From Saksenaea vasiformis B4078 (lineage: Eukaryota; Mucoromycota; Mucoromycetes; Mucorales; Saksenaeaceae): DNA of 64,000 nt. The stretch lies in contig JNDT01001921.1 in NCBI GenBank assembly GCA_000697055.1, positions 1 through 64,000 of the forward strand, given 5' to 3'. Shown one piece after another: positions 1-64,000 of this stretch. A program made the translations under genes and the position numbers. Position 1 is the first letter of the stretch. Each line of letters opens with the position of its first letter. The notes beneath the pieces are model-generated. The model made no database searches and had not been told where the DNA came from. It saw only the letters and a list, made by a program, of their open reading frames with translations.

Positions 1-2460
1 CACCCTGGTCTCAGCAAAGCATTTTTCAACAAGCACAGGAAGCAGAATCGTCACAAGAACCACTAAGACGATCAGCAAGGCTACAACAGAAAAGACAAAA
101 AAGGATCCACGAGCCAAGTGGATAGGGCTTCCACGCCCGGTACTTGGTAAGCACTATTGAACCTTCTGGGCTGTTTCCTTTCATACTCACCAACCAAATT
201 ATTCACGCGTCTTGCATGAGCTTGGCGAGGGGCGGGGTATTGCGCTGTTGAAGGTCAAAACAGGTTCGTGGATGCGTCAATTCAAACAATTGCAACATGG
301 CAGCTCACATCATCCATTAGCGTCAAACTTAGCTTCTCAATTCCGCCAAGCAGATTTGCAAGATGCGACTTTATTTTTTGAAAAAACAGTACCAAATGAC
401 TCATTACTTCCAGCAAACTACGCCACTGCATCCAATGGAAAATTTCTACAAATTTCTTCAAAACGATGCACACACACAGCCAATAAGGAATAAATAAGGG
501 AATCGAAAATTGTTTCATGTAGCGAAATTGCTGATAACAACCACCATCACGTTTCAAAGGCCGCACCCTACACACTGCATACAATTAGTAATACGGTTGA
601 AATCTACCAAAATATTCTCTTGACTACAGCATGAAATGACGAAACTTAATTTGCGGAACTCAACTTTCCTTGGTAACGCTTCCAGCACAATTAGAGTTTA
701 AACAGGAACCTAACAATGCAACGATTACATAGATGGTATTGTTTTTATCCCATATAGGATCTACTTGTGATATCTACATGAGTTGAATGAATGGATTTAG
801 TAAATGACATAAATGTAGCAAGGGAAAATGTCATGTATTAACTCTATGAAACATGTCGCTGAAGTGCTAGCGCTACCTTGCTCCAAAGATTTAGTGTTCC
901 GCGAGAATGCCATTATAGAACTTCTATAAGGCAATGATACAGGCGATAATAGCGAAGAAATAGATAGCATGATGGGTATGAAGACGGCGGTCACATCAGC
1001 GTTGAATTAGTTGCTCAAAGGTGGGATGCAAGGCGCTGCTATAGCAGCACCGTCTCCAGGAGGTCACTAACAATGATGCACGTTCATCTGCTGCTTGGGA
1101 ATATCGACCATGTATAGAGTAGGCTGCAAGTCTATACCTCCCAATACTAATCTTTGCAAATGGAATAATCACTTTAGGTACCGAATATGGATTGATAGTT
1201 ATGTCACAGACAGTGCATAAGATGAAAGAAGACCCCGAACGACATAGTCAGTTCGGTGTGTTCTGGACGAAGACGAACGAGCTAAAGTAAAGGAATATCC
1301 TTCCAGTTTCCAACCCAAGCGGCAGTCTGCCTCCACCAGATTTAGACTAGGCCTTATTACAGATACTACCGCCATAGTTCGGTGCGTTAGATTCTCTATT
1401 CATCAGAATACGGGTGTTACATTAACCTTGTCTCAGGGCAACTGGGCGCCTAAATTTAGTCTTGCTTGTGAAATTATTCAGTTTCTGTATTGAGGCTAGC
1501 AGATGCCAAAACAGTCTTCCCAAAGCCAAGAAAAATGGAGGCTTCATTTAATAGATTGTGATCATCAAGCTACAAAATATATTCTAAAGCAAATCGCGAC
1601 TGCGCGGAGGAGTGTGTCCAAATAGCAACGAGGACCGAAAAATGGTGGTAAATCAAGGATAGAAAGGCAAAGGATAACTATAGAAATGAACAACGAACAC
1701 TGATCTATTGCATTCGTTAGAAAAGAAGTGCATTATGCTATCCTTAAGATAATGCATCATGATCAATAAATCAAAATCGCATACCAGAATCATATTAAAA
1801 GTTTGTTTAGCCCAGAAAAAGGTGACTCTAAAGAAGGAGCTGTAATGTTGTGAATGTGACAGAATCATGTCCCTAGACAGGCCGTATCACCTTGAACATG
1901 CGGATTTGTGCTGCCGGTTTGTGGCATTCATCAGTAATAAGGATGAAAGTCAAGTCTCGGATCAGACTGTGAATAATTGTTAATCTATACGGCTACTATT
2001 TAATATATTGTAGTTTACCCTTACAAGACGAGGCGTTAAAAATATTAAAAAAGGAATAAGGAGTGTTAAATATTTATCTGAAAATAATTTTATGCTAATT
2101 CACAATGCCTGCTTTGTTTGTGGATGCTGTCGTAAGGGGGGACAATGGAAACCCTCCGTGAGATACTGTTGACCGAAGGCGAATGCTTCAAAGTATATTA
2201 TAATCGTGCTGTACATGATTTCCATCTAAATACAAGACTGAACTGATTCCAGAGTAACTTCTATAGGAAAAACCTCAATCAAATTTACTGTTGCGCCTGA
2301 GTAATGGTAGATATTGCTATACAGCAGCCATACCGGAGACCTAACCACATCTAGGTGCAGCAATGATACCAGCTATTTTAATGTGCTGTATATTCCATCT
2401 TGTAATCGACGAGGAAAACCATATTAAGTTTACACATTCTGGTACCTCTAGCAAACGTCC
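1..2460. other. Region without a supported gene
   Basis: No convincing coding region. The first ~118 bases of the plus strand hold an open frame ending in an RRSARLQQKR-like basic stretch, which could be the tail of a gene cut by the window edge, but nothing else supports it. The rest is AT-rich with only short chance frames. Confidence 0.4.
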
Positions 2461-2461
2461 A

Positions 2462-2550
2462 AAAATTTCAATATGCATGTTGATACGCGTTAAATTCTTG
2501 GTCCTTCTGTTAGATGCTTATAAAGCGGTCAAATTTTCTTATTTAAGGAC
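2462..2550 (+). promoter_or_regulatory. Upstream region shared by the two small secreted protein genes, copy 1
   Basis: Contains AATATGCAT, ACGC.TTAAATTCTT, CCTTCT and CTTATTTAAG in the same order and spacing as 3434-3520, upstream of the second paralog. A TTATAAAG at about 2517 may be the TATA box. The match shows that the tandem duplication carried its promoter; no binding factor is implied. Confidence 0.5.
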
Positions 2551-2600
2551 ATCGCAAAGCATACCCTGTTGCCATATTTTGTTCTTTACCTCTTCTCATC

Positions 2601-2891
2601 ATGAAATTCGCTATTTTCGCCTTTGTATTATCTCTTGCTCTCTACGTCCAAGCCCAATCCCCGAACGTTGAAGCTATGATCGATGTTATTACCCTAGTTC
2701 TCGCTCAAAACAACGTGACGGCTGTCTCTAATTATGGCGAATGTGAATACTGTCAATACAGATGCGCTACATTGTTCCACGAAAACGAAGACCTGGTCCA
2801 CGCGTGCACATACGATGTATGCGTCAAAAGCCTGGGAGGTGTCGACACGGACGAAGAATTTCCATGGTGCGGTTCTGTAGAGTTTGCTTAA
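2601..2891 (+). CDS. Small secreted cysteine-rich protein, tandem copy 1
   Basis: Single exon, 96 residues, ATG start and TAA stop. Residues 1-18 form a hydrophobic signal peptide (MKFAIFAFVLSLALYVQA), probably cut before QSPN. The mature chain has six cysteines arranged as CEYC, a single C four residues later, then HAC, DVC and a last C after TDEEFPW, so three disulfides are possible. It is about 57 % identical (41 of 72 residues, hand count) to the protein 0.7 kb downstream. An AATAAA lies 38 bases after the stop. No known domain is recognised. Size, secretion signal and even cysteine count resemble fungal effector-like or surface-acting small secreted proteins, but that role is only an inference. 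Confidence 0.8.
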   Translation: MKFAIFAFVLSLALYVQAQSPNVEAMIDVITLVLAQNNVTAVSNYGECEYCQYRCATLFHENEDLVHACTYDVCVKSLGGVDTDEEFPWCGSVEFA

Positions 2892-2928
2892 ACAAGATGA
2901 ACGTGATAATGTAGCAAATACTATAAAC

Positions 2929-2934
2929 AATAAA
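2929..2934 (+). terminator. AATAAA polyadenylation signal
   Basis: Canonical hexamer 38 bases downstream of the stop codon of the first small secreted protein gene. Confidence 0.5.
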
Positions 2935-3433
2935 GATAAAAGCTATACTTCTTTTGACTGAACTCAAAGTTTTACTTCAATCTGTCTGTCTTCTGATGAA
3001 GAAACGTATTAATGTAGTTAGCTGTTTGGGTAGATAAGCTTGTGACAAATAAAATTTTGCGTAATCAATGTCTCTTAATTCGACTATGACTCGGAATCGG
3101 TCAGACGTATTTTGATACAATACCAAAATGTAATACAGCACATATTGGGTAGATACAGAGCATAACTCAATGCGGCAATTTAAAAAAAAAGGATTGTTGC
3201 TGTTGCTATGCAGGAAACAGTTAGATGTTTTCCGATATGTATGTAAGGAATGGGTTAGGAGAGGTGAAAACAGAGAAAACGTTAAATCTAGTACGTTAAA
3301 TTCGGTATTGGCGGGTCATTTTACTAGGGTTGCATAATTCATCGGCTAACATTGGGGCAACGTCGTTTTAAATGGTCAACATAATAAACGGAGATAGCAG
3401 ATAACATTCTAGTATAACTTAAGCACTTAACAA

Positions 3434-3520
3434 AATTTAATATGCATATCAGAACGCCTTAAATTCTTTACTCCTTCTTGTTAACGGACTTCCGGCCGCC
3501 TTTTTTTTCTTATTTAAGCC
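3434..3520 (+). promoter_or_regulatory. Upstream region shared by the two small secreted protein genes, copy 2
   Basis: Same ordered blocks as 2462-2550: AATATGCAT, ACGC.TTAAATTCTT, CCTTCTTGTTA, and CTTATTTAAG after a pyrimidine run. This is probably the conserved core promoter of the duplicated gene. Confidence 0.5.
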
Positions 3521-3588
3521 TGTTTCATGGGGCAGAAAAAAAACCAGAAAGAGAACAAAGTATATCCATTTTCTTCTCTTCGTCCATC

Positions 3589-3972
3589 ATGAAAATCGTT
3601 ATACTATTTTCTATGCTTATGCTTTTCCTCGGTATCTCATCCCAAGGACCTAATTGGACTGCATTGAGACAAGCAATCCAAACCGTACTTCAAGCAAATG
3701 GTGTCACCCAAGTCACCAATTACGATCAATGTGAATACTGCCAGTACATTTGCGACACGCTCTTCGTTGTGAACAAGGAACTGTTATTCGCTTGCAGCTA
3801 TGACGTTTGCATCAGAACTCTAGGGAATGTGACTACCGATGAAGAATTTCCCTTCTGCGAACAAGTGCCTGCCGCTGCTGCTGCTGGTGGAGGTGGAGGA
3901 GGTGGAGGTGGTGGAGGTGGAACCGTTGGCGGTGGAGGAGGAACGAACTCGACTACTGGAAAGGTGAACTAG
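3589..3972 (+). CDS. Small secreted cysteine-rich protein with glycine-rich tail, tandem copy 2
   Basis: Single exon, 127 residues from the ATG at 3589. An in-frame ATG exists at 3526 (residue 17 of the longer frame), but the paralog and the signal peptide place the start here. Signal peptide MKIVILFSMLMLFLGISS, then the same six-cysteine frame as the upstream paralog (CEYC, IC, FAC, DVC, FC) ending in TDEEFPFC. Unlike copy 1 it continues into a low-complexity tail of five alanines, twelve glycines, TV, five more glycines and a short Asn/Thr end. The tail is encoded by GGT/GGA/GCT repeats and probably grew by slippage. An AATAAA follows at 4009. Function unknown; a cell-wall or extracellular role is only a guess. 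Confidence 0.8.
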   Translation: MKIVILFSMLMLFLGISSQGPNWTALRQAIQTVLQANGVTQVTNYDQCEYCQYICDTLFVVNKELLFACSYDVCIRTLGNVTTDEEFPFCEQVPAAAAAGGGGGGGGGGGGTVGGGGGTNSTTGKVN

Positions 3973-4008
3973 TATCTTTGTTTGTCTACATTTGTTATAT
4001 TCTTCGAA

Positions 4009-4014
4009 AATAAA
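4009..4014 (+). terminator. AATAAA polyadenylation signal
   Basis: Canonical hexamer 37 bases after the stop of the second small secreted protein gene. Confidence 0.45.
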
Positions 4015-4879
4015 AGACGAAAGATTTTTTTCTGCATTCCTTTGAATAAACAGTGAGAGAACACACATGCATAAAGATTTCTACTTGTGTGGAAAAGCAA
4101 TACTTCTGTATCAATAATCCCATTAGGCCGCAATAGCACCAGAAAAGCTACTTGACTTTATTCGATAGAAAATTTCTTGGTTAATGTGAAGTACAGTGCA
4201 CCAAGCTGCGTCATGAGTTTGAAATTCTATTTGGACTTTCATAAGGAATTGTCCTCAATGCGTTTGGAAATATCAAGCCACTCCATGTAGTTACACCATG
4301 GACTTTCCTTGCAAGACATGTCGCAAGAGGTACTGAGGTTTCTTTTTGTACAGATGCACAGCCGTAGTTGTATGACCAAAACAGAAATCGTTAGGTTACC
4401 AAAGGTCATGCATATCTCAAAGAACGATGACATAGGTGTACTTCTTGGATTAGAAACGTGTGTGTGCTCTACTTTCATCCGTCTTCAATAATAATTATCT
4501 CTTAAAACCGAAGCTACAGGCGGCCTTTCCCTTTTGCAACTGGACTGTTCCTAAACTTGGTCGCATAAACCCGCTGGTCGAAAAATCCGAGGCAAAGAGA
4601 ATTTTCAATCATGCTTGTCTTTCTCACTCTTAATGAATAGCTCACAATGCTACCATTTCTCTTCGCTATTTAATTCTTTACTAGCTGTCATACGGCTCAT
4701 CATGATGAACTGGCTGATATTCTCGCACATATCCACAGGATCACATATTTGTCGCGATTTATTAATGAGCAAATACCCACTTTCAACAGATGGAAAACGA
4801 CTAAAGGCTGTGTCGGTATCAAAATGACTGACGGCTCGGTTGGAGCGGAAAATCGAGAATGTTTCTCGCGTGTTCTCGA

Positions 4880-5315
4880 CATCAGCACCGAAGTCCCGGC
4901 CAAGGCAATGCGTAAGGCCCGCTTGCGCGTCCCTTTCTCGTGTCGTACATCCCGATTTTACCGAAGGACAATCTGCATTGATGCACTTTAACGCACCATG
5001 ACAGAAACTTAGTTGACCTTCCCCTCGATTTCCCTGTTCGTCTTCGGGAGCATGCATCAGTGAAAACGGTAGGATCATATCTGGGAGACATACTACTCAT
5101 TCGTCATCGATACCGTATGCATTGACGGCGAGTTCTCTTGCAAAACGCTTACTATATTTTCTGACCCTGGAATGAATATCTCTACCACGAGTTCCAACGT
5201 ATAAGGCTGGAATGATGTCCCTGGATTGTATTTCCATGTGGTGAGGTGAACTTCGCGTAAACTTTCTGGGACCTACAGTTTTGCGCTCGACGATTGTGAT
5301 GAGCACTAGGGCCAC
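4880..5315 (-). pseudogene. Fanzor-like nuclease remnant (RuvC-II, zinc ribbon, RuvC-III part)
   Basis: One minus-strand frame, broken by a TGA at about 5097, reads IPALYVGTRG, GIDDE, GALKCINADCPS and TTRERDAQAGL. These line up with the C-terminal part of the Fanzor at 29-32.7 kb: GTGVGSLMKG, LTNEF, GAVRCNNPSC and TRGRDENAALNIG. The aligned order is glycine loop, RuvC-II acidic residue, C-x4-C zinc ribbon half and RuvC-III RD. The CPFC half of the ribbon has decayed and the N-terminal part is not recognisable. A weak ELVF...GDPG frame at 7202-7390 (minus) might be its RuvC-I segment, but it is too degraded to join. A dead copy of the second Fanzor lineage. Confidence 0.55.
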
Positions 5316-5319
5316 GGTA

Positions 5320-8256
5320 GAATCGTCAAAGAATTTTCCTTTGTGAACGTCGTACCTATCGTAAAGAATAGCGAATCAGTGGAAGATCAACCAGATAGAA
5401 GTTATTGCCTTCTGGGATTTCAAAGCTCTTTTCCGTAATGCGGACCATATACATAAGCAAAATTCAGTATAGCAGCTGCACGCATTATTTGTCCAAGAAG
5501 ACACTACCATTTCTTTAAGCACTAGATTTCATTCGAACCTCACTTCGGAAATCGTCTAATGTCAGCAACGTATTTGTCTACTAGTTAGAAATTGATGTGC
5601 TACTATCATGCAACGCCTACACATGTACTTTCTTTTTTTTTTGGAAATTTACGGATCGACAAACTAACGGCTCGATTGTGGACCTTTGCGAGCAAAATAT
5701 CGTCCCAAACTACGTTTATGAATATTTTAAGTTAGCTACCTCTTGTCGTTACTTAAGTTCGTATTAACGCTATATATTTTACGTAAGGTTATAGACAAAA
5801 AGAGTGGTATAGATAGCGCGAATGGACTTTACACTATTTTATCATGGTGTCTTATCATACGTAGCTATGACACGCTTAGGAAATGCAACGTCAGAATAAA
5901 TAATTTCTGAGTTTACTTTCGTCATAGTAAGTACTCCTCTCATTTTCCATGTCAAGCGTTCATTGTCAAGTAGCTCTCGGCTGTCACGGCCAGTTCTCGG
6001 TTGAACTCGATTCGGCAGAAGTTTCAAACAGAATAATATTTAATTCGGCGTAACTTAAAGCTATCTGTACTCCTGGAAACCAGCAGCCTTGCCCTCTACA
6101 ATGGAGATACTGCGAAAGGCTACTGGAATGCATGGTCGATGTCACTTATTCTCAAGAAGTTGCTGTGAGGTACATTAGTAAAGTAGCATATTTGACACGG
6201 ATTTCGGCTCTTTCATTCAGGGCAGAGGATGTATATGCTGTCTTTTTCATAGATTGAAAACCTAGTATGCATCATTCAAGGTTTTTCCAGTTTTTCTTGA
6301 ATTATTCTTCGTATGCATACTATCAGTTGAACAGATTTCTACAGTAACCTACATAAATTTTGCGTTCATCAGGAGCCACCCTTATGCTAAGAAATGAATA
6401 AGATATACCGTCATCAATACATCGGCCGGAAACAAATTCATACGCCATTTACATCGACTGGTCCCTCGATGGAGGCGAAGGCTATATAGAGTGACATAAA
6501 GAGTCATTCAAGGTTAGGAAATGGAATAAGAGTTGAATGTTAGTATACTGGCTCTCGAAGGTTAGACCCATACATTCGCGGGTGCCACACCTCGCAAGAT
6601 TTGGGTAGGAACGGATAGTGTATTCAAGCTTCAAAGATCGGCCAATTTCTTTGTTTAATGAACATGGGTCTAAATAAGATTAAAAGGAATGAGTAATCCT
6701 GCATATAGTCAATTCCAGTATGCACCGGGAACATTTTTTTTTCTTTTTTAAAAGATGGAATTTGTGCGTCCCACTAAATAAACTACTGTTATTCTGCAAG
6801 CTTCGATTGGTGAATTAAGAAACTTATTACAATGAACCAGCGCAATGTACCTTTGACGCGACGTATAATCATATACTTCCCCGCGCAAAAAGTTCACGGA
6901 TACTTAGCGCAAGATAATACTTGGGGATGGAAATGCATACTCAAAATTCAGTATGTTAGCCTCTAACTCCATTGCTCCTCATGCGTTGTGAATCCCAAAG
7001 GTCACAACTGTTTGTATGTCAATGTCGCTTCTTCAGGAGGTGCCATGAAAGATGCTGATAGCTGTGTTATACACGTTTTCCAAAACTCACTTCGCATTCT
7101 ATGGTGCTTTTCAACACAATTTGCATAGCACGCTTCATTAATAGCAGCTTATTTGACTATCACGGCGGACTATGCAACACGGGTTGTTTGCATTCCCCCC
7201 ATCAAAAGATACAAATATGGACATGATCTTTGCGGCGTATGAATGCGCGTGATGAAACTGCGACGCTGTAAGTGCAAATGTGTACTTCGGACGATTTTAC
7301 TCCTGATATTCCTTTGCGTAGATGTAGAGAGTCTATGTTATGCTGCTTAACAGTACCCGGATCGCCTTGTCTGACAAAAACTAGTTCCATGATGCAGATT
7401 TGGCTGCCTTAACATCTGCAATCTTTATAGCGTCGCAGATTAACACGCAATTTGCACACGACAAGACATGAAAGAGTTTGCGAGGCTCCACTTAGCTGTC
7501 TGGTGTCATTTAGGGCGGGGGAATTTGATAGCCTATTCAAAGTACACCTAATTCCGCCGCTTACAAGTGTTAGCAAACATCAATTAGGGAACTCCTGCGG
7601 ATATGGAAACAGATCATGATTCTGGGTACTTGCATGTGCATTAATAGTTTCCCTTCTGGGATGAATTCAGCGCTGTCAGATTCTATGACACAGCGTGCGT
7701 TTGTATTTCGAGGTTATTTTGAAATAGGAACAGTCCATAATATAGAGAGAAGTGGCCGTGATTTATAATGGAAATTGTTATATAGACGTGGATTTTGATA
7801 TAATGTCGCACTGTTAAGGAAGCACCAAGAAGACAATCGGGGAGTTCTATCTGCTGCATAACAGTGGCCTAAGCTCAGCCAAACAGAGTTCGGTTTTCCA
7901 CGTTAGGCAAAACAAGGAGACATTTGCAGATTCGCTTCCTTTAATGTATGAGTACATTATTTTCGGATACCAGATATCATGACCTTCACCCACAAAAAAA
8001 AAGAAACGTCGTCTCATGGAGACACGCATCATGCAAAGGAAAATCCCGGCATACATATGATCTCAGCTGAGTTCTATTTACGGAAGCTGTCGATTGGTTA
8101 TGGCGAAAAACGGAGATCGGCCGTGGCACCATGTGCAAATCAAAAGGAAGTGACTGGTCCCCTGTCGATTTTTTGCTCGCCGACATTTCCAATTTTTTTT
8201 TCTTCTTTTTACCCCACACAACAGTGATCCCTATAAGCGAAAACAAAGTTGGTGCG
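5320..8256. other. Gene-poor interval
   Basis: Only short frames. The minus-strand frame at 7202-7390 is mentioned under the Fanzor remnant. Immediately before 8257 a pyrimidine-rich run and ACACAACAG could be the 3' end of an intron in the 5' untranslated region of the carrier gene. Confidence 0.35.
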
Positions 8257-9346
8257 ATGATGGTTGTCAGACCAGCACCACCGATAAGTACAACCACCAA
8301 CAATAACCGCATTACTGGCCATGTCAACCATTCCATTCACCCTACACCACCACCATTCTGGTTTGGTGGTGCTGCTTCTTGCGTCGCTACCTTCGTTTCC
8401 CACCCTTTCGACTTGACCAAAGTGCGACTACAAACTGTCAGAAGAATGGATACCCCGTGGACAAATGAAATATGTTCTATCAAGCCTACGCGGATGTTTA
8501 AAACAATGTGGTCTATATCTCGCAACGAAGGTGTTAGAGCTTTGTACAGCGGTTTATCAGCTAGCCTTCTACGCCAGGGCACCTATTCCACCATTCGATT
8601 TGGGTTATACGATCAATTCAAATGGGCTGTGGCCGGCGATGCCAGTACGTTGATTCATGGTTTGATGCTGCTTTTTTTTCTCATTGTTTGGTGAACAGAA
8701 CCGACATTTGCCCAGTTGCTTTTTTGTTCCACGGCAGCAGGGATATTGGGAGGTGCGTTCGGAAATCCAAGCGACGTAGTTAATGTTCGAATGCAAAACG
8801 ATGGGCAATTACCGCCTCATCAACGGCGTAACTACAAGAATGCAATTGATGGGATGTACCGTATAGCTCGCGAAGAAGGTCCTAGGGTGTTACTGCGAGG
8901 CTTAGGGTCCAGTACCAATCGTGCTGTTCTGATGACTGTGTCGCAAATGACCAGTTACGATGTATTTAAAGATATCCTTCTGGCTGCGCAATGCTATGAT
9001 GGGCATACTACCCATTTTGCAGCTAGTCTTTTAGCCGTAAGTCTTGATATACCTTCTTATTATGTCTCATTGTTTCTTCTCTAATCAGGCACTTGTGGCT
9101 ACAACCGTGTGTTCCCCTTTGGACGTGGTAAAAACACGTATCATGAACGCACATGTGCATGACGGCAAGCACCCTCTCCGAATCATGGCTCATATGGTAA
9201 AAACGGAAGGTTTCCCTTCATTGTTTAAGGGATGGATGCCTGCTTTTGTTAGACTTGGACCGCATACCATCGTGACATTCATTGTCCTTGAACAGCTAAA
9301 AGAATGGCACACTCAATTTGTACAGAATCGTGCCAATGTAGTGTAA
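8257..9346 (+). CDS. DIC1: Mitochondrial dicarboxylate carrier
   Basis: Three exons (8257-8644, 8699-9036, 9089-9346) give 327 residues. Inner-membrane solute carrier family; fungal Dic1 exchanges malate or succinate for phosphate. Each of the three ~100-residue repeats shows a carrier signature, HPFDLTKVRLQ, NPSDVVNVRMQ and SPLDVVKTRIM. Dic1-type stretches are clear: GLSASLLRQGTYSTIRFG, RRNYKNAIDGMYRI and ALVATTVCSP. Introns (54 and 52 nt) fall where phase is kept. The start is the first of two adjacent ATGs (MMVV). The ~30 residues before the first repeat are Pro/Thr/Asn-rich, so the exact start is the weakest part. The gene is convergent with the ABC ATPase gene, with only 63 bp between stops. 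Confidence 0.93.
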
Positions 9347-9409
9347 ATAGAAACGCAATATCCTCTGTATATGATAGAACGAACATTCCATTAGAATATT
9401 TTTATTTTT

Positions 9410-11128
9410 CTATATTTTATGTCCTCCTTCGCCTCCAGCTTCAAGTTTATAGCGTTTTGTCACAGCATGCGGGATCTCCTCTTCATGATGGGTAACCATG
9501 ATCAATGTTTGTGTAGGACGCATATGATCCTTTAACCATGTGTTCACCTTCTCGATCATTGTATCGTCCAGTCCTTGGAACGGTTCGTCCCAAATTACCA
9601 GATCAGGCATTTTGACCAGCGAGCGGACGAGTAGCACAAGGCGTTGTTCGCCTGTAGACATGTCGCACAGCTTGCGATCCACAAAAGAAGCTAGGCCGAA
9701 TTCCCCGAATAGCTGTTTTACCGTTTGGGTTTGTTCGGCCGAAAGCTTCCGAGGAACAACAACGTCGAAGAATCCAGTGCCTGCTGCCTGCAGTCCGGTC
9801 AATGTCTGGTTGAAATAAAGATGAATTTCTGGACTGACTAAGCCGACACGTTCTTTGATTTGCCAAATCGATTCGCCAGTGCCTCTGCGTCGACCAAACA
9901 GATAAAGCTCATTTGCATACGCCTGGGGATGATCACCCGTCAATAACGAAAGCAAGGTCGTTTTCCCGGAACCTAAAAGCCCAGACCTTATGAGACCAAA
10001 ACAAATAAAATGGATGAATTATGAATAATACCATTGGGTCCCAATAGAGCCCAGCGTTCACCTTGGCGCACCGTCCAACAAATATTATTCAAGATTTTTT
10101 TGCCACCGTAGGCTACATTCACCGATTTTAGATCGACTACTACTGGTGCATTTGTTCCCTCTGGTGTCGGTTGTTGGTTTTCTACGAAAGTCTCCTTCTC
10201 CTTTTGTTTGCGTAGTGCTTCCTTTCTATTCGCCAGGTATGTCTTGGGATCTTGTATGTCTTCAATAGCCATATCCTTTAACACAACGACATCTGTAGCC
10301 CAGGAGGGGAATTCGTCTTGCGGTCGTAACACGAGAACAACTGGTGGACCCTTCATAGCAAGTTCGCCGAGCAAGTTGAGAAGTTTCTGACGGTGATCCA
10401 CATCGAGTCCCACTTGAGGAAGCAGCGTAAACATTAGATTTTCGCCTTGTAATTGTAAACTTACTGAGAGGTTCATCCAGAATCAACATTCCTGGATCGC
10501 GCAATAAAGCTCGCGCAAGGCGAGCTCTCCGTGTCTGACCGTTAGAAAGTTTGACAAAGGATAGAGGCAGTAAATGCTCTATATCAAGTTTCTTGGCAAC
10601 ATCTAGGATCTTTGACTCGTCTTTCACTTGTTCGCCTTGTAAGTACGCCTCCAAAGTCAAGTCATTATCAGGGTCACTAAGTCAACAAGTCAGAATAAGA
10701 CAAACTCAATTCCATTTCACCTAAAGTTGAAGCGTTCTTGATAATAATGTTTGCCGTATGAAAAGAGTTTGGACTGCTCCCGAAACGAAACTAGATGAAC
10801 GGACTCGGATGGATAAGAGGAAGGGAAAGCAGGCCATTTGGCAGATCCTGGTGGCTGCACAACGTGGCGGCCCGCCAAAGACTTGGTGGTGTCAGAAAAG
10901 GATATATATTTTATTTCTACATACCTCAGCTAACGTAGTTTTTCCTGCACTCACAGGTCCAACAATAACCATGCGCTGGTCACGTTGAATACAAAGTGTT
11001 AAGTCCTTAAATGCAGGCTCATTGCTCCCAAAACGATGAATACGAGCGTTGTTGAATTCAACCAACGTGTCACTGCTATATCTGCGCAGTTGTCTCGCAA
11101 GCGCTTGCGGTCGAATGAATGACAACAT
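9410..11128 (-). CDS. Tandem ABC ATPase, probably mitochondrial (YDR061W/ModF-like)
   Basis: Five exons (11128-10925, 10854-10721, 10676-10465, 10412-10032, 9972-9410) give 497 residues without membrane segments. The N-terminus (MLSFIRPQALARQLRRYSS) looks like a mitochondrial presequence. Two ABC domains: Walker A GPVSAGKTT with signature LSNGQTRRARL and Walker B LILDEPL, then Walker A GPNGSGKTT, signature MSTGEQRL, Walker B LVIWDEP and switch histidine in VTHH. In the first domain the H-loop position reads LVLRPQDE with no histidine, so that site is probably degenerate. Architecture resembles the soluble ModF/PhrA-like ATPases of yeasts. Substrate or partner is unknown. The second Walker A motif is split by an intron. 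Confidence 0.85.
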
Positions 11129-11749
11129 TGAAAGAGACCGTTTCTGTATCTGACTTGCTCGTCATTGCACGCTTCTCTATTCACGAATACGTTTATCCAC
11201 TATGACTCATATCCAAACAGAAGGGCTCATCTTTGGCGACACAGAACGCAGTCCATCCTCGGGCGTTTCCTTCCCACTATGGAAACATTGTACTGCACAA
11301 ACATGCAGACCCGACCTTAACTGGTGGATCCTTCGATATAAGATGATGATAATTTACGGGATTGGGCCAACAGATCTAAGCTGAAAAGCTATTCAAAGAA
11401 CATGTGCTGTCTATCTGAAGACGACATAGTGTTTCTGCGTAAGACATGCGCTTGGGCTGCAAGAAACGAAATTAGCAATGCCAAGCTCAGGCATTATTTG
11501 CATACGCCATATTCAGAGTAGAACGATAAGCTCTAGCTTCAAACTCTAACTCATTCGAATAGAGCATAGGTAGTGGATTGTTTAAAGATTCATGTTGGCG
11601 CCTGTGAACTTTTGCAACTCACACATAATATCAGCTCTGACTGACCGATAAGGAATCCCTCCTATAGTCTATCACCCTTCTGTACAATTAGACCTCCCAA
11701 CGAAATTTACAGTGAATCTATCAAGTATGCGAATTCTTTTTTTCAAATT
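11129..11749. other. Intergenic region
   Basis: Shared upstream flank of the ABC ATPase gene and downstream flank of the acyltransferase gene. No coding exon or RNA gene recognised. Confidence 0.4.
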
Positions 11750-13275
11750 CTAATTGGCTTTTTGGGCTTTCTTCGCACGAAGGGCCTTGCCTAGGTACCA
11801 GTTTCCGCCGAGGATAACAGCGACGGCGATATGGCCAAAAAAGTAAACGCTCTTGTACGCCACCCAGGCCTTGTGCATCTTCAAAAGATCAAAGCCGACA
11901 ATGCCATAGTTTACGACGGTTGAGCAGATCAGCCACACCAACGCTTTCCATGCGTACGCCGCTACCACGTTATCCTTGGTGTATGGATGCACCAGAGGAG
12001 CTACACGAGTACGTAAGACCTTCTCGCAGAGGGTATCCAGGAATTCCAACAAGAATGTGGTGAAATAGTTAATGTGAAATCCGTGCCAGATGGCGAGGAA
12101 CGCAAGCGAAGCGAACTGGGAGATATTCTTGTTGCCTAGGAATCTAAGACGCTTGAACACATAGTACTTGACCCACAAGTTGGTATTGATATTGAAAGAT
12201 CCGATGAGATGGTCCAGGGAAGTCGCCTTCTCGTAAACACATGGCAACACGTTGGCCAAGCCTCCAAACAAAGATCGACCTTCAGAGTCCTCACCCTCAT
12301 ATGAGATGCCAAAGTATGCCGTCGCACCTTTTCAAAGTGAGTACATGTTCAGCTGATGAATAATCACTCCTTTTCTTTTTCTTCCCTACCTTCAGTCAAA
12401 AGCCAGACACCCAGGTACTTGTTGTAACAGAACTTTCCAGACATCCAAAACACAAACAATCGCTTGAAGAGCGGCAGTGCGGCGTATTCCTCGGTCAACA
12501 AGTACGCAGTTGAGTACTGAGCGCCAATTACCTGCTGTGCTGCCAGATAGATCACGGCAAGGGTCACGCATCGGAGTACATACATCATCTGGTACTTTTC
12601 GATTTCTTCCCATTCGGACACCGGTTTGTTGTTGTAGGGTGCCGAGAGCCAGCGCTTGTACAGTGAGAATGAGAACTGAGGGCCTACCAGGAAGGCTGAG
12701 GGGAAGAAACAGTACGCCATCACCTCGTTAAATTCGGGCAGTTCCGTTATAGCTGGCTGGGTAAAAGAGAGCGGAGCCGGAGTTGCACTGGGCTTGCCAT
12801 TGGCCTCCCCTTCTTTTTTCTTTCCGCCATCCAAATAGTCGAATCCGAAACCCATCAGACGAAGGCAAAGAATACATTGAGTCATCGTCCAAGTGATATC
12901 GTATTCATCGGTTGCAGTAAGATAGTATCCCAGCAAAAGATAAACGGCGTTAAATATCCAGACACCCGTGGCAGCAAGTTGACGGTTGTGGAACTGGTCA
13001 CCCAGGTAACAAAGCAAATAACTGACACCCACAGTAATGAGAGAATGAAATATGCTAAAGCCGTTGAAGAAAAATGAGAGAGAGAGACCGGCGACAAGAA
13101 TGAAGTTGTTACGGTCGGCCACTGTTATCTTTGTGAGCTTGTTATCAGCGCGCTGCACATAGGTTCTGTTATACGCCCGAGCAACCGGATAGGCAAAGGC
13201 AAGTGTCAGCAGTAGCCTTAAGGTTGGTTCTGGAATGCCAGTCGCCCAAGCAATGGGACCAGTAATCAATTGCAT
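11750..13275 (-). CDS. MBOAT lysophospholipid acyltransferase (ALE1/LPCAT type)
   Basis: Two exons (13275-12390 and 12327-11750, intron 62 nt) give 487 residues, close to animal LPCAT3 and shorter than yeast Ale1. Membrane-bound O-acyltransferase that re-acylates lysophospholipids in the Lands cycle, in the endoplasmic reticulum. Many hydrophobic segments are visible throughout. The catalytic histidine lies in FLAIWHGFHINYF, and the family's YFGISYEG-like and NTNLWVKYYVFKR segments precede it. The C-terminus ends in a basic RAKKAQKAN tail, a possible dilysine-like retrieval signal (KKAQKAN is not a perfect match). Acyl-chain and head-group preference cannot be read from the sequence. Confidence 0.88.
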
Positions 13276-13643
13276 GGGAGCAGGGTAAAAGGTACAACTT
13301 TTGGGGAGGAAGTCAGTCCTGACATTTGAACATTTACGGCTCAGCCACTGGCGATCGCCAGTAAGGAAGAAAAAACAGGCACATGCTCTGTACCACCTCC
13401 GGATACCAGTATCTTACAACCGTGTAAGCGTGTATGCTCTAAAACTCGATTGATATTTTAAACATGAAATTCTCGGTAATTTTCCCCGGAATCACTGCAC
13501 ACATGAAACAGGAGTAATCTCCTCACCAGGCACAATTCAATTTTTCTTTTGCATAATCTATGGATCGGGATCAATGCATGAATCCAAAACTTCCTTTGTT
13601 TTTCTTTTTATTTTCACGATGAGAGTATCTGTGAAAGTCCGGC

Positions 13644-13925
13644 TCAAACTGCATTTCCAGGCAACTTGTTAGCTTGTTCGGGAAAGATTTGAAGTGGCGT
13701 GTGTGTACAAGGCTCTTTGATATCGATAGGTTCTAACTTTTTGTTCTTTTCCACGGTGCGGCGATCTAAATCCGAATTGGTTGCTGAACTAAGCTTTCCA
13801 TTTACGGTGTACCTTTCTCTGGTTGAAAGGTTCTCACCTGCAGAAATAGGAACTGTGTGCAAAAATGAGTAACTTTATAGCCATTTCCATGTCATACCTC
13901 CAACCATTGGTGTGTTCCACTGCAT
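13644..13925 (-). CDS. Small hypothetical protein, two exons
   Basis: Two exons (13925-13898 and 13852-13644) separated by a 45-nt intron with clean GTATGA donor and TTTGCACACAG acceptor; the total of 237 nt keeps phase and encodes 78 residues. It starts MQWNTPMVGVPISAG and is hydrophilic, with RERYTVNGKL and a lysine-rich middle; no signal peptide, membrane segment or known domain. The exact splice fit is the main argument that it is real. It lies between the acyltransferase (same strand) and DHTKD1 (opposite strand, start 315 bp away). Function unknown. Confidence 0.5.
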
Positions 13926-14240
13926 ATTTCAATCACCGCACCCAACTGCTTCGATTGCTATGGTCAGCTGAACATATCCTCCTTTCCGACTGAAAGGAAT
14001 AGATTCCATGTTGATAGGAATAATCAGAGGTAAAGGCGCAGATGATACAGAGAACAACGTCAATATCGATCTTGGCTAATGCAAGAAACCTCGCATCCAG
14101 GGAATGGGACACACCACATCATGTGACCGTGGGCTAGTAATAAGCGCATTGCGAATAAAAGCCGAGCAGAGAGCGTGAGTAAGTGAGTACGCGTGGGATT
14201 TCTTTTTCCTCTATTTTTTTCTTCTTCTCTTCTATCCAGG

Positions 14241-17200
14241 ATGCTTCGTTTTCAAAAGATCCCTCCATCTGCCGTTAGGTGGACCCGTCCTTTGCTCTGT
14301 TCCCAACGCCTGTACCATGATAACGGCGTTTATGGATACCGCGTACCCAAAGAATATACATTGCCAGATTATACCACGGAAGAGTTAATTAATCGTCGGG
14401 ATAACGGTAGCCTTTTGAGAATGGTCCATGCCTATCGAACCCACGGCCATCGTGGCGCTCATCTAGATCCGTTGGATATCATGAAACGAGAGTAAGTCCA
14501 CATTGTCTGTTTGCAAGATTTGTTCTATGTTGCTTACACTGAGAAAAGGGAAATCCTTGCTTTGAAGCCTGAACGATATGGTATTACCAACCACAGCGAG
14601 AAATACAATCTTGCAGGTATAGGAAATACATGGTATGTATTTGCTGCTTAACACTGTTGGAAAGGTATCCTTCATGTCAATGAAAACCAGCAAAGCAGCC
14701 TCAGCCGTGAACAGGCAGACGTTCAGACAATCCTGGACCATTTAAACGCGGTCTACTGCGGAAAGATAGCCTATGAGTTTATGCATCTTCCAGTAAGTCT
14801 TGCTATTTCTTGCATCAGGATACATCAAGAGGTCTGACAACGTGTCACTTGTAAGTCTGCTAGTGAAAGACGCTGGTGGTATCATGCGGTGGAGTCTTGG
14901 AAGAAGCCGCAGCTATCAGTTGACCGAAAGAAGCGGATTCATGAACTGCTAGCCAAATCTGAGACATTTGATCATTTCTTGGCAAAGAAATTCCCCAACG
15001 TCAAGCGATATGGTTTAGAGGGCGCGGAAAGTATGATGGTGGCGTTGGATCGTCTATTTGAATTATCTGCCAAAGGTTTGTACGCCCCAAATATGTTCAG
15101 GGGTAAGTTGATAAACGATCTGTTTAGAGGGACTGCAGGATCTCGTACTGGGAATGCCCCATCGTGGACGCCTGAATCTTTTGTGCGACCTGTTGGAATT
15201 CCCTCCAGTGGCCTTGTTCAGCAAGATGAAGGGAAATTCAGAACTTCCTGATGGCACGTTTACATCAGGTGATGTCATTTCGCATCTGGGTAAGCTTAGA
15301 AAAGGGAAAAAGCTCTTCTGACTTTTGTACATAGCAAGCAATCCAAATCTGAAATATGATGGCCACGATGTTCACGTTACTCTCCTACGCAACCCATCTC
15401 ATCTTGAAGCTGTGAACCCAGTGACGATGGGTAAAGCCCGCGCGAAACAGACTGAGCTTCTTTCTTCTGCTGATCCTTCATGCAACCTCGGAGATCGTGT
15501 AATGTGTGTTCAGATACACGGAGATGCGGTAAGGCTCCTGCTAGGCGCATTTTATTAGCTTATGATTTATGTTACAGGCTTTCACCGGCCAAGGCGTTGT
15601 GATGGAATCTTTGTGCTTGTCCAACCTGCCACATTACTCCTCCGGAGGTTCAGTGCATATCATCGTCAACAATCAGCTTGGTTACACAACCCCTGCCCAA
15701 AACGCACGTTCATCCTCCTACTGCTCCGACATTGGCAAGATGATCAATGTCCCAGTAGTCCATGTGAATGGCGACTTCCCTGAGGATGTTGCGAGAGCGA
15801 TGGATCTGGTGTTTGAATACCGTAACAAATTCAGAAAGGTAAAGGTTCTTGCTATGTTCAACTGTTTTCTCACTTGTCTTAGGATATCATTTTGGATCTC
15901 ATTTGCTACCGTCGTTGGGGCCATAATGAATTGGACGAACCAGGATTCACCCAACCATTGATGTACAGAAATATTCGCCCAAGAACCTCTGTACCAAAGC
16001 TGTATGAACAACAACTTCTGTCAGAAAACGTTTTTGCATCGGAGGCCGAGGTGGAGAACATTCGACAATCGCATCAGCAAGCACTGGAAGGCCAGTTAAA
16101 GGAAGTGGATTCCTTCGTTCCAAGCACATCGGTCCATCTTGAGGGCAATTGGAAGAATATGCAGCACATAACAGCAGGTGCTTCAGAGCAGGTTGAAACG
16201 GGTGTCGACAAGGAACTTCTTGCCGAAATCGGTCGCCATTCGGTTACTCCACCTTCTGAAATCAAGGTCCATCCCCGTTTGAAGAAGTACCATATCGATG
16301 CCCGCCTGAGAAAACTTGAAAAGGGCCAGGGATTGGATTGGGCTACAGCCGAAGCTCTTGCTTTTGGATCTCTGTTGAAGGAAGGCTATGGTGTCCGTAT
16401 CTCAGGTCAAGATGTCGGCCGTGGTACCTTTTCGCAGCGCCATGCTATGTTCGTCTGTCAAGACACCGAAAACACGGTCATTCCATTGAACCACATGGGT
16501 GATAACCAAAACTACCTTGAGGTGATCATAGACGAACAGACGAGTGTAACAGAACTAATCATGTCACCGTTTATATCCTCAGGTTGCCAACAGTCCATTG
16601 TCTGAGTTTGCTGTGCTTGGTTTCGAGTATGGCATGTCCATCGAATCTCCTAACCGATTGATGATCTGGGAAGCACAATTTGGTGACTTCTTCAACGGCG
16701 CGCAGATCATTCTGGATACCTTCCTGTCAAGTGGCGAAGAAAAATGGCTCTACCAGAGCGGTTTGACAATGCTATTGCCACATGGACAAGATGGAGCCGG
16801 ACCAGAACATTCCTCCAGCCGTGTCGAACGATTCCTTCAGGTAAAAAGAGAAGCACAAATCGTCATATCAGAACCCGGGCCTAAATCATACGATTGGCAT
16901 CTCTATAGATGAGCAATGATCCATTTGATGTTCGTCGTTGCTATGAGAACCCGCCTAACTGGCACGTTGTCAATTGTACCACACCTGCTCAATATTTCCA
17001 CGTACTGAGACGCCAGGTAAGACGGAGAGAAAGTGAGTAGATGAAGTACGCATCTAACTGTGCTGAATTTGGAAAGATGCACCGTCCCTACCGCAAGCCC
17101 TTGGTCGTCGTATCTCCCAAGAGCCTTCTGAAATCACCGGTATGTATGAGCTGCCCTACACAATGTTTCACGTCAGTAAACAAAAACATACGCGCTATAG

Positions 17201-17747
17201 TTTGCTATTTCATCTTTGGAAGAGATGCAACCTGGAACAGCCTTCAAGCCTGTCCTGTCAGATACCGTGACAACCAACCCAGATCATGTCGAGAAGGTTG
17301 TCTTCTTATCCGGAAAGCTGTACTATGACTTGGCCAAAGAAAGAGCAGCAAGAGGTCTTGATGACCGTATTGCCCTTGTCCGCGTTGAGGTATGCCTTAC
17401 TTTAAAAAGGTCTGCCAATATTAATTCTTTTCCCAGGAATTATGCCCATTCCCTAGAGATCAGATTCAACAAGAGATTGATAAATACGCTCATGCAAAGG
17501 AGTTTGTCTGGTGCCAGGAAGAACCACAAAATGCAGGTGCCTATGCTTTTATGGGTCCTCGTCTGGCGCAGATGGTGCCACAGAAGGAGGTAGGACAGAC
17601 GCAAGGCTAGAGATAGGATTGGATCTAATTTGTAACATATAGATACAATACGTGGGACGTGATTCTCTCGCAGCTCCTGCCGTTGGCGTCTCTTCTCGTT
17701 TCCGCACACAACAAAGCAAGTTGTTGGAAGATGCCTTAGACCTCTAG
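14241..17747 (+). CDS. DHTKD1: 2-oxoadipate dehydrogenase E1 component, mitochondrial (DHTKD1)
   Basis: Fourteen exons give 932 residues (human DHTKD1 about 919): 14241-14491, 14549-14616, 14665-14792, 14856-15075, 15128-15289, 15335-15528, 15578-15838, 15883-16521, 16583-16840, 16909-17016, 17077-17139, 17201-17389, 17437-17589, 17643-17747. Thiamine-diphosphate-dependent decarboxylase of the 2-oxoadipate complex in lysine/tryptophan breakdown. The arginine-rich start looks like a presequence, followed by [68 protein letters not shown] and [12 protein letters not shown] mark the E1 core. The short N-terminus without the OGDH lipoyl-binding-like region favours DHTKD1 over 2-oxoglutarate dehydrogenase. 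Every intron keeps phase and no lesion was seen. Confidence 0.93.
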
Positions 17748-18302
17748 ATTGGATACACAATAGAAAGTATCCCCTAAAAATGGCATTTAACTATTACATA
17801 AAGGAAGATAAACTGCTGACTGGTCTATGTTGAAAAAGTCGAAAAGTTTATAAACCCAATCTGCAGATCAGAAAAGCAACTTTTTTTTTTCATGCACGCA
17901 AGTGGGAAGTGAATTTGATGATGGCTGATTTTTCTTTTCACTCATTCCGAGTCTAATCAGCGTTATTTTTGCACTATCGCAATGATCCTATGGACAATAC
18001 AAGGCAAATAATAGCATGTTAAATTTCGACTCCTATGATTACTCGTTCGCGTTTGAACAAGTAGAAGTACCATTTGGTTTTACGCATCTTTAATTTTTCA
18101 CCCTCACCAGAAGATCAGGTACAGGTTTGTCTGCTTCGGTATGTTTATAAATGTATCCTACCATGCGCAAAGCTATTGCGCGCTTGTATCGCGTTTTACT
18201 ATCCACCGTCTAGGAATAGTGTGAATGTAATGGGTCTTTTTTTTAACGCGTAGTATACCTTATCCTGAAGCACTAGGTCGCATACTTGTCGTAGTGTCGC
18301 CT
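17748..18302. other. Intergenic region between convergent genes
   Basis: 3' flanks of DHTKD1 (+) and the DnaJ gene (-). AT-rich, no coding exon seen. Confidence 0.4.
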
Positions 18303-19466
18303 CTACTTCAAACTTTGAAGTCTGCCATAGCGCCTTGTATGCCTATCCAGTAAAACAGCGCTCGAGTCAACGCACAGCCGTGTCACATAGCCTTTCATAT
18401 TTACTCTGTTGCTTGCTTCTTCCTCTAACTGCAGTTTCTGTGCTTGATCCATTCCTTTTTCCTCCGCTTTGGCAACCATTTCTGCCACAGCCTGCATATC
18501 CATAGCACTTTTCACTGTTGACCACAGTTCTTTCATGATATGTTTCTTTTGCTTCAAGCTCTGGAAGATACCCGGTAATTCTCCACCTTTCATTCCCAAA
18601 GATTGCTTGGCTTTGCTCGAATAAATCCCACCAATCGAGTGTAATAGCTCGAGGCCATAACTTTCACCTTTCAGTTTCTCTGCCTCAATTTTAATCTGTT
18701 CCTGAAAGGCTATTGCAGCTTGCTCATCCCCTTCGCTTTCAGAATAGAGTGATAATTTGTGCTGCAAATTCTCTGCGAGTTTTTTGACCCGTTCTTGTTG
18801 CTGCTTATGAAGTCTTTCCATCTGTTCCTTGTTCAAGCCCTGTTTGTCCGAGCTTTCCAAATCTTCGGCTTCTACTTCGGAAAACAAGCATGCGACAGCC
18901 AGTTCACCAATGATACCTGGTCACGCAACCAGTCAGCCTCCGTTATTGCCTATTTTCCTATCCTTACCTCGGAAAGCATCACCACCAAACATCTGCTGAA
19001 AATACTCTCGAGGATCCGCAAACCCACCATCGGGTGCTAGATCCTTATCTTTGCCATACTTGTTGTAATGTGCTCGAAGCTGAGGGTCCGAAAGCACTTG
19101 ATATGCCTCTGAAATTTCTTTGAACTGGACCAGAGTGAATTTAAACTTCATACATTGAGTTTGTCCAGTCTCACCTTTTCTTCAGCATCTGCTGCCTGAC
19201 TTTTATCAGGATGGTAGATCTACATTACAAAGTGACTTAGTCAATTCTCCTATCTCGATCGCTATTTGTAAGGGGTATTCCCTTTGTAACTTACGATAGC
19301 GAGTTTCCTAAATAAAAGTGTTAAACGGGGATCTGCGAATGTCAGAGACAAAGTGTTCTCACCTGTAAGCCTTTTTGATTTGAATGGGTTCGGCATTCAC
19401 GGGAATTCCAAGCAACTCATAGTAAGAGGTATCTGCAGGGTTTTCATCGGTTCCAAAACGAGACAT
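18303..19466 (-). CDS. DnaJ co-chaperone with DnaJ-X domain (CAJ1/DJP1-like)
   Basis: Five exons (19466-19363, 19307-19295, 19219-19175, 19124-18968, 18916-18303) give 310 residues. The J domain starts about residue 14 (SYYELLGIPVNAEPIQIKKAY) and carries the Hsp70-stimulating HPD in YHPDKS and EAYQVLSDPQLRAHYNKYG. A DnaJ-X region follows (IIGELAVACLFSEVE, a coiled segment, then ESYGLELLHSIGGIYSSKA). In yeast this class assists Hsp70 in the cytosol and in peroxisomal protein import. Exon 2 is only 13 nt, and without it the KLAI residues before YHPDKS and the frame would be lost. The end lacks a prenylation motif. Confidence 0.9.
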
Positions 19467-20334
19467 GGTTAGAGCACAGCGGTACCAGCGCAGACCATGG
19501 AATTTGAGCTTTCACTCTGTTTTTGAATCTCCGTGCAGGTTTTTTGTGGGTTTATTCATCATTGAACAACAATGTGATCAGAAAAAAAAATTCGCAAGCA
19601 GCATACATCAACTTTGCGAATTATATTGTGGTTTAGCTGCTGAAAACTTCACAACAGTGTCACGACCGTCAACCGTTAACCATTCCTTCCTCTACAGTTG
19701 ATTTGCAAATGAATTAAAGAATTTCCATCCATTTTTCAATGAAATAGTAAAGGCTTCATACTCAGGTAGTGTTGGATCATAAATGTATAATGGATAAGTA
19801 CAGAAATGTGGCGAGAGCTACGAGTATATGGACTCGCGACAGATAAATGTTGACTCAAAGTGGCAGTTGGAATACATTACTCATAACTGGTTTGTGATAC
19901 ATTTCACCTTGGAAGCAGCGCAAGTCTTGTAAGCCTTGTCATACAATACAATACAAGACAAACAAACTGTGTGGATGGACAACCTTGTGCATGCTTCGTA
20001 TAAAACAACAACGCTATAATTAATAGTAGACGTAACAGAAGAATTGCAGGTGAAAGGCGCACAAAGCTTTGCATATAGGAAGTTTACACAGTCATTGAAG
20101 CAGTACATGAAGAGCGAAGTGAAACATCCTTCCTGATGTTTATGTGCGGGTGGCGAAGTTTATAAATAGTATGTATATCGCTGGCACAATGAGCAGCTCA
20201 ATGCGAAAAAATACATTTGACCGAGAGGAAAACTATGGAGTCAGTTGATAGGACCTTGAAATCAACGCATAGTTATCCTATAAAGCAACGCGGAAACACA
20301 TTCTAAAGCAAGAGCAGAAAGAGTAACCTCAGCC
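19467..20334. other. Intergenic region
   Basis: Upstream flank of the DnaJ gene and downstream flank of tropomyosin. No gene, RNA or repeat recognised. Confidence 0.4.
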
Positions 20335-20924
20335 TTAGATTTCTGCCAGTTGCGCATGAAACTCATCCAATTGCATTTGTAATTCGTGCTGTTTGAGCTT
20401 CAACTCTTCTCCTTCCCTCTCTCGCTCAAGGAGCGTAGTCTCCAACTGTTGCACCTTCCGCTCAAAGTGCTCCGCCTTGACATCTGCCTCGCGGAAACTA
20501 GAATAGAAGCGCACAATCAATAAAAATTTCCAACGCCTGTTATCTCTGCTACTTTTTCGTTGTTTCTCTCAGGGACTTGTCTGATTTTTCGAGCTCTTGT
20601 TCAAGCAGATTAATCTTGCGTTGTGCTGCATCTTTTTCCTTCTTGAGATTGCCATCTTCATCTTCAAGATCCTTCAGTTGTCTGTTTCGCTCGAGTGCAT
20701 TCTCTAAATCTTCTTCTAGGTACTTGTTTTGGTTGTTCAGCGAGTTAATCTCTTGTTCTTTCTGCATTTGCAGGTCTTCCTGGCTTTTCATCTTGGCTTC
20801 TGCTTCAGTAGCTCTCGCATTGGCGCTGTCCACTTCGGCACGAAGCTGACTAATTTTCTAACATCACCAGTAGATTTAGATTCTCGTCGTCGTTGGTTGT
20901 CTGTACCTCACGAATTTTGTCCAT
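20335..20924 (-). CDS. Tropomyosin (fungal Cdc8/Tpm type)
   Basis: Three exons (20924-20907, 20857-20553, 20497-20335) give 161 residues, the same length as fission yeast Cdc8. Continuous coiled coil that binds along actin filaments of cables and the contractile ring. The sequence begins MDKIRE, continues KISQLRAEVDSANARA and shows unbroken heptads with alternating charged residues to the end (QMQLDEFHAQLAEI). The first exon holds just six codons, so the start depends on the intron call; MDKIRE is the typical fungal tropomyosin start, which supports it. The third exon starts with NFREADVKAEHFERKV, the most conserved stretch. Confidence 0.93.
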
Positions 20925-21609
20925 AATCAATGAATAAGGGGAAGGAACGAGGAGCTACAGGATGTTGCGTTTCCGGCAGATCCGGTTTTCTCAAATGCCG
21001 GCAATATGTCGTGTACCACGGGCCCCATTTGGAATAGACAAAATGTGTGGGTACCGTACCAAATAAAAGTCAACGCGTTTCTCCCCGAACATTCACTGGC
21101 CGAAAAAACTTACCTCTTAAGCAAAGAACACAAGAAAACATCTCAGGTTGCATAGAGACGTTAATACCGCGTAAAGTCGCCTTTTTTGCCAGTAATCCGA
21201 GGTTTTTGCGATGTATGAACTCCGCCGTTTGCAAAGAAAAGATGTGGTAGCAAACTCATCTTTTACTTCTTCGATATGAACGATCCACGTGAATACATGG
21301 AGGCTGATGGCGCTTCATAGAATGTAAATGATATCACCTCGTTGATATGCCTGTGGATGATACACAAAGCGCCTGGGCAGAACTGTCTCGTTCAAATCCA
21401 GCGGTTTTGACTGAAAGATGACGGGAAAGATATAGTCATGTAAATTCCAACTTTATGCGAATGCGTACATTGGCAGAGGCCTCATTGTTTGCTGACGATA
21501 ACAGAGATGAAAGCTTAATAGGCTTTGTCCACTTTCCAGACGGACTATGTGCGTAGCGTGAGAATAAAGCTAGAACGAGAGCTTCCTATAGAAAACACAT
21601 CCGCAGCAA
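20925..21609. other. Intergenic region
   Basis: Upstream flank of tropomyosin and approach to the transposase remnant. Nothing specific seen. Confidence 0.35.
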
Positions 21610-22300
21610 ATGGAAAAGACGTTTAATTTGGTGATTGAAGAAGGACGAACAGCAAAGACAGCAGCGCTTATCACAGGCATAGATGTGCGAACCGCTCAAC
21701 ACTATATCGAAACATACAACCGGGATGAAGAACAGTGGCTCCCTGTGCTCAGAGAAGTTCTCGTACTAGATATTATGGGACGCTGACTGAAGCGCACTTC
21801 CAGTTTCTTGTAGATTATATCGACAGAAATCCCGCTCTATCCTGACTGCTATACAGAGGATCTTATATGAGACGACTGAAGACTTAGTCAATAAATGTCA
21901 TGTAATGTTCAAAAACTTGAAAGAGGTTCCTGCAGCAAGGAACCATGACGGTGTGTGATAGCTTTGCGAAAAGAGAAAGTTACAGAATGGGGAAAAGATG
22001 CAAGACTTGGACTCCACTAAGAATTGCGTCTTTATCGATGAAGCTGGTTTCAGCTTGCGTACTCAAAGAAATTTTGGTCGTTCTGTGAACGGAACTGCAG
22101 CGAAAAGCACTATACCAACTGGAAAGGGAGTTATGATTACTGTATTAGGCACCATATCTGAGGCTGGAGTAATAGATCTATCCTTGAAGAAACTGGAATA
22201 AGTGCTGCGATATTATTGAAGACATTTTGCCAGAGTTAAAAGCGGGTATTAGGAGAAACCAACTCAAAGCAGATGAATAAGTTATGGGTTGAATTTGAAC
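21610..22300 (+). pseudogene. Tc1/IS630-like DDE transposase remnant
   Basis: A 5' piece beginning at 21610 reads as a helix-turn-helix region (NLVIEEGRTAKTAALITGI). After several stops and shifts, LTEAHFQFLVDYIDRNPALS appears at about 21785, then CVFIDEAGFSLRTQRNFGRS at 22026, where FIDEAG holds the first catalytic aspartate of the fungal Tc1-like family. IPTGKGVMITVLGTISEAGV follows. The second aspartate and the glutamate were not found. No terminal inverted repeats were recognised. It lies about 0.5 kb upstream of, and in the same direction as, the decayed Fanzor gene. Confidence 0.7.
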
Positions 22301-22799
22301 CAGTAGACAATATGACGAGATCAGATTGCTTTAACTGGTAATCATTCTGCTCTCTGCATGACCCATTTAACTTCTCGGAATCAGTGCCATTAACAACAGG
22401 TGAGGCTTACTGTGTATTCCATGATTTCTGTATTACATCGACAAAACATTATTATTTATTCAACAATGAGCAATTGACATTCATTCTACTATTCTGCTCC
22501 TAACGAGAAGGTGACGGCACGTGAGATACAAAATGTTGTCAAAAGCAAAAACCGGGACCAAAATTCAGAAGACAATCTTTTTTCCTCACCTATTCTCCCC
22601 AGCCTTCTCTTTTTTAATCATGATGCTTTCAGATATATACGACTTCATTGAACTGCTCTCGGCTCCGTTTATTTCAGCAAGCATCATTGTTTATCCGCTA
22701 TTACTATACACAGCGTTCAGAAAAGCAGAAAAAAAAAACAAAAACAAGAGGAAGCTGTCAGTAAAGGTATGTCATCAGACTATATAGTATATGCATGTA

Positions 22800-25398
22800 A
22801 ATAAAGTCAAAGTTGTATGCCGTGATTGCGGTCAAACTGGTCACAAGATGAGAGCCAACAAAAAATGTCCTTTCAATGAACCCAGCAAGCGTGGTTAGTA
22901 GCTTGATCAACAGCTTTTGACTTTCTCATTGGTTTTGCGTTCTGATCTAGCTGGCAAACGTAAGACGACACAAATCAGCACTGAAGACGAAAAAATCAGG
23001 AAGAAAAAAGGACATCTGACTAAGGATGCTGCAAACGCCAATCCCCTTCGTAGGCAGAGCAACTGTACATCGGGTGGATCTCTGGAACACGCATCTGCAC
23101 GTTCTGCTCAGTGTCCAGGCCATAAGCCATCCATAAAAGAAACTCTGAAAACAAGTCTTGGCAACAACCACGAGCGCTTTTCGCGGAAGTTACCGCTTTC
23201 AAGCATTGCACGCCCAGAATTTGCAGATAATTTGCAAAGTCGGATTCAAGCAACGTCAACATTTATTCGAAACGTAATTGTACGCGCGCAATTATTCGTC
23301 AACGCGTACATCATCACATATGGACAGGCAACAATACCAACATACATTTACTCACAGTCCTTTTGATATTCTATCGCTCAGCTAGTCATGAATGTTATGA
23401 TTTCGAACGATAATCCACACATGTCTGAGGACGTACTTCGTTATTGGAATGAATTTCGTCAGCGTCCTCCTGGTATCGTCTTCCCGCGGAATGAATTTAG
23501 CGGTTACAGCGCTGCCCTCGCGGCGGCTTGCTCCACTTTGCAGGAGATATACACCAATAACGTGGTCGAGAATTTTCAACGAAGGGTTTGTGGCTTTATC
23601 ATACACAGATTGCAAAAGCTCGTTCCGGTAAGTTCTACAGGTGTCAATTATCTGTCGCGTTGATATTCTTATTTTTTGTTGTAGGACCTATCAAAGTCAT
23701 CTTCCAGTCAAATAGCTTATGACTATATGTACGAGAACCTTGCTAATGGTGAGCCGAGTTGGCCAACAAACATTGGGCGTATCTCCCTCAAGTTGTTCTT
23801 GGCAGTCGTTCAAGTCCGCGACTTTCTTGCGCCATTCATGCCCAGCGTATGTACACTCGAGTCCTTGTCGGAACAACCTGGAACGTGCACCCCGGTGTTG
23901 TATGCTATATTGAAGGAATACGAGCAAGAACACCAGCAAAGCGACGATGAGGACTCGGAGACATTGCCTAGGCTATTCTCTTTTAGCTCCGCAACCTTCT
24001 TTTCACTTTCGCTCCGTTACACTTAACGCAAACGCAATGAAATCGCTACTTCATATCCGAAGCAATACCGACGACTATGACGGGAAATTGCAATTGTTCA
24101 ATACAGTGTTAGACTTGGACAAATACGATTTTCGCAAGTCAGAAAATTATCAAGTGACAGTGATATGGAACTAAGCATTACATTTAGCATGAACTGCGGT
24201 ATATTCACGAACCAGATATCTACAGACGGATTTAGTGTAGTATTCCAATTTGCTCGCAGTGCAAAGCCCAAGGTAGTTGAGCTCAAATTGGAGGACTTTA
24301 CCACGGAGGAAATCGACAGATATTACCGCGTTTGCGCGATAGATCCTGGTGTGAGGGATCTCTTTACCGCATCCTACGGTGCAGGCGAGACAGAACATGA
24401 AGTTCGCCGTTGCTCTTCGAAATAGTATTACAGTATGACTAGCTCTCCGCAAAGAAACAGGCAGCTGCAAAAACAGAAAAAGCTGGCCGGTATTGAGGTT
24501 ATCGAGACGAACTTCCCAACCGGGAAAACGTCGGATATTCATCGGTATCACGAAAGAGTCAGTTACTTCTTCATACACAAAAATCAAATTTTCGATTTCT
24601 ATGGACCACAAGGCCGAGAAAGAAGATTCCGTAACCACCAAGGAAAACAAAGAGCAATAGAAGAGCTAGCAAATATACTGATAAACGGAGGAAAAAAATA
24701 CAACCGTCGAAAACGGAAGCATCGAAGTACAAACAGGAAGAAAAGGAAAAAGAATCGTGAGCAACGCAAGAAATACAAGAGGAAAACCAGCGGCAGGTGG
24801 GACATGAAAAATTGTTAAATATTAAGTCAATGGTTGCTAAACGTTGTGTAATGGCAGGATTCCAGAGCAGCCGATATCTACTGTACGCTCCACGGTCAAT
24901 ATGACGTGCCGCAAAAGGAAATGGAAAGCAGCGAAGTCAAATCCATGCAACGATGGGAGAATGCCTTTACTTGTCTTTGGCGCTGGCATGTTTGGGAACA
25001 ACTGTCGCTACAAGGGGCATCGCAAAGCAGCAGTCAACAAGTTGTGGGGAAGTTTGAAGAGACGAGAAGCCCGTGGTGAAGCGTTGGTTTTGAAAATTGA
25101 CGAATATTATACCTCACAGGTAAATACTTATCACCCATGTAATATTTTTATCTGACATGATCAATAGGTGTGCCATCAATGTAAAACGAGGAACATGCAG
25201 AATATGATTACTGGCAATGTCAAGCATCACGGCATTCAAGATTGTAAAAACTGTGGAATGTTGTGGAATCGCGACGTTAATGCCAGTAAAAATATGCTTT
25301 ACATTGCACATTCTATTTGGGACGGAGGTGGAAGGCCAAGCGCTTTCTGTCGCCCTGACCGTATCACCGCTGCGAATGCGGGACCCGCAAGGGTTTAG
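22800..25398 (+). pseudogene. Fanzor nuclease gene, decayed but with all three RuvC motifs
   Basis: Parts in order: a zinc-knuckle-like VCRDCGQTGHKM...KKCP at about 22810; an N-terminal region (22917-23300) with a second knuckle (AQCPGHK); 23388-24137; and an intron at 24138-24187 leading to STDGFSVVFQF. RuvC-I is AIDPGVRDLFTA. Another intron (24797-24857) precedes the FGAGMFGNNCRYKG segment. RuvC-II IDEYYTSQ is followed by an intron (25120-25167), then CHQC...CKNC zinc ribbon and RuvC-III WNRDVNASKN. Lesions: a one-base frame change near 23975 (PRLFS... must join APQPSFHFR) and an in-frame TAG at 24423, where the intact copy at 60-64 kb has aspartate. The joint near 23370 is unresolved. Predicted role when alive: RNA-guided DNA endonuclease. 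Confidence 0.75.
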
Positions 25399-27999
25399 AT
25401 TTTTACGGTACGTACTGTGATCTGTGACGAAAATTCTTATCACTGACACTGATTTCCCGCTTCAGAACTCGTTTCGGTAAGTCCTTGCTTGATGATTTAT
25501 GGACATGATGCTAAACAGTAAATGTGTAACGCCGCTCGTGATACTTGTTTGCATGGATGGAAACCAAATAATGTGAAAGTACGTATACTAGTGATCGATA
25601 CGTTTGTGAATTAATGAATTTCTAGCGCAATATTTATTTCCGTTCACGGGCGGCGTAAACTCATTTTCGGAAAACAGTAGGTGCAGACGTTTCCATTTCA
25701 AAAAGAAGTCTAACAGGAAGGGCGATAAAGAACAAACAATAAAAGAAACAGGAGAATGGTTGTCTAGTCCCGGAAAGCGAATTGATGCTCATGCATGGAA
25801 GTGAGTGTGAAAGGCCGTGCCTTTTGAACGATCAAGCTAGGTATTGACAGTGCGTTGTCGAAGACGAAACGCCAGTAGTCGTTTCACAGGGCCAGAAGTG
25901 CGGAGCGAGCACAGCAATTGTTACACGAGCGTTGGCTTGCGTCTACCCCAACAGTCCCGCAGAAACTGGTTCAGTGTTATAGGCAATTCATGACAAGAGA
26001 TGCAGAGAGAGGACCCAGTGGTTTACGGGCGGTACGGTGAGCATGCTTTTATTCGGCAAGTGGTACAAATGCCGACCCCAAATGATACGAGACTCGGATT
26101 AGATCCCAAGACGCCGGAATACCAACGGTGGTCCATTAGTTGAGCAAGCCCACAAAGGAAGATCGCATGTCCGCAGATCCGGGTTAGACCAGGGACGTGC
26201 GTCCGGGACAGACCAAGTGATGATCCGGGTGAAAAAGCTATATATAAGACGTGGATTTGTCGCGTAGTTCAAGGAAACGGCGGCAATCGGCTTTCCTTAT
26301 TTGGACATTCCATATAGAGCTGTTGGCGTAACAGCTCGCCTGAGACGCGATTCGATTCCATAATGAGGAGTCGACAAGAAAAATGATATCGGAAAAGGGA
26401 TCCTTCGTTTTCAATGAGAGCCATATACAAGCAGTGGAAAAATCAACGGTGACTGGTGAGCAATCAAACGGTGGGCATTTGCAATTGGAAATAAGCGGTG
26501 AGAGAGGGAGAGCGGGAGCATCGATACCAAGGCTAAAGGGAAATAGTGATATTAGATGGTCAGTACGTGTGTAAGTAACATGAGCTACCAGAATTGAAGC
26601 CTTCTTCTTGTAGCGCGGAAGCTAAGCCGGATAGACTGCTGTTGCGTTTTGGTTGCAGAAAAAGTACAAAATCGTTAACGAAAAACTGGTTGGGACCGAG
26701 GCGTTTTGAAATCTATTGATGGGTATGATCAAGGAAGCATTGACTGATACGAAGAAGGTACGGGACGTACTAAGTTGAACGAATGCAAGGCGTCGAACTT
26801 AAATGGCGCTGCCCGGATCGGAAATTTTTATAGAGAGTGGACGACGACAATTGCGGAGAGTGTTCCAGAAAGCGTTGACAGCAGACAGTCGGTTCCGATA
26901 GTCAAACCAGCTAGCAATATCAACCACTTCCAGGAGATTATGCCTTTCTGGAAGGTCAACACCAGGGGAAAAGGGCATTTGGAGCTTCAAGGCATAGATA
27001 AGCCTTGGAGGCCAAACAGTGCAGGCTAATGAAGGTGTTATGTCGGTGTATCGTCAACATAGGCGAGCAGCTTATAACCAGGAGGCGACAGTGGAAGTTC
27101 GACGTTCTTTAATCGTGGCCATTCAGGATATGGCAAGCGAAGAGTTGGAGAGACTCAGGACACACTGAATCGGCGGGGAGAGGGGATCGCCATGGCAAGG
27201 GCCACACAGCGGTTATAGCATATCGTGCAAGAACGAGTTTACATTCATCTGCACAGCAGATCGGAACAACAGGTTATGATAAATATAGTCGTCGTTTTCG
27301 GCATGTCAACGCTAGCAAGGACCTGCGGCAGATATGAGAGGTGGACCGATTTCGATCCAGTAGGAGGCCAACAACAGGAGAACCTTGCAGGTTGGCCTGT
27401 TCAATCATCACACAAAAGTCTAGGGTATTATATGCGATATATTTTTTGGGGGAGAAAGAAGCTGTCTCGTAAGGGTAGTTAAGCAACTATTGAGAGATCC
27501 TTGCGGCCGGTTAGTCGGATGCTTTTTTGGGGGGAGAGTAGGTAATCCTTTTAAAGCGGCAGACATATGCAGATTTGTAACTAGATTATGGGAGAAAACG
27601 AGGTAAAAGGCGTCATTGCACACCTATAGCAGGATGGTGATTTAGTTGCCATGTGCTGTTCCAACAAGTTTAACTTCCGTCGGACTAATGCTTTCCGCGT
27701 GAGCTGTGGGAAATACGTATGGCATTTTTGGATGAATGTCTACACCCGTACCTAGACGATTTCCCCTTACCTTTTCTGCTTTACCTTTACTTCATTCTGA
27801 ATATCTATTCCATTAGGATTTGCCAAACGCGTCCTTCTTTTGAGCGCGTGACTTGCGTAAAGCCTGGAAAATGGGAGACTGGATTTGACTTGGTTTTCAT
27901 ATGAAAGAAAGCGCAGAACTCGCATGACCATCACAGAAAATAAGTGGGTTTTTTCCGGCCTCTCTTATCGCGGGTCCTTTCTTCTTTCTTCCTAATTTG
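25399..27999. other. Long interval without a supported gene
   Basis: Several moderate plus-strand frames (for example 26383-26574 and 26775-27029) are arginine/glycine-rich and could be retroelement debris, but no reverse transcriptase, integrase or recombinase motif was found and no long terminal repeats were recognised. Confidence 0.35.
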
Positions 28000-28443
28000 A
28001 TGTCTTCTACGTCGAGTCAACGTCTATTTCCGCTACGGTCATGGCTGAATAACGCACTTGTCCCAAAGCCTATGAGCCATTCCATTCTGACGTTTGCCAT
28101 CGGTGCCATGGCCTTCCTTGCCATCACATCACTCTTTTTTCTTTTCCTTGTGGTTAGTCTTTTCGATGATATGGTTCGTGTTGTTGGCCCTGATCGGGTT
28201 TGGGGACTCGCAAAGACTAGCTGGGCCGCGCTGGATTGGACGGTCGTGCTGGATAAACTCAGTGAACAACTTACCAATCTTGCCGAGTGGGAGAAACAGA
28301 AGCGAGCAGCATGGTATCCTGATGATCATCCATCGTATCGAGACGGCGATCGCTTTCACGATATTATTTTTGCTGTCACTTCATATTTAGACGATTACGT
28401 TCGCACTCGACAGACAAAACAGCAACAACAGAAACAACACTAA
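28000..28443 (+). CDS. Small membrane protein of unknown function
   Basis: Single exon, 147 residues, ATG start and TAA stop. One clear hydrophobic segment at residues 31-60 (ILTFAIGAMAFLAITSLFFL...) is followed by a polar C-terminal part of about 85 residues rich in Trp/Asp/Arg (WEKQKRAAWYPDDHPSYRDG) and a Gln-rich end. The N-terminus is short and basic rather than a cleavable signal, so a single-pass membrane protein with an exposed C-terminal domain is likely. No known domain recognised. It sits alone between two mobile-element regions, 0.6 kb from the 3' end of the minus-strand Fanzor. Confidence 0.6.
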   Translation: MSSTSSQRLFPLRSWLNNALVPKPMSHSILTFAIGAMAFLAITSLFFLFLVVSLFDDMVRVVGPDRVWGLAKTSWAALDWTVVLDKLSEQLTNLAEWEKQKRAAWYPDDHPSYRDGDRFHDIIFAVTSYLDDYVRTRQTKQQQQKQH

Positions 28444-29026
28444 CACGGGCCCTCTTCCTCCTCTTTCATACCATAGCTTTATTTTACTGCATTGTAGCAC
28501 ACAACTGTCATTTCATAAATACGTTGTTAGAAAATAAATCATCTAAATATAATGGCTCAGTGGTTGGCAATGTTTTGATTGGGCAGTATCTCACGGTATC
28601 TCTATTTGGAAGATGGGACCTGCTTGCTATTCCAGATGGAAAGCGAACGAACAAAAACGTGCTTACCAGAACGCAGTGGAAGTCCAATCGCTTTTTGGAG
28701 TGAACTCCTCTCGGTATTGAAAGGCACGGATCAAGTGTTATTAACTAAAAAGTATGTTATTCGCACCTCCTTCTCGGTCTGTTTTCGTATTCTTCCTATA
28801 CGACAACTGCCCTTGAGTGAAGCTAAAGCGGCAGCTTCTTATCCGTTCTTGATGCAGAATATAGCCGAAATAACCATTGTGAAATACTTCCACATGTCTT
28901 CTCATAGTTTAACTTATACAAATACTAGAGCTTTTCTGACACATTATTTTTATTGCCTCTTCTGCATACTTGCACAACATAAACGGAAGTTAAAAAAAAC
29001 AGAAACAAAAATAACCGATACTCATG
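28444..29026. other. Interval between the small membrane protein and the minus-strand Fanzor
   Basis: AT-rich 3' flank of both genes. For a Fanzor the guide (omega) RNA is expected to overlap or follow the 3' end of the gene, which here would be just below 29027 on the minus strand. No specific RNA fold was verified. Confidence 0.3.
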
Positions 29027-32000
29027 CTAAATTTCATAACAAAAACTACCTATTGTGTCGGCCAACCTTTTGTGCTGTGCTCTTTCTTGAGCCGGGGGTG
29101 CAAACGGTTCCAGTGCTTTATGGTTGTCCGAAAGCATTCTGCCAGCACCTGCGATACCAATGTTCAGTGCGGCATTTTCGTCACGTCCTCTCGTGTTGTA
29201 TCCTGCTTGGAATGCAACACAGCTAGGGTTATTACATCGCACAGCGCCATTGTTCGTCACAAGTCGCTCGCCGCGCCACTTTTTTGGATGAGTTAAGCGT
29301 TTGTAACAAAACGGACATGTTCGGCTGGTTGCGAACTCGTTTGTCAGTGCAACGCAGGAGTATCGCTGGTGGCGCTCCCTCAGCCACCTCCTACCCCAGT
29401 GGTGATAGCCTTTCATTAGCGAGCCAACACCTGTTCCAGATAGACCGATACAACATATAAGATGGATAAACTTTTTCATCCCAATCGCTTCGGTGAACCG
29501 CCTTTCGTTAGATGCAATGCGGTCGTATAGCTTTCTTTTCATTAGCCAGCACGTTTTTCGTTGCTTCCGCGCTTGATTTGTTTGGTAAAATTTTTTCAAC
29601 GTTTGTCTCGTACCATGTTGCAAATTTCTTACTGCCATGACACCAGCAGAACTCCAGACGCTCGTTAGGCTGTTTTTTGCGAGGAAATCTTTCGCCTGCA
29701 GCACTGCCTGGCCTTCTTCTGTTCTCTTTTTTCGCGCCACAATCTTACGTTGCACTCGCTTAACAAAGGTTTCCTCCGCCAGGAATCCACTAGTTATCTC
29801 AAAAGGTCTGGGGATCTTCAGTTCTTCTCTTGTAGGTAATGTGTGTGGTAATACGTTCTCTTGTGATTTTTTGTACCAGTACAGATGATCTTGTAGGCTC
29901 CTCATGCTCAGCGAAACCGTCGTTGATAGTGTCCTTAACCCGTAGTCTGTCCCACAGAACACAAGTTCGTGTTCACTGTGAGGTATCAGCTGAGATACTT
30001 CGATATTCTCCGCAAGATCTTCTACTTGCATCTTTTCATATGATATCTTCGTTGGCTTTAGTTTTTTATTTGGTGAGTTGTTCGCGTCCGCCTGTAAAGA
30101 GGTCAACACCATGTTACACCGATAATATCAATACCATTAAGGCAGCATGTCTTGCTCTCCTCGTTTGTGCAGTTTCACTGTCATTAGATGCAATTTGTCC
30201 CCATATTTGACGACGCCTCGTTTTTAGTTGCTGTCTACGGGCTATCATTTCTTTCCGTCGCAGCATTGGCAAGCCAGGCTTACACAGGCCTTTGTTAACG
30301 TTCCTGAACTCTTTGTTTAGGTTGTTACTTTCTCTGCGTAGCCGTTTGGAACGATCGACTAGTTGGTCAATTCTGCTATCATATCGACGGATCGCTTCAT
30401 CATCATTGTCTGAGGGGCGCTTTCTCTTATTCGATGTGGAGACAGAAGCTGAAGATTGTCACCGTATCAAGTAAAACGACCATCGTTGCTTACCTTTTTT
30501 CTGTTTTTTTTTAGCTTGCGTCTCTTCTCGTATTGTGACACAAGAGGATTTCTGCCTTCACTGATAACTATGCCGTCGAGAATTGCTAAACCCTCACTGG
30601 TAACTGTGATTCTATTATTAAACGTTAGACCGTGTGTTTTACAAAAGTTTCTGATGATGCTGTAATTAAAAAACGCCTGTAAAACGGTACTGCGATCTTG
30701 TTGTGCTTCACGCGCGGTAGACACGAGAGTATTATTTGCCGAACGTACGTCGAAACCGCGAAATTCATTGCTGGGAATAACTGAACACATCATTTCGTAC
30801 AAACTCGTCGATGTGAGAGGCAGTGCATGGATATCTCCAGCACCGATTATTGGGGATATCTCCCTATAAAAGTGATTGTAACCAACGGCGCGAAATATGT
30901 AGTTTGATCAAGTCAAAAATGGCAAAACCACGCTAATATGTTTGTCTACTTTGGCATTCCCGGTGCGCTTCGGAACATACGGTAGTAGTACATTGAATAC
31001 TTTGCAAAACGTTGAAGTTTCTTTGGCCGAAAATTCTATTGTTGGAAACTTTTTCTCCAGATCTCGATTTTTCAGTTCCTTCGTTTCGTCTGGATTCACC
31101 AACGCTTTTTTTAAGACTAACTTTATAACGTTGATGCGCCTCGCAGAGGTCTCTTTTTGGGAGACATGTTCCTTCGACTCGTACTCGGACTCATACTCGG
31201 TCTCGTACTCGGGCTCAGACTCGGACCAACGGTCAGAATCATACTCAGACTTATCATCAGGTTCGTCTGCTCGGGTTTTGTATTCTCTTAAGCTATTCAA
31301 AATGTTATGACTAGTGGTTTGGCATTGTACATACTGCGTTTCTTCAACAGTCTTCTTATGTTCCAATTCCGAGATTTTACGGCGGATTCTTCTGGCCTGT
31401 ACTGCTGTGCCTTTGCTCCTCAATATCTTGTTCAATTTTTTTTCTTGGTGTCGCATCTTTGCTTTCCATGATTTATGGATTGCCGACAAACTTTTTCTAT
31501 AAGTACAATTAAGCGACGTGCCTTCTTTCCATGTTATTACCTTTTCGGTTTCTTCTTCTTTTCGCGTGCTGATTCGGCTGCAGACTGCCTCCTAGAGAAC
31601 CATTTTTGCTCGCGTTGGGGCCCCAAGTGCAGACGCAATAAAAGACGGATCAGCCTTTCCAGCGTCCGAAAACCGATGTTGCCATTCCAGATGTTTACTG
31701 TACAAGTAGCCATCTGACGAACACATATGTTCGCCGTTTGTGAGCACTTCTCGGGGATGGGACTCATATTAGCATCATGTTCAGGTAACAGATTGTCCCA
31801 AAGTTTATGCTTTTTCTTGGATCTGTCCGACGTATTTGAGAACATCCTTGTCACAATGTATTCGAGATGCCTTTGGGTAAACATGTCAACAAGGTCATCT
31901 GCATCGCCTCTGGACCGGAGGTCATGTTGGATGAGATAGTCACGGGTGGCCTTGGTTTAACATTCTGATACGAATTGCAGGAACCTCTCCTGCCCAAGCC

Positions 32001-32656
32001 TGCTTTGGGTCGTGGAGGAAGGTTTCCAGTTTGATCAGTGGTCCGTCCATGGTGGCATATTTCATCATTGCAGAACGCACGACGAACATAAGGTCAGTTT
32101 TGAAGTCGGTGAATTGTATCATCCTGATATCCATTGCCCTCAGGAATTCTGACTTTGCTTGACTACTTAGATCATGCCGAATTATTCTTCTGATTGGAAC
32201 TGTGCAAGTTCTTAGATCCTGCTTTCTCTCACTCGACACGTCTCCTTCTTTCTCATTTTCCGAATCAGAATCGTCGGTCGAGTACAACGACAGAACGACT
32301 TCGTCGTATATTTGCTCGAACTTTGCTTCAACGCAATTTTTCCATTCTCTCTGCAGATCGATGTGACCTTGTAACGTCCGTCTAATTTCGTCACCCATAA
32401 TGTGGGTGTTTCGTTCTGTATTCCACAACGTGGCAGCAACCTTGTACACGTTTCGCATTTTTTTCTTTTCCGATAACAGCAGATGCTTATTATCATAAGC
32501 TTCCCATTGCTTGTGTTGTTCAGAGAGAGTTGAGACCCTATTCCTAAGTCTCTGCTCAAGACTGCGATTGACATAGATTTCACACAACTCTTCATCCAGA
32601 CGGTCATGTATTTTGCGCTTTCGAGACGGAGAACGCAATGTCGCAGGCGATATCAT
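29027..32656 (-). CDS. Fanzor nuclease, second lineage; catalytic half intact
   Basis: Start ATG at 32656. Likely exons: from 32656 with a one-base frame change near 31955 to 31541, then 31496-30494, 30425-30135 and 30091-29027; introns 45, 68 and 45 nt. In the last exon RuvC-I is VFCGTDYG (D at 29947-29945), the glycine loop GTGVGSLMKG precedes RuvC-II LTNEF (E at 29338-29336), the zinc ribbon is CPFC and CNNPSC, and RuvC-III is RDENAALNIG (D at 29182-29180). All three acidic residues are present. An acidic Glu/Ser/Tyr linker lies at about 31150-31260. Upstream problems are the frame change and an in-frame TGA at 30910-30908, so the copy may be inactive or the region may be spliced differently. 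TnpB-like RNA-guided endonuclease by family. Confidence 0.7.
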
Positions 32657-35600
32657 ACTGTATGATTGAAGAGAAAGGTTGATAAAACGCTTTCTTGATC
32701 TAATTCTGTGATAACATCAGAGGCGACACGTCATGATGTTGTATTCATTCCGATTTTGTAATTACAGATCTTTAAAAGTCAGGTATTGAGTACAGTCTAA
32801 AACAAGACAAAATCGCTCACTCCTGGTACTTTACACAAAGAACTTCTCTGTAATTTTATGATCCACTAAGAAAAAAATGTCGCAGCAAGGATATATTACA
32901 CTAATTACATGGAAGAGTAACACGTACATTCATGTGCGGTTACGGTTCGATCCATTTGGACTTAAGATACTGTTTATTGATGTATATTAACGCTACTCTA
33001 CAATAAATTTGCACCCAGAAAGTACCAATCTTGCACTGAAGGGAAAAGGAAAATACGCAGTTAATATACATCGCCGAAAGACCATACATTAAAAAAGGAA
33101 TAAAAAAAGCCCACCAACCCACTGCCGTATGAAGGATATTTGCTTGTTTGCGCCTAAGCCGCAAAGCGTTAGGACCCGAGTGTACTGTCTGTTTAATCAT
33201 CTTACCGCTTTGCTGTATTTTGATTCATATGCGAAATCCCGGACGATTTTAGGCGTATGCCTTGTTTTCGTTCACGGATACTTGCTGTAGTCGTCGATTC
33301 TGATACCATTGATGCCACAATGCGTTCAGTTTGGGACATCTTGAACATGCCCGTGAAGATCTCCGCATTCTGTGATTAGATGATCCCATAAGCAAAAAAT
33401 GTTGTCACACCGCTTCTTGTGTAGTGCTTCTTTTGGGAAATGCTTTGTAGATGATCTTCAAAGCTATGATTATTTTACTAAGAGATAGCGATCGGCGTTG
33501 GTTTTGTATAAATTTCCTTTTATTCAAAGAACTGTACACCATGCTCAGGCTTCTGAGCATGGGCTTGGGGACTTGTTTAACATATTGAAGTCATACGGTC
33601 AGACAGCCTTCGCATTTATTCCTCGTGTTTTCATTTACCATATTTCTTTGGACTGATAAGGCGCAATCAGCACCCCAAATTATCGAAGATGACTAGAATA
33701 AGCTTTTCGCATGCATAAAGATAGAGAGAAGATGGAATTTTCTGATTCATTCTCTTTTTGTGAATTTGCGACAACTCTCTGCGGCGTGTCTCTTTCAAAG
33801 CGGACTACTCTGGTTGAAACCCCTCCTTATCTTGAAATATTTTTACTGCTTTCCGACATGACACTGAGAGACCATCATTGAAGCACCTCAATGCAAAAGA
33901 TCGATGTTGTTGTTTCAACGGAATCTTCTCCTTATCTTGAGACATTTTTACTGCATCCAACAGAACACCAAGCAAGCTATCACTGCTAAAAAATGCTCTC
34001 ATCTCGAGACATTTTTACTGCTCTCGGTAGGGTACTGTCAAACCATCACTGGACCACCTTGATGCAAAATACCTGATCGTCTGGGCGTGAACTATTCCTT
34101 AGATCGATACAACACTTACCAGCTCTCCGCAGAAAGGCTCATCTAGGTTCGGTATATTTAGGATGGATTAACTGCTTCCTGACGTTGGAGCCACAATGTT
34201 AGTTTGCTATTTCAATGACCCGACGCCATTCCTTGTAAGATTATTCCCGATCTCTGGAAAATTGGTCAAGTTCCTCCGTCACAGAGACCGGTATGGAGCT
34301 GAGTGCGTTTGGGCTTGGACCCCAAGGCGAAATCTAACCTGTGGATGCATCTCTACGGTACCTGTAGCATTTCCTTATTTTTTACCCAATGGGCTAGTTG
34401 CACGAGACGATGAAACTCTGTCTCTGGCACATCTTTTGCCTTAGATAATGGGGAACTATCAGCGACGTAACGTAACGTGGAAGAGTATGCCATAAAAATC
34501 ATGGCACTGGATGAACGTAAAAGTACATACTTCAGAACGCAGAGTTCATCCGGAGCAACGCCAAATGACTTCAAAAGGACCCCAAAATCAAGGAAAAATC
34601 CAATAGTAACGTTTCAAGACTGGCTAAAGTTTATTTGAATTAGGATTGCAAATAAATTTACATAGACACTATAGATTGATGGATGTTGTGGCCGCTTTAG
34701 ATGAGGTGCCGACGACCTTTATCTTGCAGAGTGTACTTAAAGGGCATTGTCATTTCTTGGGCTTTTTGGCGCATATCTTGGATCTTGTCACGTCATTTTA
34801 GCCTGCGGTGTTGTTTGATTGACGTATGTCCTAGCATATGATGCGAAATGAGAGACAGAGTCACATGCGATACGAAGAGATACGTCCAAATGACAAGGTG
34901 GAACCAGTACGTATGTAATCAATCAGTCATAATTCGTCTTGAATCCCATTTGCATAATCTGAGCCGTTTAACATCAACTTGTGCCATGGCCCTTTTCTTT
35001 CTATCGTCTTCGGTTCTTGACTTAACCGGTAAAGCCTGCACAACTTCCCCAAAGTTGTAATCATCTTTCCATATGAATGATAGTATGCCGTACAATTTAT
35101 GGACCATATCCATTCGACACAAGCTGTTGCTTTGGTTCACAACGTCCGGTGAGTCTATCGTTATTGCAGATATTCGCAATAATGTTCTAATGTATACATT
35201 TTCAAGTATCCATTTATCCCATACCTTATGCGTTGGTCTGACTGTAGTCAACCGCGCTTAGGGTATGGGTCTGCAATGCTGGCTAGGAGGGTCTTCGGGT
35301 CTTTCTCGCCTGCCATCATTATATCAGTCTTTTGCACTGACAACTTTTCAACACTGCAGGCTGCCTCGGATGAGTCACGCCTACGGTACCTGACCACCGA
35401 GTTAGGATTACAAGGGCTCCTTGTAAATGAGAATAGCGCATCAGCTTCAATCAAAATAGGAAGACCAAACTCTGATCAACAACTGCAGGCTGCTTTAGCT
35501 CATCGCCGTATTATCTGCACCGCTCAGTCGTGGTTGGACACGTCATTTCGATTTGTACATATATGCATATTGATTTCTTGGATTCTGTAATAACGTTACC

Positions 35601-36528
35601 TCACATATACCACACGGGTCGTCCACCAAGCTGGTCGTTCCGGCAGAGTCCATCCTAACTGTCTACCGAAACAGGTAAGATAAAAACAACATATCCTGTA
35701 CAAATCTATAAACGAAACCGGTTGGTCCTGAAAATGTATGAGGATCCGAAACAGTACCTAGATCAAAAAATGCATCGAGCTTTATCTGATTACCAATAAT
35801 GTTAAAATCTCAATATTATATGTATATAGCACGTGGATTTCTTCTTACTGTCAGTAATGCACCATCATATCATGGGATAATAGGCAGATATACCACAAGC
35901 TTGGTTGTCCTGATTCTATGCTCGTGTGATGCTCTTTTTCTACGTCATTCAACAGCTTTCTTGCTACGTGTCGATTTATGCCTCACCCATTGTGGTATGT
36001 CCCTCCAAGCTTGTTTTACAAATCGGATGGAACAATAAAAGCCATCGTTTCCAATTAAGTACCTTTTTCACTTGTTATCCTAGGAAATATCACCTTGTAT
36101 CAACTTATATCTTCATCCAGACGCCAAAATGGCATAGGGGATCCAGAAAGCTACGATCGATCTGCAAATTTCTATGACCAACATTTTGCAAAATGCAGTA
36201 TACAATGTGGATAGCCTATATTCAACCTGCGAGATGCTCAAGTAAGCAACACGCTCTTTGGATAAATTTTTCTAACAATAATCTTATGTTCGTCGGCACA
36301 TCCTGCTTTTTGCAGGTCATTCATATATTGAATAAGTCAATTTCCTTCACTTCCTCACCGAACACCTCTCTTAAAACCGTGCATGAACGTTAAAGGATAG
36401 ATTTCTCATGCTCTAAGTGTACGCGCTGACTTTTCACAAAGCATGTGCAAAAAGCTAGACTGATGACGGGCAACTGCCGCGTGTCCCCGAAGGCAGCTCC
36501 GTTCATTAGGGAAATCTATCCGCCCGTT
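32657..36528. other. Long interval without a supported gene
   Basis: Includes a short tandem repeat at 33820-34080 (listed separately) and a minus-strand stretch at 34919-35251 (WDKWILENVYIRTLLRISAI..., FIWKDDYNFGEVV...) that reads like a real protein fragment of unknown origin, with a possible frame-shifted 5' part at 35248-35454. No catalytic motif was recognised. Much of this interval is probably decayed mobile DNA. Confidence 0.35.
33820..34080. repeat. Degenerate tandem repeat, three copies
   Basis: The block CTTATCTTGA.A.ATTTTTACTGC recurs at about 33827, 33931 and, as CTCATCTCGAGACATTTTTACTG, at about 33996. Each is followed by a diverged segment ending CACTGAAGCACCTCAATGCAAAA or similar. 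Copies are spaced about 105 and 70 bp. On the minus strand they encode a repeated AVK..QDKE motif. Confidence 0.55.
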
Positions 36529-36555
36529 GGATATTACGCATTACGCGTACTTTGG
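36529..36555 (+). promoter_or_regulatory. ATTACG/CGCGTA element upstream of ECM29
   Basis: GGATATTACGCATTACGCGTAC lies about 74 bp before the ECM29 start codon, similar in content and distance to the ATTACGTGCGCGT part of the element upstream of the beta5 and beta6 genes, but without the TGACGTCA half. A weaker match than between those two genes. Confidence 0.35.
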
Positions 36556-36628
36556 ACTGCTTCTCTCCGATTAACGGTATATCACATCGCCGAACAGCCT
36601 CCACCCCATTCCCGCCTACATTAACAGA

Positions 36629-39600
36629 ATGGCGTCAAATGAACTAGATCTCCTTGGTATACTCTATTTACCGTCAGCCCATATCATATTAATGGCTGTC
36701 TACAGAGAATGTTGAGCTCAAACTGGCCATGTGTAGCACCGATGCTCAGCTGGAACGAACAGTTAACCTTTTTCTTCCACCTGTATTACTGAAGCTATCG
36801 AGCAGCAATGAGCTTGTCCGAAAAAAGGTCCAAGAGTATGGTACGAGGTCTAGTTCTGACATGGTTGTAGGTGATGGAGATTTTGTCACATATGAATAAA
36901 CGAGTCCGGTCCAACCAAGGCATTAAACTCCCCTTCGAAAGCCTGTTAAAGCAGTTTTCTGACAGCAAGGTGCCAACGTTTGTCAAGAATTTCACCGTGA
37001 TCTATCTGGAGATGGCTGTGGGAAGGATGACACCGGAAGAAACTGCAAATAATATCCCTGATCTTCTACGAGGCATCTCGCGTCGTCCGCCTCCCCAACG
37101 TTTAACGCTGCTGCATATGATTTTACCAGTAAGAGAAGAGAAATCAAGATATCCTTTGCTATGGAAAACAATTGACAACCTTCAATTGCTTCTAGGTTCT
37201 TAACAAATACAAGCTTCCCGACAACCAATCAACGGCAAGAATTGATATCTTCCATTTTGACGAGAATCCTCAAGATGTGTCTACCATCCTGGACTTCTTT
37301 CTCAATGTTTTGTTATACCAGCCATCGACAAGACACGCGATGCAACAGCCTGGAGCTACAGCTGAGCAACCAGCATACCCAGGCCTCAGCAAAGCTGCCG
37401 TAGAAGATATTACCAACAAAGGGAAAGTCAATTGGAGCGTGAATACTCTTACGGAAGCAAAAGTAGGTATTCGCCAAACGATAAACACATTGTTAATTGG
37501 CTTAATATAGTTGGGTATCGTCAAATTCCTTCTGACACCTGTTTTCACCGATAATGAACGGTTGCGTCTTCTGATTGCTGGTGTATGTGATATCAATCAT
37601 CAAGTTGTACCGGCATGTGAGGATGGACTGCGGCGATGGACAGGAAATGCAGATTTGGAGAACACTACCCTTTTACAATCTTTGTATACGTTGTACCTGG
37701 GATCAAATCCAACAGCAGCAGATTCTGGTATAGTCTTAGTGGATGAAACGAAATATTCAACCTTCTTTTTTCCAGAGAACAAGAATGGACGTGCCCCTGC
37801 ATCTGTTCCTGTTAAAATCCGCGTCTTACAGTATCTGTGTAAGTCAGTCGCTGCAACCAACATGACTACACACATGATACAAGTCGTTTTTGATGGAATA
37901 TATGGTAATGGAAGGTATTAGGGTGATTGATCTAAATAAATCGTGTAGGCGAGCAATCCACTGTGAAGCTGCGGAGATCAGCAATGTCTTTTCTCCAATG
38001 GACTGCACGCATGGTAAGTTCACATCTATCGACCCATGTAGATCTCTAAAATTTGTATATCAGAGTGATACAGCTAAAATCGGACCTGTTGCACCGATAT
38101 TGATCTCTGGATTACTCAAGTATATCGCCCAGAACCAAGATGTCAACGGGAGCAGTAAGTAATCTTTTAAAGAGTGGTCATATCCTTACCATTGCATAGA
38201 TACGGAGGACATCAAGGGTTACGCTTATGTAGCGTGCGGATTGATTGTAAAGAAAGGTACAGAATATATAAAGCGCTTTCACGTAGATACTAATACTGGA
38301 TTTCTCAAAGTCCCTGCATTAGCACTAAGTGATACGGAAATGCTGTCTCAATTCTTTGATCATCTTGAACAAGAAAAACCAAACGTACAAACGTATGTTC
38401 AAGATGCGTTATCTTCGATGATTGAGGTTTATGTGGATCTTGATGAATCGTCCCCTATCTACAAAGACCTACAGGGAATTATACTTAAAACAGTCCAAAA
38501 GGTTGGTAGCATGCTGATTTCTCTATCTTTCTTTTTTTTTTGGATGACTAAATCCGCCCTAGAATCACTCAACTTCACGCTATATGGCGCTCAAATATGT
38601 CAATGCTATATATCCATTTTCTTCTGTATTTGCGCGCTATGTTTGTCTTCTGGCAGGTTCATCTACTGTGACAAAGTTAGAAGTAAAAGAAGAAGCGTCC
38701 AAAGGTCTTCATCCGTTTGTCCGTGCCGCATCTGGTTTTATTGGATTCACCAACGACATTGTTCCTTCCTCTGCCCTACCAAGATTTGCAGATCTCGTCA
38801 AGTACATAACACAACACCGGCCAAGTGAAGAGTACGTGCTTAGCTCCAAGACATCTTGTGTAAAGGGATATCCTGTGGAAGTGTATTCAGAAATCTTGCG
38901 CTTCTTGCGTATGGTATTGATTCTGGAAAGTAACCCTACTACCATACTTATTGACGAGTATGTCGAAAGCAAAGTGGAAAACAGTATGTCTGAAGATCCT
39001 GTAACCATGGAAAACTTTAAAACATTTGTATGCGATGCTTGGCATGATTCAAACCCTGAGAAGCGGGAGTCAGTTGAGCAATGGTTGACCCTTGTTGAGA
39101 ATGCTTTGGATCAGAATCTAAAAGGTATGCAATAGCGCGCGCAAGTAGCAGTGTCTCAACTTCATCTGTTAGACGCTGTCTTGGTATCTACCGCATCAAA
39201 ATGCTTGCTAGAGGTGATTTCGCTGGGACCACCATCAATTGCTACGACGTTCAAGTCAAGATTGAGCTTTTTCAAAACACTGGCTTTGTCTGACAAGATC
39301 GAGACCCATACAGTCATGTCGCATATATTCGGTATCATTGCCAGTGATGAGGCGGTTGACCAGACCGAAATCGAAGGGCTGCTTTCCGAATTATGCGATA
39401 CGGTGGAAGCTGAAACGACCCATCATGGCAACGGAAATGCCAATCAAAAGCATGGTGCCGTCTTTACCATTGGATATCTTCTTGGCCGATGCAACTACCG
39501 AAACCGATCACTTTCGGATAATATCGTTCGGCGATGTATCGAAAATTTGGCATCTTACCTTGAGATCACACCCAGTATGGACTACTCTTTGGCAGAAGCT

Positions 39601-42600
39601 GCTTGTCAATCGTTGGCAGAGATCGGTCGAACCAAGATGATGCCTTTATCTGCAGAGAAGAGAAAGAATGATGAAGTAACCGAAGCGGCTCCTGTTCCTG
39701 GAAGCGACCCGATGGAGGTTGATGTCAAACATAACCTGACAGCGCAAGATATCATTGAGAGACTGACCAAATTGGCAAAGTCTTGCAAAAATGCCAAAGT
39801 CCAAGAGAAAGCCATTCTGGCTCTGGGCCATCTCAGTATCCCCTTGCCAAGCGAAAGTGTTCTGACCAGCGAGATTGTTGACGCGTTGTATACTGGCGCA
39901 GATACAAAACAAATTGAGTTGTTCTTTGCCGGTGGTGAATCGTGGGCTGCCCTAGGTTTTGGATGGGAATCGCAAGCGATGCAGAAACATAAAGACATTT
40001 ATCATATTCCAGCTCTTGATAGCTTGGATCAGGCAAACACAAGGACAGACGTGTTCCAAAAAGTGATTGAGAAAATTGTCAAGACATATGTTACAAGTGA
40101 TCGCGCTTGGTACAGGAAGGCAGCGTGTGTTTGGCTGCTTTCTATCCTAAAGTTCGGTAAAGGCCAGCCGCTTGTACAGGTAACTATTCATTCGATGGTA
40201 ATCTGTAATTAATCCATATTTTTATGTTTGGTAGACGAACTTGAACATAATTCACGCTTCCTTCTCTCGTTTACTCAGTGATCGTGACGGTATGTACTTC
40301 AAAACAACGCTCAAGGGATCGGCGAATCTAACCTATTATACTAGATTTTACGCAAGAGCTGGCATCCAAGGGCTTAGGCCTTGTGTATGAATATGGCGAT
40401 GCTAAAATCAAAGAGGACATGCTTTATTCGCTTGTTGGTACATTTTCTGAAGGTCGGACAATCCAAGCTCAGTCAGTTACAGACAACACGGTGTTGTTTG
40501 AAGAAGGTGCGTTGGGGACGACACCTGAGGGAAATTCGATCACTACCTACAAGGAGCTCTGTTCTCTTGCGTCTGAAATGAACCAGCCAGACCTTATCTA
40601 CAAGTTTATGCATCTTGCGAATCACAACGCGATGTGGACTTCACGACGAGGTGCTGCATTTGGCTTTCAGAACTTGATGGTTTTGGCCGAAAAGGAGATG
40701 GAACCTTATTTACCGCGTCTTATTCCTAAGCTCTATCGATACCAATTTGATCCTAACCCTCGAGTTAACCAAAGCATGAAATCGATTTGGCGATCGCTGG
40801 TCAAAGACAATCAGAAGACAGTCGACACCTATTTCAATGAGATTATGGATGACCTTTTGAAAGGACTAGGAAATCAGCAGTGGCGCGTACGTGAAGCATC
40901 CTGTGCAGCCGTTACAGATATCGTGCAGGGTCGACAGCTTGCACAGATTCAACCTTATCTAGAAGAATTATGGAGAATGTGCTTCAGAGCGCTCGATGAT
41001 ATCAAGGGATCCGTACGCCAAGCAGCTACACAGACCTGCAAGACTCTGACAAAGTTGACCGTTCATTTCTGCGATCCCAATGGCGTCTCCACAGCAGATG
41101 GTAGAAGAGTGATCGATATTGTGATGCCGTTCCTACTTCAAAAAGGCATTGTTTCTGATGCTGAAGACGTGCAAAAATTCAGCTTAGACGCTGTTTTGCG
41201 AGTTTGTAAGACAGGAGCGGTGCTTCTCAAACCCTATGTTCCTGATATTGTCGAAACATTGCTGGAATCGTTATCATGTAAGCTTACAGAAAAGATTCGA
41301 AGGAGTATACTAAACAGACCCGCGGTACGATTAAGCCTTGGAACCACAGGCAATGAATTACCTTAGTTTCCACGTAGAGAGGTACAATATTTCTCAGGAA
41401 CAGGTAATATTAGGTGAAATTAGTCTTGCGGATTTGTAACTAACGCATAATGATAGCTGGACAACGCTCGACTAAGCGGTGCTAAAAATTCGCCCATGAT
41501 GGAGGGTATTGAACACTGCGTGAATCAGATTGATGAGGAAGTAATGAAGGCATTGGCTCCACGCATTGTTCACCTTGTGAAGAAAGGAACCGGTCTTCCA
41601 ACAAAGGTATAGTGTACATCTCCTTTCTTCAAATCATGCTAACGTATAATGTGTAGGCTGGATGTGCTCGGTTTATCGTTACCTTGTGTATGAATCGTCG
41701 TGCTATATTTGAACCGTACGCCGACTCTACATTGAAAGCTCTTAGCGGCGCCATTCGATCGAAGAATCCTGTGATTCGCAAATCCTATGCCACTGCAGTA
41801 GGATATGTGTGTCAACTAGCGTCGTACGAAAAGCGTGTGTCTCTTGTAAAACATCTCAAAAAGCTTTATATAGAAGAAGAAGGTAAGGGTAATCATTCCA
41901 AGTATGATTAGTACTGATATGGCGATAGATGAGGATGCCCATGTCGCTAGCGCCGTTACCTCGGTTGAAATTACACGGTTTGCTGCTGATAAAATGAAGG
42001 CGGTTGCATCAGATATTGTTCCACTCATCTATTTTGGAGAGCATGATCCAGACGAGAAATTGAATGCATTGTGGAAGGATGCTTGGGAAAATATGACTTC
42101 TGGTACGGTTGCGCTTTCCTTCTTTATGCTGCTAATTGGGCTGATATAGGTACTCGAAGCATGGTGACGCTCTATACGGACGAAATCATCGATTTCCTGC
42201 AACCGCTGTTGTCTTCTCCATCATGGAAAGTGAAACAGACAGCAGCTTTGACCATTGCCGATATGTGCAAAACGGGTGATAAGTCGATAAGTAACTATGC
42301 TAATAAGCTGATGCCGGTAATGGTGTCTACTTTGGCGACCCGTTCGTGGGCTGGTAAAGAGCATGTGTTGGAAGCATTTGTACAGTTATGCATCACCGCA
42401 CAGCGTTACTTTGATCAGTCCAAAGAGCCAACTTTAGCGGACGTAGGCAAGGTATATACATGCACATTATTCAATCACATTGTCTTTGACCATAAATATC
42501 AGATTATGATTCGTGAAGCCAAGCGTAAAAATCGCACCTATCAACGACAAGCGCTGATATCCTTGAAGAATTTCTTGGATACTTTTGGCGAAAAGATCGA

Positions 42601-43239
42601 CCTGTACGGCAGTATCCAAGGATTTTTGACAGATTTATGTGAGATGGACGAAACTGCGGCGATGGAGGAAGAAGAGAATGACAACGCCAAGCCATTGATT
42701 CTAATGATAAAGGCCAACGCGTTCAAAGCATTGGTTGCAGGATTTCGACCGGATGCGTTCGCGGGTCAATGTACGTTATTCGCGCACAAAGAAAGGACAG
42801 GATTAATAATTGGTTTATGCTCTAGCATCGCAAACGGAATCCTTGAGCAAACTACTTACTAGCAGTCTGCAAGGGAACGTGTGGAATATTCAATTATCTA
42901 TTCTAGAAAGCATTCGCGTGTTTATCAAGCACTCCTTATCTGAGGATGTGATGCGTGTGACTGACGAGATTTTGGCAAGTTGTGATAAATGTCTTGACGA
43001 CCTGAAGTATTCGGCAGTAAGAACGGCCAGTATCGATGTACTCGAGACTTTAGTGGAGACTGCACCACGTCGTAAGTCCAAGTGTATTAATTCTTTTCTA
43101 AGTATACTAAATAGCAATGTTAGTCCAAGGTAATACAAAGAAAGTGCTGGAAATCAGCCTTCAAAGACACATCCAACGAGAACCTATAGCACTCTTACGA
43201 GAGCGATTACAAAGTATTCTCCAGAAAATTCACTGTTAA
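36629..43239 (+). CDS. ECM29: Proteasome adapter and scaffold protein Ecm29
   Basis: Twenty exons in one phase-consistent series give 1880 residues (yeast Ecm29 is 1868): 36629-36656, 36706-36827, 36871-37128, 37196-37462, 37511-37904, 37949-38013, 38064-38154, 38200-38501, 38563-39124, 39173-40179, 40235-40289, 40345-41277, 41336-41403, 41457-41606, 41657-41882, 41929-42102, 42150-42451, 42503-42770, 42826-43071, 43115-43239. HEAT-repeat scaffold that tethers the 19S cap to the 20S core and links proteasomes to stress responses and membranes. Diagnostic stretches are KLPFESLLKQF, QHRPSEEYVL, FKFG-type joints, MWTSRRGAAFGFQNL, LIPKLYRYQFDPNPRVNQSM, WRVREASCAAVTDIV and SSLEPQAMNYLSF. No lesion was found. 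Convergent with the beta5 gene. Confidence 0.93.
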
Positions 43240-43609
43240 ACAAATAGTATCTGTAAAGCCAATGATACCGTCATTCCGAAACAGAGATAATTTAGAGGAG
43301 TAAAGTCAAGATAGTTCAGTTATTTTTTTTCCATTTTTGTATATAAGGATGAACAATACAGCACAATTATCACAGTCGTTTCCTTTTTACAGTTTACTGC
43401 AACGTACTGATCTGTCTAATTTCTTATCGCTCTGTTGATGGCCTGATTATCACGTCGCAGTACGTAGGTTGATGGCAAATAGCTACCCATCCCATCAATG
43501 AGCAATGTCCAACAGTCCTGCGGAATATCATTACCTTCCAAGACCCTCAAATGGAGAAGTGCAATATATACTAAAAGTCATTGCTTATCGAAATAGTTCT
43601 GTATCATTT
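43240..43609. other. Intergenic region between convergent ECM29 and beta5
   Basis: 370 bp of 3' flanks holding pyrimidine runs; no coding exon seen. Confidence 0.4.
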
Positions 43610-44705
43610 TTATTGTGCTCCTTTTGCCTTTTCATCAAGGTAGTCCCAGTGCAGGTTACCCACGTCATGGTTACCGTGATATTCCCATCCACTCTCAGTA
43701 ACATGATATACTAAAAATATACGAGTGAGCTATCCTGGTATACACATATACAAGCTAAGAACTTACAGTTAATAGATCCACCAGACATGGCATCACGGTA
43801 TGTTGCATGATAAATAGATCGTTTGCCAAGCTCAAGCGCGTCAGACACAGAGAGATCGTAATCGTACCCACTATCTAATACGCCATACGCAAATGTAGAT
43901 CCAGAGCCAACAGAGAAAATATCGCCTTTCAGACGTGTACCGTCGGAATCCACATAAAAGAGGTTTGGACCCTAGTAGCAAAAATGTTTGATTAACCGGC
44001 CCTCTCTAGGTCTACTTACAGATTGATCCCAGCCTGTGACCATGGTTCCCTGTTAAACCATACAGTTATACATCATGAAACAGCCTTCTTTGTGCTGCTT
44101 ACCATTGATAGACCCATTCCTTTGTATGAATACACCATGTTGGCTAGAAGCTTAGAAGCGGCAGCCACTGAGATACGTTCCTTGTTTCTTAATTCGTACA
44201 AACGGCATCGTCTACCCAACTCTCTTTCCCAGTACTGACAGTCTGCTGCACCACCGGCCAATGTACCCAGCAGGTAAGGATTGATCTCGATCACCTTCTC
44301 AACCGTTTGTGAAGCTATGCGATGTTAGACCCTACCATAGGCCATTGTAATAGACGATCGTACCAATATAATTGCCCATGGTTGCTCGCGAATCGACTGC
44401 AACTACGACACCACCTTGGAATTGGAATGCCAACGTGGTTGTACCGTGCTGAATCTTAATTTTGTAATCTGGGGAGCTCTCATCCGTCACGTTTTTCAAA
44501 AATTCGACAGGCTAACAGAATAAGCATGATGAGCTTTGAAGAATAATTGCTGAGAGGGTCATACGTTATGAACGGCAGGAACGTCAAAGGATGGAAATGC
44601 CAAAGCTTGGGCAGCATCCCATTTTCCACAGACGTTCAGAAGTCCAGTTTCTTGAGGTAAATGGAGTGGTGACGAGGCGAATTTCTCGACAAATCGATTC
44701 ATCAT
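43610..44705 (-). CDS. PRE2: 20S proteasome subunit beta5 (chymotrypsin-like)
   Basis: Six exons (44705-44565, 44511-44364, 44314-44103, 44049-44020, 43971-43767, 43710-43610) give 278 residues. Catalytic N-terminal nucleophile hydrolase of the 20S core. A propeptide of 70 residues ends in KIQHG before TTTLAFQ, so the active threonine is T71. Asp17 (VAVDSRAT) and Lys33 (SQTVEK) of the mature numbering are present. [49 protein letters not shown] and YHGNHDVG are beta5-specific. Two adjacent ATGs (MM) make the start uncertain by one residue. The frame stays open upstream to another ATG at 44780, but that would place the start inside the promoter element. Confidence 0.95.
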
Positions 44706-44782
44706 TGTAAAGGGAAGGTCTACACAGAGAAAAATGCAGGACGCGCGTCTCAGTACTGGCAGCGGCGTGGCGGACTTCACAG

Positions 44783-44818
44783 TTCGCTAACGCGCACGTA
44801 ATCCGCAAATGACGTCAA
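44783..44818 (-). promoter_or_regulatory. Bipartite promoter element of the beta5 gene
   Basis: Read on the minus strand: TTGACGTCATTT, then GCGG, ATTACGTGCGCGT and TAGCGAA. The palindrome TGACGTCA (44810-44817) is a CRE/ATF-type bZIP site. The proximal end is 78 bp from the start codon. The same blocks occur in the same order and orientation before the beta6 gene at 53140-53175. Confidence 0.7.
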
Positions 44819-45359
44819 TAAAATCAACCAATCATTGGATTTTTTTACCTTACCTGAGGTGTGCAAGTAGCACCGCCTCCATTCTACTAGGAGGTCGCAA
44901 AACCTGGGCTTAACTAAAAGCTAGAATGACTGGTCTCTAACCACGCTACTACTCTAAGGGTGATTTTGAAATAGTACTGACCAGTTGTTGCGCCTAATTT
45001 CTAAAGGTTGATCGGTTGGTTACCTTTGCTGTAGACTTTAAAAGGTCACTGCTCAGGACTTTGAAGGTTGCATCATATTATTTATTGAATCATTTTTTAC
45101 GCTACACTAAATAAATCTTTCCTGCCCGAAGAGCTGATTTTGTGCTAAAGAAGAATTAAATATGCGGTCGTTAGTACGTCAATTTTACGTCAGAAAATTA
45201 ATCAACTCACATGAACTTAGTCTCTCCGGTGGATGCAAAATTTATTCCAGCAGCATAAAAAATAATTCGTGGTTAGTAAATGAAAGATGCTTTATGTCTT
45301 TTGCTTACCCCCTGAAGGGGTAATCCCGCGATTATGCGGAGAGCCAACCCCGCACCGAA
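44819..45359. other. Intergenic region
   Basis: Distal upstream flank of beta5 and start of a mobile-element region. No gene or RNA recognised. Confidence 0.35.
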
Positions 45360-46440
45360 GTGGTGGTGGTCGGCATCCGTGATTGGTCGGTTGTAACGGT
45401 CTGCAGAGGAATTGAAGCTATTGAATGTCTGGCGCTCTATCACGATAAATTGAGCGATGTTGAGTGTGACAACATCTACTTACTTAAGTGGTGGACAACG
45501 TTACACACACGGCCAAGACGGTTCGGGACAGAAGGTGATGCTGCCTCACGACAGACAGAGATCGATCATCGGTTCATGGCTTTGAATACGTTCGAACACA
45601 AATGTAGAGACTACAAATGGAGAGAAGAAGTGTGGGAGGAGCCGTTTGACATCGATCCAGTCCAGCCCAATCGTCGAAGCTATAACGCTGAAGTGAACGG
45701 TAAATGTCAGACGGACGGTGTACAAATGGGACCGATCCCCATCCTGTTACAATATTTCAATTAGGAAAGAGGCCCATGTCATTCGCCTTTTTCATTGAAA
45801 CTGACGTGTCACAGCAAGCGTACTGTTTGAGCAGCGCGGCGCAGTTATTCGAGAATCGATGTAGTATGCTGCCGTAGATTTAATCTTGATACATTTCTGC
45901 AGTACCGTACGCAAATACCAGAAAAGAGATACAGAAGCAAAAGAGAGCCGTTGATATGACGAACAAGACTCAAGGAATATTTAGCCTGAAGAAAGAGCCG
46001 GTGGATTTGCATAAACCACATAAAGTGAGACTGGTCGGAATAGATCCCGGTAAGACCAATGATACCCAATGGAGTTTAGTTGCTGACTTCACATATAAAC
46101 AAGGTATTCGGGAAGTGGCGACAGCGCTAGACACGGGTGATCGTCTAAATCAAAGGCGAAAAGAAAAGAACATACGATATCAGTTTCAAACCGGGACTAC
46201 CAGTAAGCTCAGCGGAAGAGTTTAACAGACATTGACGCCTTGTGCTGCTCATTAGAAAAAAAATCTCATTTCACTTGGTCGAAACAAGCTGAGGCCAATA
46301 AGCGAAAAAAAAAAAATATCGAATGGACACCGTCTATAAACAGTTTGTTGATACCTCCCGTAAGACATCCACGGTGAATGGATCCCAGCAATGCTTACTG
46401 GCTTTAAGCAAGAGTCATAAAAACTACGCGTAACTACTGC
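45360..46440 (+). pseudogene. Fanzor remnant, same lineage as the intact copy
   Basis: Broken frames align in order with the intact gene at 60-64 kb: REEVWEEPFDIDPVQP with REQLWEAIFCLDRVLP; QTDGVQM with ETDGVMV; GIFSLKKEPVDL with GIYHLKKEPTGL; VRLVGIDPGKT with TRIVGIDPGIRS (RuvC-I); then a decayed RMDTVYKQF...KTS...GSQQ part matching NMQEVYDRL...TASSVEGFQQ. RuvC-II, zinc ribbon and RuvC-III are missing. Stops and frame changes occur at about 45762, 46225 and later. This is the middle of a dead Fanzor, lying between the divergent beta5 and beta6 genes. Confidence 0.65.
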
Positions 46441-46469
46441 ACCCAAATTGACATGCCATTCATAACCTC

Positions 46470-49120
46470 CTACTGCAGAGGATAGTCGTGTCCTTTGGAA
46501 CGTCCAAAAATTGAGTGAATACTGCGTGTTCGCGCATCACATGTCTCTTCTTTCAAAAGAATTTTTCTAAATAAAACGACTGCACCCTCCTTTAAAAACG
46601 TTTGTACTATCGTATGGTAGCAATCATTTCAATCAACCGTATTTCTTATAACACTAACAGTTGCTCGGACATTGCATATTTGTCCATCATCTTCCGAATC
46701 TGTAACCGATTTCGTATTTACAAATTTCAGAACATCCGCCCATGTGGCACAATATCATACACTCCGATTTTGCGGCCATTTTCTCGTGCAGCAATTGATA
46801 TACAAGGATCATGCAACGACAACAACTTGAAAGAAACATATGTCTTAACTTAACTAAACAGTTAACAACGGTTCATTTTAAGCGGCTTGCAGTGGCATTC
46901 AATCAAGTTGTAACCCGAGTTCCTTGGATTTCTGCAAGCCAATCGCTTCCGGCTGGTAACTCTTCGTACGTATCCTCCTTTGTTGATGTTGTTGACGGTA
47001 TTTGTGGGGCGCGCCACTTTGGTGCAAATTCTCCGGTTTGAAGTGTCATGTCAAACTGGGTTGCGTAAGCCTCGTGTATCCACATGTCGCATACCGTTTC
47101 TTTTCAAGAGCTTTTCCTGAATGCTTTTTTTAAATACATTTACGTTCCGGAAGCAATGATCATTTCGACCCATTACATTTGTTAGGACAGCAGGGGGTAT
47201 CATGAACATGGTATATTTATCTGTCATCTTTCGGCATAAAGAAATGTTTTTACGTTTGCAAAACTTCTGAATATCTGCCTTTGGCAGTACGCGTTAAATT
47301 AAGGTTCTATCATTGACTAGCTGGAAATACGTTGTCACACTTAGCTTGAATTATCTTCTCAGAACTCGAAAAGTATCCAGCTAAATTTGTATATTCCCAC
47401 AAATTTTTGAACTCATAAGGAACCTTTGCTTGCGCTCGTTCAGATTACCAGATGATCCCCTACTGAAGGTGTGTAGAGGAAAACTACCTCCACATATATA
47501 TTGCGCAAGAAAGTATTCATCGCGTAACACATGAATGATGATGGTTAGCAATATTCGGATGAAGTGCTCTTTGATCAGGCAATCGCTGATAGATTTCGTT
47601 GCCTTTTTTTTTCAATCCTAAAAATGGTTAACAAGATGATATTCATTATACACCCCATTATCTTGATTTATTTAACCTGTGACGGATCTGTAGATATGAT
47701 AGACTATATAAACGAGGTTTCCATCAACAAATTCAATTTTCCATTCACCATTTTCACTACTTGTTTCTTTCCATCTTCTCATTACATCACCGTCTATTCT
47801 CTCACTATCTTCCTGCGTCCTACCGCCATGGGAAAGCGAGGAATATCTGTTGCCGAACTGAGTCCGCATTCCATTACCAGACAATGTAAATTGTCGATTT
47901 TGGAGGATGTACATGTCTCGAAACAACCGAAAGTTGAGTAAGTGCTGTGCATTCGCGCATCGCACGTCATCTCTTCCAAAAGGCCTTTCCTAAATAAAAC
48001 GAATGCGTCCTCTTTAGCAACGTTTGCACTATCGTACAGCAGCGACCATTTCAATCAACCATATTTCTCAGCAAACGATGTGCGTTATAAATGCATTTGT
48101 CTTATGGCTATTCTACAAAGAAGATGAGTTCGAGCGCGCCTTGAATATGAATATATTCAAGAAGAAACGTGGGAAAATCTGTAGGAAGGTGAAACGCGAA
48201 AAGAAGGTTGGTGTGAACATCGAAGAGGTGTACCACGCATTCGGTCACGACCATGACATACTGTTCGACGAAGAGAATGTCTATAGACTCACCTCTAACG
48301 AAACGATTGAAAAGTGCATGATTATTATAACGGCGGTCATGTCTATCTCATTGTTCATGAAGACTATCTGGGAGGGGATGATATCACCAAGCTAGAAAAA
48401 ATGGCAGACCAATCCATTGTTCGGTTGATAGGCCCGAAACGAAAAATAACACCCGACGATCAGACCGAAAGCGTGAAGACGTTTGATTTCGAATCCTACA
48501 GAAAACCATTGGATAATGGTAAGTTTCAGCACATACCCGTGATCCTTTGGCATTGCGACGGTGATGAATTTGTATCGTTCGTTGGAACCGATTGCGTCTC
48601 TAAGTATTTCGACTGGTTGGAGGAACGCGACTGCGATATGACCGTTTGGGCCCATAATGGGGGTAGATACGACTTCGACGTGATATTGGAGGAATCGTTG
48701 AAGCGATGCGACTTAATCCGATACAGATTCTCGACGTTGACGGGACGTTTATCGAAGTTACCGTTGAACTGCGAAATGGGCATAAAATTAAGTTCCGAGA
48801 CTCTTTCGCTTTGATACCTGCGGGCTTAGGTAAACTGTCTTGGGAGTTTGGGGTCTCTGAGAAGACGGCAGATGTTGATGTTGTGAATGTGACGAAAGAG
48901 GAGTGGCTGACCAACCACCTCTACGTTGAGTATAACCGAGTTGACTGTGTTGCATTGCGCGATGTTTAGGTGAAATATCGGGAAGTTGGTCTGGAAGCGT
49001 TTGAAACCAATTCTTTACACCGGCGGCCGCTTGGACATTACCTATTCATTCGTCATCTTTCGAATCAGAAAACGATTTCATATCTACAAATACTTCGAAC
49101 ACCCGCCTTCGCTACGTGAT
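46470..49120. repeat. Family of diverged repeats (four copies)
   Basis: Copies at about 46470-46755, 47085-47290, 47905-48090 and 49020-49118. Shared blocks include TTGAGT.A.T.CTG.G..TTCGCGCATC.CA.GTC, CCTAAATAAAACGA, TTTCAATCAACC.TATTTCT, and a TATTT.TC..TCATCTT.CG......CGATTTC.TAT.TACAAA block. The later blocks are seen in copies 1, 2 and 4 and the earlier ones in 1, 2 and 3. On the minus strand they encode related short frames, so the repeat may descend from a small gene. Divergence is high, so the copies are old. Confidence 0.5.
48120..48970 (+). pseudogene. Relic of a protein-primed family B DNA polymerase (exonuclease part)
   Basis: After an N-terminal part with a frame change near 48320, the frame shows KTFDFESY (Exo I, DFE), VWAHNGGRYDFDVILEE (Exo II, HNG..YD) and, after another one-base shift near 48715, FRDSFALIPAGLGKLSWEFG and EYNRVDCVALRDV (Exo III, Y-x3-D). 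A TAG follows at 48967. Motif spacing and the NGGRYD form fit the protein-primed polymerases of linear fungal plasmids and Polinton-like elements rather than replicative polymerases. The polymerase domain is absent. Which kind of element it came from cannot be decided from this fragment. Confidence 0.65.
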
Positions 49121-51035
49121 GAATGTAAAGATTGCCGAGTATGTGCATTTGTACAGACATTAATGTATCTCGTGGAAATTATTCCTAGTATCTTGCTCGA
49201 GATTCATCAGAACAGTATACTCTCCTCTGAAGAGACGCGCCCAATCTAGCTATATTACATATATTACAATGGCCTGAGACGCCAGGACAGTTCCTTGGTC
49301 GTTCGGCAATCAACTCTCTTTATGCCTTTTTGGGATCCAGGGATCCAGCGTGCCAGAGTGCGGCAACACGGAACGGGAATGGCCAAGTTGATCTTGTAAG
49401 TTCCTGAGCATTATTAGATGTATTCTCATTATCCATAAAATAGCTTCGAAATTCCAAACGTTAGTGGCAGCAAGAATTGGCAGATACATGCATAAATGAC
49501 TATTACACTTACTGCTCGCGCGTGACGTAATGTGACATATCACAGTTTCTTCGTGTAATCTTGAAATATTGATCACATCATGGTGTATGTTCCTCCGGCG
49601 CTGACATCGCTTTTCAAGGCAGCAGGCACAATTTTTGCTACGCAGGTAGCAGGTACGGCCCATCGTCTAGAGTGCACCATACACATCGATATATAACGAA
49701 ATAAATTTGTAGCTACAAAAAGGCATCCTAACGAAAACTAGAGGTGGTATATGGTACAAATGTGGGTCGCCTTCTGTCTACATTTGTCTTCAGGAAACGG
49801 TAAGATACTTCCCCAAACAGCAAGGCAGCTAGCTTCGTAAACGATTTCGTTGATATAAGTATACTCACCTTACCTTACCTTAGCAAACGTCGTGATTGGA
49901 AAAAGATACAACGAAGAAATATTCGTATCCGGCGACTGAGATTGGTGCGCTGTAGGGATACGGATTAACTGTTGTCCTTTTGATTATCCACACCATAGCT
50001 AAAATAAAATGCTATCGAGAGCATTTAGGATATTACTCTGAAATTTCAAATCCCGTTTCATTTTCCTGTTTGGCTTGTATGTCGGCTTAGCATAATCTTT
50101 ACGGGTAGAAATTGCACGGTTCCGAATGTTTATGGCTATAAGAACATGATGAGTTACACGACATCTTTTCCTTACTTTCAACGAGCCCTTAACATGGGAA
50201 AGCAGTTATCGCCTAATGTAATCATATGTTCCCATTTCGCGTTTACACTTGTCTAACACTTTCCAAAGTTCAGTACATTTTTGACATATGATGTTTTCAA
50301 TCGATGCACACGAGGTCTTCATTTTGACGGATACACTGCTGAATACCCTGCAATGGAAATTGAACCAGGGAAGGATAACATACTAAGGCTTCTTCGTAAG
50401 TATCCTTGTGAGGAATCGTTCGTAAAATATACATGCTCGAGAACCATCGAAGCGGATTGCTTCATGAACAAAATATTGCTTGATGACAGCTTCCAGCAAA
50501 GATCTGCATACAGTATTGCTGCCGAATGTAGTTGCTGCGCACGTAAAGAGAATCAGCAGCCCTTTGCAAATAATGCAATCGAATACTCAGTTTCTTATTT
50601 TTCATGGGGAGAAGTAAGGATGCAATGGTGTTCCTGGGTAGTACAGTTAATCAGGATTGTACTAGGTGGAACTGCTTCCTGAGGTTCTCAAAGCGACTTC
50701 GGTCTTCAAGCAAGCTATACAAGCCGCTTTGAAGGAACACACCAACCAGAAGAAATACAAAGCACTACAAACTGTGTTTGGGCGGTTTGGGTATTACTAC
50801 CCATCAAAAATCCTATTTGGTATATCAGATACGTACAAACGTAACTTCAAATAACAGTCTTTGGATTTAGGCGGTCTACTTGCTTGTAAGGCAGAGGACA
50901 CAGGAATTCACAATGAAAGTGCAGCGAAAACCAGACATCAAGGAATTTGCTCCAGTGACGACATGGCGAAAAATGTCACAGATGCAATCAAGAACCATAA
51001 ATACCGGAAAGTCATAGGTACCATGTAGAACTGAT
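49121..51035. other. Interval with unidentified frames
   Basis: Plus-strand frames at 50281-50682 and 50666-50854 lack an ATG near their start and a recognisable domain; they may be further debris of the element that carried the polymerase relic. Nothing else seen. Confidence 0.3.
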
Positions 51036-52480
51036 TTGTTACGGTTGTTTGACGAGTTTGTGATAGGTGGTGATCCCGGATTGTTTTTCGTGGAGGGAGT
51101 AAAAGCTTGGAAAGAATCTGCCAAGTCCGAACCAGCCATTATCCAGTTCGAGGACGTGAAGCCAATATATAACATTCTTGACGCTGATGAACGTTTACAA
51201 GTTGAGGAAGTTTACAATAAGGCGTTTATTAATGGCAGTTTTGGTCAACGAGTTGAGATCAGCAACGAATACAAGAAAGATACCGGGTACGCACATGACA
51301 AAGACGATGTGAGTTGCGGGTTGCAAGGCTTAGACCAATACAACGACAGAGCAACTGATTGTGGACCCGAAAACGCGCAAAATGAGCCTGATAGACCTCT
51401 ATTCAGTGACGAAGATGATGGTGACCATGAGGATGCCAACAATATCAACGTTGGTGGAAAAACTATGGATCACAAAAGTGAAGATGAACACGACAGAGTT
51501 GAAGACGTACATGAAGACAAGGATAGCTCAAACAAATATTACAATGATGATTGTATCTTTAATGAACGGGCTTTACTCGCCGTTCGCGAGAAATACCGCC
51601 AGATAATATATATAGAGGGGGACCACTTCAAAGCAGTTGAACATTTTCAAAAAGAAGCGGCTAAAGGAAGTCGGTTGGCGCAAATGAAACTTGGAGATAT
51701 GTTACATATGTGGATACGGGGTCAGTCAGGATGTCAGCAAAGCAATTGAATGGTATGAAAAAGCAGCACATCAAGAAAGTTCGGATGCACAACTCAGACT
51801 TAGATATATGTACCGCGATGCAGACGGAGTGAGGAGAGATATGAAAAAGGCAATTAAATGGTACGAAAAAGCAGCAGACCAAGGAAGTTGGATGGCGCAA
51901 ATCAACCTTGGGAACATCTACAGGTCGGGGACTGGACCTCAGAGCGACATTAAGAAAGCAATCAGATTTTACGAAAGAGCAGCGCATAAGGGTAGTTGGG
52001 TTGCACAGATGCGTCTTGGAGATATCTACACACCTACAGGGAGACTAATCACCGACGAATCAATTAGATGGTACGAAAAAGCAGCAGATCAGGGAGAGCA
52101 AGATGCGCAGCTCAAACTCGGATATATTTACAGGTACGAAAAAAAGGACATCGACAAAGCCATTGAAATATACGAGAAATGTGCTGATCAAGGAAATATA
52201 TGGGCGCAAGTGAACCTTGGGGATATTTACAGAAATGACAAAAAAGACATCCATAAAGCGGCTGAAATATACAAGAAATGGGCTGATCAAGGGAATGAGG
52301 CCGCAGGATTCAGACTTGCACAATTTTGGTTTGGATATTCTCGACGTATACGAAAGTTGCTTTGAAATGAATAAAGACATTGACAACGCAATTGAGCGGT
52401 ACTAGAGAGCGGCCGACCAAGGGTATTGGATTGCAGAAAGCAGATTTGAAGGCTTTTATTCGTACAAATCAATCATTTTC
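51036..52480 (+). pseudogene. Sel1-repeat protein gene, frameshifted
   Basis: The first part (51036-51700) has an N-terminal region of unknown type (LFDEFVIGGDPGLFFVEGV), a long acidic Asp/Glu/His-rich linker and the first helix pair of a Sel1 repeat (HFQKEAAKGSRLAQMKLGD). After a one-base shift near 51705, at least six repeats of about 36 residues follow (consensus AIEWYEKAADQG...AQ..LG.IY), each a helix-turn-helix pair. Near 52330 another shift and a TAG at 52402 in ERY.RAADQGYW interrupt a further repeat. The family scaffolds protein assemblies in signalling and ER-associated degradation. No ATG fits the 5' end, so the beginning is missing or spliced. Confidence 0.6.
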
Positions 52481-53139
52481 TGTGATTTATGTTTCTCCTT
52501 TAGGATTAATTTGGCCTCTCCCCTTGTCCCCAAAGCTTTCTTTACTCGTCCTCGATGACTCCAATTTTGACTCCTCATTCTCTTTTAAAACGGTGTCACT
52601 GTCGCCAGCAGAATGTATTTGTGTAAGACCTTCTTCATATCACAATGCCTCTAAAAATGCACGCTTCATCTGCCAATTCATGTGCTAAAATTGGTCTGCG
52701 AGCAGCACATTGCTACTTTTCTCCTATACTATGGCATCCAACGACAGATGGAGATTATCAGGACCACTCCGGTTTCCGCAAACTTAAACAATTGCTGAAG
52801 CGTATAAAGTTGTAACTCATAGTAACTCCATATTCTGTTACTATAGACTACAGTCTTGTATCTAGGCTTTCGCTGTTTGATTCGGGAAACGGAAGGCCAC
52901 GCTGGGAGTATCCCTGGTAATTGCCTACATATACGTTTGGATCAACTTTGTGATGGCCAGCAATTTTCTGCCACAGAAATTTCGTTAGCAAGTGGTATTA
53001 TCAATTATAGCCATGATTCTATAATTTCTATCACATTGTCAGTATAGGCTTATATACTTATCTACGGTTAGTAAGTTAGAATCTTACACCTGTGCATGAA
53101 AATTTGCCGACTGACAGGGGAAAAGTCCGACTTGGTTGA
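52481..53139. other. Intergenic region
   Basis: No coding exon recognised; upstream flank of the beta6 gene. Confidence 0.35.
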
Positions 53140-53175
53140 CTGACGTCATGCGGTGATTACGTGCGCGTAGCGAAT
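53140..53175 (+). promoter_or_regulatory. Bipartite promoter element of the beta6 gene
   Basis: CTGACGTCAT, then GCGG, TG, ATTACGTGCGCGT and AGCGAAT, ending 65 bp before the start codon. Same blocks, order and orientation as at 44783-44818 before beta5, with only small spacing differences. Confidence 0.7.
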
Positions 53176-53239
53176 CCTAAATCTAGTGATGTGAGTTACG
53201 TGCATCAGTTAAATCGCACTTGACTTCGTTTCTTCTATC

Positions 53240-54164
53240 ATGCTCGGAACAGAGTACCCATTGTCCAATCCACTTGAGTGCGCTTCAGCACCTATTGAAC
53301 ACCGATTCGAACCTTATGACGACAATGGAGGGTAATGGCTCATCCTCTCACTCACGATGAATGAACTGACACTTATGCGAATAGAACGAGTTTGGCTATT
53401 GCAGGAGACGACTTTTGCGTAGTTGCATCAGATACTCGTCAAAGCACAGGATACAGCATTAATTCACGATATACGCCTAAAGCTTACAAATTGTCAGAGA
53501 CCTCCGTCCTGGCGATGAATGGCTTCCACGCGGACGGTCTGACATTAAAGAAAGTGATGGACCAAAGACTCAAGGTAAAGACAGCGGCAAAAAAGAAAAA
53601 GAGCAATATCACGTATCTTATGATATGCTTTATCCAGTGGTATAAATTTTCGCACGATAAGGAAATGTCCTGCACAGCTCTGGCAAAGATGCTCTCGATC
53701 ACTTTGTACCAACGACGATTCTTCCCTTACTACAGTTTCTGTGTCCTCGGTGGCGTTGACGAAGAAGGCACGCTATTCTATGATTATCTGTGGTATCTAA
53801 TATTAGTTTATAGGAAAGGGTGCTGTCTACTGTTATGACGCGATTGGATCGTATGAACGCGAGAGATTCCGTGCCAGTGGATCAGCAGCATCATTAATCC
53901 AGCCGTTTTTGGACAACCAGGTAAGGGAATGTTGCGGTCGTAGTGGGATACAAGTTAAGCGTTTTCTTCTCTTAGGTTGGCCGTAAGAACCAACAGAATG
54001 CTTCAACTGCACCAATTCAGCTGGAGGAAGCGATTCGCATTGTGAAGGACGCATTTACATCGGCTACCGAACGTGATATCTATACGGGTGACAACTTGCA
54101 GATCTTTATTATTCGAAAAGGACAGAAAGTGGAAGTGTTGGATTATCCCTTGAAGAAAGATTAA
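53240..54164 (+). CDS. PRE7: 20S proteasome subunit beta6
   Basis: Five exons (53240-53331, 53385-53574, 53638-53767, 53814-53920, 53976-54164) give 235 residues (yeast Pre7 and human PSMB1 are 241). Non-catalytic beta-ring subunit: no threonine-led active site, and the mature part begins near [17 protein letters not shown]. Diagnostic stretches are [66 protein letters not shown] and [15 protein letters not shown]. The third intron starts with GC (AAG followed by GCACGC) and ends TTTATAG; only this reading restores DEEGKGAVY, so it is a GC-AG intron. The gene is convergent with the F-box/LRR gene, stops 32 bp apart. Confidence 0.94.
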
Positions 54165-54170
54165 AATAAA
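54165..54170 (+). terminator. AATAAA polyadenylation signal
   Basis: Canonical hexamer directly after the beta6 stop codon, within the 32-bp gap to the convergent gene, so the two transcripts probably overlap. Confidence 0.4.
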
Positions 54171-54196
54171 TTGTTGTCAAACGTATAAATATCTGT

Positions 54197-55387
54197 TTAT
54201 TTCAAGGGTGCTTTCACATCCATGACACGACCCTTTTGCTTTGCCCATGCTGTGCAAGCGCGTGTTTGCTGGTCACATAAGGTCAGGAGTACTTTACGTT
54301 GGACTAGCTCTGCTACCGATTCCCAGTCATCGATCCGGTGGCATTCTTTCATCTCAAACACCGACATGCTGGAACAGTAACGAACGAATGCGCGAATTGC
54401 TTGGTTGGTCAGACGAGGACAGTTGTTGACCGAAATGCGTTCAAGGCCTACGTTACGATGCTTTGCTATCATGATCATGCATTCGTCGTCAATATCGCAG
54501 CCAGCCAAGCCCAGCACGGCCACCTGTGTATACGTCGCAATGAGACCGATCGATTGAATCGTGATTTTTTCTCCGTCGCGCACGCGACCCACGTTGAGAT
54601 GCTGCAGACGAGGACAGCACGTTGCAATGGCTGCAATGGATACATCAGAAATCATGCCGCAAGCCCGTACATCCAGATGCTCTAGGCCGCGGCAGTGCTG
54701 CGCTGCTCTCAGAATGGCGTCGTCCGTGACACGGACGCACCCTGCCAAGGAAAGGTAGGTGAGTCTCCCGAAGCTAATAAAACCTTCGAGGGACGCGTCT
54801 GTCACCCAATCGCAAATATACATTTCCAGCCGCTCTAGTTTTGGCATACATCTACCAAGGGCCACCAGTGGCTCATTGATTTTGGTTTCCTTCACTTTCC
54901 GTAGCGTCAGAGATCGCACAGCATGACGATAATTGTCGACCCTTCCAAATTTGGGATGATTGATGCAGTAGTTCGGTTTGTGTTGTCTGTTTACTCCGGC
55001 AAAGTAACCAATGCTGTTGCAAGTCTGGGGTATCGGTGCGGCTACAGCAAGTGCAGCTGCAGCTGCAGCTGTCGTGTACAATCTTGACATCGGCGACGTG
55101 TTCGCGATAACAGCAACGAATTGCAGAAAGGCATCATAGTCGGTCTTCGTGTCACCGAACAGGACATGGCGCCATATCAATCGTTGCGCACAGTCATGCC
55201 ACAAATGGTTCACGAACAAGCACGGGTGGAGACAAGTATATAGGTTCTTTTTGCGACAAGCTTTATCACTAGGCGGAATGGGGGTGGTGAGGTACGACAG
55301 AATATGAGCAACGATCTCGGGCAGCCGTACTGCAAGATGGGATGAGGTACTGTACTGTCCGTGCTGCTTTTTGAACAGGTACCGCAT
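54197..55387 (-). CDS. F-box/leucine-rich repeat protein (AMN1-like)
   Basis: Single exon, 396 residues from the ATG at 55387; the frame is open further 5' but has no earlier ATG. An F-box-like region lies at about residues 20-75 (VRLPEIVAHILSYL ... CLFVNHLWHDCAQRLIWRHVLF). An alanine stretch follows, and then about eight cysteine-containing LRRs (LTYLSLAGCVRVTDDAIL, LEHLDVRACGMISDVSI, LERISVNNCPRLTNQAI). This is the layout of Amn1/Grr1-class substrate receptors of SCF ubiquitin ligases; in yeast Amn1 blocks the mitotic exit network and promotes cell separation. Which substrate this one binds is unknown. It ends convergently 32 bp from proteasome subunit beta6. Confidence 0.85.
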   Translation of the reverse strand: MRYLFKKQHGQYSTSSHLAVRLPEIVAHILSYLTTPIPPSDKACRKKNLYTCLHPCLFVNHLWHDCAQRLIWRHVLFGDTKTDYDAFLQFVAVIANTSPMSRLYTTAAAAAALAVAAPIPQTCNSIGYFAGVNRQHKPNYCINHPKFGRVDNYRHAVRSLTLRKVKETKINEPLVALGRCMPKLERLEMYICDWVTDASLEGFISFGRLTYLSLAGCVRVTDDAILRAAQHCRGLEHLDVRACGMISDVSIAAIATCCPRLQHLNVGRVRDGEKITIQSIGLIATYTQVAVLGLAGCDIDDECMIMIAKHRNVGLERISVNNCPRLTNQAIRAFVRYCSSMSVFEMKECHRIDDWESVAELVQRKVLLTLCDQQTRACTAWAKQKGRVMDVKAPLK

Positions 55388-55661
55388 AAAGGAAAGAAAA
55401 GAACAAAAATGATCATGACTGACGAACGGAGGTTTTTTTTCCAACTTGTGGTGTTGGTCGCGGTGGGCATTCTTTAAATGCAAAGTGAATCACATCCAAC
55501 CGTCAACCCTATCTTATCACATGAATGACAAAAGATTCTGCCTTTGCTAGCTGTCTACTACAGCACTTTGCCAGGGGTCGGAGGGATAATTTTGTAGAAC
55601 ACGATCTCTCTATCATCTCCCGCTCTTTATTATTGTTGTTATTTTTTTTTCTCTTTTCTTT

Positions 55662-57966
55662 TTACATCTTAGGTCGATAAAGCTGCCGTTCTTCGAACCG
55701 AATAGGTACGATCATTAACTCACGAATCTTTTGAATTTGTTCCGCCGTCAGTTTACACTCGTTTCGCACGTAGTCCTCAATGGATCCATATATCTCCTTC
55801 ACCAACTGGATCGTTTCCTTCATGGCAAGGTATCTAGTATTATGATGGTCTTAGACCGCTGCATCACCATAGCTACATGGAACACTTACGGAGCAGACAT
55901 CACCATCTTCATGTCATCCACTGTAACACCTAACAGCTGCGCCTTGTGCTCTGATTCTTGTTCGGGTTCTATCCGTGTCGTGAATGAAAGAGTTACCATT
56001 TCGTCTGACCTTGTCAAAATGCATACTTACCCCAATAGCCAAGGTTTGTGAGGGCATATTCATGCGCAATAACTTCGTCATCCACACCGCACAATCCCAG
56101 TAGCAACATCCCAAATAAACCTGTACGATCCTTGCCGGCTGTGCAATGCACGATCAGTGATTTCTTTGAATCAACAGGATGATTTTCTAACAAATGCAAA
56201 AATATTTTGCGATACTGCGGACTCCCTTTCTCGAGCATCACTTTGTAGACTGTTGTAAGGTTCATTAGCCAGCTGGAAAATGAATAAATAGCTCTTCCCA
56301 ACCTTTTGGAAACCCTGTCGGTCCTTCAAAATAACCTTTCCAACGCATTGCCAAAGCTGCTGGCGAGTAATCTGTCTTGCTGAACACCGCCGTATGATAC
56401 CGTGTTAAACCGGGTATTTCTCTTCCATAACAAGCTTGAGATAAAAATGTGTTGAACAACATAGTCTGTACTTACGGCATCACGCCTTGCCTTTCAATCT
56501 GTTATAATGTATGAGAATGCTTTTCCTTTTTCTTTTTTTTTTTTTTTCAAACGTGGTATGGACAACTTGCCTCAGGGTCAGATCGGAAATCAAAAGCTGC
56601 GATAACATTGAGCTGTTTCAATGTTTGGATCCCTTTAGCCGTGATATCCGTCAAACTGTATGCTCACATGAGTTCAATTCTTTTTCTCTCAAATTCAAGC
56701 CTTCTTGACACTTACTGCCCGCATCTGAAGATTACTCTTTCTCTGACGTAACCGCTGCCATCCTTCAAAGGCCAGCCGCCTAAATCGCGGAAGTTCTTGA
56801 CACCTTCAACATCGATCCATCGTGGAATACACACGCTAACATGTTGTCCCATAGCCATAGCCTTTTCATATGCGTCCTGTTCATGCGTTACAAAATGATC
56901 TACGATCGCTTTCACGATTTCTTCCGTTTTTTCTGTAAAGGTATGATCCGCATCGGGTATCAGTTGTAGTGTATGATTGGAAATCGTATTGGCATAAACG
57001 GCGGCATGTTGTGGAGGAACAATCTAACGGGCAAATCGTTCATTGACTTTTTCATCAAGATAACGCCGGCTTACCGTATCGCTCAGGCCATGACATGTCA
57101 AAACACAGGTTGTTTTCGGCATGCGTCGCACTTTGCTAAAGATCAGATCATGTTTTATAGAAACAACAAATAACACAACGTACCGTGAGAGTTGTCCCAT
57201 GATGTAAACTTATCTGTTTCATCTGGCGTCACATCGATGCACCCGTTTTTATCACGTTTGCCTATGCTCCTTTCCAAAGATCCCTAGATGCGATTTTTTT
57301 TTTTCACTGAATGAGCGTGAGGCTCATGCTGCTGCATTTGTACCTGGCGACTAAAAGCATGATCGAGTCGTGCTACATAATCATTCACTTTTTTGACACT
57401 CATCGAGTACCAACCGCCGACATTAACGCAGTGTGACAATGGGATTTCGCATGTTGTGGCATATTTCAACGCTGCAAGAGCACCTAGGGACAACATAAAA
57501 AGGCAACATGAGACGTGGATCAGGCTAGGGAGAGTGTCCAATTTACCATGTGAATGGCCAATAACCGCAAATATAATGTATCCTTTTTCTCGGAAATGCT
57601 GTGCAACAGTGTGCAAATCTTCGGCGTCTTCCTGCGAACCATCCAGACTAAATATTGCGCCATCGGATGGATTGCATAGTAACTTACTGCCATGCTGGCA
57701 TAGCTTGCTCTGCCTTCACTCTCTCCACGACCACGAAAATCAAATCGAAAACTAGAGAATGGCAGTTCTTTTGCTAACTGCGGTTGGTATATAGCGTTCT
57801 TATGCCCTGCGGGAAGAATGAATGAATGAAAGCACGACACAATCAAAGAAGCATTACCAAACAGTCCGTGAGCTATGAGAACTAGCCGTTGTGTCTCGTC
57901 TTCCTTTTTCTCAAGAATGCCCACAATGCTCTCTCCACGATCGGTTTGAATACGAATCGTCGTCAT
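55662..57966 (-). CDS. Alpha/beta-hydrolase fused to a tyrosine phosphatase
   Basis: Thirteen exons give 533 residues: 57966-57858, 57806-57688, 57631-57547, 57483-57344, 57283-57184, 57130-57075, 57023-56716, 56655-56571, 56498-56476, 56421-56303, 56249-56031, 55956-55890, 55833-55662. Residues 1 to ~220 are an alpha/beta-hydrolase: IAHGLFG oxyanion region, nucleophile in GHSHG, aspartate in HGLSDTIVP and histidine in DADHTF. In the same exon as that histidine begins a Y_phosphatase3-type domain: IPRWIDVEGVKNFRDLGG, FDFRSDPE, the P-loop HCTAGKDRTG, and a C-terminal IEDYVRNECKLTAEQIQKIR. The intron at 56570-56499 starts GCAAGT (GC-AG). Substrates unknown. The splice path around 56303-56498 was chosen to keep phase and is the least certain part. 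Confidence 0.83.
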
Positions 57967-58156
57967 TGTGGAAAACCAGCAAAAAGAAATGAAAGAAAGT
58001 CAAAAAGTTTGTACTCAGATTCTTGTTCCTGCGGGCTGGCAGTGTATGCCTGGACCAATTTGAGCGAATGACAAGGCTCCAAAATTTATACTAAATAGGA
58101 AATTGCGTACCTCCTTTTTCTTTTTGCTTTTCTAATTTCATAATAAAGTCCACGCA

Positions 58157-59249
58157 ATGCCACTACAAAACATCACCAACACTCCTCGTAAACCCTATGC
58201 TGAAGTTTCGGTCGACGAGCGCAACCAGATCTTCGGGATGAGGCTTGCGGGAATGTCCTATGGTCAAATCGCCAAGCAGAAAAATCTTCTTCGTTCTACA
58301 GTTAGTGCGATTATAAAACCATGGAAAAAAAAAAATGGATCGTCTGCGTCTAAACTGCGTCCCGGAAGACCAAAGAAGATATCCGAACGAGCCTCGCGTC
58401 TCATTGCTTCAAACATTCACCGAGAACCAAGAAATCCTTTGGCGTATCATCTTGCCTTGGCTCAGTGTGATTCGTTCACCGTGTCTCTCAACACATTTCG
58501 TAAGGAGGTTCACGCGCTTGGTTTTTTTTTTTTCACGTCGTCCAGTTACTAGACCGAAGTTAACGCCACGACATAAGGAAAAATGTTTGCAATGGGCAAC
58601 CGAGCACCTCCATTGGACTACTGAACAATGGGCCAAGGTGATGTGGTCTGATGAGTCTCGATTCTGCGTCGAAGGCAATGATGGTAGGCAGCACGTGTTG
58701 AGAAAAGATGGAGAAGGACTTGAGGAACGTCACATCACTCAAGTAACCAAGTATGGTGGCGGTTCAGTGATGATATGGGCAGCTTTCACTACTGCCGGTG
58801 TTGGCCCAATTCGGCTCGTCACCGGCAACATGAACCAGGATGAGTATGTGAACACGCTGTCAGAGACCTTCTGTACGTACCTTCGGGAGATGGTTGCTGA
58901 TGGTTAAGAGGTCGAATACGTACTTCAGCAGGATGGCGACAGCTCCCGCGCTGGCGCCTACGCATCGTGGTGGAAAAAGATGAACAAGGTACCCACCTTG
59001 GGGAAGTGGCCCGCTCAAAGTCCCCATCTGAATCTAATAGAGCACCTCTGGGATGAAGTGGAGCGATGCCTTATGCCCAGAAGACATAGCATTGTGAATG
59101 CAAAGCAGTTGGGGCAGGCATTGCTTGAGAGTGGGTCAAGTTCCCCGCTGAAATATGTAGAAACTTGGTGGAATCCATGCCCAGAAGATGTCAGGCTGCT
59201 ATGGATGCCCATGGTGGGCATACCCCATATTAAACATTATATTTTGTGA
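58157..59249 (+). pseudogene. Tc1/mariner-type transposase, frameshifted
   Basis: An N-terminal paired-like DNA-binding part (RNQIFGMRLAGMSYGQIA, STVSAIIKPWKKK) and a GRPKK AT-hook-like linker are followed by a poly-T run at 58521-58532, where the frame shifts by one. The catalytic part resumes with RPVTRPKLTPRHK, MWSDESRF (first D) and GGGSVMIWAAF. A TAA at 58905 and another shift follow, then VLQQDGDSS (second D), WPAQSPHLNLIEHLWDE (E). The D-to-E spacing is 35 by hand count. All three catalytic residues survive but not in one frame, so the copy is probably dead; slippage in the T run could be a sequencing error. Terminal inverted repeats were not identified. Confidence 0.8.
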
Positions 59250-60427
59250 GTGTGGAATGAATATATACATGTTTGGCTACGATCATATATAGTTTGAGCG
59301 CTTTGGCGTTAATACTTTATGAGTACTGGAGCGTAAGATTTGCTTGAGAAATATCATGTTGCTGAGTTTCACCAAGTTGTACGGGTATTTTTTGGAGGGG
59401 GAGTGTATCATAGAGTAGCATACATAATGAATAGTGCTCGGCAATGGGCTCCAATCAAAGACAGAAATTCAACGATATCTGGCAACTTCGTCTACAAGGT
59501 TTACACTCACTATTAATATGTATCGTGGCTGAAATTGTGCAAAATATACATCAACAATGAGAGGAAAGACAAACTTATGGAAGAAATCCATCAGATAGAA
59601 ATCGCTTTAAGTAATGAAACTCTGTCAAGAGCGAAGGTTTCCCATCATACGCAGATGATACAGTGCACCCGTCAATTTCAACCTGTGGGATCCGCAAAAC
59701 CATGTAACGGCGGACACTGTACTTTGAACGAGACAGGACAATATCAAGGAAGATTGAAATATACACGTTTACCAGATCTTTATAAATATGAAAGGACTTT
59801 TGGATATCACAACCAAATGCTTTTTTAACAACGCATAATCAGTATTCTGTTAACTTAACATCGCTATATTTTGTCTGGTCTGTCTACCTTTTGGCTCCAA
59901 GCCTATCTATTCGACGTATTAAAGAAAGGAAAGGAAGCAGGCCTCTAGGGCAGATGATCGGTCCACATGCCAGAGGATCATAAAAAGGATGCCTCCTTAT
60001 CGTCCTACAGATGCGGTTGTGAAAGCTGTAGAAAGGCGTTTTTTGGTCACAATTGCAAAATCCTGGACTGATTGCCCTTATACTTGTTCCAAGAGTTCCT
60101 GGCAATTATATTTGAACATAGCGGTTTTATCAGTATGTCTGGTGTACGAGACATGAGTGTCATCACTCGGAAATGTAGATGTTCACCCAGGTACCGATAG
60201 GCCAACTTCATTTTGCTCATAAAAAGGGCACAGATCAGAGATCTAGCGTCATTCCTATTTCATGTGCCTTTTTGACCTGACCACATTTTGCTTAAAAGAC
60301 TCACCGAACACGGAGGAGCAAGTGTATTTGTGGATGAACAGCCGAAAGAAACAGCAGTCCTACGAGCTCAGATATGATCCCATCAAGCATTTGGTAACAA
60401 TTCTCTCTTTCTTTTTAATAATCAAAC
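59250..60427. other. Interval between transposase and Fanzor gene
   Basis: Contains a plus-strand open frame at 59544-59828 without a proper ATG start (ends in RLKYTRLPDLYKYERTFGYHN) of unknown origin. Otherwise the 5' flank of the Fanzor gene. No repeats pairing with the far side could be tested because the window ends. Confidence 0.35.
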
Positions 60428-63400
60428 ATGGACAGACAACGCCCAGAACTTGAAGAGCCCCCACCCCGCAGAAGACGATACGGGTATCAGAACAGCCCCA
60501 TCTCTCAATTACCTGGTCGCGACTATTCTTTTGTACGAAAATTGAAGCTTTGTAATTTCCTGCAGGACGGTTACAAGCCGCTTAAAGTACTGTATTATGA
60601 TACTCCCGTCTAAACCCTTCAAAGATATTAAACACATATTGGTAGGGTGTTTTGCGTTCAGTGGCAGAACAGTATGCGAACGCTTGTCAGTGTACAATGT
60701 ACCTTGTCAATTTGCACATCCATCGCTGGATCGAAGGCCAGTTCGAGACTTTTCCTCCTGTACAAAATGAATCGTTTTTTACCGCCGCGTTCAAAATGGT
60801 CCTGAGCCGAGATACCGGCACGAACATTCGAGTATCCTTTGTATGTAATGATACTATGAAGGCATCAGCATAGACTAAGTCTGTTCCCCTGATCAATAGT
60901 CCAACTACCGCTGGTGTGTTGATCTACGACAGACTTTCGAAAGTTTTTTTGATACTTGCAGAATGGACCCAGCGACGGGTGAAGGTATTTACGTAAATTT
61001 ATAAGGCTAAATACACTTATAATTTCTGCAGTAAACTACGAGCTTCCCAGGTTAACCGGCATTCTAAAAGAATTGGCGCCGTCCTTTGCAGGGAAAATAT
61101 CTGCTAGTAAGTGGAACCATTTGAGAAGAAAAAAACACAAACCTTTGCGTATCTATAGACACCTGTATGCATATTACATCGAATATCGACACATATATGA
61201 AGCGAACATTTGTCGCATTTCTGGACAGGTTGTTTACAGATTACCCCCAGAATCAACAACAAAGTACAAAGAGCTTAGGTATTATTTCGCTGCTTAGCGC
61301 ACCTGGTTTACACTGTTTTTGTTATATCACTATAATTCTAATTTGTAGCATCCCGATGTGTCCGAGGTGTATTAGCACAAGATACTTTTGACCGTACCGC
61401 CTGGACAACATTAAGCAACGATGCAATCACCGAGCTTGAAATTTTTTATATGTATGATATTGATGCGATTGTCAATCTATTTCCTTCCCTTGTTTACTTA
61501 ACGTTCTCTGCTTTCTAGAGAGTTCCAGTATGTTTATCAGGAACAGTTCAACGATCTCGATGTAACTGGAGATCTGAGTGACGATGAAAAACGTCGGTTA
61601 TTTCCTTCTATACTGCGTTTCTCAGCGCTGATGCTGTGTCAAACCAATGAACTTAACGGTAAAGGCTGGACTCTTCTTCCTCTGGCCAAAAGCCAGATAG
61701 GTGAGCTAAGACCAACAATACGTCTGAACCGTAATCCGAACTAAACAATTGTGCCAGGCTACGTCCCTGTAACTGGGAAAGTACTTTACTGGGCACTTCA
61801 AGACATTCCCCGCAACCTGCCGGCCCACCTAGAAGTAAGTATCTATAGAGACAAGCGTATGATAACTAAAGAAAAATTGACATCCTTGTACTAGGGCCCA
61901 TTGCAAAATTTTCAGAGCTTCAACAATGCCCTCAAGGACATTGCATATCGGGAACAGCTTTGGGAGGCCATTTTCTGCCTCGATAGGGTTCTGCCTCGCC
62001 GTCGCCGGGCACAAGGTTTGGTTATATTCAGCTGCATGGAGATAATGTCCTTACACTTGTTCATATCAGGCATAAACAATGATGCACTACCAGAGGTAGA
62101 GTTTGACTACGGCTTTGAGACAGACGGTGTTATGGTGGCGGTAAGATTCAAATCTCGAAAACCCAACCAAGGTCAGTCCCAGTCTTCGTTATACCGTGAA
62201 ACACGTTAACGGAAAGGTTGTATTTCAGCGTCATATCCGTCGTCTCAGAGAGACTTTCAGTTCCTTCCCCGGAATAGGGACTTCTCTAATTTGCAGCATG
62301 GCATTTATCATTTAAAGAAGGAACCTACGGGATTAACAGCTGCACGCGACTTAGACCCTGAGATAACCCGAATAGTGGGAATTGATCCAGGTATTTTTTT
62401 TTTCATATAAGGAACTCAACAGAAGCTATATATATATATATATATATCTTAGGGATTCGTTCTCTTGTAACTGCTGTGGATACTGCAGACGACCTACACG
62501 ATCAAGAGGCGAGAGAAAACCACACATTCGGCGTCACAAACGACTATTATCAGTAAGATATCAAAACCCTGGGTGTAGCCTGCGAAATAACTACAAAAAT
62601 TTTTAGATCAAGCTCGAAATTCAATTGGAGTCTTCAGATAGAGCGGAAAAATCGTTCAATCGCCAACATGCAAGAGGTGTACGATCGTTTGTCGGAACAC
62701 CCAAGCACAGCTTCATCTGTTGAAGGATTCCAACAATTTCTCATGGCACAATTTGCGGAACAACGCAGGTAACTGCAAAATATTCTCGTCCACATATAAT
62801 CATATTAAATGAACTCTTCCCAGGATGGACGAGTACAACCGTCACTATAGACACAGAGAAAGGCGTGCTTTACAAGCATCTTCCAGAAGTATGACCATGG
62901 ACATTATTTCAGACCAGGTTGGAGGATTTTACCCCAACACAACACTGGTAAGTATTTGATTGCTTGCTGTTCGTTTATTAATTGCGCATCAATGTCTTAG
63001 CCTCCTATCCAGAACATACAAAAAACGAGCAAAAGGTCGCGGCAACGCAGACGTCGGCAGCACCGTCGGAATCAGAACAGCAGACGTGACCAGCGTCGAG
63101 TCCTTATAGCATATGGTGATGCTGATCTGCACACTGGAGGTTACAAGACGTATGCTCCCCTTCCAGTAAAGGTGAGCGTGTTTAATTTATCTTACCCAGA
63201 GAATCCTATTAATATTTACTATTCATGTGTAGACCTTTCGTAAGGTTCTAGCACAGCGATGCCCAGTCATATGCGTTGACGAGTACAAAACCAGCAAAGT
63301 ATGCAGCAGATGTCATCACGACACAGTTGATTTCCGTGACTATAACATGCAGCTATGCAATCATCGGTATGTTTGAGAAACAAATGGGCACAGTGAAAAG

Positions 63401-63839
63401 CTGACTCATATGAATTAATCCCTAGTAAAAAGTATATCAGGCGTCGGCATCATAAGCACAAACGTCAACATTGTTTAGGTGACGACGAACAGATTCTGCA
63501 TCTTAGCAGTGAATGCCCCGATAGACGTCGACCTGGTATGGTTTAGTGTCGCTTTGATACGTTTTTCTTTAACACAGGAATAGCTCGCAACAATTACAGA
63601 AATATTGTCTATCCTATCCGACTGTGCCCTCAGTGCGCGTATGATAGACGAGGAGTCAGAACATCTCTAGTAAGTCGTACTGCTTGATTTGATACAACAA
63701 TTCTTAACTATTTGATTAGTTCTGGAATAGAGATGTTAATGCCGGAAGGAACATTCGTGATGTCTTGGTTCGCTACATCGAATCCGGATGTCAATTGACA
63801 TCTCGCCCGGCAGCACTGTCCAGGACAGTAAGGCAGTAA
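60428..63839 (+). CDS. Fanzor RNA-guided nuclease, apparently intact, 19 exons
   Basis: Exons 60428-60586, 60646-60840, 60900-60984, 61032-61106, 61159-61278, 61349-61451, 61519-61700, 61758-61834, 61895-62015, 62070-62171, 62229-62390, 62453-62552, 62607-62768, 62824-62947, 63001-63171, 63233-63366, 63426-63535, 63578-63669, 63720-63839 splice without a phase break into 797 residues. RuvC-I VGIDPGIRSLVTA (D459), an upstream ETDGVMVAVRF strand, RuvC-II CVDEYKTSK (E663), zinc ribbon CSRC (670/673) and CPQC (744/747), RuvC-III FWNRDVNAGRN (D763). A basic stretch (RSRQRRRRQHRRNQ) precedes RuvC-II. Family members are TnpB-like endonucleases guided by an omega RNA from the 3' flank. A different last exon is possible (see the entry for 63828-63973). 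Confidence 0.85.
62427..62447. repeat. (TA)n microsatellite in a Fanzor intron
   Basis: About ten TA units just upstream of the acceptor of the intron that splits the RuvC-I glycine codon (62391-62452). It may affect splicing of the catalytic exon. Confidence 0.7.
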
Positions 63840-63973
63840 GGAACTGCTCTCTCGTCACTTCGTTTGACATGGTAAACATTGAATTACGTCATACAATTCA
63901 CGTGCTAACAAGACTGTAGGGCTCCAGGCACCGTCCGAGAGCCTCCTGCGTTGACCTCAAATGCGTGGGATGA
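63828..63973 (+). other. Alternative last intron and exon of the Fanzor gene
   Basis: Instead of stopping at TAA 63837, the transcript could use the donor GTAAGG at 63828 and the acceptor GACTGTAG ending at 63919, with a textbook CTAAC branch point 15 bases before. Exon 63920-63973 would add GSRHRPRASCVDLKCVG. Both ends are possible; the branch point favours splicing. Confidence 0.4.
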
Positions 63974-64000
63974 ATCATTTCCACCCAATGAAATGCCTTT

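Follow-up and report, generated by a model that had tools for sequence, protein, structure and literature searches.

The window analysed here (the whole stretch of 64,000 nucleotides from Saksenaea vasiformis B4078, contig JNDT01001921.1) carries a Fanzor1-type gene on its forward strand, at 60428-63839. Fanzors are eukaryotic TnpB-like RNA-guided nucleases, relatives of the CRISPR nucleases. As the original prediction held, 19 exons join in frame, giving 2394 nt and 797 residues with no internal stops. Exons 1-7 lie at 60428-60586, 60646-60840, 60900-60984, 61032-61106, 61159-61278, 61349-61451 and 61519-61700, exons 8-13 at 61758-61834, 61895-62015, 62070-62171, 62229-62390, 62453-62552 and 62607-62768, and exons 14-19 at 62824-62947, 63001-63171, 63233-63366, 63426-63535, 63578-63669 and 63720-63839 (all on the forward strand, from the gene model and paralogs). 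The introns are 42-70 nt long and all 18 are GT-AG; retention would introduce an in-frame stop in 14 of them, and GC content is 0.466 in the exons versus 0.341 in the introns. In the studied copy, intron 9 has no stop and its length is divisible by three, so that it could pass as an exon. However, it is 53 nt long with the flanking frame kept in three other copies (L034, L033 and L036; the donor in L033 is AT), and is hence a genuine intron.

We projected this exon map onto ten full-length copies of the gene, including the studied copy (C431). Four are fully open with 18/18 GT-AG introns (C431, L034, L036 and L040), two are open with one (C585) or two (L033) altered donors, and frameshifts or stops occur in the other four (C577, C478, C643a and L037). 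Two members of a subfamily with about 65% DNA identity (the B subfamily; L045 and L039) are also open on the same map, with 794 aa, while L042 and L046 of this subfamily have indels and the intermediate L041 has both indels and stops. The borders of intron 17 as projected are off in the B subfamily and L041, and some donors there are GC; projected onto L027 and C666a, two copies that are partial or diverged, the map gives broken frames. Since the same introns are found in other open copies, including those of the 65% identical subfamily, they are older than the insertion of the studied copy.

The protein contains the motifs expected of a Fanzor. The RuvC1 aspartate lies in a DPG motif (D459-P460-G461, within IDPG), which is invariant in C431, L045 and a Rhizomucor pusillus protein described below. 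The RuvC2 glutamate is E663 of VDEYKTS, in an E-x6-CxxC arrangement, and the zinc ribbon (C670xxC673 and C744xxC747) is followed by the RuvC3 aspartate D763 of RDVNAG. There is also a TDG motif (T390-D391-G392), which appears to correspond to that of the Fanzor1 WED domain. All three RuvC acids and both CxxC pairs of the original prediction are thus in place, with the refinement that the second acid occupies the alternative (rearranged) Fanzor position and that 70 residues separate the two CxxC pairs. The Fanzor fingerprint given by Yoon et al. (2023, PMC10711439) consists of a DPG motif, an alternative glutamate set six residues ahead of a CxxC, a further CxxC and, in Fanzor1, TDG. The spacing in the studied protein is wider than in the search pattern of that paper, however: 70 residues between the CxxC pairs (12-18 in the pattern), 15 from the second CxxC to D763 (4-8) and 201 from DPG to E663 (120-160). 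Exon 16 (VDEYKTSKVCSRC; 63233-63366) encodes the rearranged glutamate and the first CxxC, and 63233-63376 matches PF07282 (TNB) with 26.7 bits. For the protein, the same profile matches residues 653-691 with 26.4 bits, marginal against a cut-off of 26.3. Judged by these motifs, the gene is a Fanzor1-type, TnpB-like gene for a predicted RNA-guided nuclease, in agreement with its original assignment.

Close relatives are few. An NCBIfam search of the protein returned no families, a PDB sequence search for a solved Fanzor gave 0 matches, and a second such search gave only MazF3 (E 2.3); this distance from the solved Fanzors broadens the pool of eukaryotic nucleases available for study. The only relative found by protein search is Rhizomucor pusillus VTP01DRAFT_10036 (P0001), which is 30% identical in the alignment and shares TDG, IDPG and VDEYKTS. 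In this protein (530 aa), nothing corresponds to the initial ~170 residues of the studied one, to its second CxxC or to its RDVNAG end, possibly owing to an incomplete gene prediction. A second protein search found no relative among 8000 candidates, and a search of viral contigs found none. Within the same genome, the zinc/RuvC end of a member of another TNB family (L008) resembles that of the studied protein (E 6e-5), and the two share VDEYxTSxVCSxC and WxRDxNAxxNI. At least 137 PF07282 matches across the genome indicate that further Fanzor families are also present.

Selection has maintained the protein. Between the studied copy and L034, substitutions at the three codon positions number 99/72/276. 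Compared with the nine other full-length copies, the studied copy has a dN of 0.100-0.131 and a dS of 0.70-0.95, and exons are more similar than introns in 9/9 pairs. The dN/dS ratio is 0.12-0.15 in every one of these pairs, demonstrating purifying selection across the full-length copies; together with the four fully open copies, this substantiates the earlier claim that the frame across the introns is beyond chance. Ratios in other pairs reach 0.45 (C577 with C478), which fits recently decaying copies. We also counted changes on the studied copy's own branch, using only codons where three reference copies agree; among these 164 codons, a sample biased towards slow codons, there were 33 synonymous and 7 amino-acid changes (dN/dS ~0.05).

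These data bear on whether the studied gene is a dead, decaying copy with a frame left open by luck. Four of the ten full-length copies are indeed broken, and a mariner element sits in the left arm of the surrounding unit (described below). On the other hand, none of the 18 intron borders is changed, there is no stop, the excess of synonymous changes is strong, and it is the terminal branches of the broken copies L037 and C577 that show relaxed ratios (0.27 and 0.64). We therefore regard a dead copy as highly improbable.

Around the gene extends a 5.91-kb unit (58034-63943), whose ends repeat each other briefly and imperfectly and which is flanked by a 7-bp duplication of the target site. Hence 60428-63839, as originally given, correctly delimits the gene but not the unit. 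The duplication (TCCTGCG) occurs at 58027-58033, and the identical 7-mer follows directly after the right end at 63944-63950; the chance that two random positions in the window share a 7-mer is 9.6e-5. The left end (58034-58073, forward strand, GGCTGGCAGTGTATGCCTGG...) is B-type, and over its 40 bp is 97.5% identical to that of L045. Further inwards, 59808-60125 (forward strand) is 65-70% identical to the A-type left arm. The right end is at 63919-63943 (forward strand) and includes a terminal hairpin, GGCU..AGCC, pairing 63920-63923 with 63940-63943.

Aligned copies end together, with A-type units running from CGGCTCGCCTGCGGTGTCTGTGG on the left to ...GGTCACGGAGCC on the right, and B-type units from GGCTGGCAGTGTATGCC... 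to ...GTCTGTGAGCC. Among nine units examined at both flanks, the duplication is a perfect 8 bp in five (L045, L039, L033, L040 and L046, although the left tip of L046 is altered), 7 bp in the studied copy and not clear in three (L036, L037 and L042). Among 5000 shuffles per case, the match between left and right ends was equalled by 17 for A-type, 133 for the studied copy and 2739 for B-type. The ends are thus inverted repeats in A-type units, weakly so in the studied copy, and not beyond chance in B-type units.

The family is dispersed throughout the 38.7-Mb genome, with roughly 40 related loci by our own rough grouping of the exon matches listed. Allowing up to three mismatches, the A left end matches the genome 29 times, the A right end 41 times and the B left end 10 times, while reversed control patterns of all three gave 0 matches each. 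A 156-bp query from the 3' end gave 41 matches; since one locus accounts for two of these in pieces, they represent 40 A-like right ends. In one case (C5), a left and a right end lie 2.0 kb apart on one strand; as this is too short for the 3.4-kb gene, C5 is likely a nuclease-less unit. Copies can also lie close together: C632:104609-107829 contains two stacked partial copies in the same orientation according to exon matches (L018 and L020). At C133:35340-35600 (L054), an A-type unit ends 6 nt before a B-type left end, into which its guide region would run. We considered guided insertion as a reading of this arrangement and rejected it, as it is a single case that C277 did not repeat.

A host-like gene structure had been taken to suggest either domestication or long residence in the genome. 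If the studied copy were domesticated, it would now be immobile and kept by host selection, and its open frame, complete set of splice sites and low own-branch dN/dS (from the 164 slow-biased codons) would fit. It is also the sole member of its branch among the ten full-length copies, with the dS of 0.70-0.95 to the other nine noted above. However, the low ratio is a signal of the mobile family, since the branch of L040, another transposon copy, gives 0.059. The studied copy has also kept both unit ends, its 7-bp duplication and the conserved 3' structure; other open copies share its introns, and about 40 copies are found among the matches listed. Domestication is thus very unlikely, and reading the host-like structure as a pointer to it is not supported. 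Long residence in fungi is plausible at the level of the family.

We found no transposase in the unit, and movement is probably brought about by a transposase acting in trans. Several candidates were considered. MULE transposases have 48 matches in the genome, but none lies within 15 kb of the A left, A right or B left end matches listed, the nearest being ~19 kb away (C248). Together with the 8-bp duplications in five of nine units, this argues against a MuDR-type Fanzor1 element. Elsewhere in the genome, other TNB families do lie less than 400 bp from opposite-strand MULE matches (C599:2383-3099 and C531:67875-68591), as would fit the MuDR-associated Fanzors that Bao and Jurka reported. IS1595/Merlin was rejected, as the family search of the genome gave none while the control search matched in one genome. 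A search of the genome for KDZ transposases also gave none, as did its controls anywhere, making it uninformative; an 8-bp duplication would fit Zisupton as described in PMC12730594.

The left arm contains a Tc1/mariner element (58079-59407, forward strand) with matches to HTH_SB, HTH_Tnp_Tc3_2 and DDE_3, each below cut-off, and a coding sequence that is broken into three open frames. Counterparts of this span occur at C564, C600 and C233 (87% identity each) and at C286 (84%). With copies of its own elsewhere, it is a nested insertion separate from the Fanzor unit proper, and we rejected it as the carrier.

B-type units have an upstream open frame matching DUF6729 (PF20499; 42.9 bits in L045). 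We grouped ten Fanzor loci among the matches listed as B-like (C422, C475, C362, C416, C527, C437, C532, C578, C277 and C639), and in six of these (C422, C527, C437, C532, C578 and C277) DUF6729 lies 0.6-1.3 kb upstream on the same strand. Likewise, six of ten B left ends have a DUF6729 match less than about 1 kb inside them (C133, C329, C657, C476, C661 and C422), that in C329 being below cut-off. The studied copy is absent from the genome's DUF6729 matches, and its upstream arm is interrupted by the mariner. A literature search found no paper using the name DUF6729. One could imagine a two-gene system, in which a DUF6729 zinc-ribbon protein recognises the ends and the intron-dense Fanzor carries its guide-RNA scaffold in the last exon, across the stop codon. 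We consider this unlikely, though if true, one transcript would serve as spliced nuclease mRNA and then, through 3' cutting, as guide RNA, tying the supply of guides to nuclease expression.

The 3' end of the gene is a probable scaffold for such a guide RNA (reRNA or omegaRNA). The predicted scaffold covers 63790-63943 (forward strand), comprising the last 50 nt of the coding sequence and a 104-nt 3' UTR; its 5' limit was chosen for the alignment. Of 35 tails, 29 have a recognisable right end, and in L026, C585, C577, C478, L038 and C666a it is not reached or absent. One alignment (A1) contains 25 tails, omitting L017, L015, L014 and L011 as near-duplicates, and another (A2) contains the last ~27 nt of 17 tails. 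From these tails we picked three stems by eye, all on the forward strand. Stem I (63815-63829, ACUGUC-CAG-GACAGU) lies within the coding sequence and is paired in 99.3% of cells, with one pair being A-U in 18 rows and G-C in 6. Stem II (63833-63847, GCAGU..ACUGC) spans the stop codon (63837-63839) and is paired in 85.3%, its innermost pair being absent in 19/24 rows. Stem III (63854-63868, GUCA..UGAC) is paired in 98.9%, with one compensatory change (L027).

This structure is conserved and covaries. Across the 16 pairs of the three stems, 93.9% of cells are paired, and both sides have changed in three pairs (8 cells). No shuffle of 500 reached the observed number of paired cells, of both-side-changed cells or the covariation score, while 12 of 500 reached the number of pairs with both-side changes and 480 of 500 the number of further pair types; as the copies are related, these counts are not probabilities. 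Slid versions of the stems are only 21-45% paired, as is partly to be expected for stems picked from these very sequences. RNAalifold alone returns the same three stems from A1, with a covariation term of only -0.5 kcal/mol. It did not return the terminal hairpin from A1, which misaligns that end between subfamilies. In A2 this hairpin is paired in 98.2% of cells (14 distinct rows, one both-side change), with weak covariation (39/500 shuffles reach the observed value), and its conservation may reflect a role as transposon end, not as RNA. Folded singly, the studied 154 nt are no more stable than shuffles (z +0.21), nor is L036 (+0.67), while L045 gives -2.34; in these folds, C431 forms all three stems, L036 forms stems II and III, and L045 forms stems I and II.

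The coding part of this region also varies little at synonymous sites. The synonymous difference is 0.056 in the last ten codons versus 0.230 in the gene (22 of 788 ten-codon windows are as low), and codons 786-794 have no synonymous differences at all (6 of 789 windows, the stretch having been picked post hoc). Over the last 20 codons, the difference is unexceptional (84 of 778 windows as low). An Rfam search of 63600-64000 gave only one match, far below its gathering score, and with the E-value limit set at 1, the RNA model matched none of the other TNB loci L001-L008.

Taken as a whole, the region suggests an reRNA scaffold that ends at 63943 and is at most ~155 nt long, and fits the earlier proposal of a guide RNA encoded at the 3' flank. 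In the insect-virus Fanzor1 elements described in PMC10711439, reRNAs extend ~15 nt past the duplication. By analogy with that account, the predicted guide would start at or just after the right duplication, near 63944-63965. All 29 right flanks examined were distinct, potentially giving 29 guides.

The conserved 3' end could instead be a transposase-binding site only, accompanying a TnpB-like protein without RNA-guided cleavage. Transposition constrains unit ends in any case, and both the weak single-sequence folds and the weakly covarying terminal hairpin would be understandable on such grounds. Yet stems I-III covary and are set back 75-128 nt from the right end, and stem I falls in coding sequence. 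The left end also showed no inverted counterpart of the stems in our comparison, which counts for little since the short end repeats were missed by it too. A binding site only is, in our view, quite unlikely.

Our preferred reading, which we hold with a probability of about 80%, is that this is a Fanzor1-type nuclease gene on a DNA transposon with short imperfect end repeats, 8-bp duplications and a guide taken from the flank. In this scheme, the spliced mRNA would be translated into the nuclease, and the 3' end of the transcript (the last coding bases, the stop codon, the 3' UTR and the right end) would provide the reRNA scaffold. Transcription beyond 63943 would append a guide that copies the sequence at the insertion site. 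The complex could then cut DNA matching the flank, such as an empty allele, and repair would copy the element back, keeping it in the population. As the element moves as DNA, its introns are retained.

Fanzor1 genes were previously described in DNA transposons of Rhizopus, Mucor and Phycomyces (ROr, MCi and PBl; Bao and Jurka, 2013, PMC3627910). According to that description, these likewise encode a TnpB-like protein, some with inverted ends and target duplications and without transposase. The MuDR-like Fanzor1 elements reported there have 9-bp duplications, in contrast to 8 bp here. We compared these elements by their description, and the family studied here could be related to one of them. 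With Fanzor1 known from Mucorales transposons since 2013, the family is new, but its kind is not. Nor would we call intron richness as such new, as Jiang and colleagues reportedly discussed introns in Fanzors in 2023 (in Science Advances). The word does not occur in the main text of PMC3627910, and our literature search for Fanzors and spliceosomal introns led to a paper on algal giant viruses. A search for Fanzor together with Apophysomyces found nothing.

Spu-1 of Spizellomyces punctatus, the element of SpuFz1, is similar in being multi-copy with inverted ends and no transposase between them, as presented by Saito et al. (2023, PMC10432273), and some of its loci likewise have the RNA end but no protein gene. 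However, its locus is ~2.1 kb with a single open reading frame, whereas the units here are 4.5-5.9 kb and the gene has 19 exons. The insect-virus Fanzor1 (SfAV; Yoon et al., 2023, PMC10711439) is also non-autonomous, with DPG and the alternative glutamate, and its reported three-stem reRNA includes the transposon end and target duplication, like the scaffold predicted here. It belongs to a different host and element, and its reRNA was sequenced whereas ours is only predicted. From its ends and duplications, the carrier of the studied gene appears to be a eukaryotic transposon other than IS607.

Open and broken copies with distinct flanks form a natural experiment on how transposons benefit from Fanzors: whether guides are aimed at unoccupied insertion sites, and whether nuclease-less copies depend on the others. 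If the scaffold overlaps the stop codon, the conflict between splicing, translation and guide processing also becomes directly testable.

The window contains some further features of note. A second Fanzor/TnpB-like frame lies on the reverse strand at 29027-30112 (361 aa, uninterrupted, with the motifs EFATSRTCPFC and RDENAALNI); its PF07282 match (16.9 bits) is below cut-off. For a neighbouring F-box/LRR gene at 54197-55483 (reverse strand), identity to two Apophysomyces proteins is 74% and 79%, and its next best named matches are from other Mucorales. By this single gene, the host falls within the Mucorales, closest to Apophysomyces. In the region 57964-58034, the left end of the unit is ~67 bp above the likely start codon (57966) of a minus-strand gene, meaning that the insertion would sit in the promoter region of that gene. 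Its first residues are MTTIRIQTDRGESIVGILEKKEDETQRLVLIAHGLFG, which by eye resemble an alpha/beta hydrolase.
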